Below, one piece after another: positions 1 to 64,000 of a stretch of 64,000 nt of DNA. Numbering within the stretch: the first letter of the stretch is position 1; each line of letters begins with the position of its first letter. Location of the stretch: assembly GCA_910589415.1 (NCBI GenBank), contig OU342633.1, positions 17,770,858 to 17,834,857 of the forward strand, in the 5' to 3' direction. Made by a program: the position numbers and the translations under genes. The stretch is from Malachius bipustulatus (taxonomy: Eukaryota; Arthropoda; Insecta; Coleoptera; Melyridae). The notes beneath the pieces are model-generated. The model was not told the origin of the DNA. It did not search any database and saw only the letters and a program-made list of their open reading frames with translations.

Positions 1-290
1 TGATTTTCCTGATGTGTTTTCAAATGTCAGTGTGATTTTTCAATTCAAATTCCTCTTTTGTTAAATTAGATTCCCTTTATAGCAAACGCTTTTCCAATGT
101 TTATAATACTGTCACTGCACGTGACAGGAAAAGCAATTGACATAAAGTGAAACTGGTTTGACAAAAAAGGAAATTGATTGATAAATCAGTGACTAGTCAC
201 TTGAAGAATAAGAAAATCATTTGACATAGGTTACTATCGGAAAAGCGATTGACAAAACAGAAGAACCAAAAGAAAAACACTGTAAATACA
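1..290. repeat. Foldback repeat of about 20-bp degenerate units, cut by the window edge
   Basis: The stretch is made of degenerate units of about 20 bp (TTTGTCAAATG plus CTTTTCC or AAATTCC). They read one way in the left part and as reverse complements in the right part (GGAAAAGCRATTGACA). It matches a second copy at 25782-26125 closely, including a shared middle with a tract reading TGACATAAAGTGAAACTG. The left arm is missing here because the window begins inside the element. No coding potential. Confidence 0.75.
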
Positions 291-904
291 GAATGTCAAA
301 CAAACCTCCTATAGAAACTCCGATCGATATGACAGATGGAATTATTACATACTTAAATCAATAAATTGTATAATGAAGTCTCGACCAAGAAAACATAATA
401 CTGAATTTATATGCTGACCTGTTCTACGCCACTGGGCAATTTTTGTGAACCAGTAAAGTCCATCTATCTATCTATCTATCAATATGAACACTGATCTATG
501 TACCTATTTCCATAGCGACGATGATCAATAAAACTATTCACAGCTCTCCACGGTTCTATAACCTATACATTAAGTATACCTAATTCCTCCGTAAGTACCT
601 ACTGATTTCCCTCTCTTTTGTTACCTACCTTTCCAATGCAATACGCTGAATAGGCGTCATCTATAATTTTTGGTCATCCCGTAAATTATCGAACACTATA
701 TAGGTACTCGGTACTGCGATGACAAAAAAAAAAACATTAGCGCGATTCATACCTACCTATACTTAAGAAAATTCCGAAGATTCAAAAAATTAACTCGCCG
801 CTCGAACATCCAGTATAGTTTACATATACCCATTACATTATGTAAAACATCACCTCTAGAGCTGAACTCAAGTACAATAACAGAAAACAGAATAAAACAC
901 TCAT
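291..904. other. AT-rich non-coding stretch with a short microsatellite
   Basis: No gene recognised. A (CTAT)n run of about five units lies at 461-480, and short A-runs and TAGGTA-type words are present. Nothing else stands out. Confidence 0.6.
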
Positions 905-1215
905 CTACCTCGGTTCGGTCGATCCACACGTAGTCATCGCTACTCCGCGGCCCTCCTATTTATCCCCGGATCATCAAGCGTGCTGCGGCTACACCTCCCC
1001 CCTCCAGCTGGGGGGGTAGGGGCTCCCTCCTGCGGTCTCAGCCGCTCTGCGGTTCCGGAAGGAGACGGTTGTAAAGTGCTGCCAACTGGGGAGCGATCCA
1101 AGAGGTATGTATTTATTGCCGAGTGCAGATCGGAGTCGGAGAGGACGTTCCCAGGTGGGAATACCGGGTGTCCTAGTTTGAAGAAAAATGCGATATCCGA
1201 ACGAATGCAACAGTG
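905..1215. other. GC-rich islet of unknown nature
   Basis: About 310 bp are clearly richer in G+C and CpG than the flanks and include a C-run/G-run hairpin-like stretch near 989-1020. Short open frames cross it on both strands but overlap one another and match nothing I recognise. On the minus strand a TATA-like ATAAATAG lies at about 956-963. It could be a promoter or 5' exon, or the GC-rich part of an unrecognised repeat. I assign no function. Confidence 0.4.
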
Positions 1216-1765
1216 CAACACTGCGAACTAATGCAGATTTTATTAATCACAGCACTTTTCTTTATACTTATATAGGGAGGTAGTAATGAAATGTCATCAT
1301 ATTTTATGATTACATTAATAATAATATTATTATTCGTACTTAATGCATAGCAAGATCTGGTGAAATTTATATATGTAATTCTAAAAAAAAAAAATTATGA
1401 AAAGAATTATAAAATCCTTATTAAAAGCGTGTACCTACCTACGGAAACGACATGCTACCCAAATACTTATATAGGTAATATGTTAAACCTATCAATTAAC
1501 TATATTATGTCTCTCTTTTAAACATCAAAAAATAAATAACAAAAATAAAATTTTTATGCTATACCTACGTAGATTTTTAAATCAAGGTTTTTTGAGAAAA
1601 TGCATCTCAGGATCCAGGTTATTTTAAAAAATACAAAGTACCCATGTTAGGGCAAAGCTGCATTACATATTTTTGTAGTGAAACGTATTCTGAAAAAAAT
1701 GTCGCTTAATTTCGAAATATTGCTAAAAACTCATAATTTGATAATTCTTGTTTTGAAGACATACG
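1216..1765. other. AT-rich non-coding stretch
   Basis: Long A/T runs and no open frame of interest. The right part leads into the foldback repeat that follows. Confidence 0.5.
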
Positions 1766-2233
1766 CAGGGTTATTATTGGTACCTAACTGGATACCTTCC
1801 TTGGGTGATTTGATGAAATAAGAGGTAAGGACTAAATTAAGCCTAACATGCACTATACAAAACTCAAAAATTTTTGAGATATTTTGTTGAAATTTTTTGA
1901 AATTATTTTTTTCTTTAATTTTTAATTTTTTTGTTGTTTTTCTTTGAAATTTTCACATGATTAAAATACTTCCTCCGTTGAAGTTCTATTCCAAACGGAA
2001 GACAGTGTTGGACAAATATTCCAGCAAAAAAATACAAAACGTTAAATTACATTTTTTGATAATCATATTTGAAGACATTTAAATCAATTTTTCGAAGAAA
2101 AATGAAAAATCAAAATATCTCAAAATCTATTGAGTTTTGTATAGTCCATGTTAGGCTTAATTTACTCCTTATACCTACCTCTTTTGTTTTATCAGATCAC
2201 CAAAAGGAATTTATCTAGGTACCAATAACCCAC
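1766..2233. repeat. Foldback (large inverted repeat) element
   Basis: The left arm (about 1766-1880) and right arm (about 2117-2233) are imperfect reverse complements. GTTATTATTGGTACCTA near 1770 mirrors the segment at about 2216-2232. ATTAAGCCTAACATG near 1836 mirrors CATGTTAGGCTTAAT near 2148. A T/A-rich loop separates the arms. No coding capacity; the outer ends are not sharply defined. Confidence 0.65.
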
Positions 2234-2576
2234 ATCATTTTGAGAATAAATTTATAATTTTTTGTAGTTTTACGTAAGTCTTCATTTGACATCCCAAAAA
2301 TTTGAAATGGGATAGATTCCAATTATTTTTTTTTCCATATTATCAACTTTTGTTCTTCTTATGGCCGCCGTATTGGTTTTTCATGTCAGTCGATATAAAT
2401 AAAATCAAGGAACCAAAAAGCTATCATACATTTTTTAAAATCTGGTTCAATTGATTTTTTTATACACATGAACAAATTTATTTTTTTGACTCGAAAACAG
2501 GCGTCTATAGGTAGCCAGATCTCATTGATATTCGCAGTTACCTTTTGTTTTTCTTATATGACATGCAGAGCTGCTA

Positions 2577-2850
2577 CAAATACCCATTGAAAGTATTTCA
2601 AATATCAAATACCAAATACCGTATATGGTATTTGCAATGTGAAATATCAAATACTCCGCTTAATAAAAAAGATTTCAAATACCAAATACTCAACAGAAGT
2701 AATTGAAATTTACAGCAAATAAAGTATTTCAAATATTTTATAGTATTTCAAATCCTTTAAAAGTATTTCAAATCCTTTATAAGTATTTGAAATACCGCAA
2801 ATTGTACTTCAAATACCCAAAACATAATTTTAAGTTATTTCAAATGTTTT
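2577..2850. repeat. Left subterminal repeat array of the hAT element
   Basis: At least ten variants of AGTATTTCAAATAC or its complement occur in both orientations, spaced irregularly by 10-30 bp. The unit is itself palindromic. The same words fill the other end at 7483-7745. Confidence 0.8.
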
Positions 2851-3495
2851 GTATGGACTGTTCATTTGAATTTGAGACATCGGTATTCAAAAATATTATC
2901 TCCCTCCTTGATTTTAGATAAAAATATTATATAAATGATTATTTTGTTTCTATAAACCAATAGGAAAACTACATTTTAATCATTTTGGTGAGTTTCTTGC
3001 AGCGTTGCAGGTTGTAGCCAATCGTAACATTATTATAGTGGGAATTTTCTATTTACATTATTGCCACGAGAATAATTTGAGGTAGGTCATTTGTTTTTAC
3101 TGAATAGTAATATTATTTTTCAATTTGACTTCTGTCATCAATTGCAAGACATAATAATAAATAATTACTGTAAAAATGAATGAGAAACAGTTCAGTTCAT
3201 CGTCAGTCCATGGAAAAAAATGATCAATCGAATACCACATGAGAGTTCAATAAATAAAAAAATAATTTCACAGACCTTTCTCAAAGCTGTTGCCATTCGA
3301 CAACAGCCACTCGAGCCCTATTTGCTCTCGTGTCTATTGCCTGGCAACACCTTTTCGAAAATCTGTGGAATTATTTTCCCTTTCTCACTCTCTTGTTATA
3401 TTACTACAGATAATTTGTTAAGATTGATTTATATGTTGTCAGTGAAAAATAAATAGGAACGGTCAACACAATTGCAATTTGAACTGAGTAGTATA
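2851..3495. other. Interior of the hAT element, left of the LINE
   Basis: AT-rich. The only frame of note (3220-3456, plus, 78 codons) resembles no known protein and probably arose by chance. No transposase motif found. Confidence 0.5.
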
Positions 3496-3673
3496 ATATG
3501 CAGTAGTTTTTTTTTTTTTTTTTGAAAAAGGAGGGTAAATCCATTATGGATACCCATGCATTGGGTTATGTGGGAGTCCCACCCACTAAAACCCCCTCCT
3601 TTCGAGGGCCGTCTGATTCTTGATCACCGGAAGCACCTCAGCCTCATGGGCTTATTGTGCACCCCCTTTTGCT

Positions 3674-5791
3674 TTATGACACCCATTCCATCAGTCTGGT
3701 TCCCAGAACTAACTTGTGCAGCCCCGTTACTGAATGAGTTTCATATTCTTCCGGACGCATTTTTTGTTGTCCGTATATCTCCTGTCTTCTGCGGTCCAGA
3801 GCCTCGCATTCACACAGTACATGTTTTGCTGTCTCCTGGGCCCTATTGCATTCTCGGCAACTTAGGTCTCCATTGAACAGTCCTATTTTATTTAAGTGTT
3901 CTTTTAGGGCAATATGTCCCGTTAGTAATCCCACTGTAATGCGTAACTGATTCCTGCTAAGTAATAGTAGTTCTTCAGTTGTCTTTTTTATGGGTCCTTT
4001 GATAAAGGTTTTCCCATGTTGGTGTTTGGTCCTTTTGTCCCAATATATTTTGTGTTTTTCTTTGACCCATATATTAACCTGACCCCGTGCTGTACTTTTT
4101 GGTACTCCCAGGGCAGGTTCTGGGCCAATGTATTTAGCCGAGGATCCTCTTCTTGCTAGCTCGTCGGCTTTTTCATTGCCTGTGATTCCTCTATGTCCTG
4201 GCACCCACATCAAGGTTACCTTATTGCGTTCTGCCAGGGTTTCGAGATTCTCACGGCATTCCCACAGTAGTCTGGACGTTATCTTGGGGCTTTCTATAGC
4301 CCTCAGAACCGCCTGACTATCTGTTAATATATTGATCCGCCTATTTTTGTAGGCCCTCTTATTGTTTATGCTCGCGCAGTGTAGCATAGCGTATATTTCC
4401 GATTGAAATACAGTTGCCCACTGCCCGAGAGATATGGTGTGTTGAGTATTGTCCAACTCATTGTATAAATGCCAGCTCCAGTTCCTTGGTCGGTCTTTGA
4501 CCCGTCAATGTACCAGGTTGTTCCGACCAGCCTGTTGCTGTCTGTGGGCTCATTCCATTCCTCTCGATCTTTGATGCTCACCTCAAAGCTCTTGTGGAAT
4601 TTGAATTTTGGAGCCATGTGGTCTGTGTTTGCATCTAGCAGGTCCACTTCCACATAGTTTTTGATTCTATTGTGTCCAAGTTCCGCATATTTGCCCCTTG
4701 GTTCTTCTTGCAGCCTTAGTCGTGCCAGTCTTGCCTCTCCCATTATCATTAGATGAAGTGGTGGGAGGTCTAGGAGGACTTCCATTGCTGCAGTTGAAGT
4801 AGTTTTCATTGCCCCCGTTATTCCAAGGCATGCGAGTCTTTGCACCTTGCTGAGCTTGTTTATCGCGGTATTTTGTTGCATCTTTGTCCACCATACCAGA
4901 GATGCATATAACAACATTGGTCTAATCACTCTGGTGTACGCCCAGTATACCATATGTGGTTTTAATCCCCATGTTTTCCCATAAGTTCGTCTGACCATCA
5001 TGAATGTGGTCTCCGCTCTTCTTTTAATCCTGTCTATCTGTTGGTTCCAGGTGAGTTTTGAGTCTAAGATTACCCCAAGATATTTCACCTCTCCCGATAT
5101 TTGTACGTTCCTGCCTCGAAGTTTTAGTGGTCCTAGGCCCACCAGTTTCCTTCGATTAGTAAACGCTATGATGGTTGATTTGGAGGGACTTATGTTCAGT
5201 CCCTCTTCGTTTGTCCATTTGGTTACAACATTTAAAGCCCTTTGCATGCAGGGCCTTATTGTGTCGTTAAATTTACCTTGAATTAGTATGACAAGGTCAT
5301 CAGCATATCCTATGCTCTTGATTCCCTCTTGGTCCAGACGTTTCATTAGCTCGTCCATAACAAGGTTCCATATCAATGGAGACAGTACGCCTCCTTGTGG
5401 ACACCCCCTTGCTACCTGAGCCACCACAGTCTCCCCAAATAGGGATGTGCATACCAATCTGCTTTTCAACATGAAGTCTATCCACCTGCATATTGTTGCA
5501 TTGATTCCTCTGTTCCTCAATGCATTGGAGATTGATTCTAGGGAGGTGTTGTCGAACGCACCTTCTATGTTCAAGAAAGCACATAATAGTACTTCCTTGT
5601 GTTTTATTGCGTATTCTGCCTTTTCTACCAGGTGGTGTAAAGCTGATTCCGTTGATTTTCCTGTTCTATATGCATGTTGGTCTTGATGAAATGGTCTGTT
5701 TGCCAGGACATCATCCCTTATATGCCAATCGAGCAGTTTTTCTAAAGTCTTCAGCAAAAAGGACATGAGACTTATGGGTCTTAGAGATTTT
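3674..5791 (-). pseudogene. LINE ORF2 fragment: reverse transcriptase, RNase H and zinc-knuckle tail
   Basis: The RT part runs from about 5791 down to 4457, with the catalytic motif YADD at 5296-5307 and the downstream thumb region. RNase H follows. The four acidic residues of the fold are visible: D in WYIDGSKT, E in QSEIYAM, D in LTDSQAVL and D in NEKADELA. A Cys/His tail (CRECNRAQETAKHVLCECEA) follows near residues 190-210 of the second frame. One frameshift near 4456-4475 puts the end of RT/start of RNase H and the remainder in different frames. The reading frame is therefore broken, in addition to the insertion at 5792. The first 15 or so residues of the long open frame (from 5835) belong to the inserted repeat, not to the LINE. 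Confidence 0.88.
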
Positions 5792-5842
5792 AGACAAAAG
5801 ATGAATGACATGTTGTCAGACAACATGCCATCCATTTATGTT

Positions 5843-5929
5843 GTGCTGTGAGCAGAGGCGGAAATTGTAGACACGTGTTTCGTCCTGTTTGGGACTCTTC
5901 AGTACAATGTATCTACCAACACACAGCAC
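5843..5929 (-). ncRNA. Type I hammerhead ribozyme, copy 1
   Basis: Read on the minus strand, outer helix I pairs GTGCTGTG (5929-5922) with CACAGCAC (5850-5843). An internal loop of about 13 nt per side follows. Inner helix I pairs ATTGTA with TACAAT. The core CTGAAGA (5902-5896) fits the consensus CUGANGA. Helix II is GTCC/GGAC with the loop CAAACA. GAAA lies at 5881-5878, then CAC-GTG, then T and C. Predicted cleavage is between 5870 and 5869. All conserved core bases are present. Helix III has only CAC/GTG with no spare loop bases, the minimal form typical of retrozymes, which often act as dimers. Confidence 0.88.
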
Positions 5930-6161
5930 AGTTTAGATCACGGATCCCGTGAGCAGAATGCAATGAAATAAAAATAAAAATAAAATAAACGGCACGGTGG
6001 GTTCGGCTTGCGCCATAGGATACACCCCAGACAGCCATAATGCATGCCAAAAATGAGTGCAGTGCCTCCCGGTGTGCATGAAGTAGGTAAAACCCCTACT
6101 AGGCGTTGCTAGACAAAAGATGAATGACATGTTGTCAGACAACATGCCATCCATTTATGTT

Positions 6162-6248
6162 GTGCTGTGAGCAGAGGCGGAAATTGTAGACACGTGTTTC
6201 GTCCTGTTTGGGACTCTTCAGTACAATGTATCTACCAACACACAGCAC
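6162..6248 (-). ncRNA. Type I hammerhead ribozyme, copy 2
   Basis: This motif is offset by exactly 319 bp from copy 1. The core CTGAAGA, GAAA and cleavage C, the helix II hairpin and both parts of helix I are all intact. The cut would fall between 6189 and 6188. Cleavage here and in copy 1 would release a 319-nt monomer RNA. Confidence 0.88.
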
Positions 6249-6480
6249 AGTTTAGATCACGGATCCCGTGAGCAGAATGCAATGAAATAAAAATAAAAAT
6301 AAAATAAACGGCACGGTGTGTTCGGCTTGCGCCATAGGATACACCCCAGACAGTCATTTTTGGCATGCATTATGGCTGTCTGGGGTGTATCCTATGGCGC
6401 AAGACGAACCCACCGTGCCGTTTATTTTATTTTTATTTTTATTTCATTGCATTCTGCTCACGGGATCCGTGATCTAAACT

Positions 6481-6567
6481 GTGCTGTGTGTTGGTAGATA
6501 CATTGTACTGAAGAGTCCCAAACAGGACGAAACACGTGTCTACAATTTCCGCCTCTGCTCACAGCAC
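6481..6567 (+). ncRNA. Type I hammerhead ribozyme, copy 3 (inverted arm)
   Basis: The same motif lies on the plus strand. GTGCTGTG at 6481-6488 pairs with CACAGCAC at 6560-6567. CTGAAGA is at 6508-6514, the GTCC/GGAC hairpin at 6515-6528, GAAA at 6529-6532, CACGTG at 6533-6538, and cleavage is predicted after C6540. Its orientation is opposite to copies 1 and 2 because it lies in the inverted arm. Confidence 0.88.
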
Positions 6568-6763
6568 AACATAAATGGATGGCATGCTGTCTGACAACAT
6601 GTCATTCATCTTTTGTCTAGCAACGCCTAGTAGGGGTTTTACCTACTTCATGCACACCGGGAGGCACTGCACTCATTTTTGGCATGCATTATGGCTGTCT
6701 GGGGTGTATCCTATGGCGCAAGCCGAACCCACCGTGCCGTTTATTTTATTTTTATTTTTATTT

Positions 6764-6972
6764 CTTAGAGATTTTGCCCCTTCCTGTCCTGTTTTCCCAG
6801 GTTTGGGTATATAAATTACTCTAATTAATGTCCAGGGTTTGGGTATGTGCCCCAGTGCAAGACTGCCCCTGAGGATCATACTTAGCCTCTGTGTCAGAAG
6901 ATGTGGTCCTTTCTGCAACATTATTGGGTAGATGCCATCTATACCCGGCGATTTATAGCCTAGTAGTACCCC
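6764..6972 (-). pseudogene. Upstream RT piece of the same LINE
   Basis: The minus-strand frame reads a typical LINE RT N-terminal segment, including HIPKPWTLIRVIYIPKPGKT. It runs into the 13-bp duplication at 6763-6775, where the ribozyme-bearing insertion begins. The other half of the RT resumes at 5791. The two pieces are clearly one gene split by the insertion. Confidence 0.85.
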
Positions 6973-6984
6973 ATATGCAGTAGT

Positions 6985-7482
6985 AGTATGTATAGTATAT
7001 TATATGTATATGACTTCATAACAAATGAAGATCGCAATTTTACATTATCAAAGCAATTTATCTCGAAAACAACTGACAAGTGACAATATCGGAAAACGAC
7101 TTTTTATGCGGTATTCTTACAACGTTAATTTTTTCACTTACATTTTTGAAACAGCAGAGCGTATTCTCTATTATAAGAAAACAAAGGTTTCAAAATTTCT
7201 AATATTAAAGATGTTGAGTTCTCAACTTTACCTCTTCATATCTCAGTCAATTTACAAGAGAAATTTTATCTACAATTTTTCTGCGCTTCTCTGATGACCC
7301 CCGAACAACATGCTGAAGAGTTTATGCGCCACTTACGGGACAGCTAGTAGATTGGGAACTATTAATAAATTATAAAATTTATGTTTTCAACCCTTACTTT
7401 GTAGATTGATAAATCTAATAAATATGTAAGAAAATAATTAGATCGATACGTTAGAGTTAGGTACCTATTTTGAATAATTAAA
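6985..7482. other. Interior of the hAT element, right of the LINE
   Basis: AT-rich. An 89-codon plus frame (7025-7294) has no recognisable domain and no homology I know. Probably non-coding. Confidence 0.45.
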
Positions 7483-7757
7483 GTACTCATTCTTGAAATA
7501 CTTATAATGCTTATAAATTATTTGAATGACCGGAGGGTATTTGAAATACCGGAGTTTATTTGAAATACCAAGCAAAGTAATTGAAATACCAGAATTTCTG
7601 AAAACCAAATACCAAATCCAAATACTCAACCAAAAGATTTCAAATATCAAATACCAAATACCGATAATCAAAAGGATTTGAAATAAAGTATTTCAAATAC
7701 CGAAAGTATTTGAAATACCTTTCCAATTACTTTTATTTCAAATACTGGACAGCTCTG
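7483..7757. repeat. Right subterminal repeat array and terminus of the hAT element
   Basis: Contains many copies of GTATTTGAAATAC-like words, including a run near 7695-7720 where three follow closely, and ends in CAGCTCTG. It mirrors 2566-2850. Confidence 0.8.
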
Positions 7758-7765
7758 ATGACATG

Positions 7766-8473
7766 CACCCTATCTGTTTTCAGGTCATTCATGCAGTATT
7801 AAAAAAATCAAGTAAACTAAAAATCTGTCATCTACCTACCTATAGGTACAAAAAAAAAATTAAAAATATTATTCTTCTTTTTTGGAAAACATTTTCATCG
7901 AATGACATCGAAATGACGTGATATTATACTTGCAACATGTTTTTTTTATAACATTTAGTGAAAAGAAGTTTTTTTTTCGAAAAAAGGAAAATAGAAAAAA
8001 ATGTTGTTTTGAATGTGATACATTTTTGGTTTCGTTGATTTTTTCATGTTATGGTGCACGCGTTCTGCCAGCGTGAGCTAGCACTCCCCAGTTGACTTGT
8101 CAAATCACAAGTTTTGTGCTAGGGTAATATAGCTTGTCTATTGTGTTGGTATAGTTCCGGTTTCCGCGGTCGTAAACATAGATGTCGCTACTGATTATAG
8201 ATCACGGAGTTCCGTGTGAGTTTTCTGGATCTGTATTTTGATCTTCTGACTTCGCACTTGCTCATGTGACATGCCGATAATCTCCAACAAGAGAGAAATG
8301 GTCATCGTTGTCTTCAGCAGTGTTTTACTTTATCTTTGACATGAGATCAGTAATTTCTACGAGCCCTTGAAGAACCTCTTTAAAATGAGAAATGTCGTTA
8401 TTTCAGTTTTTTCAGCATATTTCAGCGAGTGGGGATGGTGGGGGGGGGGATGATTTGGAGGGTTCTAAAAGGG

Positions 8474-8475
<2 letters not shown>
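7766..8475. other. Non-coding stretch
   Basis: No gene or repeat boundary identified. A G-run lies near 8441-8450. A moderately GC-rich patch (8050-8260) contains no convincing frame. Confidence 0.45.

Positions 8476-8509
<34 letters not shown>
8476..8509. repeat. (AAT)n microsatellite forming a LINE tail
   Basis: About eleven AAT units directly abut the 3' end of the minus-strand LINE fragment. On that strand it reads as the (ATT)n tail of the element, as seen in many insect LINEs. Confidence 0.85.
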
Positions 8510-8512
<3 letters not shown>

Positions 8513-9310
8513 TATTGCCCAACAGATTTACAACAAATCCAATAACAGGACAATATCTAAAGATTAGTAGGTAATAATATGTGCAGACAAAAACATCATA
8601 CCATTAAAACACTATCTATTATAAAATATTTAACAATATAACAATTTAGAAAGCAAGTTAGGGAACGAAGAAAATAAAGTTATACATAACCCTCACCCCA
8701 CCAACAAAAGCATGACAATATCTAAAAATTCAAATCAGCAACCCGCAATATATCAGTTAAGGAGCTGGCATTTAGGTCACAAAAACTAGAGATGCGATTA
8801 AAGTAGGTTGACATAACGTACACCGGCGATTTTAGAAGTACATTTGACCTTGCTATGCGCAAGGCAAACGTTTTTACATTTCTAGAATTTGAGCGAGGGA
8901 TATGAAAATTAAAAAGTTGAAGTATTGATGAGCAATCGATACGGTTATGGAAGAGACAGTATAAAAATTTAACAGCGACTAGCTTCCGCCTCTTCTCTAG
9001 TGACGTGAAGTCGAATTGTTTCAGCAGCAAGTCATGATCAAAGCCTCTAGTGGGAAACTCATTATGCACCCTATAACTGAGCATTTTCAAAAACCTCCTC
9101 TGAATACGCTCGACCTGACCAATGTGACATGTGTAGTAGGGTGACCACACAATACTGCAATAATCCAATTTGGATCTAACGTAGGAGTAAAAAAGAATTT
9201 TCAATGAATTAATATTTCTAAAATCTCTACAGTTCCTACTTATGAATCCAAGCATTTTAGAATAATGATATTATTTCTATTTTCTGCGAAGGTTACGTCC
9301 AGAGTGTCAA
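8510..9310 (-). pseudogene. LINE 3' fragment (Jockey/CR1-like RT C-terminus)
   Basis: The 177-codon frame (8722-9255) is the post-catalytic part of a Jockey/CR1-type reverse transcriptase. It includes LGFISRNCRDF and the segment SKLDYCSIVWSPYY, which is conserved after the RT palm. Upstream coding (DTLDVTFAEN, about 9265-9310) continues in another frame, so there is a frameshift near 9257. About 210 bp of 3' UTR and the (ATT)n tail follow. The 5' part of the element is absent. Confidence 0.82.
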
Positions 9311-11178
9311 GATAAAGTAGGTATATAGTAGTATCTAATCAACGATAGGTACTTTATTGAAAGTTTTTCTTTCTAAGTCCTATTAACTGTTTTTTTTTTT
9401 TGTTGAAACAATCATAAGTTTCCGAGATATAATTTTTTTCTGTTTCTTCAAAATAAAATTCTATACCTACCTGAAACAAATTATCTTAATTCTACGGTGC
9501 TAGTTTTTATTTTCGTTTTGACATCACTTTTTGGTAAAAAAAAAAAAAAAAAAATGACCAGCATTGAGATCTCGGAAACCGTGGGAGATGCAGGATCGAT
9601 CAAATTGGGAAAAAGTTGGGCAAACAAAAGGACAATGTCTTGGCAAAAAAGATTTCAAAAATTATATTCGATTTTCGAATTATTTTGAAAATACAAAATT
9701 TTCAATTTTAGTTTTTCTGATTTATTGACGTTGAAGATTGGTAAAAACTTAAACAAATAACACTTTCATTACAGTTATTAACAAGATTTTTTGCGATGTC
9801 AGTTTTTTTATCCGACATTTCATATTGGCAGGGCCGGAGTGAGCTTCGTTTTTTAAATACCTACGGCCCTTGATTTTTTGTCAAAAATTTAAAGATATCT
9901 TAATTCTGAATTTAATGATATAAATGCCACACATAAAGCGGTTCAAACACGTTTCGGACTATGATAGCTATATTCATACCATCAATTTAATCTCACCTTA
10001 ATACGGATCTGTGCTCTTATTAAAATTCTGATTTCTACAGGGTGATTCTAAAAATCTGCACGGAGAAAAAATATTTTTCTCAATGGGAACATAACCTGTG
10101 TTTTATTAAAGATAGACCCAAAATATGTAACTGTAATCGTGAGACAATATTATGTTCTATGCTAATCTATAGAAACATACCTGTCCTGATTAAAAAGCTA
10201 AAAAACTAATAAAATACAGTTTTATTCAATTTGTTCCATATTTTAAGCGCGCTCACTGTCACTGTGTTCGTAGATGACTGTAATAAGTTAATATTGAAAA
10301 GTCATCTTTGGGCAACGCGAACAAATGGAAACTCCACTCTTTATTGTTGGACTATCCTCTAGGACATCAGCAAAAGTTTAGGTACCATTTTTACTATTGT
10401 CAATAAATACACTGACATAGCAACAAATTAGGTATGTGAATTTTTAGACGGTTGTACATTCATGGAAACATTGACTTTTTTGAAGTTAATTTGATATTTC
10501 CAACTTTTTCCCAACTTTTTGTGCTACCTAGAATGCGCTACCCTAGTCAGCATTGGTGTCGGTAATATAGAACAGATATATCCCAACTTAAAGATGGTTG
10601 AGACGCCATCTGTCAGGAAAAGTAACGCGAGAAGTGCAATAATATTATCAAAACTTCAGGTGGTTGTTCGCTGGGTACAGTAGGATGTTGTGTCCTGTGT
10701 CGAAATGCTCTCCTGGCGTCTTGGGCGGTGTAGCCTAATACGACCAACTATAACAATATCTGACACTTCTAGGTATATCTAATGCATGGTGTTGATCGAC
10801 GACAACTGCAGCAGCTCCACGAAATGTATGCACGTGACACCACAAGGTATATTTGCTGGAACATGGCGGGAGTTTAAAAAAATATCAACACTGAAAACAA
10901 AACCGGTAAGCTTAACAGATGGAGCACATTAAGTATTGGGAATTAGTGCAAAAAAAAAATAATAGCAAAGTCTGCACAATATGTTTATTAACAATAAGTG
11001 ACACCCATTGCCGCTGTAAAAAATTTCGTTTGATTTAGGGAAGAGTGCATCTTCGTTATTATTATAGTTGTGAGTATTTGGTGTAGTTCTACGCTCGCAG
11101 AGCATGATCTAGGTGGGCGAGTTCTTCTTGGAGTTGTTGGGTCTGACATTATTTGTGTGTTTTAGTTTTCGGTACCTA
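9311..11178. other. Non-coding stretch with a single foldback-type end
   Basis: An A19 run lies at 9536-9554. A TACAGGGTGATT sequence at about 10037 looks like one end of the ACAGGGTG foldback class, but I found no partner. The piece at 9562-9605 resembles 30682-30725 (both near GAGATNTNGGNAACCGT), suggesting a shared repeat. No gene recognised. Confidence 0.45.
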
Positions 11179-11786
11179 TTCAGGGTGATCCCAAAATGGC
11201 GGACATGGATAGCACCTCGGCATTAATTGTGGATTAAGGTTTCTAAGTTCATTAACTTTTTTCTCCAGCATGACTTCCTTAAGAAGATATGGCCAATTTT
11301 GTGGAAAAAAGTCACAATACTGCACTCGATACACTTCTTCATGCTGGCAGAAAAATAGTGTGCATGGAGTAGGGCTATTATACTCATAAAGTTGTTATCA
11401 TAGAAATATATGAAATCACAAGTCCAAAAAGTTTCAAACAATTATTTAAAAAAAATAAATTAAACGTTGCAAAACGATGCAACATTTACAAATTTTGTTG
11501 AGCTCAAGGAATTGGTAGAATTTGAATGCCTGTAATTCCGGAACCGTTCATAACAAAATTATAAGATTAACTTTATTTTAATGGTTATGTGAAATGATGT
11601 GTTTTACCAGTGGAAGCTGTTTAAATTCGGCTGCCGGCTGATTTAAATTCTTGAAAAAGGAAACTTCAGTCCTCGGTAACAGAGCCTATAGGAAGCAAGT
11701 TTTGTTTCAAATTTACAGTCTTTCTGAACATCCTCTACAACACCTTGTACTTATACCGTGTCCGCCATTTCGGGATCACCTTATAT
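11179..11786. repeat. Foldback/MITE with AGGGTGATCCC ends
   Basis: AGGGTGATCCCAAAATGGCG (from 11182) and its reverse complement near 11758-11782 (CGCCATTTCGGGATCACC) form terminal inverted repeats of about 25 bp with one or two mismatches. The interior is AT-rich without a credible gene. Confidence 0.65.
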
Positions 11787-13876
11787 GTATAGACCTGGTG
11801 TACCAAGAAACATTTTTTTGTATTCCTGTGATGGGGTTATGACGTCAACGGATCATCAGCCTATAAATAGGAGCGCTCTTCCAATAGCGCATCCTACAGC
11901 AGAGTACAAGGATGTTCAGATTTTCAAAAATTGCAATTTTACTGAAAGTGCAGCTGCAAAACCTTAGGGGAATACTTAAAATTCTCAAATTTCAATTCTT
12001 TCTGTTTTCTTTCAACATGAGTAGGTATTAAAGTGTCAAAAATTCATCATGTTTGTTTTTGCATCATCCACCATTCAGTATACATGTGTCCTTGAACTGG
12101 CATTAGAATCAATAAAACTACAATCAATAGAGGAAATTATACTAATTTAAAATATATTTGCATATTATTATTGTATTATGATTTGATAAAATTCATGAAA
12201 TATTGACAACTGAGTAACAATCTTCGTCATATTGTAGCTTTGGAATTTTAAATAGATCACACATTGAATTCAAAAGCTGTTCATTATTATACTGTAAATA
12301 ATAAAATAATCTAGCATGTCATCATTAAAATACGTTTCCGGTTGACCATTATGATAAATAAATAAAGAAGTCATAAATCTGTATGTTTATACCATAAGAG
12401 ATATGCGGAATTTTAAATCAGAATAACCATGTTGCAGCTAATTCTTCGTTTCTATCTCAGCGCCAGCAAATAAAAGTTTAGCTGCGTGAGCAAAATAAAA
12501 TTATAAAATCAGGGAATGTCGAAAGTAGCAGTAACGAGAGCTTGCAGTGCAAGCGAAAGGCAAAATGTTGTTTCGGCAAAACGATAATACTGCAAAAGAA
12601 ACTTTCACGACAAATTTCTCTGAAGATAATGATGTTGAATAACTTGAAAACTGAATCAAATACTATCAGAGTGCTAGTTATTCTGCTGCTTTAATTATTA
12701 AAAGGGTACACCCTATATATAGGTATCTAAGGTAGGTTAGGGATGCCAAAGAGTTCTTCAGTTCTTATCAACTCGATTTGCTCGAGTTCTTATTTTTATT
12801 GTGCTACCTAAACTCTATGAAGAACTAATAAAAAGTAGATTTAGGGTTATAAAGATGTTAATGTGATTTTCAAAGAATAAGTTAAAATGTACAGATGTTT
12901 AATGAGCAAATTATGGTTTACATTTCCTGTTTAATTAAATCAATAATTATCCTGTCTTACTTTAAAAGCTTTAAATCTGATATATGTTTAAACAATCAGT
13001 TTGTTTGAAAATAAAGGATCCTTTACCTTGCACAGCTGTGTACAAAAGAGTAAAATACTTCCGATATCATTTATATCGGGAAAGATAAAGTTCGTGAGTG
13101 GTAATTAATTAATTTACTAAGTTAGCACTGATCTTCTAGTCCTTCCTCGTCATGATCGGTGAGATAAAATAAAAAGCAACTTACAGTTTCCTGGATGAGG
13201 CTGATTGAGGTAAAAACTGTCTTTATTTTGACAGTAAAAAAGGATATTAACAACTCCTGGACTTTGCTAGGTGTGGTGCTTAATCAGACATTGAAATCTC
13301 CAGAAGAAAACCAGCAGGTGTAGGGACCGCGCCCTGACGAGGCTCCTGGGGTTGAAAAGTCCTAAGACAGCACTAGCACCGGGAAAATGTTCTGTTGTTT
13401 TTGAAGATCTTCGAAACGTTGAATTATTTCACCATGGATAAATGAAAACGATGGAAAGATCCTTCAGATAGTTGAAGAACAAAAATGGGCCACGCTCCCT
13501 TTTGTCTCCTAGTTCAAGATGGCTTCCTCGGTTGCAATAGGCAATTAACTCAGATAATTAGTAAATACCGGAGAAGACAAGGTATTTACCAAAGATAAAG
13601 GTAACAGGTAAAGTTTAGATAAAATCCTAAAAGATTGAAGGAAATCCCAGAAGCTAAAAATAAGTAATAATCGAATTAAAACCTATCTTCCAAAATATCT
13701 GTAATGGCGACTTACCCTGAACAACAGGCTTCGATGGGAACGATCAAGAGAATCAACTTTCTTGATGGACAGATAAAAAGGAAGTGAATTCAGTTCCGTG
13801 AACTTAAGAGGAAGTCCGCCTTCGGTTGGTGAAAGGAGAAATGTCATGGGCAGATACTGAAATCTGATTGACAGTT
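11787..13876. other. Non-coding stretch, partly richer in G+C
   Basis: Nothing recognisable up to 13100. The portion 13100-14130 is more GC-rich and purine-rich on the plus strand. On the minus strand an AATAAA lies near 13223-13230. It could be an LTR or leader of an unrecognised retroelement, but I find no terminal repeats to support that. Confidence 0.35.
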
Positions 13877-13968
13877 GACAACTTATTTGGTTCCTGAAAG
13901 GAACTCAAGATCGGACTGAAACGACAACTTATTTGGTTCCTGAAAGGAACTCAAAATCGAAGTGAAAC
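13877..13968. repeat. Tandem 46-bp duplication with a hairpin in each unit
   Basis: Unit 1 (13877-13922) and unit 2 (13923-13968) are nearly identical, starting GACAACTTATTTGG. Each contains GTTCCTGAAAGGAAC, a 6-bp stem with a 3-nt loop. Only a few substitutions near the unit ends separate the copies. Not coding. Confidence 0.8.
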
Positions 13969-14710
13969 GAAACGTGCAATGCCATCTAGTAGTGAATTAT
14001 CCAGACAGTACCAGCGCCGGAATACGGTGTGGGTAGTCAGTTCAAAGATGCGATCTATATTATAGGGAGTCGTAGGGAACTGTAATTTTACAATTCTCTT
14101 TAAAACGAGGGAAGCTTTGCAAGGAGGACAACAGGTGACGTATTCACGTTACAATGTAGTGGCTATACTTAATTTGGATACGTTTACAAGTAGGTACTGG
14201 GTTCTATTTTTTAATGTTTATAGCCTTAATTGTTATATTATGGGAATCTTTAAGCATGCAAGAGCTTTAGCATGCTAAGGCATTAATTATTATCAATAAG
14301 TAAAACGAAAGGAGAAAACAAAACTTTTGTAATTTGTTGTAAAATTCTAATCAAATATAGTCATAAAATCTGCGCATATACCTATATGATTTTAAATTCA
14401 CTCTTAACTAACTTACATTATATATACCGATCTTCCTCAAAGTTGAGTAACTTCGATTAGGGTAAATGCTCCTGTCCTAGCCATGCCGCCAGGTTTCGCC
14501 TCATCAGCTAAGTATTTTTAGTTGTAATTCAGAGTATTTTATCCGTGTTTGTAAATTTTCCAAGAAACCTGTAACTCAAACTCACTAACTTCATATCGTA
14601 TAATAAATAATAATACCTATGTCCTCCAGTTGGCCATGTCTAGGCCCTGAGTTTGTAATGTGTTTCTGTAAAGTTTGTGGCACGCGAAAATCATTCATTG
14701 ATACTGATCA
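13969..14710. other. Non-coding stretch
   Basis: No gene or clear repeat. AT content rises after 14150. Confidence 0.4.
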
Positions 14711-15107
14711 GTTCATCGGTTATTTATTGGCGGAGAATTCTCTGAATTAATCTGGACAGATAGCAAAAATATTGATTCAGGCAATGGCGTGCAAAAAATG
14801 ATGCTTATAACTCTCACTATGGACAAAATCTTGTTAATTTTCACCTGATAATATTCAATATCAACCACGCCGCCTATGGCAGGTGCAATTGGATGAACGT
14901 TTTAAATGATAAACACTCATTATCGAGACAATCACAAAGATAAGAGCGAACAAAAAATCGAATGTTCAGGGAGATCCATGCAAAAGTGTTAAATTATTTC
15001 TGTTCTCTATACATTTAGATAGGACTTTTTTGAATCACGAGTATACCGATAAAATTTTTATTGCTTATCAATTTTCAAGAATTCTCCGCCAATAAATAAT
15101 CGATGAG
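14711..15107. repeat. Foldback/MITE, about 400 bp
   Basis: The terminal inverted repeats span about 36 bp. TTATTTATTGGCGGAGAATT near 14720 mirrors AATTCTCCGCCAATAAATAA near 15079, and CATCG mirrors CGATG at the outer ends. The interior has no coding capacity. Confidence 0.75.
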
Positions 15108-15659
15108 CTGTAATTATTCACTCAAGTAGATAAAATCATACTTGTTATTACAGTTATTACATTGGTAGTAAAATAGATTTTGATTATAGTTATGAAATTC
15201 TTTGTAGAATCTTTGTTTTTGCTAAGTTTTAAATAAGTTTTACAGTTTTACAAGATTTTATTTTATCCTAATATGTTAATTTCACGAAGTAGTAAAGAGG
15301 GATGTCACAAGAAAAAAAAGTGTAATTTGCCATTGTTTTACATCAGATGAGTCGATAAGCAGGGGAAAAACTAAAACAAATTAAACAGGTTGAGCAGTAA
15401 AAGCGAAAGGACAAAAAAGGGAGCAACAGAAAGAAAAATTTAGAGAAGAGCAATGAAAATAAGTTTCAAGCGATATAAAATAGGTAGATAATACAAAAAA
15501 TGAGAAGAGATAATAAATAATGAATACCGACAATAAATGATATAGCAGAGAAAGAAGAACAAACTGATGAGAAGTAAGTTGAGACATTGGAAACAAACAC
15601 TGCGCGAAATTAATGTGATGAAATTAAAACTAAGAAAAAAGAGAATATCAAACAAATAA
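15108..15659. other. Purine-rich non-coding stretch
   Basis: The plus strand is strongly A/G-rich between 15370 and 15660. This creates hydrophobic-looking chance frames on the minus strand. No gene. Confidence 0.5.
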
Positions 15660-16441
15660 AAAAAAATATTTATTTATTTATTTAATTACAACCATCCAAC
15701 AACCAGCCAATTAAGGATGGACTTAAAAATAAGAGAAATAACGAAGAGTAACAGAGACTGCGCAATCTCAAACACAATATGACCTAAGAAATATTCACAC
15801 TAACAGCCCTAATTTGCGACAGTGAAGTGCAAAAAATATCGAGCTCGCTCTGGCATACCAAGTAGTTAGAGCACATACTGTAGAGTGGTGACAGCTGAAG
15901 TACTCGTGTACGAGGCAATGATAGATAAAAAATGGACTGATGACGAGCTGTCAATCTCGGGACAGCAAAGTTAATAGCACCCAACAGTTCAGGAACGTCA
16001 GCAAAGCCGTTTAGTATTTTGAACAGGAGAATAACAGAGAATATAAATCGCCGCTCGCTTAAACTAGAAAGGCCAAACCTGCTAAGCAGATCCAACTGTG
16101 GGATCCCCCGAGATGGGTAAACCGAGTCCAGTCTATAGGACAGATATTTAAAAAATTTCCTCTGTACACTCTCAAGTCTGTCGATGTGAACCCGGCAGCC
16201 CGGTGCCCAAACAACAGAAACATATATTCCAGACGTGATCCAACAAGGGCATAGTACAGGCAAGATATTGTGTCAATATTCGACACGTCACGCGAATTTC
16301 CTATAACAAATCCCAATGTTCGCAGAGACGATCTAACTAAATAATTGATATGTTGATTAAACGATAGCAATGAGTCAAAAAAGACACCAAGACCTTTATA
16401 TTCAGAGCAGCGGGAAAGAGATTCGCCTGATATCGTGTAAT
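15660..16441 (-). pseudogene. Downstream half of a Jockey-like LINE, split by the BEL insertion
   Basis: Minus-strand frames encode the post-palm part of the RT (GLGVFFDSLLSFNQHINYL, then VHIDRLESVQRKFFKYLSYR and onward). A frameshift lies near 16230 and the stop near 15784. A short 3' UTR and a (TAAA)n tail at about 15669-15690 mark the 3' end. The coding sequence breaks at 16441, where the BEL target duplication begins, and continues upstream at 23014. Clade assigned from RT similarity only. Confidence 0.82.
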
Positions 16442-16446
16442 TATAC

Positions 16447-16665
16447 TGAATTCGATAGAATGACTGTATATTTTCTGGTTTTACTAATTGCCTTTATATT
16501 AAACAATCTTTTTAGTTTAATACCTTTAATTTTAGTTTTAATAAATCAGTTCAAATCAACGTACACATTGCAAGTCGACGGGCATCGGAAGAGTGCGTGA
16601 ATCTGTACAAAATATCATCACAGCGCATCTGCAACGTTGTAACATCTAACATAATTTCTTGAACA
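16447..16665 (-). repeat. 3' LTR of the BEL element
   Basis: 219 bp, identical to the other LTR. It directly abuts the polypurine tract at 16666-16672 on one side and the TATAC duplication on the other. Confidence 0.95.
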
Positions 16666-16672
16666 TCCTCCC
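16666..16672 (-). other. Polypurine tract of the BEL element
   Basis: The minus strand reads GGGAGGA immediately before the 3' LTR, the expected plus-strand primer site. Short but in the right place. Confidence 0.65.
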
Positions 16673-16845
16673 GGCCATTGACTTGTCAATTACAAAATTA
16701 ACAATCAAAAAGACATAACATTAGAATTCTTAGATTAAGTACCTGAACATGGTAGGTAAGTATAAACTAAGTAACATCATAGTATAATAGTAACTAAAAT
16801 TTTCACTGAATGAAATAAATGCATCACACACACATTTATAATGTT

Positions 16846-18993
16846 TTAAGTAACAATTTTCTCACAGGTATCGTCTGGCAATGGACACAACCGAGCAACA
16901 CAACGTTTGTATTCACCATGTGCAGTTTTAACACAAACAGTACGTATGATTCCATCTTGATCTGGAAACAGCTGTGTAACACGTCCCATGGGCCAGGAAC
17001 AAGGAGGTAAGTTGTCGTCTTTGATGACTACTAAAGCACCGATCTTGATGTTTGCTGACTGCTTGCGCCATTTTCCTCGTTGCTGTAGACTGTTCAAATA
17101 GTCTCTTGACCAGACCTTCCAAAAAGACTGGTTGATTCGTTGAAGGAGTTGAAACCTTGATAATCGATTGACTGGAATGTTGTCGAGTAATGGATCAGGT
17201 AGAGTTATGAGTGACTTCCCAATCAAAAAATGCGATGGCGTGAGTGGTTGCATGTCATCAGGATTGGAAGACATAGGATAAAGTGGTCGGGAATTCAATA
17301 CAGATTCAATCTGAGTTGTGACAGTAAGGAACTCCTCGTATGTCAATTTTGTGTCACCAATGACTCGGTAAAAATGATATTTAAAGCTTTTCACACTCGC
17401 TTTCGCTTCCCAAATGCCTCCAAAGTGTGGAGAGTTAGGCGGATTGAAACTCCAAATAATACCCTCAGCAGCGCACTGTGCATTGATTTCACTCTGTGAT
17501 TGATTAATAAATCTTGATAGCGCTTGCAATTCTTTATTTGCCCCTACAAAGTTTGTTCCATTATCTGACCAGACCTTGTATGGCTTACCACGTCTGGATA
17601 CAAAACGTCTGAAGGCAGAAATAAAATTCTCAGTTGTCAAATCTGTTACAATTTCAAAATGAACAGCCTTACTCCAAAAACATATGAAAACGCAAATGTA
17701 TGATTTATAAAACTTCGCACCTTTACCCTTTCGGTCACGCAGCATGAAAGGACCAGCATAATCTAAGCCTGTTACATAAAATGGACTGGTCATCGTGACT
17801 CTGTCCTTGGGCAAATCAGCCATTATTGGATTAATTGACCTAGGTTTGAATTTGAAACACTTCACGCATTTTCGTACTATTGACTTTGATGTACAAATTC
17901 CTGAAGTTGGCCAAAATTCTTGACGGACAATAAAAAGTAACATTTGTGGAGGTGCATGACAATACATCTTGTGAAAATGTTCAAACACCAACTTTGTGAA
18001 ATGGTGTTTGTGACTAAGCAACATTGGATGTTTTGCATTAAATGTCACATTGGAATGTTTAATACGCCCTCCAACACGTAGTATACCTTCCTCATCAATG
18101 AAAGGAGAAAGACTACTTAATTTATTGTTGTCTTTTAATTGTAACTTATTATTCATTGTACACAATTCATTGCTAAAACATTCTGATTGAGACAAACGAA
18201 CCAAACACTTCAAGCTACTTGCTAATTCTTGAATGGACAAAAGGGACCTATTCCTGTGCTCGGCCTTTATCTTGCAATTAGAAATGAATCTAAGGACATA
18301 TGCCATGACATGTTTTGCTCTCGTTAGAGTAGAGTATCTTTTGAATTCAAAGAAGGTTGAATCTTTTAAGGAAACTTCCGTTGATAATAAACATTTTGCC
18401 TTAATTTCAGGTAAGTCTATTAATGGAACAGTGGGATTTGATTCTAGATAAATCTCTGTATCTGAGAGAAACGGTGGACCTTGGAGCCATTGAACATTTC
18501 CAACTAAGGACTCTGGAAGTGCTCCTCGCGAAACTATGTCAGCTGCATTGTTTTCTGACCTAATGTAATGCCAGTCATCTACACAGGTAAGTTTTCTGAT
18601 TTCCCCTACCCTGTTGCTAACAAAAGTCTGCATTAATCTTTGTTCGGTATGTATCCAACTTAAAACGATCTTTGAATCACACCATTGGTAGCACTTCACC
18701 TGAAGATTCATTGAATTCAATACTTTGTTTGTTAAACGTGCTAGTGTAAGTGCTCCTAGCAATTCTAAGCGTGGTATTGTTTGTGACTTAACTGGTGCAA
18801 CCTTTGTCTTTGCACACAGCAAGTTAACAGAAACCTTATCTTGTTGATCTATGCTTCGTAAATAAATCACTGCACCATAGCTGTACAGTGATGCATCAGA
18901 GAACCCGTGTAACTCTAAAATCTTTGCATTTGGAACTGTCACTTGCCTTGGAAACTCTAGAGTATTGAGAATGGGTAGCTGTGCTCTGAACAT
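16846..18993 (-). CDS. BEL RNase H-integrase part of the polyprotein
   Basis: This frame has 715 codons from the first Met at 18993, but coding similarity continues upstream of this Met in the same frame (ENLESKWK). The Met is therefore probably internal and the frame the second half of the pol gene. RNase H residues are D33 (GFSDAS), E77 (RLELLG), D106 (WCDSK) and D152. The integrase zinc-binding region has H331/H339-type histidines and CVKC at 376-379. The integrase triad is D411 (GLDYAG), D477 (SDNGTNF) and E529 (WEAK). The C-terminus (about 640-705) fits the domain found at the end of BEL integrases. No internal stop. Confidence 0.92.
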   Translation of the reverse strand: MFRAQLPILNTLEFPRQVTVPNAKILELHGFSDASLYSYGAVIYLRSIDQQDKVSVNLLCAKTKVAPVKSQTIPRLELLGALTLARLTNKVLNSMNLQVKCYQWCDSKIVLSWIHTEQRLMQTFVSNRVGEIRKLTCVDDWHYIRSENNAADIVSRGALPESLVGNVQWLQGPPFLSDTEIYLESNPTVPLIDLPEIKAKCLLSTEVSLKDSTFFEFKRYSTLTRAKHVMAYVLRFISNCKIKAEHRNRSLLSIQELASSLKCLVRLSQSECFSNELCTMNNKLQLKDNNKLSSLSPFIDEEGILRVGGRIKHSNVTFNAKHPMLLSHKHHFTKLVFEHFHKMYCHAPPQMLLFIVRQEFWPTSGICTSKSIVRKCVKCFKFKPRSINPIMADLPKDRVTMTSPFYVTGLDYAGPFMLRDRKGKGAKFYKSYICVFICFWSKAVHFEIVTDLTTENFISAFRRFVSRRGKPYKVWSDNGTNFVGANKELQALSRFINQSQSEINAQCAAEGIIWSFNPPNSPHFGGIWEAKASVKSFKYHFYRVIGDTKLTYEEFLTVTTQIESVLNSRPLYPMSSNPDDMQPLTPSHFLIGKSLITLPDPLLDNIPVNRLSRFQLLQRINQSFWKVWSRDYLNSLQQRGKWRKQSANIKIGALVVIKDDNLPPCSWPMGRVTQLFPDQDGIIRTVCVKTAHGEYKRCVARLCPLPDDTCEKIVT

Positions 18994-19007
18994 TTTCCAC
19001 TTGGATT

Positions 19008-22000
19008 CTAAGTTTTCTGGAACTGGATCGTCCAGTCATTGTTCACTCGCCAAAGATCTTGGATGATTAACTTTCCCAGTACAATACATGGACTAACTAA
19101 GCCTAATGGATCATATAATTTAGAAATATCAGAAAGAATACTTCTCTTCGTTACTTGTGACGTATCTGAAGCCTTGTCAACGTGAAAAGTTAATTTGTCA
19201 TCTGTGGATTTCCATTGCAAACCTAGTATTTTGACTTTATCTGTGCTTACCAACTTGACTAAGTTTATCGGGTCATTGCTCTTGCGTAAAACCTTGTATA
19301 TAGATGGAGAATTCGAGTTCCACTTTTGCAGTGGAAAACCTGCCGAATTTAAAACTGATTGTATCTCTTGCGAAACCTGAATTGCCTCTGTTTCTGTCTC
19401 AAAACCTGTCATGAGGTCGTCGACGTAAAAATCTGATAAGATAATCTTACTTGAAATTGGGAACCTCTCTACATTGTCTAAAGCCACTTGTTTCAGGCAT
19501 CTCATACTTAGAAAGGGTGCCGACCTAGTACCATATGTAACAGTATTGAGTACAAATATCTTTACTGGTTCATTGGGGCTTGCTCGCCAGAATATCTTTT
19601 GCAGAGACCTATCTTCCTCATCAATCATAATTTGCCTGTACATTTTTTCAATGTCTGCACAAACGACAAAATTATGCTTCCTAAATCTTAGCAAAACTGA
19701 CACGATGTCGTTAACAATAGGTGGACCTACATGTTGTAAGTCATTGATTGACCAACCTGAGCTAGTCGCATGAGACCCATCATAGACAACTCTAACCTTA
19801 GTTGTAATGCTCTCTTCCCTTGACACACAATGATGAGGTAGATAATATGAAATATCTGCTTGCTTGCTCTCATCTGACAATGACATATGACCCAATGATT
19901 GATACTCTTGCATGAACTTACAATAATCTTGCCGTACTTGTGGATTCATCTGTAATTTATGCTCTAACTTGAGAAACCTACTCATTGCTGTTCTATTTGA
20001 ATCACCTAAAAATTCTCTAGGATACTTTAGAGGTATACGAACTTTGTACCTCCCATCGTCTAACCTTGTGAGATTTTCTGTGAAATGTTTTTCACATTCT
20101 TGCTCATCCTTTGACAAAATTGTTGAAGAGTTTTCAACCTCTTCTAACTCCCAAAACTGCTTCAGGTCAAAATTGATCGATTGATTCTTTGAAAAATTAC
20201 AATGGGTTTTTTCTACTGGAAGATTAACAGATCCTGAAATGATATACCCAAATTCTGTGTTTTGCAATATTGGCATATTCTTTCCTAAATTTATCCTTTG
20301 ACCTTTGAGTAGATGCCAAAAATGACTAGCACCTATTAGTAATTCAATATTACTAGGATGATTGAACTGACTGTCTGCCAAAGTTACATGGTTTGGAATA
20401 TTCCATTTGGAAATATCTAACGGTACTGCGGGTATACTATCTGTGATTTCTTTGATTACCAGACATGACAAATCATGTGTACGATCTTTATTATTACCCG
20501 ATATGACCACATTGCATTTAAACTTGACATTGGACATTCCTTGATTAATGCCCACAACATTGACATTAATTGGATTCACCTGAATTCCTAGCTGATCACA
20601 CAGTTTGCGAGATATGAAACATGACTGTGAGCCACTATCCAATAAGGCCCTAACCTTATGAGGACAACCTTGCGAATCAAAAACCGAAACCATAGCTGTT
20701 GATAGAAGAACCAATTGACTACCAACAGAACATTGCATTGAAACCTGTGGTGGTTTTGCAGGCGCATTTCTTTGACATAGTAACGTATTATGCCTAGCTT
20801 TACACTGACCACAGACACCTGAGCGACATTGTTTTTCATTGTGCCCTAGACAAAGACAATTTTGACAAAGCCTTAATTGTTTTATCTTGTCTATTCTAGC
20901 AGGAATAGACAGGCCTAAAAATTCGCTACACTGGTAAATTTTATGCGATTCTTGGCATACATAGCAACTTGCACCTGTCGACGATACTAGCGCCATCTGG
21001 CGACCTGTAGTACCCCGAAAATCTCTCTGTAGAGCTCTGTTGACATTGCTGACACTATGATTAGTATCTAGAACTTCTAAGAGATTTGCTCTTGTACTCA
21101 AAAATAATATCATATCATCGAGACTTGAAAAATCATTGTCAATCTTGTGCCGTTCCCATTCCCTAAGCGTAGACCTATCTAACTTTGTCATAACAATGTA
21201 AACTAGTAGAGTGTCCCACTGACTTACGGGCTGCCCTAAGGACTCGAGAGAACGTAAATGTTTGTTAAGAGTATCAATTAAATTTCTTAGTTTCCTAGAG
21301 GACTCTTTAGCTAGTGTTTCCAACTCGAAAATAGATTTAACATGACTATGAACAAGGATCCTAGAGTTATCAAATCTTTTGCATAATAACTCCCAAGCTA
21401 AATAATAGTTGTCTGAGGAAAATTCTAATGACTGTATTACTCTTAAAGCTTCATCTTCTAAAGATGCCTTAAGGTAATGGTACCTTTGTATATCATTGAT
21501 TGAATCATTGTTATGAATTAGCGACATGAACAAGTCTTTGAAGCCCAACCATTCGACATGGCCTCCTTTGTACTTCGGAAGTTCGATTGTTGGTAACTTT
21601 ATGTTCATCCTATTTGCATCTATCTGAGTATCTGAGTGAAAACTAATTGCACCATTGCTATCATGTACACTTGATCTGTGCTGCAATGGTTGTAAAGGGT
21701 TACTTGTATTAGGCTGCGCATGGACATCGTTTAAAACTAGCGGGTTCGGTACATTATTTACATTTGACTGAGTGATCTGCTCTACTATTTGAACCTGCTG
21801 AGCCTGAACCAAAGGTTGCGTTTTATCACTGTTATCTAACTGAAAATCAGACAAAATAATTTCAGCATTTGCCAAGCTTGCTGAGAAACTCCTATCAAAT
21901 TCTTCCCTGTATTTGTATTGCTCGTCAAGCTCCTTCTCTTCACACAAACTTTCTACTTTTATCTGAATCGTTTCAAATTCTTCCTCTAGATCTTTAAATT

Positions 22001-22169
22001 TGACAAATTTATGTTCTAACTGCTTAAAATCTGCACCTTTAATAGGTTTTTTATTTTCAAAATCTTTTTGCAACGGTGCCAAAAAATTAGAAAAAATAGT
22101 TAACTTTGTCTTAATTGTACCCCTAGCACGTTTTAATTGCGCAACAATTTCATCACTTTCATCCGCCAT
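19008..22169 (-). CDS. BEL gag-protease-reverse transcriptase polyprotein
   Basis: This 1053-residue frame starts at ATG 22169. Residues 1-110 are charged and probably coiled-coil. Residues of about 191-340 (from LPTIELPKYKGGHVEWLGF) form the gag-like DUF1759 domain of BEL elements. A CCHC zinc knuckle CQNCLCLGHNEKQC lies at 435-448 with a second Cys/His cluster after it. The aspartic protease motif LLDSGSQSCF has its catalytic D at 511. Reverse transcriptase follows, with the active site YVDD at 915-918. The frame stops in the region linking RT to RNase H. RNase H and integrase lie in the next frame (16846-18993), so a single indel near 19008-19030 most likely splits one original polyprotein. 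It would act in virus-like particles in the cytoplasm. Confidence 0.93.
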   Translation of the reverse strand: MADESDEIVAQLKRARGTIKTKLTIFSNFLAPLQKDFENKKPIKGADFKQLEHKFVKFKDLEEEFETIQIKVESLCEEKELDEQYKYREEFDRSFSASLANAEIILSDFQLDNSDKTQPLVQAQQVQIVEQITQSNVNNVPNPLVLNDVHAQPNTSNPLQPLQHRSSVHDSNGAISFHSDTQIDANRMNIKLPTIELPKYKGGHVEWLGFKDLFMSLIHNNDSINDIQRYHYLKASLEDEALRVIQSLEFSSDNYYLAWELLCKRFDNSRILVHSHVKSIFELETLAKESSRKLRNLIDTLNKHLRSLESLGQPVSQWDTLLVYIVMTKLDRSTLREWERHKIDNDFSSLDDMILFLSTRANLLEVLDTNHSVSNVNRALQRDFRGTTGRQMALVSSTGASCYVCQESHKIYQCSEFLGLSIPARIDKIKQLRLCQNCLCLGHNEKQCRSGVCGQCKARHNTLLCQRNAPAKPPQVSMQCSVGSQLVLLSTAMVSVFDSQGCPHKVRALLDSGSQSCFISRKLCDQLGIQVNPINVNVVGINQGMSNVKFKCNVVISGNNKDRTHDLSCLVIKEITDSIPAVPLDISKWNIPNHVTLADSQFNHPSNIELLIGASHFWHLLKGQRINLGKNMPILQNTEFGYIISGSVNLPVEKTHCNFSKNQSINFDLKQFWELEEVENSSTILSKDEQECEKHFTENLTRLDDGRYKVRIPLKYPREFLGDSNRTAMSRFLKLEHKLQMNPQVRQDYCKFMQEYQSLGHMSLSDESKQADISYYLPHHCVSREESITTKVRVVYDGSHATSSGWSINDLQHVGPPIVNDIVSVLLRFRKHNFVVCADIEKMYRQIMIDEEDRSLQKIFWRASPNEPVKIFVLNTVTYGTRSAPFLSMRCLKQVALDNVERFPISSKIILSDFYVDDLMTGFETETEAIQVSQEIQSVLNSAGFPLQKWNSNSPSIYKVLRKSNDPINLVKLVSTDKVKILGLQWKSTDDKLTFHVDKASDTSQVTKRSILSDISKLYDPLGLVSPCIVLGKLIIQDLWRVNNDWTIQFQKT

Positions 22170-22770
22170 CGTGTTGATAAAAATAAATGAAATTAACCTT
22201 ACTAATAATAATTATTAAGTAAGTAGGTATCTACGTAAATCAATGCACTTTACTTTGCTGAAAATAAATAACACAAACAATGATAACGTGTTATAATTTT
22301 GATCACTTGCCGAATTTATTAAATTCATTCACTGACTACAACCACATGTGAGCGCCGAGTGTGAAATCGAATTTCAATTAAATTCAAATCTTTGCTAAAA
22401 TGAATGTCTTTGAATAATTATTATCTTTGCTGAATAATTATAATCTTTGCTGAACTTTGTCTTTGAATAATTAGATTGAATCATGCATTACCTTTAATTT
22501 CATTTGTTTCAGGAATAATCATCATTGTGTAGGTGAAACAAACGTGGAAATAAAATTGGAAATAAAGGAAATGAATACAACCTTGAAAACTGGTGATGGT
22601 GCTGCTTGAAGCGTCGATGAAACTTGTCTCGTCTCCTGATCTATTCTTCTCACCCTTCTACCAGAGTATGTATCTCGCTATCTTCGTTGCTGCTCCCTTG
22701 AGCCACCGGACGACTGGACCGTGGAATGACAACCTGACTGAACTTTTAAATCTTTGTTTTTTACTAAAAT
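22170..22770 (-). other. Leader of the BEL element
   Basis: About 600 bp between the primer binding site and the first ATG. No long frame. It would be expected to hold packaging signals, but none can be recognised from sequence alone. Confidence 0.6.
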
Positions 22771-22786
22771 GGGGATCGAAGGACCA
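22771..22786 (-). other. Primer binding site of the BEL element
   Basis: Three bases past the 5' LTR the minus strand reads TGGTCCTTCGATCCCC. It begins with TGG, the complement of a tRNA 3' CCA end. I cannot name the tRNA. Position and start support the call. Confidence 0.6.
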
Positions 22787-22789
22787 TTA

Positions 22790-23008
22790 TGAATTCGATA
22801 GAATGACTGTATATTTTCTGGTTTTACTAATTGCCTTTATATTAAACAATCTTTTTAGTTTAATACCTTTAATTTTAGTTTTAATAAATCAGTTCAAATC
22901 AACGTACACATTGCAAGTCGACGGGCATCGGAAGAGTGCGTGAATCTGTACAAAATATCATCACAGCGCATCTGCAACGTTGTAACATCTAACATAATTT
23001 CTTGAACA
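22790..23008 (-). repeat. 5' LTR of the BEL element
   Basis: 219 bp. On the minus strand it begins TGTTCAAGAAATTATG and ends GAATTCA, and it matches the LTR at 16447-16665 at every position compared. It should hold the promoter for the element. Confidence 0.95.
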
Positions 23009-23013
23009 TATAC

Positions 23014-23660
23014 ATAAGTTGGTTTTTGCTTTTGGAATATGACAAAACTGTGCATTTGGCTATGTTTATAAGCTCAGTAATTTCTTAGAATACCTACCAC
23101 TCATGAAACGAGATAAGCTTTGACTGAAGTTCTACTACGTCATACACAGATTCAATTCTCGAGAACCCCTTTAAATCATCGGCATAGAGGAGACAGGAGT
23201 CTGGAAACAGCGAGGTGACATCGTCCATGAAGATATTGAACATCAATGGCTCCATGACTGAACCCTGGACAACGCCTGAGGGCACCGGGGAAACAACCGA
23301 TCTGCAACCGTTTAGCTCAACAAACTGGCTGCTATCCATTATATAACTTTCCATCAGCTGAATAAAGCCATTGGTAAGGCCAAAATTCTGGAGTTTAGAA
23401 ATAAGAAGACCGTCATGAAGGCTGTCAAATGCTTTACTAAGGTCCGTATATATCACGCGCACCTGAGTTCCGACGTCAAGAGATTCTGCAATAAACTGGT
23501 GCATAACAGATATAGATTTGTCTGAGTAGACCTACTAGCAATGAAACCATGCTGGTAGGTTGAGCCTGCGTGCGACCCAGGGCGATATTTGGTTATGGAG
23601 ACAAAATTCAAACAGTTTGGAAAAGTTATTGAAAGGAATACAGCGAGGAAATGAAATGGA
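23014..23660 (-). pseudogene. Upstream half of the same Jockey-like LINE (RT palm)
   Basis: The frame 23094-23504 holds the RT palm with VIYTDLSKAFDSL, then GVVQGSVMEPLMFNIFMDD, then LLYADDLKGF (catalytic YADD). An adjoining frame holds QHGFIASRSTQTNLYLL (around 23530). Below 23094 the frame shifts, and the sequence coding for INIAKCTVLSYSKSK runs right up to the BEL target duplication at 23009-23013. The text then picks up at 16441. Two frameshifts at least; the 5' part of the element is missing. Confidence 0.85.
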
Positions 23661-23859
23661 GATGGAAAACAAGGAAATGAACAGCAGGTGGACGAGAAGA
23701 AATTTATTGTCAATGTAGGTAATTAGGTACTTATTAGGTATGAAGAAAACTTTTATCGGAAAATTTCACCATTTTGACAATTCTAGATGACCCTTATATT
23801 ATTTCTAAACCGTTATGAGAACTAGTTCCAGTAAAATAGACTGGAAGTAGTCCAATTGG
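23661..23859. other. Junction between two oppositely oriented LINE remnants
   Basis: About 200 bp with no recognisable coding. It separates the minus-strand LINE from the plus-strand LINE that begins near 23860. Confidence 0.5.
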
Positions 23860-25670
23860 AAGGATAAACACAATAAGGAAGCTTTTGCTATCAGCTGTCA
23901 CTTTACCCAGCTGGTTGACGAACCAACACGTATCCCCGATCGCGAGGAAGACTTCCCCAGCTTTCTTGATCTCTTTCTGACTACGAATCCCGAAATATAT
24001 ACTATCACAGTAAAAGCTCCTTGGGGATCCTCAGATCATAAGCTCGTCTCAAAATCATGTACATTGCTTAAACCAATGAGTGGCACAGAAGCAAGTAAAC
24101 CGCGTTTAATCTGACACTATCGATTGGCTAAATGGGAACAAATTTAGGGACTATCGAGCTTTTTCAGAGCGGAGCGTTTGTTTTGTTTGTTTGTCTTAGA
24201 GCAGTTGCTCAAGTAATCTTAACTGGCATGGCAACCAACATTCTCTTAAAAAAAAACAGCCCTCAAAAAGCAAACCTGCTGAATAAAACATGCATGGTAG
24301 CTGTTTCATGCAAACAACTTGCTTTTCAACAATGGCGAAAGACTCCCAACAGCACAAATCACTACAACCTCATTCGTGCTCAAAAAGATGCAAATAAATA
24401 ATATAACAAACCAAGGAAGTTCATAACCAAAGAATTGGGAGCAAACTTCTCTCCTGCCCCAACGGTTCGAAATATTTTTGGTCGGTCACTAAAACAGCCA
24501 GTCAGAATTTCACCAAATCTACCATTCCAACACTTAGGTACCACTTACACCTTACACGGACAGATGGGATATTAAATCGATGGTTTCTGAGAAGGCCACC
24601 TATCGGCGGAATTATTTGCTTCATATTCTTCCACTGACTTTCAAGAAATTCCGTATATACGAGAATCCAAAATGTCAGACATTGTTTTCCGACAGTGTGT
24701 CGTAAAGCGCATTATGTTAGCCTATAGGACCCGAACAAAGCCAAATGCAAACGAGTCCATCCATGTTTGCGCACGGCTTCCGCAAACAGAGATTAACTGA
24801 AGACCTCCTCATCTACGTATAACAGAACTGTGGAATAGCGCAGTCGAACACCTTGCTGGGGAGTCGAGTGCCTCCTCGAGTGGTTTCGCTTGATATTTCT
24901 TGAGCTTTCGATCGTGTCATGATGGGTTGTTGGCAAAACTGCAGGCTTACGGCATGCCTGAGAAGTTCTGCTTGTGGCTTGCGAGCTACCTCGGGGATTC
25001 CTCCTTGCGGATGACAGTCGATTGGAGTTCTTTCTGAGGCCTTTCCTATTAATGCCGGCGTACCTTAGGGATTCAATTTATCTCCCACTCTTGTTCTTAT
25101 ACCTAATAGGTATATTAAGGATTATACAATTTTGCCGATGACAATACACTTATATCTTCCTTTACTTAGATAGGTACGTGACCTTCGGCCATCGACGCAC
25201 ATTTTCTGCAGACAACAATATAAGTCTCAATATACTTAGAAAAAATTGACAAGAGATTATATCTTGGGGCGATAGAAATCAGGTAAAGCTTATAGTGCTG
25301 GAAAAAAAGCTTAATGCTGGAAAAACACAGCCTGTCATTTTTTCCAAAAAAGTCAACACTTTGGAGCTAAATATGGTGATGGCGGGACACTCCCTTCTTC
25401 CAAAGCCATTTCTTCGTTTGCTTGGCATGAGTCTGGAAGAGAACATGTCTTGGCATGATCATGTTGCGTGTGTGGCGAAGTTTGGTGAGTGGGCCGTTGT
25501 GACACCTCCACTGCGACCGAACGTCTGCTTCTCTTCTTATACAAAGTTGAAATAAGACCATCCTTGGAGTATAGTTCACATGTTTGGAGCTTAGCTCTGA
25601 ATTTAAAAATATACTGAGATTATTTGACTATTTACAGAAAAAATTTAGTGTTGAGCTCAACTATTGAGCG
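23860..25670 (+). pseudogene. Decayed LINE, Jockey/CR1-like, plus strand
   Basis: Pieces of a LINE ORF2 appear in order with many stops and frameshifts. The end of the endonuclease is at about 23895-24060 (CHFTQLVDEPTRIPD, then APWGSSDHKLVS). A linker includes CKQLAFQQWRKTPNSTNH (24309-24362). RT motif A is near 24880 (SLDIS, AFDRV), followed by GLLAKLQAYGMPEKFCLWL. The YADD-like FADDN is near 25132, and the RT thumb (LNAGKTQPVIFSKK, then LRLLGMSLEENMSWHDHV) is at 25310-25470. The last recognisable part is RPSLEYSSHVWSLAL, near 25558-25600. Part of the RT fingers seems missing. Not functional. Confidence 0.82.
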
Positions 25671-25781
25671 AAACATAAAGGAAGCATTCTACTGCTAGTG
25701 GCATATACGTTTTTTTCGCGAGCTTTATACATAACAAAATAAGGTAAGAAAACAGTTTAGGTATAAATAATGTCAGGAACA

Positions 25782-26125
25782 TTACAGTCTTTTTCTTTTG
25801 GTTTTCGTCTTTTGTCAATTGCTTTTCCTGATTTATCAAATGCTTTTCCCATTTATCAAACGTCAGTGCGTGATTTTTCAATTGAAATTCCTCTTTTGTC
25901 AAATGAAATTCCTTTTTTATCAAATGCTTTTCCAATATTATGACACTGTCACTGCAAGTAAATGGGAAAAGCAATTGACATAAAGTGAAACTGATTTGAC
26001 ATATAAGGAAATTGATTGATAAATCAATGAGACTATAATCATTAATAGATAGAAAAATGAGAAACTCATTTGACAAATAAGGAAAAGCAATTGACAAAAG
26101 AGGAAAATTGACAGACAGTACAATT
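25782..26125. repeat. Complete foldback of about 20-bp degenerate units
   Basis: The outer arms contain a perfect 20-bp inverted pair, 25809-25828 and 26081-26100. Inside, about six variants of a unit near TTTATCAAATGCTTTTCCC follow each other in the left half, and their reverse complements fill the right half. The centre is at about 25930-25960 (CACTGTCACTG). A second copy lies at 1-290. The periodic chance frames on both strands reflect this repetition. Confidence 0.8.
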
Positions 26126-26410
26126 TTAGAAACCGTTGATATGCAAAGGCATACATTTACGGGATTTCGATCGTAAGAGTCCAGGTATAGATGGTAGAAT
26201 TTGCAATTTTTGCTAACTCAGGTAGAGTCCTCCTCTTGGAATATTTCCACGAAAACTTTAGTTTAGTTAGGTACAGTATTCTCGCTGATCTCACTTTTGG
26301 CGCTGTAAAACCTGAGAACCTACATTCCATCTTCAATTCAACATCCAATTGAGGTTGACTGAATCCCTCATTAAAAAAAAACATGGAAGACACGACAAAT
26401 ATTACACTAA

Positions 26411-26646
26411 GGGCCGGTTGTTCAAACGTAAATTAAAAATTTTCAGATAATTACTGATTTTAAATTGCAATTTTTGAAAATACGGCCAACATATTTAATG
26501 ATCTTTCATTTTTAATCATTAATTAACTCTTCCTAAAGGGAGCAGAATTTATTTTCAGCAAAATCAGACCAATAGTTTGATAATACAGGGCGTTTTAAAA
26601 TCAGTAATTATCTGAAAATTTTTAATTAACGTTTGAACAACCGGGC
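26411..26646. mobile_element. Palindromic MITE, GGGCCGGTTGTTCAAACG ends
   Basis: The 236-bp element has terminal inverted repeats of about 50 bp with few mismatches. TAA lies next to the left end, and ATAA follows the right end, compatible with a 3-bp TAA duplication. Ends and duplication suggest a Tourist/Harbinger-type MITE. Confidence 0.75.
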
Positions 26647-27829
26647 ATAACTGTAATAATTCACGAATATGGTACAGACTTAGAACCAGCAAGAATGGGA
26701 TTTTCAAGTCTCAAAGGTCGTGTCCACACGCCTGGTGCTTTGAGTACCTATATCCGTGTACCTATCTACCTATGGACCCAGCCTTTCATCATAAATGAAC
26801 ATTAATAATAATAATAATAACCAGCCGCGATTTGAATAAATATGCCTAAGTACCTACACACTTGGGTTTACGTTATTCAAATTGGAGTGTCTGTTACGCC
26901 ACCATCACCAGCCTTTGGGTAAAATAATTCCTGATCATCAGAGAGAAACAAACTGCCCAGTTCAGACAAATGTTTCCAGTCTGTGAAACAGATCGAGGTG
27001 GAAGCGCAGGTAATTTAACTATAGACGCCAATAAACTGCCAAAGGTCCTGTGAGTACTCCAAATCTTAATTATTCCCTGGAAGCTGAATTAAAAGAAAAC
27101 CCGACAACTTAATGAGTGCTATCAAACTCTAATTTCTCTTAATATTCAGAACTTTGGTACAAGTCAGTTTCATTTAGAAGTGAACTTAATGAACTATTAA
27201 TATATAAAATATTGTCTCCAATAATTAAATTGCCTTTATTACATATTTAATGTTACACATATGTGAAACGACAGCAGAGTTAACTCAGCTAGAGTCCGAT
27301 GATTTATTCTGTCGGTTCAGTAATGAACTTTCGGGTAATTTCGGTCTACTATTCGGGTAATTTACACTTTCAAATGAAATATTAAAATATCTAGTTATAT
27401 TTTTGTTAAAAAATTCGTAAAATGAGATCGATAGAAGCAGCAAATCTCTTTGTAACAAGACTAACAAGACTATAATCTTGTGAAATTCCGTTGAGACTAA
27501 CCGGAATAATCAACATTTGAATAAATAAAGTTTTGACATTCCCCCACTACTTTATTTAGGGAATAATTAATAAAACTGTAAGATAAGAAGAATCGAGGTA
27601 ATTTAAGTATTACATTCATGATATTTGGAACATACCTACCCCTTTAAAAAATAATGAGAAAATTACAATTTTTTATTTGGTCATAGCTGTCATGCCCCCT
27701 AGCGATCGTTTTAAAAGCTCAAATAGGGCCACTTTCCTTAAAATATATTTTTGCCTGCGAGCCTGTACGACGCTTAGTTTCTGATGTATTGCCGGTGACC
27801 ATTTTTAATAAATCACCCGGTATAATACA
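26647..27829. other. Non-coding stretch
   Basis: An (AAT)n run lies at 26803-26820. The rest is AT-rich with no gene. CACCCGGTATAAT at about 27815 recurs at 45190 and may be the end of another repeat. Confidence 0.45.
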
Positions 27830-28989
27830 TATACATGTCCGGAAATTATGAGCAAAAAATTAAGGGGGTGATTCTCCTTGATGAAATATTGCCCAAAGTA
27901 TCTATAATTTTTTTTCGAAAACTCAAAAATAAGAAAGTTATAAGCCTCCAATGTTGATTTTTTTAAATCAATATTTTTTTATAACTTTTTTCCAGTGTAC
28001 GGATTTTCTTAAAATTTTACACACTTGCCACTGCGATGTTGCTTTACATCCTTGGTCCAAATTAGACTTGAATCTTTAATCTATAACTTTTTTCGTAATA
28101 TTTTATTCTGAGTTTTGAAGACGCATAATTGAAGAACATGAAGGAACAGAATTCGGAAAAGGTCCTCTTTGTCTATCACGATAAAATGACCTGGTTTCCG
28201 AGTAAAACTGTTTTACAAATTTGCTTGCACTAAAATTGATCACCATAAATTATGATCATTTTGCAATAACACCAAAGCATGCTTTGGAAACAGCTGCAGG
28301 GTTGCCTAGTTATGTACAAAACAGAGACATTCGTATATAAATGGACTTGGAAATGATTTTTTTTTGAAAATGAAAAAAATTTTTAATCATTTTTTTTTAA
28401 ATAAAATAATTTTAATAAAAAAAATTAATTGCTGTCAAAATAAAATCCAAAGCAAACGTCTTGTTTCCTAGGCAACCCTGCAGCTGTTTCCAAAGCATGC
28501 TTTGGTATTGTTGCAGAATGATCATTTATGTAGTTTATGGTGATAAATTTTAGTGCAAGCAAATTTTTAAAACAGTTTTACTCGGAAACAGGTCATTTTA
28601 TCATGATAGACAAAGAGGACCTTTTCCGAATATTTCTTCATGTTCTTCAATTGTGAGTCTTCAAAACTCAGAAAAAAATATTACGAAAAAAGTTATAGGC
28701 CTTTTGTGAAGGTCAAGGGCAGTTAAGGTCTTTGGATTTCGAGGGATTCAAGTCTAATTTGGACCAAGGATGTAAAGCAACATCAGTGGCAAGTGTCAAA
28801 TTTTAAGAAAATCCGTACACTAGAAAAAAACTTATAAAAAAATATTGATTTTAAAAAATCAACTTTTAAGGCTCATAACTTTCTTATTTTTGAGTTTTCG
28901 AAAAAAAATTATGGATACTTTTGGCAATATTTTATCAAGTGGAAACACCCCCTTAATTTTTTGCTCATAATTTCCGGACACTCTGTATA
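27830..28989. repeat. Long palindromic foldback element, 1.16 kb
   Basis: The two arms of about 480-520 bp (27835-28315 and 28465-28982) are reverse complements with scattered differences, around an A/T-rich loop. Outer ends are TATACATGTCCGG on the left and the complement of TATACAGAGTGTCCGG on the right. Landmarks pair well: GTCCGGAAATTATGAGC at both ends, and the CCAAAGCATGCTTTGG palindrome near both inner ends (28272 and 28491). No gene. Confidence 0.88.
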
Positions 28990-29631
28990 CAGGCATTGGA
29001 CCTACTATTTTAAACAATTAAAAAAAACGGGGGAGGACCGGGACCCCCTTACCCCTCAGACCCACCGGGGGCTGTTCGCCAAAATTAATCATACTCTCAT
29101 TTGTTTTCTTGTGAAATTCCTTTTTTTTTTGGCTGACTCACTTCTTCATACCCATCACTTCTTTAGCACTGAATGCAATCTAATAATCATAGGTAATATT
29201 TTATGATGAGATAATTTCACAAATGCACATTGAAAAATTCGCAGGGATGAGGCAACTCCTTATCGCCGCCACTGCCTCCCATCCTATTCCCGATTGATAA
29301 ATCCTCAATTATTTCTTCACATCATTTCAAATCGTGCTCGCTGTGGCAACCTCAGCAGCAGCCGTCTGAACTTATTTATTGCCTGGAAAGGCGAACGTTG
29401 AAACCAACCTTGTTAGCCGGAGAGGGACAGAGGGGAGGAGGCGTCCTCCAACCTCCCGGACCCGGGAGTGATGGTCTTTGTCTCCCTTCTTTCTTATCTG
29501 TGCTACACGCTATCCACTTACATGCCAACTCTGATCTGCTGTGTCACGACCAGGTTACGAACCCCGCGCTTCGATCTGCCCGAGCTAGTTACCGATGCTC
29601 TGCGGTTGTGGGAAGTGATGACATTCATTTA
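28990..29631. other. Non-coding stretch with a GC-rich block
   Basis: 29235-29630 is GC-rich relative to its flanks. On the minus strand, TAGCTCGGGCAG (near 29580) followed by GGTTCGTAACC (near 29553) faintly resembles A and B boxes of a tRNA-derived SINE. No convincing frame. Confidence 0.35.
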
Positions 29632-30681
29632 TACAGGGTGTTACGAATTAAACCTGAGAATGGATCTTATTATATCTACTTAATATACTACTTGAATATA
29701 GATAAGAATAGAAAAAATGTTACCTATGTATAAATGAAAAATATTACAGGTATTTAGGTACATTATGTTTTTATTCATGTTGCTTTTTATTTAATTAGTG
29801 AAAATACGCACGAAAGCAAGGTTTTTGATAATAAATCTTTGAAAGTCTGCCGAGATATTATAGCCAACAGGAATGTTATTGTTTTCGCAAGAGTCCTTTA
29901 ACCTGAGACCTTTTTGGAACAACCTTCTTCAGCATTCTTTGGTCCTTAGATGGATTCACTCTTCGATTAGTCGGTTCCGTTTCTTGCATCAAAGATCACA
30001 TATCTCATCATCGATCGTGAAAAATGTTATAGAAAGAAAACGGAAAAGGACATACCTACTTCTACTTTTATAGAACATATTACAGTGCCTGTACTCGTAA
30101 AACACAATATCTTTGAGCTTATTTTTGAAAATTATGTATCTATATAGGTATAGAAGAAAAATAACTTGAAAACTGTCTAATTAGCGGAATACCAGTTTCT
30201 CGATTGGTTTATAGCGCCGATGGTGCCAAGAATATTTTTTGATTGCGTGAGTCCAAATTATAATGTTTTATTTTGACTTGAGAAGTTTAGACGATTTGAT
30301 AGAGACATGCCCGTATTCACAAACGATAATTTCCTAAATAATTACGTAATTAATTAAATGAGCGAGATGGAGATGCAGTTTTTTTGCAATAGAATGAGAT
30401 GGGGATAATTGATTACGTAATTATTTAGGAAATTATCGTTTGTGAATACGAGCAATAGTCTTTTAAATTTTTTCAATTTTCTATTTACGTACATATCCGT
30501 ATGCAGTGAATCCAGATTCTAACCTGTTGACTGAAATACCGTACTGGACATAGGTAGGTGCATATGATTCATTGAGTGGACAATTTCAAGCGACCTTGTT
30601 TACATGAACTTTTCGTCTGATAATCACTTAAATACCTAATCACCCTCTGAAGTTTCGCCTCAAACTAATTAACACCCTGTA
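29632..30681. repeat. Element with ACAGGGTGTTA inverted ends
   Basis: ACAGGGTGTTACGAATTA at the left (29633) faces TAATTAACACCCTGT at the right (30667-30680). The arms beyond the first 20 bp or so are weakly similar. It carries an inner MITE at 30312-30450. No gene. Confidence 0.55.
30312..30450. mobile_element. Small MITE, 139 bp, near-perfect 39-bp inverted ends
   Basis: CGTATTCACAAACG at 30312 is mirrored at the right end, and the inverted repeats match for about 39 bp without mismatch. It has a short spacer and no coding capacity. The target duplication is not clear. It sits inside the ACAGGGTG-ended element. Confidence 0.8.
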
Positions 30682-31389
30682 AATTGAGATTTTGGGAACC
30701 GTAAGAGATACGAGGACTACGGTGCATTTTATAATATACATACTTACATTTTTCCATATACTTAGGTATTATGGAAATATTTTAATAGCAATTACTGTTG
30801 TATACTTATAGAAAGTCTCAAGATGAAAGTAGTTATAGGTATAAGTACTTATGTGTTATAAATTTTAAAGTTGCTGTGGCGCAAAAATATATAAAAAAAT
30901 ATATCAGAAAAAATTAATAAATTTTGAATAAAAAACGGTACTGGTCGTGGAACTGTTTTTTCTGATTTCATTCGTTTTTTAGGGAACATATTATGCGCTT
31001 GACATGACGATCGACATAGGTACGTGAAAATGGAAACGACATGACGTTATCATTTTGATAAAAAATTGAAAATCGCAAAATTTTGAGTTTTTTGAGTGAA
31101 CGTTTAAAGGGGTAGGTACCTAAAAGTAGGTACCGATTTTGGAATTGTTTCATGAGAGACAGTCCTTGAAGCGATACATCATATTCCGATAAAACCCGCC
31201 CCTAACAACGTCTGCATTTTCTAAAAAAATATAAAAATTCAACAAAAACAAAATCTATTTTTTTCATAAAAAAAATCATGCATGTGCTGGTTGGACCGGT
31301 TTTCCTAATTTCCTCCAACTTTTCAGGAATGCTGTCAATCTCTATATACAGGGTTGCTAATTAGTGCGGCAAAGTAGCTTGTATACCTA
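30682..31389. other. Non-coding stretch
   Basis: AT-rich. A TATACAGGGTTGC at about 31355 may be a lone end of the ACAGGGTG class. Confidence 0.4.
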
Positions 31390-33066
31390 CACAGAGAAAA
31401 GAAATTGTTTGGTTGAAAGAAAAATTATTCAACTTAAACAAATTTGTTGTTTCAATAGAGAGAAATAAAAGTTTATTTGAATTTTTTCAATTATTTGTTT
31501 GAAATTTAAGAGGATAGACTTTGTTGAATCAAACAACATTAATGTTGCAATATTCAATAAAATTTATTTGAATCAAACAAATTCCGTTATTCAATCAAAC
31601 ATATATTGTTTTCAATAACAGGGAGAATTCTTTGATTTAATTTTTCGCTTGTTTATTTGAAATAAATTATTATTTGATTTTAAACTTTAATTTATTGAAC
31701 CAAATAATTTTACATTAAAAAATTTAAAGAAATATTTGTTTGGTTTTGTCAATATCCCCGTGGGTAAAAGGTTAGGTTAGGTAAAAAATAGATTATAATA
31801 ATAAGGCATTATACTTTTTATTGTCAAAAAACAGTAATAAGCTAACTACAAAACAACAGAGTCAACCTAATCATTCGTAATCATAAAATATTAATATTGC
31901 AACATTTGTACCTTAAGTAAAATACGTTTTCTTCCCACGAGAACAATAATTTTCATTTTCATTGATGACGGATTTCAAGTTTCAGCTGGTCAGGACCATC
32001 AGACATCTCTGCAAATGATTTGGCTTCTTCTAATAATTCATAGAGGAGAAATCTCGCATTTTCATCTAAAACAGAACGATATTTTAAATTCCCTAATTCT
32101 TGTAGCAAGTTTGCAATATAATGGAAGAGATATTACACAAAAAAGCTACCAGGTACTTAGGTACTTACCTTCAACCTTTAACAAGTGCCGTGTGCATCAG
32201 ATTGTATTTGGACAGAGATTCTCCAATATCCATTAGGTAGGTATATCCATCTATTAGGTATTACTGTTCCGTTGTTATTACAATACAACACACTGAACAC
32301 ACAAAACAGCAGCTAATATTTATACTTATTCGCCTATTCCAATAAATTATTATTCACTAATTATATTATTACTGAAAACAATGCGGGATTGATGAACAAC
32401 TCCATACCACGCCATGATTTTACACCAACACCATCAGTCACCAACCCTGCTGGGGTAGTGTAGTCCTTCCAGTCGCCACCAGAGGAAACAGACGCTACAT
32501 CACGTGATGTACAACAACAAATCTGTGACAAATCAAAAAAGTTAATACTTGATTCAAAGTTTTATTTATTTCTCTGTCAATGGGTGCAGTTAAATAAAAC
32601 CAAACAATTCCTTATTTTCATTTTGATTATTCGTTTATTTGGATTGATAATAATACTTCTTTCCTTCAAACAAATTCATGGTAAAATATTCTTCTTTCAA
32701 TCAAAATTATTTTTATTTCAATGAAAAGCATACGTTCTTATTGCAATAGGTAGTGATATTATTTAGAACAAAATAAGATTTGTTTGAACGAAATAAACGA
32801 TGCATAAAATCAAATTAATCTGACGTGTTTCTTTCTAACTATAATTTATTCAAATTAAATAAATACTTAATAATTCGCAAATGTATTTGTTTGATTTGAA
32901 AAAAGTGTACCTGAACCAATTCAAACAAATAATTGAAAAAACTGAAATAAATGGGATTATTTAGGGTAAATAAATTAATTTTCAATCAAAAGAAAAATGT
33001 TTTAATCAAATAAATTGTATTCAAATAAATGAAAATACTAATTTCAAATAAACTGTTTTCTCTGTG
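31390..33066. mobile_element. ACACAGAGAAAA-ended DNA element, 1.68 kb
   Basis: CACAGAGAAAAGAAATTGTT at the left faces AACTGTTTTCTCTGTG at the right. Arms of about 350-500 bp are filled with variants of TTTGTTTGAATCAAA in both orientations, like subterminal repeats. The flanks share TATAC directly outside each end (31382 and 33067); a longer duplication is imperfect. A minus-strand frame with terminal-exon character lies inside. The superfamily is undetermined. Confidence 0.65.
31959..32132 (-). CDS. Terminal-exon-like frame inside the ACACAGAG element
   Basis: A 57-codon minus frame ends at a stop (31959-31961) and has no ATG at its start; a stop lies just upstream at 32133. Its composition (LDENARFLLYELLEEAKSF, then SDGPDQLKLEIRHQ) looks like real helical protein rather than chance AT-rich translation. 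An AATAAA lies about 140 bp downstream (31817-31822). It could be the last exon of a gene carried or captured by the element. I recognise no family. Confidence 0.35.
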   Translation of the reverse strand, partial: YLFHYIANLLQELGNLKYRSVLDENARFLLYELLEEAKSFAEMSDGPDQLKLEIRHQ

Positions 33067-33468
33067 TATACTAGAATTCTAAATAATTCTAAAAAAAAAC
33101 TGATATGCCGCTCTACCAAGTACGATTTGACCCACTTTTTAAAAATGTTTTTCTAATATACAGGGTGGCCCTTTTATAAAATCACCACATCAACTTTCTT
33201 ATTTCAAATAAGTACGAGGGTACATTTTTTTTCAAGTTTTGAATTGAGATCTAATTTCTGATTAAAATTACATAATGTTCACCAACTACCTACTCTCCCG
33301 GTCTATGCGCTATGTAATTTTTTTTTAATAAAAAAATCAAATGTAACCGCCCAGAAAACTAATAAAATCAATTTTGTTTTTCATTATTAAAAATTATCGC
33401 ATCATGCACCAACAAGGAGACACATGATGAAGGTGTTTAAATATCTATTGGGAGGTTTAAGTTTTTAT
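33067..33468. other. Non-coding stretch
   Basis: TATACAGGGTGGCCC at about 33159 is another lone ACAGGGTG-type end. No gene. Confidence 0.4.
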
Positions 33469-34021
33469 ACAGGGTGTTCAAAAGCCAGCTACAAACTTTG
33501 AAAATTTGGAATCGATTTTTCTTGTTTATTTTAAATACAACGCCCTGTATATTATCATATGTCATCAATTAGGTATTGAAGTTCTCCTTCAAATTATTAT
33601 AGGGTTTCCTATACCTATAACTCTTATAGTTTAGAAGTTAGAAAAATTTCTTTGGAAAATAACTAAAATTTATAATCAACAACAAATAAAAACATCAAAA
33701 TAAGACTGCCAACATAATCTTACATTAACTTACAGAATACAAAAATTTATAATAAATGGTCAAACTGTCCACCAATCTGTGTCAGCAATTAAAAAAATAC
33801 CGAGTCAGAGGCGTAGGTATACGCAGAAAAAGTTGGAGGGTCAACGTGTTCTGTAACCCGCGTTCCCTCCGCAAGCGGTTCGATGCATCTACGAACAAAA
33901 TCTAACAAAAAGTGTATCGTCCTGAGAAAGAATTTTGTGGAAAATTTAAACTGAATATCTTGAATAGCAAACGAAGACATCAATAAAAACTTATTTTAAA
34001 ATTTGATTTTGACACCCTGTA
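33469..34021. repeat. Possible element with ACAGGGTGT inverted ends
   Basis: TACAGGGTGTTCAAAA at 33469 faces TTTTGACACCCTGTA at 34007-34021. Similarity is weak beyond 15-20 bp. No gene inside. Confidence 0.45.
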
Positions 34022-36090
34022 CCTATATTGAAAGCGGGACGGCTATTATACCTATGTGAAAAATGACATGAGGAAAGTTCCGTTATTTGTGACCAAATAT
34101 AATTTGATTCATGCGACCAAGAGCCTTGACCTTACTAATTTATGACACCTTGTAGAAGACACAAAGCTTATCATTGCCATAACCGGGGTTCGAGTTGTAT
34201 GTGACAATTTGACAAAACTATGTCATCATCAATGTGTAAACAATGTCAACAATGTGTAGATAATGTAAACTATATGTCGTCTTTGTGTCGATAATCATCC
34301 AACAATAACTTTGGCAAATTAAATTTTCCATGCATTACAAAAAATTAATGGAAAATATGCTGCAAAATGCCTGATGGTTTGTGGTATAAGTATCATAAAG
34401 AACGCGGCTTCAGCCAAATTGCAAATTATTGATAATTTAACCTAACTTTAAACTTTCGTACAAAAAAAAACTAAGTAGGTATACTTATGTCTTTCTTTCC
34501 GTTGATTACCTATAACTTATTCTTTTTCTCCTCCATAAATCCTATCTACTTTATGGATTGTTGGCTATTTTCTGCTCACTTATGACCTATTTTTTCACGT
34601 ATAGGTATACCTATATAGGTATACCTCTACCGAGAGGAAGATTTCCGCCGAGGCAAGGCAATCTCGAGGACGTTAAAGAATGACGCGGCCGCTGTATATA
34701 AACAACATTTTTTTGTGAAATTGTATAGAATCCCTAATACCTACCTATCTAATAATTATTACCTACTTATTGTTATTCATGAAATTTTAAAAATAATAAT
34801 TTTCGTCGTGAATATGAATAACGGCCGGCTTTCGTGTTGCCATGGAAATGGGATAATGATTAATTATTGTCCATTCTCATGTGTCAAAATAACAATATAT
34901 AGGTAAGTAACAATCATTAGTCTAAAGACCGTCGCTATGACAACGGACGCGAAATTGGTATTATTACCTTAAATACCTACCTACACATTATCATGCATCC
35001 TAAAATAATTCAAAAGTTGAAACGTTGTCTACATGAGATAACTTCTCAAAAGTTGTCTATACTTCGACACGCAATACTTAATAGTCGACATGTCATTGTG
35101 CATTGTCTACATGCTATTGTCTACACCGTTCATCCCTGCATGCGTGACCTGAACTGCTAGCTATAGTAAAGTAGGAAGTTAGGTATACCTATATGCGGTT
35201 TGTCGATAAGTAATATAGGTACAATAATACCTACTTATGAAGTAGGTACCTAAGTACCTATACCGTGTGTCGTTTTGGTTTTTATTTGGAATATTAAATT
35301 AAAATATAGGTTGGTAGGTACAGAAATAATAATGTTTTTAACAATAATATTTTTTCCATTTAAAAGGCATTCTGGGTAGGTATATTTTGTGCACTGCTAA
35401 ATAACCTATATATAGGTACTTTCTTATTAAAGACCATTCTATAGCTCAGATTTTTAGCGGGACACTTTTTTATGTAGCATTTTTCTCATAGGTACCTATC
35501 TACCTAATTTCATGTAAACTTTTAAAGGACAAGATTATTTCAAATTATTTATCATAAGACAGGTATAGTAAGTCTAATCTTACACCGTGATGCATATGAA
35601 GAGATGACGCGCAGTTGCCGGCGCCTACATTTTCGCCTTCTAGTAAAATTCGTTCTGCAGTGAAGTTGTTAGATGCAATACCTGTAGAGATTAAGTAGGC
35701 AAATCAAGTCGACTTTGTAAGAATCGTTTAGGTACATTTACCCCGCCCTGGTTTACCGTATGCATAATAATATCTAATTATAATTAGGTAGATGATTGTC
35801 TTCTTTTAGAATTTATAACTCCTGCACGAATAATCCTATACTTACCTACATAGTCTTATGGTTTTTATATCTTGTTTGTAACAAGTGTTTATCTTATTTA
35901 TATAAATACCCGTTTCAGATGAAATCGAGGTGACATCATTTACGTATTAATAACTTCTATGGAATGTTGGAATGTCTTTGACCTAACCATCGAGCTTTCT
36001 TAAATTATAAAGTTTTATTAACGAACGATTTAATTTATAGGTATTAAAATTAATGAAGTGTTAAGAATGCAAGTGCAGTAACAAAACAGT
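34022..36090. other. Non-coding stretch with repeated palindromes
   Basis: Contains clusters of TAGGTATACCTA and TAGGTACCTA words (34600-34630, 35210-35270). AATGTGTAGACAATG-like words at 34210-34270 recur as reverse complements at 34980-35130, possibly the ends of a decayed element of about 0.9 kb. No gene. Confidence 0.4.
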
Positions 36091-36179
36091 AATTGATGTG
36101 TATGAAACGAAAAAGGAAAGATGAAAGGATGTTTACGATTAAAAATCAGCAATATGGTCGTAAACAGGACGATATATTA

Positions 36180-36840
36180 AACCGCTCCATCCGGTATATA
36201 TCTGTTGAACCGTATCGGAGCAAAGCGCGAACAAGCTTTCAAACTTGCCGACAATCGCAGAAACGCGCGTCCTTCTTTCCGTGTGTGCGAGCAGCGAGAT
36301 CCATCAAGTCTCGCCGCGATTGGGCGAGTCAGGGGGCGTAACCAGGCGTGTCCTCGCCGCTGGAGGGGAAAAATGGCAGCGGTGGGGGCGAAGCGTCTAA
36401 AAGAAGTAGGGCGCGATTTTTAGTGGAGGTGGATCAATCGTCTAGCCGTCAGCGGGGAAGCAAAAATACAAGCCTCGAACACAACACACCACCCCGCCAA
36501 CTGGCGTTTTTTTCACTCTCTCTACTGTTCCTGCTAAACCATTACTACTACTGCGCTTGTGTGTCGTGTGATCGGTACAATTTGTCGCCGCCGTTAAAAG
36601 AATTCCCCGACATCAGTACTAGTCGCGCCGTACCGTCAGCAAAAACCGGAGGAGAACCTCCGCGTTCTCTCCGTCCTATCCCTTCCACTCTCTCATCCAG
36701 TCCACCCACTGACACGGCAAAAATCGCCCGCTTGATCGGAAAGAACTCCGCGGACAACCGCAAGGCAATTTACACACCAAAACAGTGTTACACATCTGCC
36801 ACGTGCGTCGGTGCTACCAGTTTCTAACAATGGACTTTCA
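36180..36840 (+). promoter_or_regulatory. CpG-rich block, candidate host promoter/5' exon
   Basis: About 650 bp with many CpG dinucleotides stand out sharply from the AT-rich surroundings. A 159-codon plus frame (36348-36827) has no ATG at its start, only a GTG, and low-complexity composition, so it is probably untranslated. A short upstream ATG frame (ATGGACTTTC at 36831) follows. Such islands usually mark promoters and 5' UTRs of regulated insect genes. The strand is guessed from the downstream candidate exon. Confidence 0.4.
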
Positions 36841-37026
36841 TCACAACTGAACCCTTGTGACTAATCAGTGTACAGTGCCTATCAACGACTATCAATAATA
36901 ATAATTAGTGATTCGATAATATTATAATAGATACTTGTTACGTCTACCTATCTAATAATATTATAATACGTACAAGAAGTGTGATATGGACTGCGAGTGG
37001 TGAATTGCTAGTCCCGTCGTGGGACG

Positions 37027-37062
37027 ATGTCCCAGTTTGGATTCAGAGGATCTCCGACTCAG
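37027..37062 (+). CDS. Candidate first coding exon (12 codons)
   Basis: ATG at 37027 opens MSQFGFRGSPTQ. It ends in CAG directly followed by GTTGGT, a plausible 5' splice site in phase 0. If read through, the frame stops within 18 codons. It lies just downstream of the CpG-rich block, where a coding start would be expected. The rest of the gene would lie beyond, possibly past the window. Weak but specific prediction. Confidence 0.3.
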
Positions 37063-37094
37063 GTTGGTGACTACTGTCTCTAGGAAGTCTCTGA

Positions 37095-37355
37095 GGGTTT
37101 AAGGGCAAGTCTGTGGTGCTTTGTCGCGCTGATAGAGATAGTGTGCGCAGGTCTAGGTTAGTTAGGGATGGTGTGCAATTATCCCTATGTAACCCCGGGG
37201 GATTACTACGGGAATTGATGCAGGAGATACTTGTGTATACCTATGTTGGGATGAAGCCAGATGAATTTGTATGGTGTAATTCTGATGCGGTTTGTAGGGA
37301 GATCGAGATGGAAAGTTTAGCCGAGAGTTTATCTCCAACTCCGATTATTAATTAA
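37095..37355 (+). CDS. Unrecognised 87-codon open frame
   Basis: The frame is open from 37095 with no ATG near its start. It has normal amino-acid usage (for example MQEILVYTYVGMKPDEFVW, then NSDAVCREIEMESLAESL) and ends at 37355. Its base composition is balanced, unlike the flanking AT-rich DNA. It may be an exon or a piece of an unrecognised element. No family assigned. Confidence 0.3.
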   Translation, partial: GFKGKSVVLCRADRDSVRRSRLVRDGVQLSLCNPGGLLRELMQEILVYTYVGMKPDEFVWCNSDAVCREIEMESLAESLSPTPIIN

Positions 37356-38710
37356 CTTATTACTCATTCTTGAATCAAACATTCATTAAATATGTATCAA
37401 TAATTTTCTTCTAATGAAAAATGTCACCTAATTGATTGATCGATCGCAACCGTTTTTTCATGTATAGGTTCAATTTGTATTTCTTTTATTAAAAAAATAC
37501 AAAATAGATGTATTAGGTATTAAGTGCCTATCGAAGGCAATAAAACAAGAAATCGATAACATCTTCGATTTCACTAGCAAACAAACGGTCTATAATAGAT
37601 CTTGAATAAAATTAAATACTTACTCCAAGCTAATATTTCAATATTACTGACAACGTAGGTGCCATAAGGAAACTTCAAAGTGACTTCTCTTAGGTATTCT
37701 AATGAGTATCAACAATAATGAACAATTTTTTCCTTCTGTAAGAAGTAATACCTTTGCAATACTATTATAACGACATTATACTGGTCATCGAATTCTTTAT
37801 GCTTATAGTTAAGCCAAGTCCCATTTAATAATAATAAGCATCATCAAAAATTTAAGCAAATTTTTATACATTCTGTGGCCGGCTTTAAATAAAACCCAAC
37901 CCAACCTAGATAGGTATCAGTTTAAAAATGAGTACTTATAGAGAAGCAACTCAAATAAATAATTTTCTGTTATAAGTAGGTAGGTTATACCTGCTACCGA
38001 TCTTCTTTTATTTCTTCGTTTTTAAATACCTCATCCTTACATGGTCAGCTAGCTAATATTACCAACTTTTATTGGAAATAATATTTTTACATGATTTTTT
38101 ATACAGGAATTTTTTTCGACCATGTTCAAATTATCATTGCTTATGTCTCGAGTAGCTGTAGGTATTCAGGAATTATTCAACCTCGCACCTTTTTGAAGAA
38201 TTGAAATTTTTTTGCAGTAGGTACCTAGGTCATCACATATTATATAAGTCACATAAATAGTATAAAATCTGTTTAAGAATAATTTCTTCTGGTATCTACC
38301 CATTGTTTTTTTTTTTTTTTACTTTCTCAGTGAACAATATTTTGTGGGCTACCTTTAGTATGCTGATCTCAAAAAACAGGGTTTAGAAACAATTTATTAA
38401 TTCTTATACACTGTAGAAACAACATGGAGACTTGTTTTTAGCCCTATAGAACTCAATGCTTTTCAAGTATACCTACCTAAGTACTTATAGGTCTTAAGCT
38501 GTTTCAAGAACAAAAAGGCAAACAAAAACATTGTAAGGCTTTAGTGGCTTTTTTTAAAACAATAATTTTAAGTAGGTAAAATTGTTTCTATAAGTATTAC
38601 CTATTTGTTAATATTTATTAATTATTGGCATAATTATTTCCTAGCAAAAGTATAAGGAATCTTAGACCTTTCTTTAAGAATCTTTTATTAAAAAAATATA
38701 GGTACCTATA
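37356..38710. other. AT-rich non-coding stretch
   Basis: No gene or clear repeat. A T13 run lies at about 38307. Confidence 0.5.
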
Positions 38711-39562
38711 CCTACAGTGTGTCCCAGGATAAGCGAATTTATAGGTATAAAAAATTTGACCATTTGATGGGATCCGGGCCTGCTTGATTGCATGGATAAT
38801 AAATTTTAACCACATGCACTTTCATAATGTTTAGTAAACCAAGCATGGCTTGACAGGAGATTTTTTTCGTTTTCTGTGTTAAAGTGTGCCTCTTCTGCAC
38901 GAAATATCGAAAAAAATTATTTAAAAAAAGTAGCTCAAAATTAATGCATGCATGCCCCAATTTCATATTTTTGTTTCTTTTTGTCTCAGAAAAAATAGTA
39001 CCTGCCTAAGCTTAAAGGATTTTGCTTTATTAATTATTTCGGAATAAACATTTGAACACAAAATTTGATTTTCTAGGCTCTCGATAAAAAAACTCAGAAA
39101 ATATTTAACGCTTCGTTTGGGATGCAGATTAGAGAAAACGGTAACGCCAATATTACTAAAGCATTCGAATCAAGGTATTTTAATTTATACTTTAGAAAAG
39201 GGAGATCAATTACAAAATTAAAAAAAAAAATGTAAAATTTGCAAAAAAAGTTAAAAAAAAATCAAAGTAGGCTGATGGTTATGAAACTTGGCATGTGTGC
39301 ATAATTGAATTATGAGCAACTTTTTTTTTACTAAAATCTTTCGATATTTCTCCCATCATAGGAGGTACTTTATACCTAGGTACTTACACAAAAAAAGAAT
39401 GCTTCTGTCAAAAGGCATGCTTCATTTATTAAACAAAAAAATATGGTAAAATTTCTTATCTAATCAAGCAGGCCTGGACCACAAATGGACAAATTTCAAC
39501 TCTTCGTTTCAACTTTTTGTCATTTTTACACTATAAATTCGTTTATCCTGGTGTATAGGTAG
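38711..39562. repeat. Foldback element with CCAGGATAA-type ends
   Basis: CTACAGTGTGTCCCAGGATA at 38712 faces TTTATCCTGGTGTATAGGTA at 39542-39561. Inner landmarks pair too: GGCCTGCTTGATT near 38778 with AATCAAGCAGGCC near 39462. No gene. Confidence 0.75.
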
Positions 39563-40305
39563 ATATGTATATTCTGGTTAGGCACTAATTAGGACCGAGT
39601 TTAGTTTATCAAAGACCCATACTTTTTAGGTTGATCCTAAATACCTACATATTGATTGTGTTTGTGGTTTCATGGTTTGATGTTTGAACATATTTGTTGT
39701 TACTTTTCATTAAATATTTTGGCGATAAACCAAAGGAAAAATATTGTAAAAATAAGCTTAGAAAAGAGAAATGTAATTTTTATCTTTTAAAGTTTTAATT
39801 TTTTGACAAATAAAATGGATCTTTGATGACAGGCGTGGAAACCATGGAAACATTGCCAAATTTATAAGCAACATTTAGGTACCTACATTAGGAAACTAAA
39901 ATTGTCCCAGATTTAATTTTATAGGTATATTTATTTTGAAAAAGGGAAATTTTTATTCTTCAAGATTATAATACCTACAAGTTTTAATTCTTCTTCAGAT
40001 TTTCGCACCTTTTCATCGATTCTGCTATCTCTGATTGAGGTGTTGCTCGGATGTTAACCGTGATTGATTGAATTTGAGGGAAGTTTTTCAGGACTACTCA
40101 AAGTCAGTTCGATTTCCGTAAATGATATATGTTTGGTACGTCTATGAACACATCCACTTAACTATGCATTAAAATTTTTATTGGATGTATTGGATATACA
40201 CATAGGTACTGCATTACTCAAAAGAGTTAGGTAGGTTTTATGACAATCTTAGCGCAATGTGTTTGTGAATATATATTTTGGTATCAAAATACCTGTACCT
40301 ATACT
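39563..40305. other. AT-rich non-coding stretch
   Basis: No gene recognised. Confidence 0.5.
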
Positions 40306-41206
40306 TACAGGGTGAATCAGGTTTTTGTAGAAGGACTTCACCAGTTTATAGAAGACCTGTTTTGAGGAAAAAAAGGTTCCATAGAAACATGTGTGTCCAG
40401 GAAAAGTTTAGGTATAGAAAAAAGATGTAGCATTTTTTTTTCCCGTTGTCTCTTGGGAATTTCTCTCCTACCTAGCTACCTATGATCCATTTTTCGCTCT
40501 ACAACTTCTACGCCCATGGACTTGAAAGACCTTACTTATCAGCGTTGGATTCCCACGAGTTTTATTCTTAAAAACAAAGTATACCTACCTACATAATTAT
40601 AAACTTATAAATATTCGAAATTCCCCAGAGTTTTTAAGTAAATTGATTCTGAACTTCCTCATACCACTTATTTGGCTTTATACAAAAATTTTTTTTAATT
40701 ATAATTAAATTATATATATCCAAAAATAGCAATTAAATGTCATAAATGAGCTTATTTTAGCGATATGATGAAGTTAACACTCGCAATTTACTTAAAAACT
40801 ATGGAGAATTTCGATCATTAATAAGTAGACCTTTATTTGTAAAAAATCACGAGGAAATCCAACGCTGAGAAAAGTAAGTCCATGAGCGTAGAAGTTGTTG
40901 AGCGAAAAAGGGGTTACATAAATATAGCTTATTGATTTACGCCACTGATGAATTTTTTGACTCGTGTTTTTATTCGTTTTGTGTGCTCTAAATTATAACA
41001 AATAACCTTTCGTATAAAATTAAAATATCGAGAAATGCCCAAGCGGCGAAAACTGAAATAAAATTTCGTTTTCAACACCCTGTATCTATTTTTTTCTTAA
41101 TATTTTCATGACATATGTTTATGGGAACATCTATAAACATTTATTCCTTAGGGTATTCTGTGAAACTGCGGTGAAGTCGTGCTACAAAAAACCGACTCAC
41201 CCTGTA
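40306..41206. repeat. Foldback element, ACAGGGTGARTC ends, about 900 bp
   Basis: The ends pair as TACAGGGTGAATCAGGTTTT and the complement of TACAGGGTGAGTCGGTTTTT. Long arms (about 40306-40640 and 40785-41206) align over several hundred bases. ACAACTTCTACGCCCATGGA near 40501 mirrors TCCATGAGCGTAGAAGTTGT near 40880. A half copy of the family lies at 46858-47050. Confidence 0.85.
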
Positions 41207-42434
41207 TAATGACTATACTCATACTCTCTTTGTTTCAGACTCAATAGAGAGCTTTCTTAATTCACAACTAAATATGGGCATCTTGATAGTGAATTATGTA
41301 CATACCTACTTAGTGTAGATACTAAACTGAAATGATCACAAATAATAATCTGAAATTGAAATTTTCATAAACTTATTATAGCATGTGGTACCTATACCTA
41401 GCTTTAAACCCTTTCTTGCTAGTTCATATAGATGTACCTATACATAGGTATTAAAGAGCCGTCTATGAATACTTCTAATTAAGATAACCACTTATTAGAG
41501 GTGTCATATTATTTATTTATAAAAGCCTATTCCTAAATAGGGATTGACTATTCTAATCCCTAACGTAGTCATGTAGGTACTTACGTATAGCTTTTTAATG
41601 ATTTTTCTTTTTTTAAGTTTGTAATTTTTCCAAGATTTTCAACTTTTTACATTTGAGTTGATCAAGTTCAAGTACTTAATACTCATTATATAGCGACGGT
41701 AAACGTACCCATATATTAGGCATTCACCACAGACTTGTTAACTAATTATTTAAATTCATATATTAAATATTCACATTGGCCTTTACTCGCTGCATGCAGT
41801 TCATTTAGATAGCATGAGGGTCATCAATCCATTAATCAATTAATTAAGTCGTTCGTTTATATAACTTGGTTTTGTGTCTCTTTCATAGCGGATAGGTCGT
41901 AGAATAATTTTTGTATCATTTTTGTTATTTTTATTTAGCGATCCGCTGAGAAATCTCAGATTTTTTCGGATTTTGAACACCTTCTATAAACATTTTTCAT
42001 CTACATCATAGTACCTACGTAAACAGTTAGAATAGGGACATGTCCTTTTTCCCCCATATTGAGCATTTTTCGTTATAAAAATTAAAAAACCATAACTTTG
42101 ATATAATTTTGATTTTTAACTTTGAATTTTGGGACACTCTGTATCTATCATATATGAATATAATTTAAAAGGTATTACCTTTAATGGATCTCTATTAATA
42201 AAAAAAAATGACAATTTCTTAAAATCAAGGGACGTAACCATAATATTCCATGGCATACCGTGGATAACCCTGTATACCTACCACTGGATGCACTAAAAGA
42301 CAAAACTTATTCTGCTACAATCAACACTTCACGATAATTATAAAATAATTCGCTTCTTTTGACGTTCCATTTTGCTACTTGGGGTCCCACTATACTATAC
42401 CTATACTTATATTGGAAGGAACGCATAGACTTAT
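41207..42434. other. AT-rich non-coding stretch
   Basis: No gene. GGGACACTCTGTATC (about 42130) may be one end of a foldback. Confidence 0.45.
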
Positions 42435-42740
42435 ATACAGTGTGGCCCAACGTAAACTTTAACAGGCCTAATAACTTGAAAACTGAAGATGAAACCGCGA
42501 AAAACGCCGAAACAGGTCAATTTTGTTGTCGAGGGGTACATATTTGAGTGATAAATTTAACCATCCAAATTCATCCCCTTGGCAGAAGAGGCTACCCCTA
42601 TCTTATTGATACGCCAAGGTAGTTACCCCTGTCAAGAGAGTATGAACTTGAGCAGTTAAATTTGACCTGTTTCAGCGTTTTTCGCGTACATCTTCAGTTT
42701 TCAAGTTATTAGGCCTGTTATATGTTTTCGTCGGGTCAGT
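42435..42740. repeat. Small foldback with ACAGTGTGGCCC left end
   Basis: The arms 42449-42530 and 42640-42725 are reverse complements with few changes: AACAGGCCTAATAACTTGAA near 42461 mirrors TTCAAGTTATTAGGCCTGTT near 42700. The right terminus is diverged. No gene. Confidence 0.8.
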
Positions 42741-42789
42741 AATACACTTAGGTAGAAACTGAAAAAATTTTTCCAATTGTAGGTAAGTA

Positions 42790-43627
42790 TACAGTGTGTC
42801 ACAGGCATGGTACCTACACCTCCTTTTTTTTCTTTATTTTTTGAGATAATTTTTTAAAATTTGGTACGTCGCATATTCTCGATAGAGCGCACTTTTTATC
42901 AGAAAAATTAATTTTTCCCACATCCGGTTTTTCCGGAAATGTTACCAACTTTTTATTTTTAAGTGGCACACCCTATATATTATTATATTTTTGAATTCTA
43001 TACATTTGTATGAATCCAACAATACCACATAAGTACCATTTTTAATGTCAAATTTGTTTTTATTTAATTTTTTATTTCTCAATTATAGTGTGCCATGACT
43101 TCAGTTGTGTTCGTCACAGATGCAAAATGGGTACACCAAAATGTTCCTTATTAAGAGTACTAGTAGATGGTACCTCGGTACCAATATGGTACCATTTGAA
43201 AAAAATGTATCCAGCTCAAAAAATCATTCCGGTGCGCATAATTTATCCATAAATCACTTCATTTAGTAATTAGAACAAAAATTCGATTTTTATAGCACTA
43301 GATGATCCAATTGGAGTAAAACGAAATAGTCATGGCACACTATAATAATTTGAGAAATAAAAAATTTAATAAAAACAAATTTGACATTTAAAATGGTACT
43401 TATGTGGTACTGTTGGATTCACACAAATGTATAGAATTCAAAAATATAATAATATATAGGGTGTCCCATTTAAAAATAAAAAGTTGGTAACAATTCCGGA
43501 AAAACCGGATGTGGGAAAAAATTCAATTTTCGGTTAAAAAGTGCGCTCTATCGAGAATATGCGACGTACCAAATTTCAAAAAATAAAGAAAAAAAGGGGG
43601 TGTACCATGCCTGTGACACACACTGTA
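42790..43627. repeat. Long palindromic foldback, ACAGTGTGTCACAGG ends
   Basis: Arms of about 310 bp (42790-43105 and 43328-43627) pair almost throughout, around a loop of about 220 bp. The ends are TACAGTGTGTCACAGGCATG and the complement of TACAGTGTGTGTCACAGGCA. It holds an inner CACCCTATATATTATTATA / TATAATAATATATAGGGTG pair, itself resembling an ACAGGGTG-type end. Confidence 0.9.
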
Positions 43628-46600
43628 TATGAGTAGGTACCCAGGTATCCCTATATATCTACCATTAGGAAAATTTAATGGCAATTTGTAGGCAATGATC
43701 AATTAAAAAAAAACTCCAGAAAAACTATAGGTACTTAGAGGACCTTGATAGCCAAATATTTAACAACATCAATGGGTATGATTTTATATTTTCCAGGTAA
43801 TTTTAATTTTACCGATCAACTTATATTGACAGATGAACATAGTCTTATTGTTAGGTACCTAATCTTCCGATTGAACCTTAAATTTTTTGCATATATTACC
43901 TCATGTTTTATTTTACAAGCCTTTATCCAATTCGCTCAAACTTCACTTCCCATGCATACTAATTCAGTTTAGGTAAGTGTAATTTAGAAGCAGTTGTGAT
44001 GATAATTAAAATTTAAAGTTAGTCTTACCTACTCAAGTACACTAATTAAAATTTTCAAAATATCATAAGTAATATGTACATAAAAGGCACCTATAGTTTT
44101 ACAAGTGGAAACAATGTATACTTAAATGGAAACAAATAACCTAAAGTGGTTTAATTTTTGCAACCAAAAAACTTTGCATCACATTATACGTATATGAAAT
44201 CATGCACTCAACCTTATATTATTATACTTATTTAATTAATTCCATCTATAACTTACACGCATACCTACTTATAAAATGTACGGAACTGTCAATTATTATT
44301 GCTTATAAGTTATAAGTTCTTAGGATTGAAAAGTTTTTGATAAATGATTATAATTACTGACATGAATTATTTTTAGGAGACACAATACATATTAGGTACC
44401 TACATCTTCCTTAAAAGTAAATTTTAATTGGCTTGCTACAAGCTGCACTATATCTACTCTCTTATTAGGGACCTACCTGCAGAACTGACTGTTTTCTTGA
44501 TGGCAGTGCACTAAAATAATATTTTTCTTAATATCCAACTCATAATATTATAGGTACCTACTTATTTATTACAAATTATAGGTATTCATGCAAAAAAGTA
44601 AGGAACGAATGATATGTTTAAATTTTTTTCATTATTTTTATTCGACAAATTTGTTGCAAGTAGGTACCTCCCTTCTACCTAATAGTGCCGATTTATTTTT
44701 TTAATGCAGTTTTGACATTGTAACGTTCACCTGGATGGGACAGCCCGCATAATTTATACGGACCAATAATTATTTTACCCAATTGACATGACCCCAGAAT
44801 TTTACACGAAGCTTTCTGCGTAAAAAAGTAAAAAAAGCTTCAATATTCCATAATTTCACATCAAAATTGAAAAAACAATTGATACAAAAAAGTTGGGGTA
44901 ATTTTTACCCCACACCTTCAAATTTAACCCACCTTTGGTGAAAATTTCAAAGTAATCTACAGTCTTTTATTAGGCATAAAAACATTGATGGATGTGGTAA
45001 ATTTCGTCATCTTATGTTGAACGGTTTCGGCGATAATAAAATAAATAAAAACCTTCGTCCAGGGTCACAACTTTAAGGGGCTATAACACAGCGGGCAAGC
45101 ATTTTCGGACCCATGTTCATATGAACTTTTTTTCTTAAAATAATCTCAGAGACACCCCCTGCAATCTATCGCAGTTCTACTTATATTACACCCGGTATAA
45201 TCTTGTAAATTGTAAATAATGAAAATGTTCATGGGCAGAGTAAATTTTTCTTGAAATTTGATTATCATTAGCCTCCAGCTTGCGGACACCGTTCAAATTT
45301 TACTGCGAGAGTAGATATCACAAACGTAATTTTTTTTAATAATATCTATCAAGAGTTGTCAATTTAATTTTTACAATAACGTCGGATAATTTCAACGACC
45401 GGAAAAATAAATAACTGATCCTTGTCCTGCAATTTTTTTTTAATTATTGATATATTTGTTATAAGTTATAAGTTATATCCAGAGACCGGCCTGCTATTAT
45501 AGAAACGACACCATCATACCAATTATGAGTCTGTTTTTTTTCCTTAAGAAAAAAAATAACACAACACGTTGCTATTATTAATCAGCCATTTCTTGTGAAA
45601 AACTCACCGTAGACTGGAAATAATTGTTGTACCAAGTAATATGCCCATTATTGTTGCTTTTAGAGCCTCCTGATATTTTTCCAGTCGTCTAATATGATTG
45701 ATTTATTGTCTACGTAGGTACCAGCATGTTATCTGTGAACACTAATGATACACCACTAAGTTACACAACATTAATTTTTTCCTACACGTATACCTAGGTG
45801 AAATATGTATAGGTATACAATATATAAGTTATAAATAAGTAAGTACATACAAATGTGTTCAATGAAACTATTAGGGCAAGTTTGTTTTTTTATTCTCCAA
45901 GATTTCAATGTTTCCCGTTGAAACCCGTTTCAATGTTAATTATTGAATTTTTATAAAGAAGTTGTAGGTAGGTACATATACCTATTATCAAATGTAGAAT
46001 TGTAAAAATCAAAGACTCGTAGGTAGGCAAGTGCTGGAATGTTCAACTGGATAATAACACGTTATACACTATAGTTAAAGACGCTAATTTCTCTACGATT
46101 TAACGCAAAAATTATCATACCTACAGCTTTCAAAATAATATATTATTTAATAACATACTTCTTTCTTTCGGCTATGCATAAATAATGACAAGGCAGTATA
46201 CCTAAACTCAAGTTCTTGTATGTGTTGTGCCAGTGCTGTGAACGCGTTCGATGCCATGATTTCATGCAGAACTTAATTTTTTCACAGGATGGGCTCTGTC
46301 TGATTGACTTCTATCGGTGAATATCGGTCTAATGTCCCTAATAGGTATAAAGCAGGATAATGAACGTTTTCTTCAATAGTTGAAGAGAAACCGATTTCTT
46401 CGATGGGAGCCTTATTATTATAGGTATATATTTTATATGTATAAAATCAGGACTATTCTTGATTATTGATTTCATTATAGCTGTTAACATTTATAACCGT
46501 CATAATATTTGAACAAAACGGTCATAAAATCGCCCATAAAATAAATCAATTATTTGTTTATATAGAACAAAAGTAACTATCGTAAAGTTACCCTTCATTC

Positions 46601-46857
46601 AACACCACATATAGGAATGAATATTATGTATTTTATTGCTAAGATTTATGACGGATTTTATTTTATTTTTATTGCTCTAAGAGAGAAGTAATCAACCAAC
46701 CTTCAAACCGAACGCTTACTTAATACCGAAATGTGTTTACTCTTAGCGGTTTGCAATTTTTTATACAAATTTATCTTATTCTTTGTAAAACTTTTAAAAA
46801 TAATACCAATATTTTATCCAATCCATAAAAATTGGGAGGTCGGGAGGTTTTGCCTTA
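43628..46857. other. AT-rich non-coding stretch
   Basis: No gene. CAGGGTCACAAC (45060) and ACACCCGGTATAAT (45187) may be decayed repeat ends. Confidence 0.45.
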
Positions 46858-47050
46858 TACAGGGTGAGCCAGTTTTTTGTAGCAGGAATTCAACAGTTTA
46901 TGGAAGACCCGTTTTTAAAAGAAAGTGTTGAAATTTTTTTTTTCAGTTTTCGCGACATAAGTTGGTCATTTCTCAATATTTTAATTTTATACCAAGAAGT
47001 TATTTATTATGTGCATTTATGCATTTATGTGCATTATTGTGCAGGTATTT
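46858..47050. repeat. Half copy of the 40.3-kb foldback family
   Basis: TACAGGGTGAGCCAGTTTTT opens the copy, and the next 190 bp align with one arm of the element at 40306-41206, including TTTCTCAATATTTTAATTTT. The second arm is missing. Confidence 0.7.
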
Positions 47051-49096
47051 TAAATCATTTTGTAGGCCGGTACATAAAAATTTGTTAATTTTGATTCTCA
47101 TTTTATGGTACAATTATTGAAGTTTTGCGTTATTTATACGTGTCAAACGGTTAAAATAATTTGAAACCACATGAGTAGTAAAAACTCTGTAAATTTTGTA
47201 CGAAGGGGCGGAAAGAAGAAAGACCGATCTTCTGCTTACGGTGTTAGTCAATACAGTACTTTTTAGCGCATACGGACTTAAAAACATGTCGTTATTGGAA
47301 AAATCGCCTTTTCTACGAATCGGTTTTTTAATATTTATTATCCAATAATTATTATGGATTTGTCACCTACGTGACACTGATTGTAGAATAATAATTGAGA
47401 AACCCGATTAATTTTATTGCTTATAAGAAAGGCGGTAGAATAATTATTAGCAGAGCGTATCTCGCACGTGTAGGGGACAAACTATCAACTGCGTGTTTTT
47501 ATTTGAAAAGTTATAAATCTGTATGCAATCGCAACAAACAAAAAGCTAAGTACCTACAGCTGTTTATGACATTCATGAGATTTAAATAATAGCTATTTAT
47601 GATATTAGTGTTAAAGTGAAGTTTTATTTTGTGAGTGAAAAGGTTTGTGAAATGAGAAGAAGCTTAGCGGAGCGAATTTTACAAATTCACGAGCAAAATA
47701 AAATCATTTTTAAGACGAATATCGTACAATGGTTTTTGTAAAACTGCTCTATTTTGAAAATAAAATTGATGAATTTTGAATGACACTCAACTTCAAATTG
47801 CATTTTAAAATATTACATATAAGTACAAGAAGTGTACTATGCATAGCAACCGTTGCCGACGCTATGGGTACTATAACAAATGCGTGCATACAAATAAAAG
47901 AGATGTCATAATAATTATTATTTAATTGCAATTTCTGAACAATTATTATTGTCTTGAATTCTTGACTGGGTACTTATTTTTTATTAATATGTTTGCCAGT
48001 AATAAAAAGAATATGAAAAAATCTTACTACCTATAATTTTGTCTGATTTCATCATGAGAAAGAACGTAGTTTAAAAAGAGAATGTACAGAAAAAGTAGAT
48101 CGAAATACTTTTAACACGAGTGTTGTAATGTACTTTTAACACGCTTCCATGTAAACAATCACTTTTAACACTGTCAGCTGTCGTTAAAAGTGTGACTTTT
48201 AATGGCAGTTGCACAAAAAAAGTTATTAACCATCCATTATCGATTTTACCCTTGTCGATCATAAATGTAACATCTGACCTTCATCCATGTTCCTCGCTAT
48301 TTCATTATAATTTTCTGAATGTTTCTTCGCTCAATATTAAAACATGGTTTTTATTGGAACTTGTTGGTAATCTGCTCATAAAAGCTTCATTTTTTGGTAT
48401 GCTCAAATATGATCGTGACGAATATATTTATGACAAACCATAGAATGTGTAGTTTTGTGTATTTTTTGTTTCTATCGGCAGATTTTGGTTTCCAAACTGT
48501 ATATGTAGTTACAGCTTGAACATGAAGATTATATGGATGCATTACTAAATTTAAATTGTAATATTTAGGTATTAATAATGCACAAAATTATAATTTTCTC
48601 AGTTCACTTCACTTCTTACTCTCAAGTATAGGTACTGTGCATACTACAATGGCGTACCTATTGTCTTTTTACACTAATATTCTACTACAGACTACAGTTC
48701 TAAAAATTTCACTACTCCAATGTCTTCCACAATCGGTTCTCTTATAGACTAACTTTTATTCCACAATTATTTACTCATTTTATTCTTTACTTCCACTTTG
48801 TACTAATAATTATGTTGGAGCTGTTTTTTGCAAAAAAAAAGGTACCTCTATACCTTCCAATCCAAACTGTACTGACTTGCGCTGACCGGTCCGTTGAACA
48901 TTTATGAATCGAAACAGAAACTCTCCAAACGTCAAGGTGTCACTGTCACGTCGAGAAGTGATCATCGTCATCGCGAACAATCATCTCCAAAATGTGGATT
49001 ATAGGCACTAACTACTTCATAACCTCATTTTTTCATATCCTAAAATCCCACCATGGAATTTACATCAGCGTCTCCTACAGTTTCACTATGGCACCT
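47051..49096. other. AT-rich non-coding stretch with a short repeat cluster
   Basis: At 48107-48203 the word ACTTTTAACAC appears three times directly and twice inverted within about 100 bp. No gene. The patch 48870-49000 is less AT-rich but has no frame. Confidence 0.45.
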
Positions 49097-49867
49097 ATAC
49101 AGGTTGTTTTGTAATTGAATGTTAATATTTAAGGGGGTGATTTTTGGGTCCATTTTAACAAGAAAACTTCATAAGAACGTATGTCCTAAAAATCTTAACT
49201 TTTGAGATTCAGGGTGGTAAAGTTTTAAAAAATATTTTTTTTTCATAATATCTGTAATACCTCTCTTGATATTTTAATGAAATTTAATAGACAGGTATTA
49301 CCCATCAAGAGGCATTTTTTCATATACCAGATTTCGTTTTATTTCCACTAGTGACGAATTTCACCTGTATATTTTTATATTTTTTTAGTGTCATTTAACG
49401 ACAATCTTTTGACCATGTAGAAAAACAGATTTTATTTTTTTAGGCAGAAACCGTGCATCGGCCTGAAAAAAAAATAAGTAGGTAATCAAATTTGCTTGGA
49501 AATGAATGGGGATTCCGAAAATTTCTATGTGAACAGAAATCAGTGGCGTACCATCAATGTCTGCTAAAATAAGCCGGTAAAATTGTGCACGATCGTACAC
49601 CATCGTCACTAATGGACATAAAATGAAACGTGGTACATAAAAAAATGCCCCTTGATGCGTAATACCTGTATAGGTAATTTCATTAAAATATCCAGAGCGG
49701 TATACGAGATATTACGAAAAAATGATTTATTTTAATAAAACTTTACCATCCTGTATTTCAAAAGTTAAGACTCTTAGGACATACGTTCTTATGAAGTTTT
49801 CTTCTTAAAATGAACCCAAAAATCACCCCCTCAAATATTGACATCCAATTACATAACACCCTGTATA
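49097..49867. repeat. Foldback element, TACAGGKTGTT ends, about 770 bp
   Basis: Left TATACAGGTTGTTTTGTAAT faces right ATTACATAACACCCTGTATA. Arms of about 270 bp pair, for example GGGGGTGATTTTTGGGT near 49133 with ACCCAAAAATCACCCCC near 49813. The central loop contains a short chance frame only. Confidence 0.88.
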
Positions 49868-51374
49868 GAGGTGGAGAACATATACCTCTAGTAACACAAG
49901 GAAGGTATTCATTTGCTTTGCAAATGCATGCTTAGCCAAAAAAAAACACTAAAAATAGATTTTCAGAGTAACGTTGAGAGTGCGGACCTGGCAAGAAGCG
50001 CCGATTAAATACCTCGAGTCTCGGAAGTAAACACTTGACGACAATTCTAAGCGCTTCGAAGCGTACAGAGACGTACCGGCACTATATCCGCTTTCTCATA
50101 TCGTGACCAGACCACAGGAATTGATGTTACGATTTTTGGAATATAAATATAAAATAAATGCAAAATTCAAATTAATAATCGTGCTACTGTTAATCTCGAA
50201 GATATTCCTTGCGCTGAAAGTGAAGAAAAAATAGAAATTCGACCGCAGTGTCAAAGAGACCTTAGTTGTGACCTTAATATTAGTTTGCAACAGCTGGTTT
50301 TAGCTTCTTACCCACCCAGCACCCCTATTTCGCTCCTCGGTCCTGAAAAAATTGATGGAACTTAGGACACGCGGATGTAAATATTTACCATTAAATTTAT
50401 AGATTTTTCTATTATAAAAAAATGACCTACCTATTCAAAAAGAATAAAAAAAGTGGTACAACTCGATTATCTTATTTCACCAGTTTCAAGGTGAAACAGT
50501 ATAGGTAATAAGTAGGTAGGTATCTATATAACCCAACCATATGTTTAATTTCTGGTATAAAAACTGAAAAGCAGGTGTTAAAAAAACAATGGTGTTAATG
50601 TCCTCAGGTGACATGTATAGCCATATAGATAACTAAGTAGTAAGACTAAAATGTACACCTTTAGCAGTGCACTACCCGCGATATTTATTACAGCTAGTCT
50701 TTATGTAAGATTTATACACCTAATTACGTATACAGCGTTGTTACTACGGGTGGTACTTTAATAAAATGGATATGTTTGATTTATGAACAACGATTACTAC
50801 AATAATTAGCACAGACAGTAGGTTAATTCTGCTTAATTACGTATCAGGGAGTTTAGAAACACGCATTCATTATGTTTGTCCGAGTGTTTATGTGTTAGCA
50901 CTGTCATCTCATCTATACCTACGCTTATTTATAAATCGTCATTGTTCTGCAAATATATCCCTCGATCTATTTACCTTAGGACCAAGTTCTTTGCGAATTT
51001 CAATTTATTAGAAATTTAATTGTCGATTTAGTGAGTAGGTATATTTGTTCCAGATTCTGCTTTTTTATGCAAGTGAAAGATTTTTCTGTCTTATTTTTTA
51101 TTTTTTATGTGATATGACAACACTCCATACCTTTGAATTCTTAAATAAAAAATCACCTCAAAAGAGTTACTTTTGATGAGTAGGTACCTAAGTACTTGCT
51201 ACCTGTATTATGTCACAGTGAGCCTAATAATGTTAATAGTTTTAATTTTTTTGAGAAAAAAAAGTATACAGATTTATTTGAGCCAAACATTTTTCGAAAG
51301 TCCCTTTATGTATCTTGATAAGCACTTGTAGAAAATTATCTGACCATCCTACCCTTTCATTATGGCAACTCGTG
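49868..51374. other. Non-coding stretch
   Basis: 49970-50345 is somewhat richer in G+C, without a credible frame. The rest is AT-rich. Confidence 0.4.
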
Positions 51375-51377
51375 TTA

Positions 51378-53083
51378 AGGCCGGTCCAGACGCAACGACT
51401 AATTGAACGACATGTCGAATCAGACAAAATGAATCAAGTAAAATGGAACGTGCGGACTGCAAAGCGTACGTTTAGTCTAAACGGAATGAGATTGGAAGCT
51501 AAATCGAAAGACTGAAGATCGAGGCATCATTTTCCGAGAACTGATGCGACATGTCGTAGCATGTGGACGGGCGAAGCAACTTACCGTTCAATTTTATGTT
51601 TATGTTTATTATAATTCAACCTCATATTGTCGTATTATCTCAGGTATAATCTCACTCAATGCTTGCTTTGACATTATAGTATTTTAAATTCCATCCTTGT
51701 AACTTATTCCGGTTGCAAGGAATCTTAAGGTGGCGCTTAATCTCTCGTGAGGTGAAATCGCTTTTCTCATACAAGTATCTCGTTTTTGAATGCGTGGCGT
51801 TACCAAATTTAACAAATTATTTAACAAATTACTCGTGGGCCATATGGACCAAGACACACCTAATTCAAAAAGGGAAGGGTATTCTGAGAAGAAAGACCTA
51901 TCCAAAAAACTCTCAGGAGCCGCTCGTAGCAAACTGAGAAACGAGTAGAAACTACAAAACCAGGGGGAAACTGGAGAACCTAGAAAGCTAGGGTTGAAGG
52001 TGAACCCCAGTGTAATAAAACCCGGGACCATCGAGGAACCGGAACAATGTGAAAGAAGGAGAACCTTCACCAAGGTTCTCAGGAGTGCAGCTTAGAGGGG
52101 ACTTTCTCATGGCTTCCTGCGCTGACCAGGCCACAAAGGACTGGCTTGTTGCGGGTGGTCAGGGAAATGGAACCCTGGTCAGGAGCGAAACTCTGCATCA
52201 AGAACGTTCCGAAACCTATAAGAGCACCAGTGTGGATACCAGGGACCCAAGAGAGGAACCAGAAAAAAAAATCCAAAAAAGACTGGGAATTCAAAACTAG
52301 GTATTAAAAACCAGAAACGTGGATCCTAGTGGACAGAAAACCTGACACAAAAGGCCAATAACTAATTTTCCTCATGGGAGAAAATAGAGCAACTTCAATG
52401 CAGACCTTACCTAAACCTAACTGGAGTGCTGTTCAAGCGACTAGGTGGGTAAAGGGAAGAGGGAGCAGAGACGATGTAACTGCAAAAACTGAGTAAGCAT
52501 CAGCTGAGATGGGCAATTGGACTTTTAACAGGACACTGCCCGCTAATGAAACACCTTTCAATAATATGAGAAAAAAATATCCCAGATTGTAGGAGATGCG
52601 GGGAAGGGGAGGAAACCCCATACCACCTAATGTGTGAATGCCCAGCACTAGAGGGAACTTAGACTTCTAGTATTTGGGACCGAAATGGCAGAACCAAAAA
52701 AATAGAACAAGCACCCATTGGACTCATACTGAAATACTTTCAGGAGATGGGACCGATGAGATAATTATCCAAAGGGGTACAATAAGCGCAAGCTTCAGTA
52801 CAAGATCTTTGAACCTACCCTAGAAGTAATAATAATAAAAAAAAATTTGATAAATTCATGTAAGTTTCAACATCCATTCTCAAATAATTGCGCCTGCAAT
52901 AAAAACAGCATAAATTGACCACAGGATTACTTCTTCCATGATAGAGATCGTCGCGAAACTGAAAGTCGTACGAAGTTTGTACGATAAGATGAAACTGTCT
53001 GGACGCACCATTTTAATACGTTTTGTCGAACGACTTATATGACCGTTTTATCGTGCGATTAGTCGGTGCGTCTGGACCGGCCT
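51378..53083. mobile_element. PIF/Harbinger-like DNA transposon carrying a LINE remnant
   Basis: The terminal inverted repeats start AGGCCGGTCCAGACGCA on the left (51378) and read the same on the other strand from 53083. They match for about 30 bp with few changes (CGACTAAT follows on both). A TTA duplication lies at 51375-51377 and 53084-53086. A 3-bp TWA duplication with GG-rich ends is typical of PIF/Harbinger. No transposase is seen; most of the interior is a rearranged LINE (about 51890-52845). Without that, the element is about 0.75 kb. Confidence 0.8.
51890..52845 (+). pseudogene. Rearranged LINE remnant: ORF1-like piece joined to the ORF2 C-terminus
   Basis: 52049-52300 encodes GDFLMASCADQATKDWLVAG and a following stretch ending KIQKRLGIQN. 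This resembles the DUF4780-type domain found in insect LINE ORF1-like proteins. After about 200 bp of decayed continuation, 52487-52650 encodes LSKHQLRWAIGLLTGHCPL and the Cys/His tail CRRCGEGEETPYHLMCECPA, which normally sits at the C-terminus of RT-RNase H LINEs. The endonuclease, RT and RNase H are missing. A (TAA)nA tail at 52828-52845 marks the 3' end. It contains several stops and frameshifts. Confidence 0.72.
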
Positions 53084-53086
53084 TTA

Positions 53087-55499
53087 GAAATGAAACATTT
53101 GAAATGTGCAAAACTTCTAAAAGAGCTATGGAAGGTATTGGTACGTGTCACTTCCAAATCTGTACAGTGCCCTTGACGATATTTTTTAAGCTAATATAAA
53201 ATTCTTGGGAATAACAACTGATGTTAATTTATTCGGGAGAGATCGCGGTGGGAGATGTCAATCATGTAATATTTCCATGTCCAAAGTATAAGCCAACATA
53301 AAAACGACTGACAGAATCATTATTACAACTATAGGTCTTCAACTCCCTATAAATATCACTTCCATCTTAAGTTCTCAATATTGATACATAAATCCTTGTA
53401 TAAACCCACCTCTCGCTGTCTCATCACAAGCTCTGTAAAATTTAAAAATCTCTATGGCACAAGGGAGACATCCTATGCCAATCCCCCCCTCCCAAAATAA
53501 CAAATGTATATTATTGGAATGATGGAGCAACCGTGATTTTTTTGACATTTATTATCCATGCCATGATGTTCAATGACAATTAATTGATTAAGGGACTACA
53601 GTTCAGATCAGTGCGATATAGCACAATCTTCAAACACTTTTTGATTTTTTCATTATTTTCTTTTTATTTTTGCATACCTAACTAATGTACATACAATAAA
53701 AAAAATACAATATACATTTTTCTACTCCCAACCTTTAATCTGCATATTAAATATGAATCACCAGTGCTTTAATGGGTCTCATTAAGATACAAATTTTCAT
53801 TAAAGCACTGGTCAAGCTATCCAATGGCAGAGGAGCATTTGCAATCGAATCGGTTCCCTTTCGCTCGCAATCGGGTCGGCAAACCAACCGAAGTCACAGA
53901 GTTGTCATACTCACGACAAAAATTGCCTTGTGATATAAGTTCTGTATTTCTGAAAAAAAATTCTGAACGTTTATTTAATTTAGAACATAAGTAACATTCA
54001 AAGAAAATTTATCTAGATTTTATGTTACCTTAATTAATTTGATAAGTAGGTATATCGCGTAAAAGATGGGAAGATAAAGTATTATATCATTCGCAGCGCT
54101 CCGTGATAGTATTCAAAGCGGCAACGCTGCGACCCGCGTTGCGCAGGTAAACTATATCGTAATTAATGGCTGTCAAAGTTATTAAAATTATTATTAATCT
54201 GAAAATCAAAGCGTAAAATTCGGAATTCGAACTTCGCATAATAAAAATTACGCAGTAGTGAGTAGTGCCCTTTAAACTTGATACTAAAACATGTCTCAGC
54301 AGAATAATCTTAGCGACGAAGAGAAAATTTGGTACCTAATATGCGTAAGCAAATAGCAACCTATCTTAACCTCAATGATCCGCAATTGTATTAATTGTAA
54401 TTAAGACACTCGCCTACGGCTCGTATCTTAACCATCATACTCGCGTATTAATAGCCTTCATTATAAGCTCGTTGCATAATATACTATTTAGTTATTGTCA
54501 GTTATTTCAATATCATTTTGTTCTAAAGGTAAACCTCGAGATATTATCTTCACAAAACTGGATTTGTAAAAATATAATTTAATAATATTATTGCAATCAA
54601 TAAAATAACTTGAAAAATCGGCGACCATATTTGAAAACTGTTTCAATTAAGAGACACCTGGCGTACATGCCCAGGCTTGTCTTGGATTTCGAATCGAATC
54701 TCATTAAGCCCTAATTCTTCTTGAAAATATTTCAAGATCATTTCAAGCCCCGCGCTTTATTCAGTGATGGAAAAAAAACTTGTTAGCATTCGTTAATACC
54801 CCTTTTTCTGCATATTTTTAATTGATTCAGTATTTAATTCCGGCAGGTTCTTCGCTGATCTTAATACGTAGCCTCATTAAATTGGATATAGGGGAAACGT
54901 AGATTTTTTTTTTCATTGAAAAAGAGACACGTGTAAGTATATATTATATTTCGAGCGATTAAAAATTAATTAAAATAATTAAAATTAACTATAAAAAATA
55001 TAATATCATCTAATGAAACAATTAATTAATTCAAAAAAAGACAGAATATACCTACCATGTCCACACTAGATAAGATACATCTAAAAAGCTGGGTAGGAAA
55101 CGAATGTAACTATGGCAATAAGGATACGGTTTACCATATATTGAACAACTGCTGTAATGTTTGTCAAGTAGTGCCTTTTATTTCTTTTAGGTGCTAGGTA
55201 CTAAGTTTACTTATTGATAATTTTTTTACGGTATGTTAAAAAATTCAGTTCTTTGACGATAAGTATCTCAGCTAGCGCCAGTGTGCACCAAGCCTTATTA
55301 TAGAGTTTGTTTGCCAGTTTTGAAATTTGCCACAATTCTAAAACTGACTTGTTTTCATTTTGTTAAAAAATATTTCCATTTTATTAATAATAAATAAGTG
55401 TAGGTACTTAATTTTGTTAAAAGTATAGAAATGTTTGTTGTTTATTTTTGAGGTATACACTCCAGTAATTATGGGATTCGAGAACTATTAGCTCATTTT
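53087..55499. other. Non-coding stretch with one perfect hairpin
   Basis: ACCAGTGCTTTAATG at 53760-53774 and its exact complement at 53798-53812 form a 15-bp stem with a 23-nt loop, possibly a tiny MITE. Otherwise no gene recognised. Confidence 0.5.
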
Positions 55500-55636
55500 A
55501 CCCAGACACAAGTTTACCAATTAAATAGCAGAATAGATGACATGAACATCCAGAGCGAGACTGGGAATCGAACTCAGTTCGTGGCAGTCCAACGGTTTAG
55601 CAGTATGCACTGCTAAACCGCGAAGCCACCGCCGGC
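55500..55636 (-). repeat. tRNA-derived SINE-like sequence
   Basis: On the minus strand the sequence runs GCCGGCGGTGGCTTCGCGG, then a perfect 12-bp hairpin (55593-55620, loop ATGC), then AGTTCGATTCCCAG, a good pol III B box. TGGCTTCGCGG fits a loose A box. The 5' and 3' ends do not pair as an acceptor stem, so this is a SINE or decayed tRNA rather than an intact tRNA gene. The right flank and tail are undefined. Confidence 0.6.
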
Positions 55637-56843
55637 TCGTACGAAAGTTGAAAGTTATATTTATTTTAACTGGTGTTTTCTGTTTGTAGTGACCTGCAAT
55701 TTTAATGAACTAGTAGGAAACCAGAATACACCTTATGTACTATAGGTATAGGTATAGGTGTAGTTGTAGTTGACGAAATACCTATAACTAGTAATTTTCA
55801 ATATCATAGGGGTGTCGCCTAAAAGTTTTTGATGTAGGGATGTAATTAGCAAAAATATTTTCAAAAAACAACAGCCTCCATCCCTTAATCTTTGAACATT
55901 TGTAATTATATGAGCAGAAAGTATGAAAATTCCAATAGTTTGTAGGTACAGAGTGTTGGGTCAAAATTACATGAAAATTGCAGCATCTCTGCTCTAAGAT
56001 TTGTAATTTTTAAGAGAAGCAAAAAACAAGAAAAAAATTCAAAAACTTTTTAATTTTTGATTTTGTCAAGAGGATAGCGAAAATAGTTTTTACTTTACCC
56101 AAATCAGTGTCGTATCACTTTTATTTTTGAAAATATTAAATATGCCAATGGGGGAAATGAAAACTGTTAGTGCAAAGATTTATGTTACTATACAGGTGTC
56201 CCAGAAGGCATGGATCAAAGGGAACCCAGTTGTTGGGGGGGGGGGGGGGGTAATTTAATAATAAAATACCCAGAAGCAGGGGTCAGATTGTTTACGGTTT
56301 TCGAGTGATTCACCATTTTATGATTTGTGAAAAAATGTTACATTCGATAACAAAAAAAACGAGGAAAAAAAAATTAATTTGCTTTTTTTGGACCAAACTT
56401 CCACGCTATATAAATGCTTTAGAATAACGTTTTATTCTTACAAAAAATATTATACATTTTTAAAGCATTTTTCTTCAATTTTAGTGTTTTAAAAAAAAAT
56501 CATCGTGATAATCGAGTGACCATAAAAAAATAACGTATGCACAGAAAACGTGAATATTACTCAGAAAAAATTCTCTAAGTTTAACGCTCTAATTGTCTAA
56601 TGTCACGTTTATTACATTATGCCCACTCAAAATTAAAATTTTGCAAAGTTATTAGTTGAAAATGTTCAATTTTGAAAATAATTATCGTCCTATATTATCA
56701 TGAACAATAATGATGCATAGGAAATGACTTTCAATTACGTTTATTTAGAGTATATGAATATTAAGCCTCCGACGCGATGACGTGTTATTAGGTTTAAAAA
56801 AATAAATAAATAAATAAATAAAAAAATTTATGAAACACGAATT
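55637..56843. other. Non-coding stretch with simple repeats
   Basis: A G15 run lies at 56236-56250 and an (AAAT)n run at 56795-56826. TATACAGGTGTCCCAGAAGG (56191) looks like another foldback end without a partner. Confidence 0.5.
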
Positions 56844-57048
56844 ACGATCGTTTTCCTACTTTGAAAAATTTTTTCCTGAACGGTTACTAGGAACCAAAAA
56901 GATACCTAGAAAACCGAACTGTTACCTATAGGAATCCGAGCTATTTTGCTATAGAAAACCAAACTGTTACCTAAAGGAAACCAAACTGTAATTAAGTTTC
57001 CTAGGTAAAAGTTCAGAAAACATTTTTTCAGAGTAGGAAAACGATTGT
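56844..57048. repeat. Foldback/MITE with inner tandem units
   Basis: ACGATCGTTTTCCTACTTTG at the left faces CAGAGTAGGAAAACGATTGT at the right. Between them a degenerate unit close to GAAAACCAAACTGTTACCTA repeats about four times. Length about 205 bp. Confidence 0.75.
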
Positions 57049-60000
57049 ATTCTCAGAAATAGTGGCCTTTTGAGTGAAACTGCAAATATTATTTAGAGCA
57101 ACAGAAATCAATTTGACATTTAGTTGGTGACCATTTTTAAGTATGGACAGACTTTGTTAACAACAAAGCCCAACTACACACATCAACAGGAAAAAGCCTT
57201 GAAATGTATTTTTTTTTTAACCATTCAAACCAAGTGTTAAACATTTTTCCAAATAACGTTAGTACTTATATCTTTAAAAAACAAAAGTAATTTAGGTACC
57301 TACTTATCTATAAGTTGTTTTACCATTTTTGTTAACACCTCGTATACATGCAAGCAGATTATTTCTCTTTGTTTATTGGTTTCTACGTTTGAAACAGTGC
57401 AGACAATTCTTGCAAGAATAAAGTTTCCCGAGTACTTGGTTTATAATAAAAAAATGTTACATATTATAGGTCTGCTTCCAACTTTTTGTAGGACTCTGTA
57501 CAGGAAAATGATCAAGAAAATTATACGTATAGGGATATTGGGAATCATTTTTCTGCATCTTTTTCGCAACTTCTGCAGCTCTGCGTAGTTTGTTACTTTG
57601 AGAGTTTAAGAAGCGTCTCTTTTTCAATGCAATCAAATTTTATGGCTATAACAAAGAACAATAAAAATTTACCTGACTGGGACTAAACATTGAACATTTA
57701 GCGACTACCTACTCTGAGGAGTGTCGACAAAAAAACTTTCTCAAAACAACTGTCACATTAAGAATGAAAATATCACCGAAATCATCAATCACATCAAATC
57801 ACGACACACAGTTTGAAAGGACCCTCTCTGGAATGGGAAAGCGTCGAATCGTAAACCCAGAAACCCATAACGTTAAACAATTACCCTTAAGAATTAATTT
57901 ACCGTAATAGGGGAGTGTAAATAAACACACAGAATCGAATTTACTTCCACAAAATACGCCGGCAGACAATTCATCACCGGCAAGGGCTCCGGGAAGGCTC
58001 TCCGGAGCAGAACGGAGGATGTGTGTGCCCTTCTGATTTATAACGATTTAATATTTATTTTGATGGGTGAAATTCGGCGTTACTAACACTTAGCGGAGGG
58101 TCGGACCAGCTGCTGGAATCACAGGAAGGGCAGACGAGACCAAGGGCGGAGGACAGAAGGACTGTAATCGCTCGCGGATGCCAGCCAGGTTGCCCTTTTG
58201 TCATTCCGATTGGGTTTTTACTGCTTTTCTATAGGACAGTAAAATATACCTTTATAACGGAGCCTATACATATTAATATCCCTAGATGACCGCTTTATTT
58301 ATTGAGGTATTAAGGGCTTTAGGGAGCAGAGGTAAATAGATGAGACTTTGTGTATTACTTATACTTAGTTGTTCAGTTTGTGTTCTTTGTTGATTTGACA
58401 ACATCAGGGATTAATCTTAATTTATATGCGAAATAATGCGGTAAGCCATTAATCCATATAACACTAATAATATGACAACAAAGGTATACCTATAGTTTTT
58501 TTTACATTGCTTGAAAAAAATATTGTGAAAATGAAAATTTAGTTTCATCTCGAAGAAATATTTTATCAATGAGCATTTAATGATGGCTATTTTTCACAGG
58601 GACGAAACTTTACAAGCAAGAGTCGTAAGTGAGTATTGGAATGGCTAAATGAAATAAATGAATACTGAATAATAGCCTTTATCCGCTAGAAGAAGACGCT
58701 ATTTTCTCTACGACTTTATGAGAAAATCATATCTATACCGCTTTAAAAATATTATTTTGAGTGTTTAACAACACCAGTGAAGCACAAAGGTTTTTCTTGA
58801 ACCTTTCGAGCTGTGATTGTCTCTGACTCGTGTCTATTAGTTTATTTTACATGCTTATCCGTGAATGTGCGTCTATTATCTTTTATCTCACTACATGAAA
58901 AATGTACGTCGTTATTAAATCTTCAAAAACTGACTTGAGATATAATTCAGTTTAATTCTCGCTAAGGCGTAATATTATACAATAAATTAAAATGGGATTT
59001 AAATTATATTAATTAGGTATAATAGCCAAATAGTGAAAGTAAATATTTTTAAATTGAAGATTTTGATAAATATTTCAGTCCTCATACCTACATGGCACAT
59101 AAACCGGATATAAAAGCATTTCCTCATAACGCTCTTGTCCTTTTTTACAGTAAATTAAGCGCTGCTAATTTAATCAAATTATATTTAAAATTTTGCCCTT
59201 CTGGTTTACGATTCAACGCGTTTGTTTACAAGGGGACCCTTTCAAAGCCGTAACGTTGACTTTATTAAATGATTGATGATATTTTTAAGTAATTATCCTT
59301 TGTGTAGACTTTCAGATTGAACGCTTTGATTCTTTGACATATTAGACTACCTTAATGCCTTAATAATTTTTTTCTAATTTAATCTTCCACGCTTCATTTA
59401 TTTCCAATAGATTCGGTTTTATTTGAGAGAATGGAAAGGAACATTTTAAACTTCAATAAGTAGGTTGTTAAATTTTAATCCCTGGTGAATTTTAATAAAT
59501 AAGAAACAGGCGTATAGTAGGCACTAATGAGGTCCCTAGTGAACTAACTTTTCATTATATCGATATGGTAGCTTAACTCTAAATAATTATTTCAAAATAA
59601 GATGATTGATAAGATCAATCTATTTTACATGGTATAGATAGGAGTTCCTACTTTAAAATAAAAACTATATTAAATTAACATTGTTTCACAGTTATATTAG
59701 CATTTTTAGGTAACTTCCTCTTGCTAGGAAGGCATACACATATGCTGATATCTATTACATGAATAATTCAAATGTTAAATGTGTTGTTAAATGTTGAACT
59801 TATTTAAATCCAGCCAACTATTAGTACTCGAGTTACTTGTATTTCAGGTTTTCTGTTATTGTTTTATTAAATAATTATTTTGTGAAATGTTTACACTTAA
59901 TATAACTTAAATTAGGCTGAGTTGATTGCTATCTTCGCAAGCTGGCAGTCTATAATTAGTAAATTTACATTACTAAACACACTAAAATTATTATTAACGA

Positions 60001-60692
60001 ATTTATTATAATTACTACGGGATATCATATTAACACCTTGATCTTCCTCTAGCTTAGCTCACTAAAAATATATCTCAAGAGATCTAACCATGTTTTGTTA
60101 TCTATTGAATATTTTAATTACATAGCAATTAAATGTGTTTTTTTGGACCACCTTTACGCGGCTCCTCAAAATAAATGTCTTTACTTAACAGAGTGCTCTG
60201 GATTGCGACGATTTTTTAATTTACTGGTTTAGAAGGTTTTTTCTTATACCTACGTTGTTTTTTCAAGTCGAGAAATATTATCATAATCATATACGGTTTC
60301 TGATACTCCACGTTTGCTATTACTAGAAAACTGTTGAAGATATAAAACGGTTTACATATTACTTTTACTTTTACATAAACATAAGTCGGTATTACCTTTT
60401 CAAGCTCCATTTCATGAAAATGAAAACCTGCGCTTAGGTATATACGGGTGCTCAAAAATTAAGTCAGTTGACGGTGTAATTTAATTTTGATACCTCTAAT
60501 ATACCTACGAGATATTGAATAGTAGACTTTTAGTAGACTAGTCGATTCGTTTTTCTATGAATATGATACGTAGTCACGGTTACTTACTGTAACTGTTATT
60601 CGTTTATACGTTATTTAATCAGTAGATACCTATGCGACAAATAGTCCGAAGCGATGTTTCTCGTATACCTACAGGTTGTCGCTTCTCCGTTA
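57049..60692. other. Non-coding stretch
   Basis: No gene recognised. 57955-58200 is GC-richer, with an inverted CTCCGG/CCGGAG hairpin near 57988-58006. The rest is AT-rich. Confidence 0.45.
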
Positions 60693-60927
60693 AGGTGACA
60701 TTCCACCATACGGCGTTGCATGACGAACGCGCCGCAGCAGCGAAATGCGTCGCGTCATAATTTTTTTTTTTACCATTGCACTCTATGAGAATGCTTCCAC
60801 AGCGTCTGGTGCAGCAAAACGATGAGCTCCCATTAGGCGCAATGGTAAACAAAATTTTGGCGAAACGTATCCCGCTGATGCTACTGCGGATCCGTCGTGC
60901 AGCGCCGTATCTGGTCGAATGTCGCCT
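60693..60927. mobile_element. Tourist/Harbinger-type MITE, 235 bp
   Basis: AGGTGACATTCCACCATACG at 60693 faces a right end whose complement reads AGGCGACATTCGACCAGATA. TTA flanks both ends (60690-60692 and 60928-60930). An inner pair ACCATTGC / GCAATGGT (60771 and 60838) makes a second hairpin. Frames across it are chance. Confidence 0.8.
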
Positions 60928-60930
60928 TTA

Positions 60931-62487
60931 CTCGCTTAGACCATCTGTAACTCCGGACCCGGATAGCGAACGCGCTCGCTCACACAAAGTGATGTTTATA
61001 TGTGATGAATGCCGATTCAATGGACACACACTTTTGGTTTTTGTTTAAATTAATTTGGTTGATTTGACCAAATCAAAAAATATGGCTTACTTGCATTTGT
61101 GTAGCCTGGACGAAAGCTTTTATAGTTGAAGATGCAGTTTGGATGTTGATAACTGTTTTTAAATGTTGTGGTGTGGTGCCCCGTCGGAATTAAACAAATT
61201 GTTAAACAAATTGCAGGCTATGTTGCAAACTTCGAACAACGACAGAGGAAATATCGAGAAGTCAGTTAACTGACAGAGCAAAGAGTGTCCCGAAGACAAA
61301 GTTCAAATCGCTCGAAATGTTATGGAACTTCTCCATATTGATATTTATTGTTCAACCTATACTTATACCAGCTGCTTTGAAAGGTATTTACTTTTGTCCT
61401 TATTGAGTGATATAACAGTTAAAGTACTTATTCGTACTCCGAGACAGTCCTGGCAGGTAAAATTTTTGTCAATGGTGGTCCCTAAACTTAACAAAACACG
61501 AATCGGCTTTCGGCAATAGTTTTTCGCAGGTATAACAGTTCAAAATTTCGTTGGGACACTTCCAAAATGCCCGATTTAGTGAAGGAGAATACTCTCACAA
61601 CGTGGCTAACCAGATTCTGCAAGCTTAGACTTAGAGGTGAATAATTTTTCTGCACTTAGGTACAAAGACTCGATTTTTGTGATTAACGAAGACGTAGAGA
61701 GCAGTTCATCGAGATACACGCGATATACCCGAACTGTTAGAAAGGCTCCAGCGGAGTGAGATACCGCCTAACAGTGTCCAGGGAGTAGAGGTCACTTCAC
61801 TTATCTCTTATACATATATATTTTATAAAAATGTCGGTTGTCAACAAAATCAAGAACTGTCAATTGTAAAATGAATTAAGTTAAGACAAATATCTTTACT
61901 GCCAGGGCATCTCTGAACAGATTTTTTTCGAACACCCTTTACCGTTGTCCATGTTCGTTACTGCTTCACCCATTTCCGAGTATAAAAAGATCCCGTTTTT
62001 ACTTATAAGGTAACATATAGTCCAGTTCGTGTAAAACTTTATAAATAATTTCAAGCAATTTGTCTACCAAACTTGTTTTTAATACCATGTGGCGTAGTTT
62101 CTCTCCTCCTTTTTATATGTATAGGATGAATTATTTCCTACCAGAGATTGTAATTTATTTGAATGTAAATAATAAAAGGTTCGACCAAACGTATTTATAG
62201 GAAAAGAGTGAAAGTATGTACTGATTATTGCCAAGCGAGTTGCAATAAATTAAATACGCAATATGATCATCACCATTAGTTGAAAAAACAACGTTTCTAT
62301 AATCGGTAATGCCAGTAGCAAACTTCAAATAATCATAGCATTTAGTTGACTACTGGTAGGTAGTTTTTTTTTAATTTCTAATTATTTCGTTTAAAACGGT
62401 GGCCTGTACGACCAAAGAATAGGTAGTTCTGTAGGTATACAAGTGATGGTAAATGGTAATATAGGCAATATGATGGTAACTGCATAT
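60931..62487. other. Non-coding stretch
   Basis: No gene recognised. Short chance frames only. Confidence 0.45.
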
Positions 62488-62625
62488 ACGCTGTTCCAAA
62501 TACCTACCCATCAGAAGTATTTCAAATATCAAACACCAAATACCATCTAAAGTAGGTACTTTTTTTACCTTATAGGTATTTAAAATACCACAAATTGTAT
62601 TTTTTTCTTTCCAAAATACAAAAAA
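62488..62625. repeat. Diverged copy of the hAT left end
   Basis: GCTGTTCCAAATACCTACCC, then CAGAAGTATTTCAAATATC, then CACCAAATACC follow the same order as the left end of the element at 2566. The terminal CAGAG is degraded. Only this end is seen in the window. Confidence 0.65.
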
Positions 62626-62699
62626 GACTGTTTTTTATTCGTTTAGCTATTATAGCTTAGGTATCGAAGGGAAAAAGATCAACTTAATTCCCGCGAGAG

Positions 62700-64000
62700 G
62701 GTGTCCACATGCGAGAAATTCCCCTTTGCTCTGGTCCCTTCTCGTCGATGATCTTCTAGCCGTTCTCTCGCTATGGTGTGTCGACGTTCAGGCAAATACT
62801 TGTTCATTCTGATCAAAGGAAGATCTGAAACGATCATTTCTAGAGTCCTTCTGAAAGTACTTGAGGTGAGTTATCAGTGGTGCGAGAGGGAACACATGTC
62901 AGTCAACCCTCGCAAAACTGTCACAGTACCATTTTACAGAAAGAGAAGGTTGGACGGCTTAAAGCCTCCAACTCTTCTGGGAGAAACCATTCAATTTGAC
63001 AGATGAAGCCAATTATCAAAGCTTACTTGGAACTCCCATCTGGAAAAATTTATACACAGAGACAAACTCTCCTTATGGATGTGTAAAAGGATCTGTGGCA
63101 AAACATGGAGAATCGGACCCAAACAAATATTCTGGCTTTACGCAACTGTCGTCAGACCTATGATTGCGTATGTTAGTACCGCTTGGTAGTCAAAAGGCCA
63201 GCAGGCCATGGCCAAAGTAAAGCTCTCTAGCCTACAGAGTCAAGCTTGTCTGGAGATCTGTGCATGGTGCCGTTAACACCACACATATTTGGAGAGAGAT
63301 ACTACATAAAGAAGGATATAGATGACAAGAAGCTTGCCAAAGGCTTGCCATAACTTGGAACGAGCCAGGTTAGTGGATGAGATAGAAAGTCTCATAGAAA
63401 GTCTACTGGGTATGTCCTCGGACATAATGCCTAAGACAATCATGAGCCGCTCTGCTTATAAGGTCCTTCTCTCAGGAAGAGACGTGTGAGCGGACAACAG
63501 AAATTAACTCCTCACATATGATTTTAGTTGGTTCACCGATGGATTTAAAACATCGACCAGGAACTGGAACTGGGGTATGTAGCGCTGGCTCGAAGAAGAG
63601 AGTCTTCTCGAGCCTGGGCCTTCACACAACCACTTTTCCATGTCGAAATCTATGCCATAGAGCTGTTTGTGCAGTTGCACGAAAAGATACTCTGCCAACG
63701 CAGATCAATAGAGATATTTTCAATATGTTCAGACAACCAAGCGGTTCTAAAAGCCCTTTGCTCCTACCACTGTAAGTCCAAGTTGGTCTGAAACTGTCAA
63801 CTAACCTTGAATGCTCTTGTAAAGAGCAACGAAGTAACTCTGATCTGGATTCCGAGCCATATTGTATATGGAGAGAACGAACTTGCCGAGTCTCTGGCCA
63901 GGAAAGGTCTGAATCCGAATTTATCGGACCAGGACCAGCATATGGCATATCACTTGATATTGCCAAAATAACAATACAAAACTGGGCTGAGAGGGAAGTC
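62700..64000 (+). pseudogene. Decayed RT-RNase H LINE, continues past the window
   Basis: Several frames follow one LINE ORF2 in order. Post-YADD RT is near 62775-63003 (QWCEREHMSVNPRKTVTVPF). The thumb segment RICGKTWRIGPKQIFWLYAT lies near 63090-63150 and VVRPMIAYVSTAW near 63150-63187. RNase H starts at about 63530 (FSWFTDGFKTSTRTGTG, equivalent to the DGSKT motif) and continues past 63900 (NELAESLARKG). Frameshifts and stops are numerous. It is related to, but distinct from, the LINE at 3508-6972. Confidence 0.82.

Follow-up and report, generated by a model that had tools for sequence, protein, structure and literature searches.

A LINE in the 64-kb stretch of DNA analysed here (the window) is interrupted by a 971-bp insert built of two arms that meet head-to-head, each of which runs through a 319-nt unit with a type I hammerhead motif for more than one full turn. 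The insert is very probably a retrozyme-type insertion, and priming from both strands of the target on a multi-turn RNA, whether circular or multimeric, is probably the reading that fits it best. Whether that template was a circle is a question on which we are evenly divided. In full, we propose that the locus may record reverse transcription through more than one round on a ribozyme-made RNA circle, begun at both cut strands, with the two copies joined mid-way, a reading to which we give slightly less than even weight. The coordinates of the insert, its parts and its target are given in Table 1.

Table 1. Coordinates, within the window, of the insert, its component features and the interrupted LINE
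Feature	Position	Strand	Basis
Interrupted LINE (RVT_1), part downstream of insert	4366..5790	-	Pfam RVT_1 4.3e-37, scanned as ORF 4366-5835
Target site duplication, left copy TCTTAGAGATTTT	5779..5791		Perfect 13-bp match to 6763-6775
Whole retrozyme insert, 971 bp, non-coding	5792..6762		13-bp duplication at both ends
Left arm, 562 nt = 1.76 turns, circle 155 to 78, two hammerheads	5792..6353	-	Ungapped circle placement
Hammerhead type I copy 1 with distal helix I	5843..5929	-	Rfam core 5864-5908, 58.7 bits
Predicted 319-nt monomer between both minus-strand cleavage sites	5870..6188	-	Predicted cuts
Hammerhead type I copy 2 with distal helix I	6162..6248	-	Rfam core 6183-6227, 58.7 bits
Head-to-head arm junction	6353..6354		5' ends 22 nt apart on circle
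Right arm, 409 nt = 1.28 turns, circle 133 to 222, one hammerhead	6354..6762	+	Ungapped circle placement
Hammerhead type I copy 3 with distal helix I	6481..6567	+	Rfam core 6502-6546, 58.7 bits
Target site duplication, right copy TCTTAGAGATTTT	6763..6775		Perfect match to left copy
Interrupted LINE, part upstream of insert (..IYIPKPGKTGQEG)	6776..6957	-	Relatives match both flanking pieces

The hammerheads account for all of the gathering-level Rfam matches in the window: a cmscan search of its whole length returned three, each to RF00163 (Hammerhead_1), with 58.7 bits against a cut-off of 34 (E 7.5e-13) and over the full model (1-45). The preliminary description had placed three type I hammerheads in this region, to be checked with the Rfam type I model, and the Rfam cores indeed fall within its 87-nt motifs, at the same places and on the same strands. 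Similarly, the hammerhead core pattern is found at these three places and nowhere else in the window, and gave no match across 100 shuffles. Exact hammerhead and unit patterns had 0 occurrences in viral, bacterial and archaeal contigs, collections that are unsuited to an animal repeat and silent on its rarity.

The arrangement of the 319-bp unit in tandem and with an inverted copy, which had also been described, is borne out by a direct repeat (5791-6038 and 6110-6357, at 319-bp spacing) and by inverted arms (5965-6357 and 6372-6764), each at 99% identity. The unit, with a GC content of 45.1%, does not code for protein, as had been claimed: the insert contains no ORF of at least 85 aa, and the ORFs of this size that touch it are 4366-5835, which belongs to the LINE, and 6673-6999, which has no Pfam match. 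Release of 319-nt monomers had been expected as well, and here the outcome depends on the strand. The minus strand holds the sole tandem pair, and its predicted cuts (between 6189 and 6188 and between 5870 and 5869) would free one exact monomer, but on the plus strand just one cut is predicted (between 6540 and 6541), which would free none. A blastn search found no further full copy of the 319-nt unit elsewhere in the 64-kb window, and a search for two box patterns of the polymerase III promoter gave no match on the unit's sense strand.

The limits of the insert are sharp. The left duplicate of the target shares its final T with the unit (1-nt overlap) and the right duplicate its initial TC (2-nt overlap), and if the insert and one duplicate are removed, the LINE frame is continuous and reads IYIPKPGKTGQEGAKSLRPISLMSFLLKTLEKL. 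Both flanking pieces are matched by 55 of the 120 LINE relatives listed (825 were found in all), with either 1 residue (43 proteins) or 0 residues (12) between the pieces when the alignments are extrapolated to the piece ends; among the other listed relatives, the match is confined to the downstream piece in 58 and absent for both pieces in 7 (E 0.01). Because the frame rejoins and relatives span both pieces, we consider the target to have been an ordinary LINE and the insertion to have been clean. An organism is named for 15 of the 120 listed relatives, and all are insects (including Diaphorina citri, Graphocephala and Macrosteles). The LINE itself is already decayed, with an RNase_H match (1.2e-11) in a different frame at 3674-4504 and a stop further upstream; the first 15 codons of ORF 4366-5835 (5791-5835) derive from the insert by chance. 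Elsewhere in the window, ORFs 8722-9270 and 15784-16272 look by eye like the C-terminal parts of LINE reverse transcriptases and have no Pfam match.

These flanks bear on two alternatives. False palindromes occur with some library methods, and we therefore considered that assembly or amplification might have created the one seen here, which is hardly credible: a mirrored read would have mirrored its flanks as well, whereas here the flanks make up a single LINE frame, one half on each side, and are accompanied by the target duplication. The second alternative, two separate insertions with the second at the edge of the first, would permit the difference between the arms at position 47 of the circle (described below), but has no direct support, and we regard it as very unlikely, since neither arm is framed alone by a duplication and one 13-bp duplication frames both. 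We thus rejected two nested insertions, from which a duplication around a single arm is expected and is absent.

Both arms can be placed without gaps on a 319-nt circle, numbered such that the cleavage site lies just before position 1. At the junction, the similarity between the arms consists of a CAT common to both after one mismatch, and at the outer limits the 3' end of each arm borders directly on the target, sharing 1 nt of sequence with it on one side and 2 nt on the other. Between them, the two arms pass over the cleavage point three times, and the sequence there is free of mismatches. This seamless crossing rules out a cleaved linear monomer as the sole template; therefore, the template would have been either a circle or an uncleaved multimer. 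The copies of the unit differ at only three sites (circle 47, 183 and 189), with the minority letter present once at each, and because the differing sites are few, the insertion looks young. One template plus errors or later mutation suffices to account for all three. Two templates are equally allowed, since the arms differ at circle 47, at which T is found twice in the left arm and C once in the right arm.

The placement on the circle also bears on another explanation, in which a single head-to-tail array was inserted and DNA recombination subsequently turned a part of this array round. The insert length, equal to 3.04 units, agrees with such an array, but turning either arm breaks the 319 register: position 155 meets 222 rather than 154, and position 78 meets 133 rather than 79. 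Simple inversion of an array, free of any loss or gain of sequence, is thus ruled out, and we consider the explanation as a whole highly improbable.

Both arms are antisense copies that grow inward from the target, and it is for this reason that we propose two target primers. A comparison is provided by a survey of L1 insertions (PMC12016303), in which the two copies end within 20 bp of each other in 132 of 287 inverted insertions and the median target duplication is 13 bp; the values at this locus are 22 nt between the ends and a duplication of 13 bp. The nearness of the arm ends gives weak support, because two independent ends would lie within 22 nt on a 319 circle in 14% of cases by chance. 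In addition, the Penelope-like enzyme PAc both cuts and extends the two strands in vitro, and starts inside the RNA (PMC11167929); by analogy, the overlaps of 1 and 2 nt at the priming sites are in line with an internal start of the PAc type.

A different source for the second arm would be self-priming, or snap-back, in which one target-primed copy folds back and is recopied by the enzyme. Self-priming was proposed for the Penelope elements of Adineta vaga, among which inverted repeats with palindromic joins are abundant and mostly head-to-head (PMC3846280), and the short CAT/ATG hairpin at the join described here could act as a primer. The lengths of the arms, however, argue against it. If the left arm had templated the right, 265 nt would have been available from the join and 409 were needed; if the right arm had templated the left, at most 387 nt would have been available and 562 were needed. 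Simple snap-back is thus ruled out, since the copying would enter the target DNA, and self-priming of any kind appears distinctly unlikely, although an added switch to a second RNA falls outside the length test.

Priming from both target strands therefore remains our preferred reading, and it would have proceeded as follows. By analogy with the tested animal retrozymes (Cervera and de la Pena), the type I hammerhead would have released a 319-nt RNA from tandem transcripts, and this RNA would then have been closed to a circle. A borrowed endonuclease and reverse transcriptase, most likely Penelope-like, would have cut the strands of the LINE 13 nt apart, and each free 3' end would then have primed its own antisense copy on the hammerhead-sense RNA, with the start inside the RNA and away from the cleavage site. 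Each copy would have continued for more than one turn (562 nt and 409 nt), after which the two would have been joined head-to-head in the middle of the insert and the 13-nt overhangs filled in. Retrozymes that move by templating on a circle are a published model (PMC7229834, PMC7761336). The Penelope-like enzyme is a guess, as the window yielded no GIY-YIG gene among its ORFs of at least 85 aa.

The same two-strand priming might instead have used a linear transcript, left uncleaved and at least two units long, with no circle at all, an explanation that we regard as somewhat unlikely and nevertheless as a serious competitor. With PAc in vitro, hammerhead mutants left insertion unaffected and unprocessed RNA was the dominant substrate (PMC11167929), results that, by analogy, speak for a linear template; the same study saw no RNA-seq ends at the cleavage site (PMC11167929). 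The hammerhead here also has a competing predicted fold, which may favour this explanation. On the other side, three intact cleavage points were copied at this locus, and an efficient ribozyme would have cut such an RNA; moreover, animal retrozyme RNA has been observed in the form of linear monomers and of circles, and in axolotl in multimers as well (PMC7229834).

The folding energy of the 87-nt motif has a z of -2.08, with 7 of 200 shuffles equally good, and by itself gives moderate backing to the hammerhead fold. The best thermodynamic fold of the motif contains an alternative helix (-25.7 kcal/mol, compared to -23.5 for the hammerhead fold), in which, over 8 bp, GUAGAUAC is predicted to pair with GUGUCUAC across the cleavage site in all three motifs. 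In the circle, modelled pairing probabilities are 0.21-0.50 for inner helix I and 0.39-0.46 for the alternative helix. A competing fold does not imply a dead ribozyme, because tertiary contacts are absent from the folding model; we speculate that the alternative helix might be an on/off switch that protects the RNA circle. Helix III is short (ACACGUGU), with two pairs and a tetraloop, a form described as similar to invertebrate hammerheads (PMC7229834), and would have four pairs in a dimer. The 319-nt circle as a whole has a predicted pairing of 60% (z -1.97 versus 100 shuffles), lower than the self-pairing of 'above 70%' given for other metazoan retrozyme RNAs (PMC4918200).

A transcript of the whole locus would be expected to make a hairpin with 393-nt arms, in which the plus-strand ribozyme would be buried against the antisense copy of itself. 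It is more likely that the locus is a dead end, or that small RNAs are made from it, than that it is a good donor of new copies. A sub-threshold match to mir-30 at 6328-6401 (39.2 bits, cut-off 50.2, E 3.7e-05) overlies the hairpin at the arm junction, and in our view it is not a microRNA.

The window holds several other repeats. A BEL/Pao retrotransposon occupies 16447-23009 on the minus strand, with Pao domains between direct repeats (16447-16666 and 22790-23009) that are 220 bp long and 100% identical, and it was probably inserted recently; an organism is named for 32 of its 51 relatives, of which 31 are insects and 1 is a nematode. Taken with the named LINE relatives, this points to an insect host. 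A reverse transcriptase fragment lies just beyond it (23094-23531, RVT_1 4.4e-12), and the BEL/Pao element may thus itself have landed in a LINE. An inverted repeat at 42838-43595, with 190-nt arms that are 92% complementary and 267 nt between them, is possibly a foldback or miniature DNA transposon. Two further long inverted repeats are found at 27836-28980 (156 nt, 92%) and 49095-49868 (138 nt, 90%), and a sub-threshold match to MIR7723 at 28274-28503 (34 bits, cut-off 200).

Integration of retrozymes has been proposed to occur by primed copying of a circle (PMC7229834), and in the literature we consulted this step is proposed yet undemonstrated. We found no retrozyme insertion read as twin priming in the open-licence literature searched, and in the same literature no joint description of a hammerhead ribozyme and a head-to-head inverted-repeat retrotransposon. 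In the insert described here the ends are clear, the empty site can be inferred and the copies differ at three sites, so that the integration step becomes readable from sequence: where priming started, how far each copy ran and how the copies met. If our reading is true, the same process would account for the tandem units of retrozymes and Penelope-like elements as well as for their head-to-head repeats, with no need for self-priming or for antisense templates. It would thus offer a concrete alternative to self-priming, by which the head-to-head repeats of Penelope-like elements have been explained (PMC3846280), and one that can be checked in genomes rich in retrozymes. The evidence comes from one locus.

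The preliminary description had suggested the architecture either of retrozymes or of hammerhead-bearing repeats in Penelope-like elements. The first comparison holds, based on the type I hammerhead, the non-coding 319-nt unit with a GC content of 45%, the 13-bp duplication and the insertion in a LINE; the Penelope-like label is not supported, as the insert encodes no protein and none of the 56 ORFs of at least 85 aa in the 64-kb window has a GIY-YIG match. That description passes over the target duplication and the interrupted LINE, and does not treat the inverted layout as informative in itself. The insert fits a non-autonomous non-LTR retrozyme of the metazoan type described in 2020 (Cervera and de la Pena 2020, PMC7229834), whose carriers include insects. 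Both have type I hammerheads and tandem non-coding units. The metazoan units are 170-400 nt in dimers or longer, compared to 319 nt here in arms of 1.76 and 1.28 units, and their target duplications, when present, exceed 4 bp, compared to 13 bp. Their GC content is given as <50% in the text and <45% in a figure of that report, and the 45.1% found here lies within the text value only. Unlike in these retrozymes, the units of the present insert also stand head-to-head.

Among other hammerhead-bearing repeats, the schistosome W-elements (PMC8490949) and the ∼330 bp repeats of newt (PMC7229834) are likewise tandem with a type I hammerhead, and one W-element has a duplicated target sequence (PMC8490949), but a head-to-head insertion like the present one is not seen in the parts of these reports that we drew on. 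The repeats of Nematostella have a 15-bp target duplication (PMC4918200). Plant LTR retrozymes differ substantially, with type III hammerheads in their LTRs and a 4-bp duplication, compared to type I and 13 bp here.

The Penelope-like elements of Adineta vaga (PMC3846280) and the Poseidon element of Anolis (PMC11167929) resemble the insert in the head-to-head inverted repeat with target duplication and in an internal start of reverse transcription, and Poseidon, like the insert, carries a hammerhead. However, Penelope-like target duplications are 8-10 bp in the cases cited, and absent in some copies there, compared to 13 bp here; Penelope-like hammerheads are reported to be minimal variants (PMC7229834), whereas that of the insert is a full type I; and the autonomous Penelope-like element has a reverse transcriptase and GIY-YIG, genes that the insert lacks. 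The 5' inversions of L1 that arise by twin priming (PMC12016303) share with the insert two antisense copies made from both target strands, ends that are often close and a duplication of ∼13 bp. For L1, the poly(A) tail of a linear mRNA is where priming of one copy takes place, while at the locus described here both copies start inside the unit and each exceeds one unit in length.
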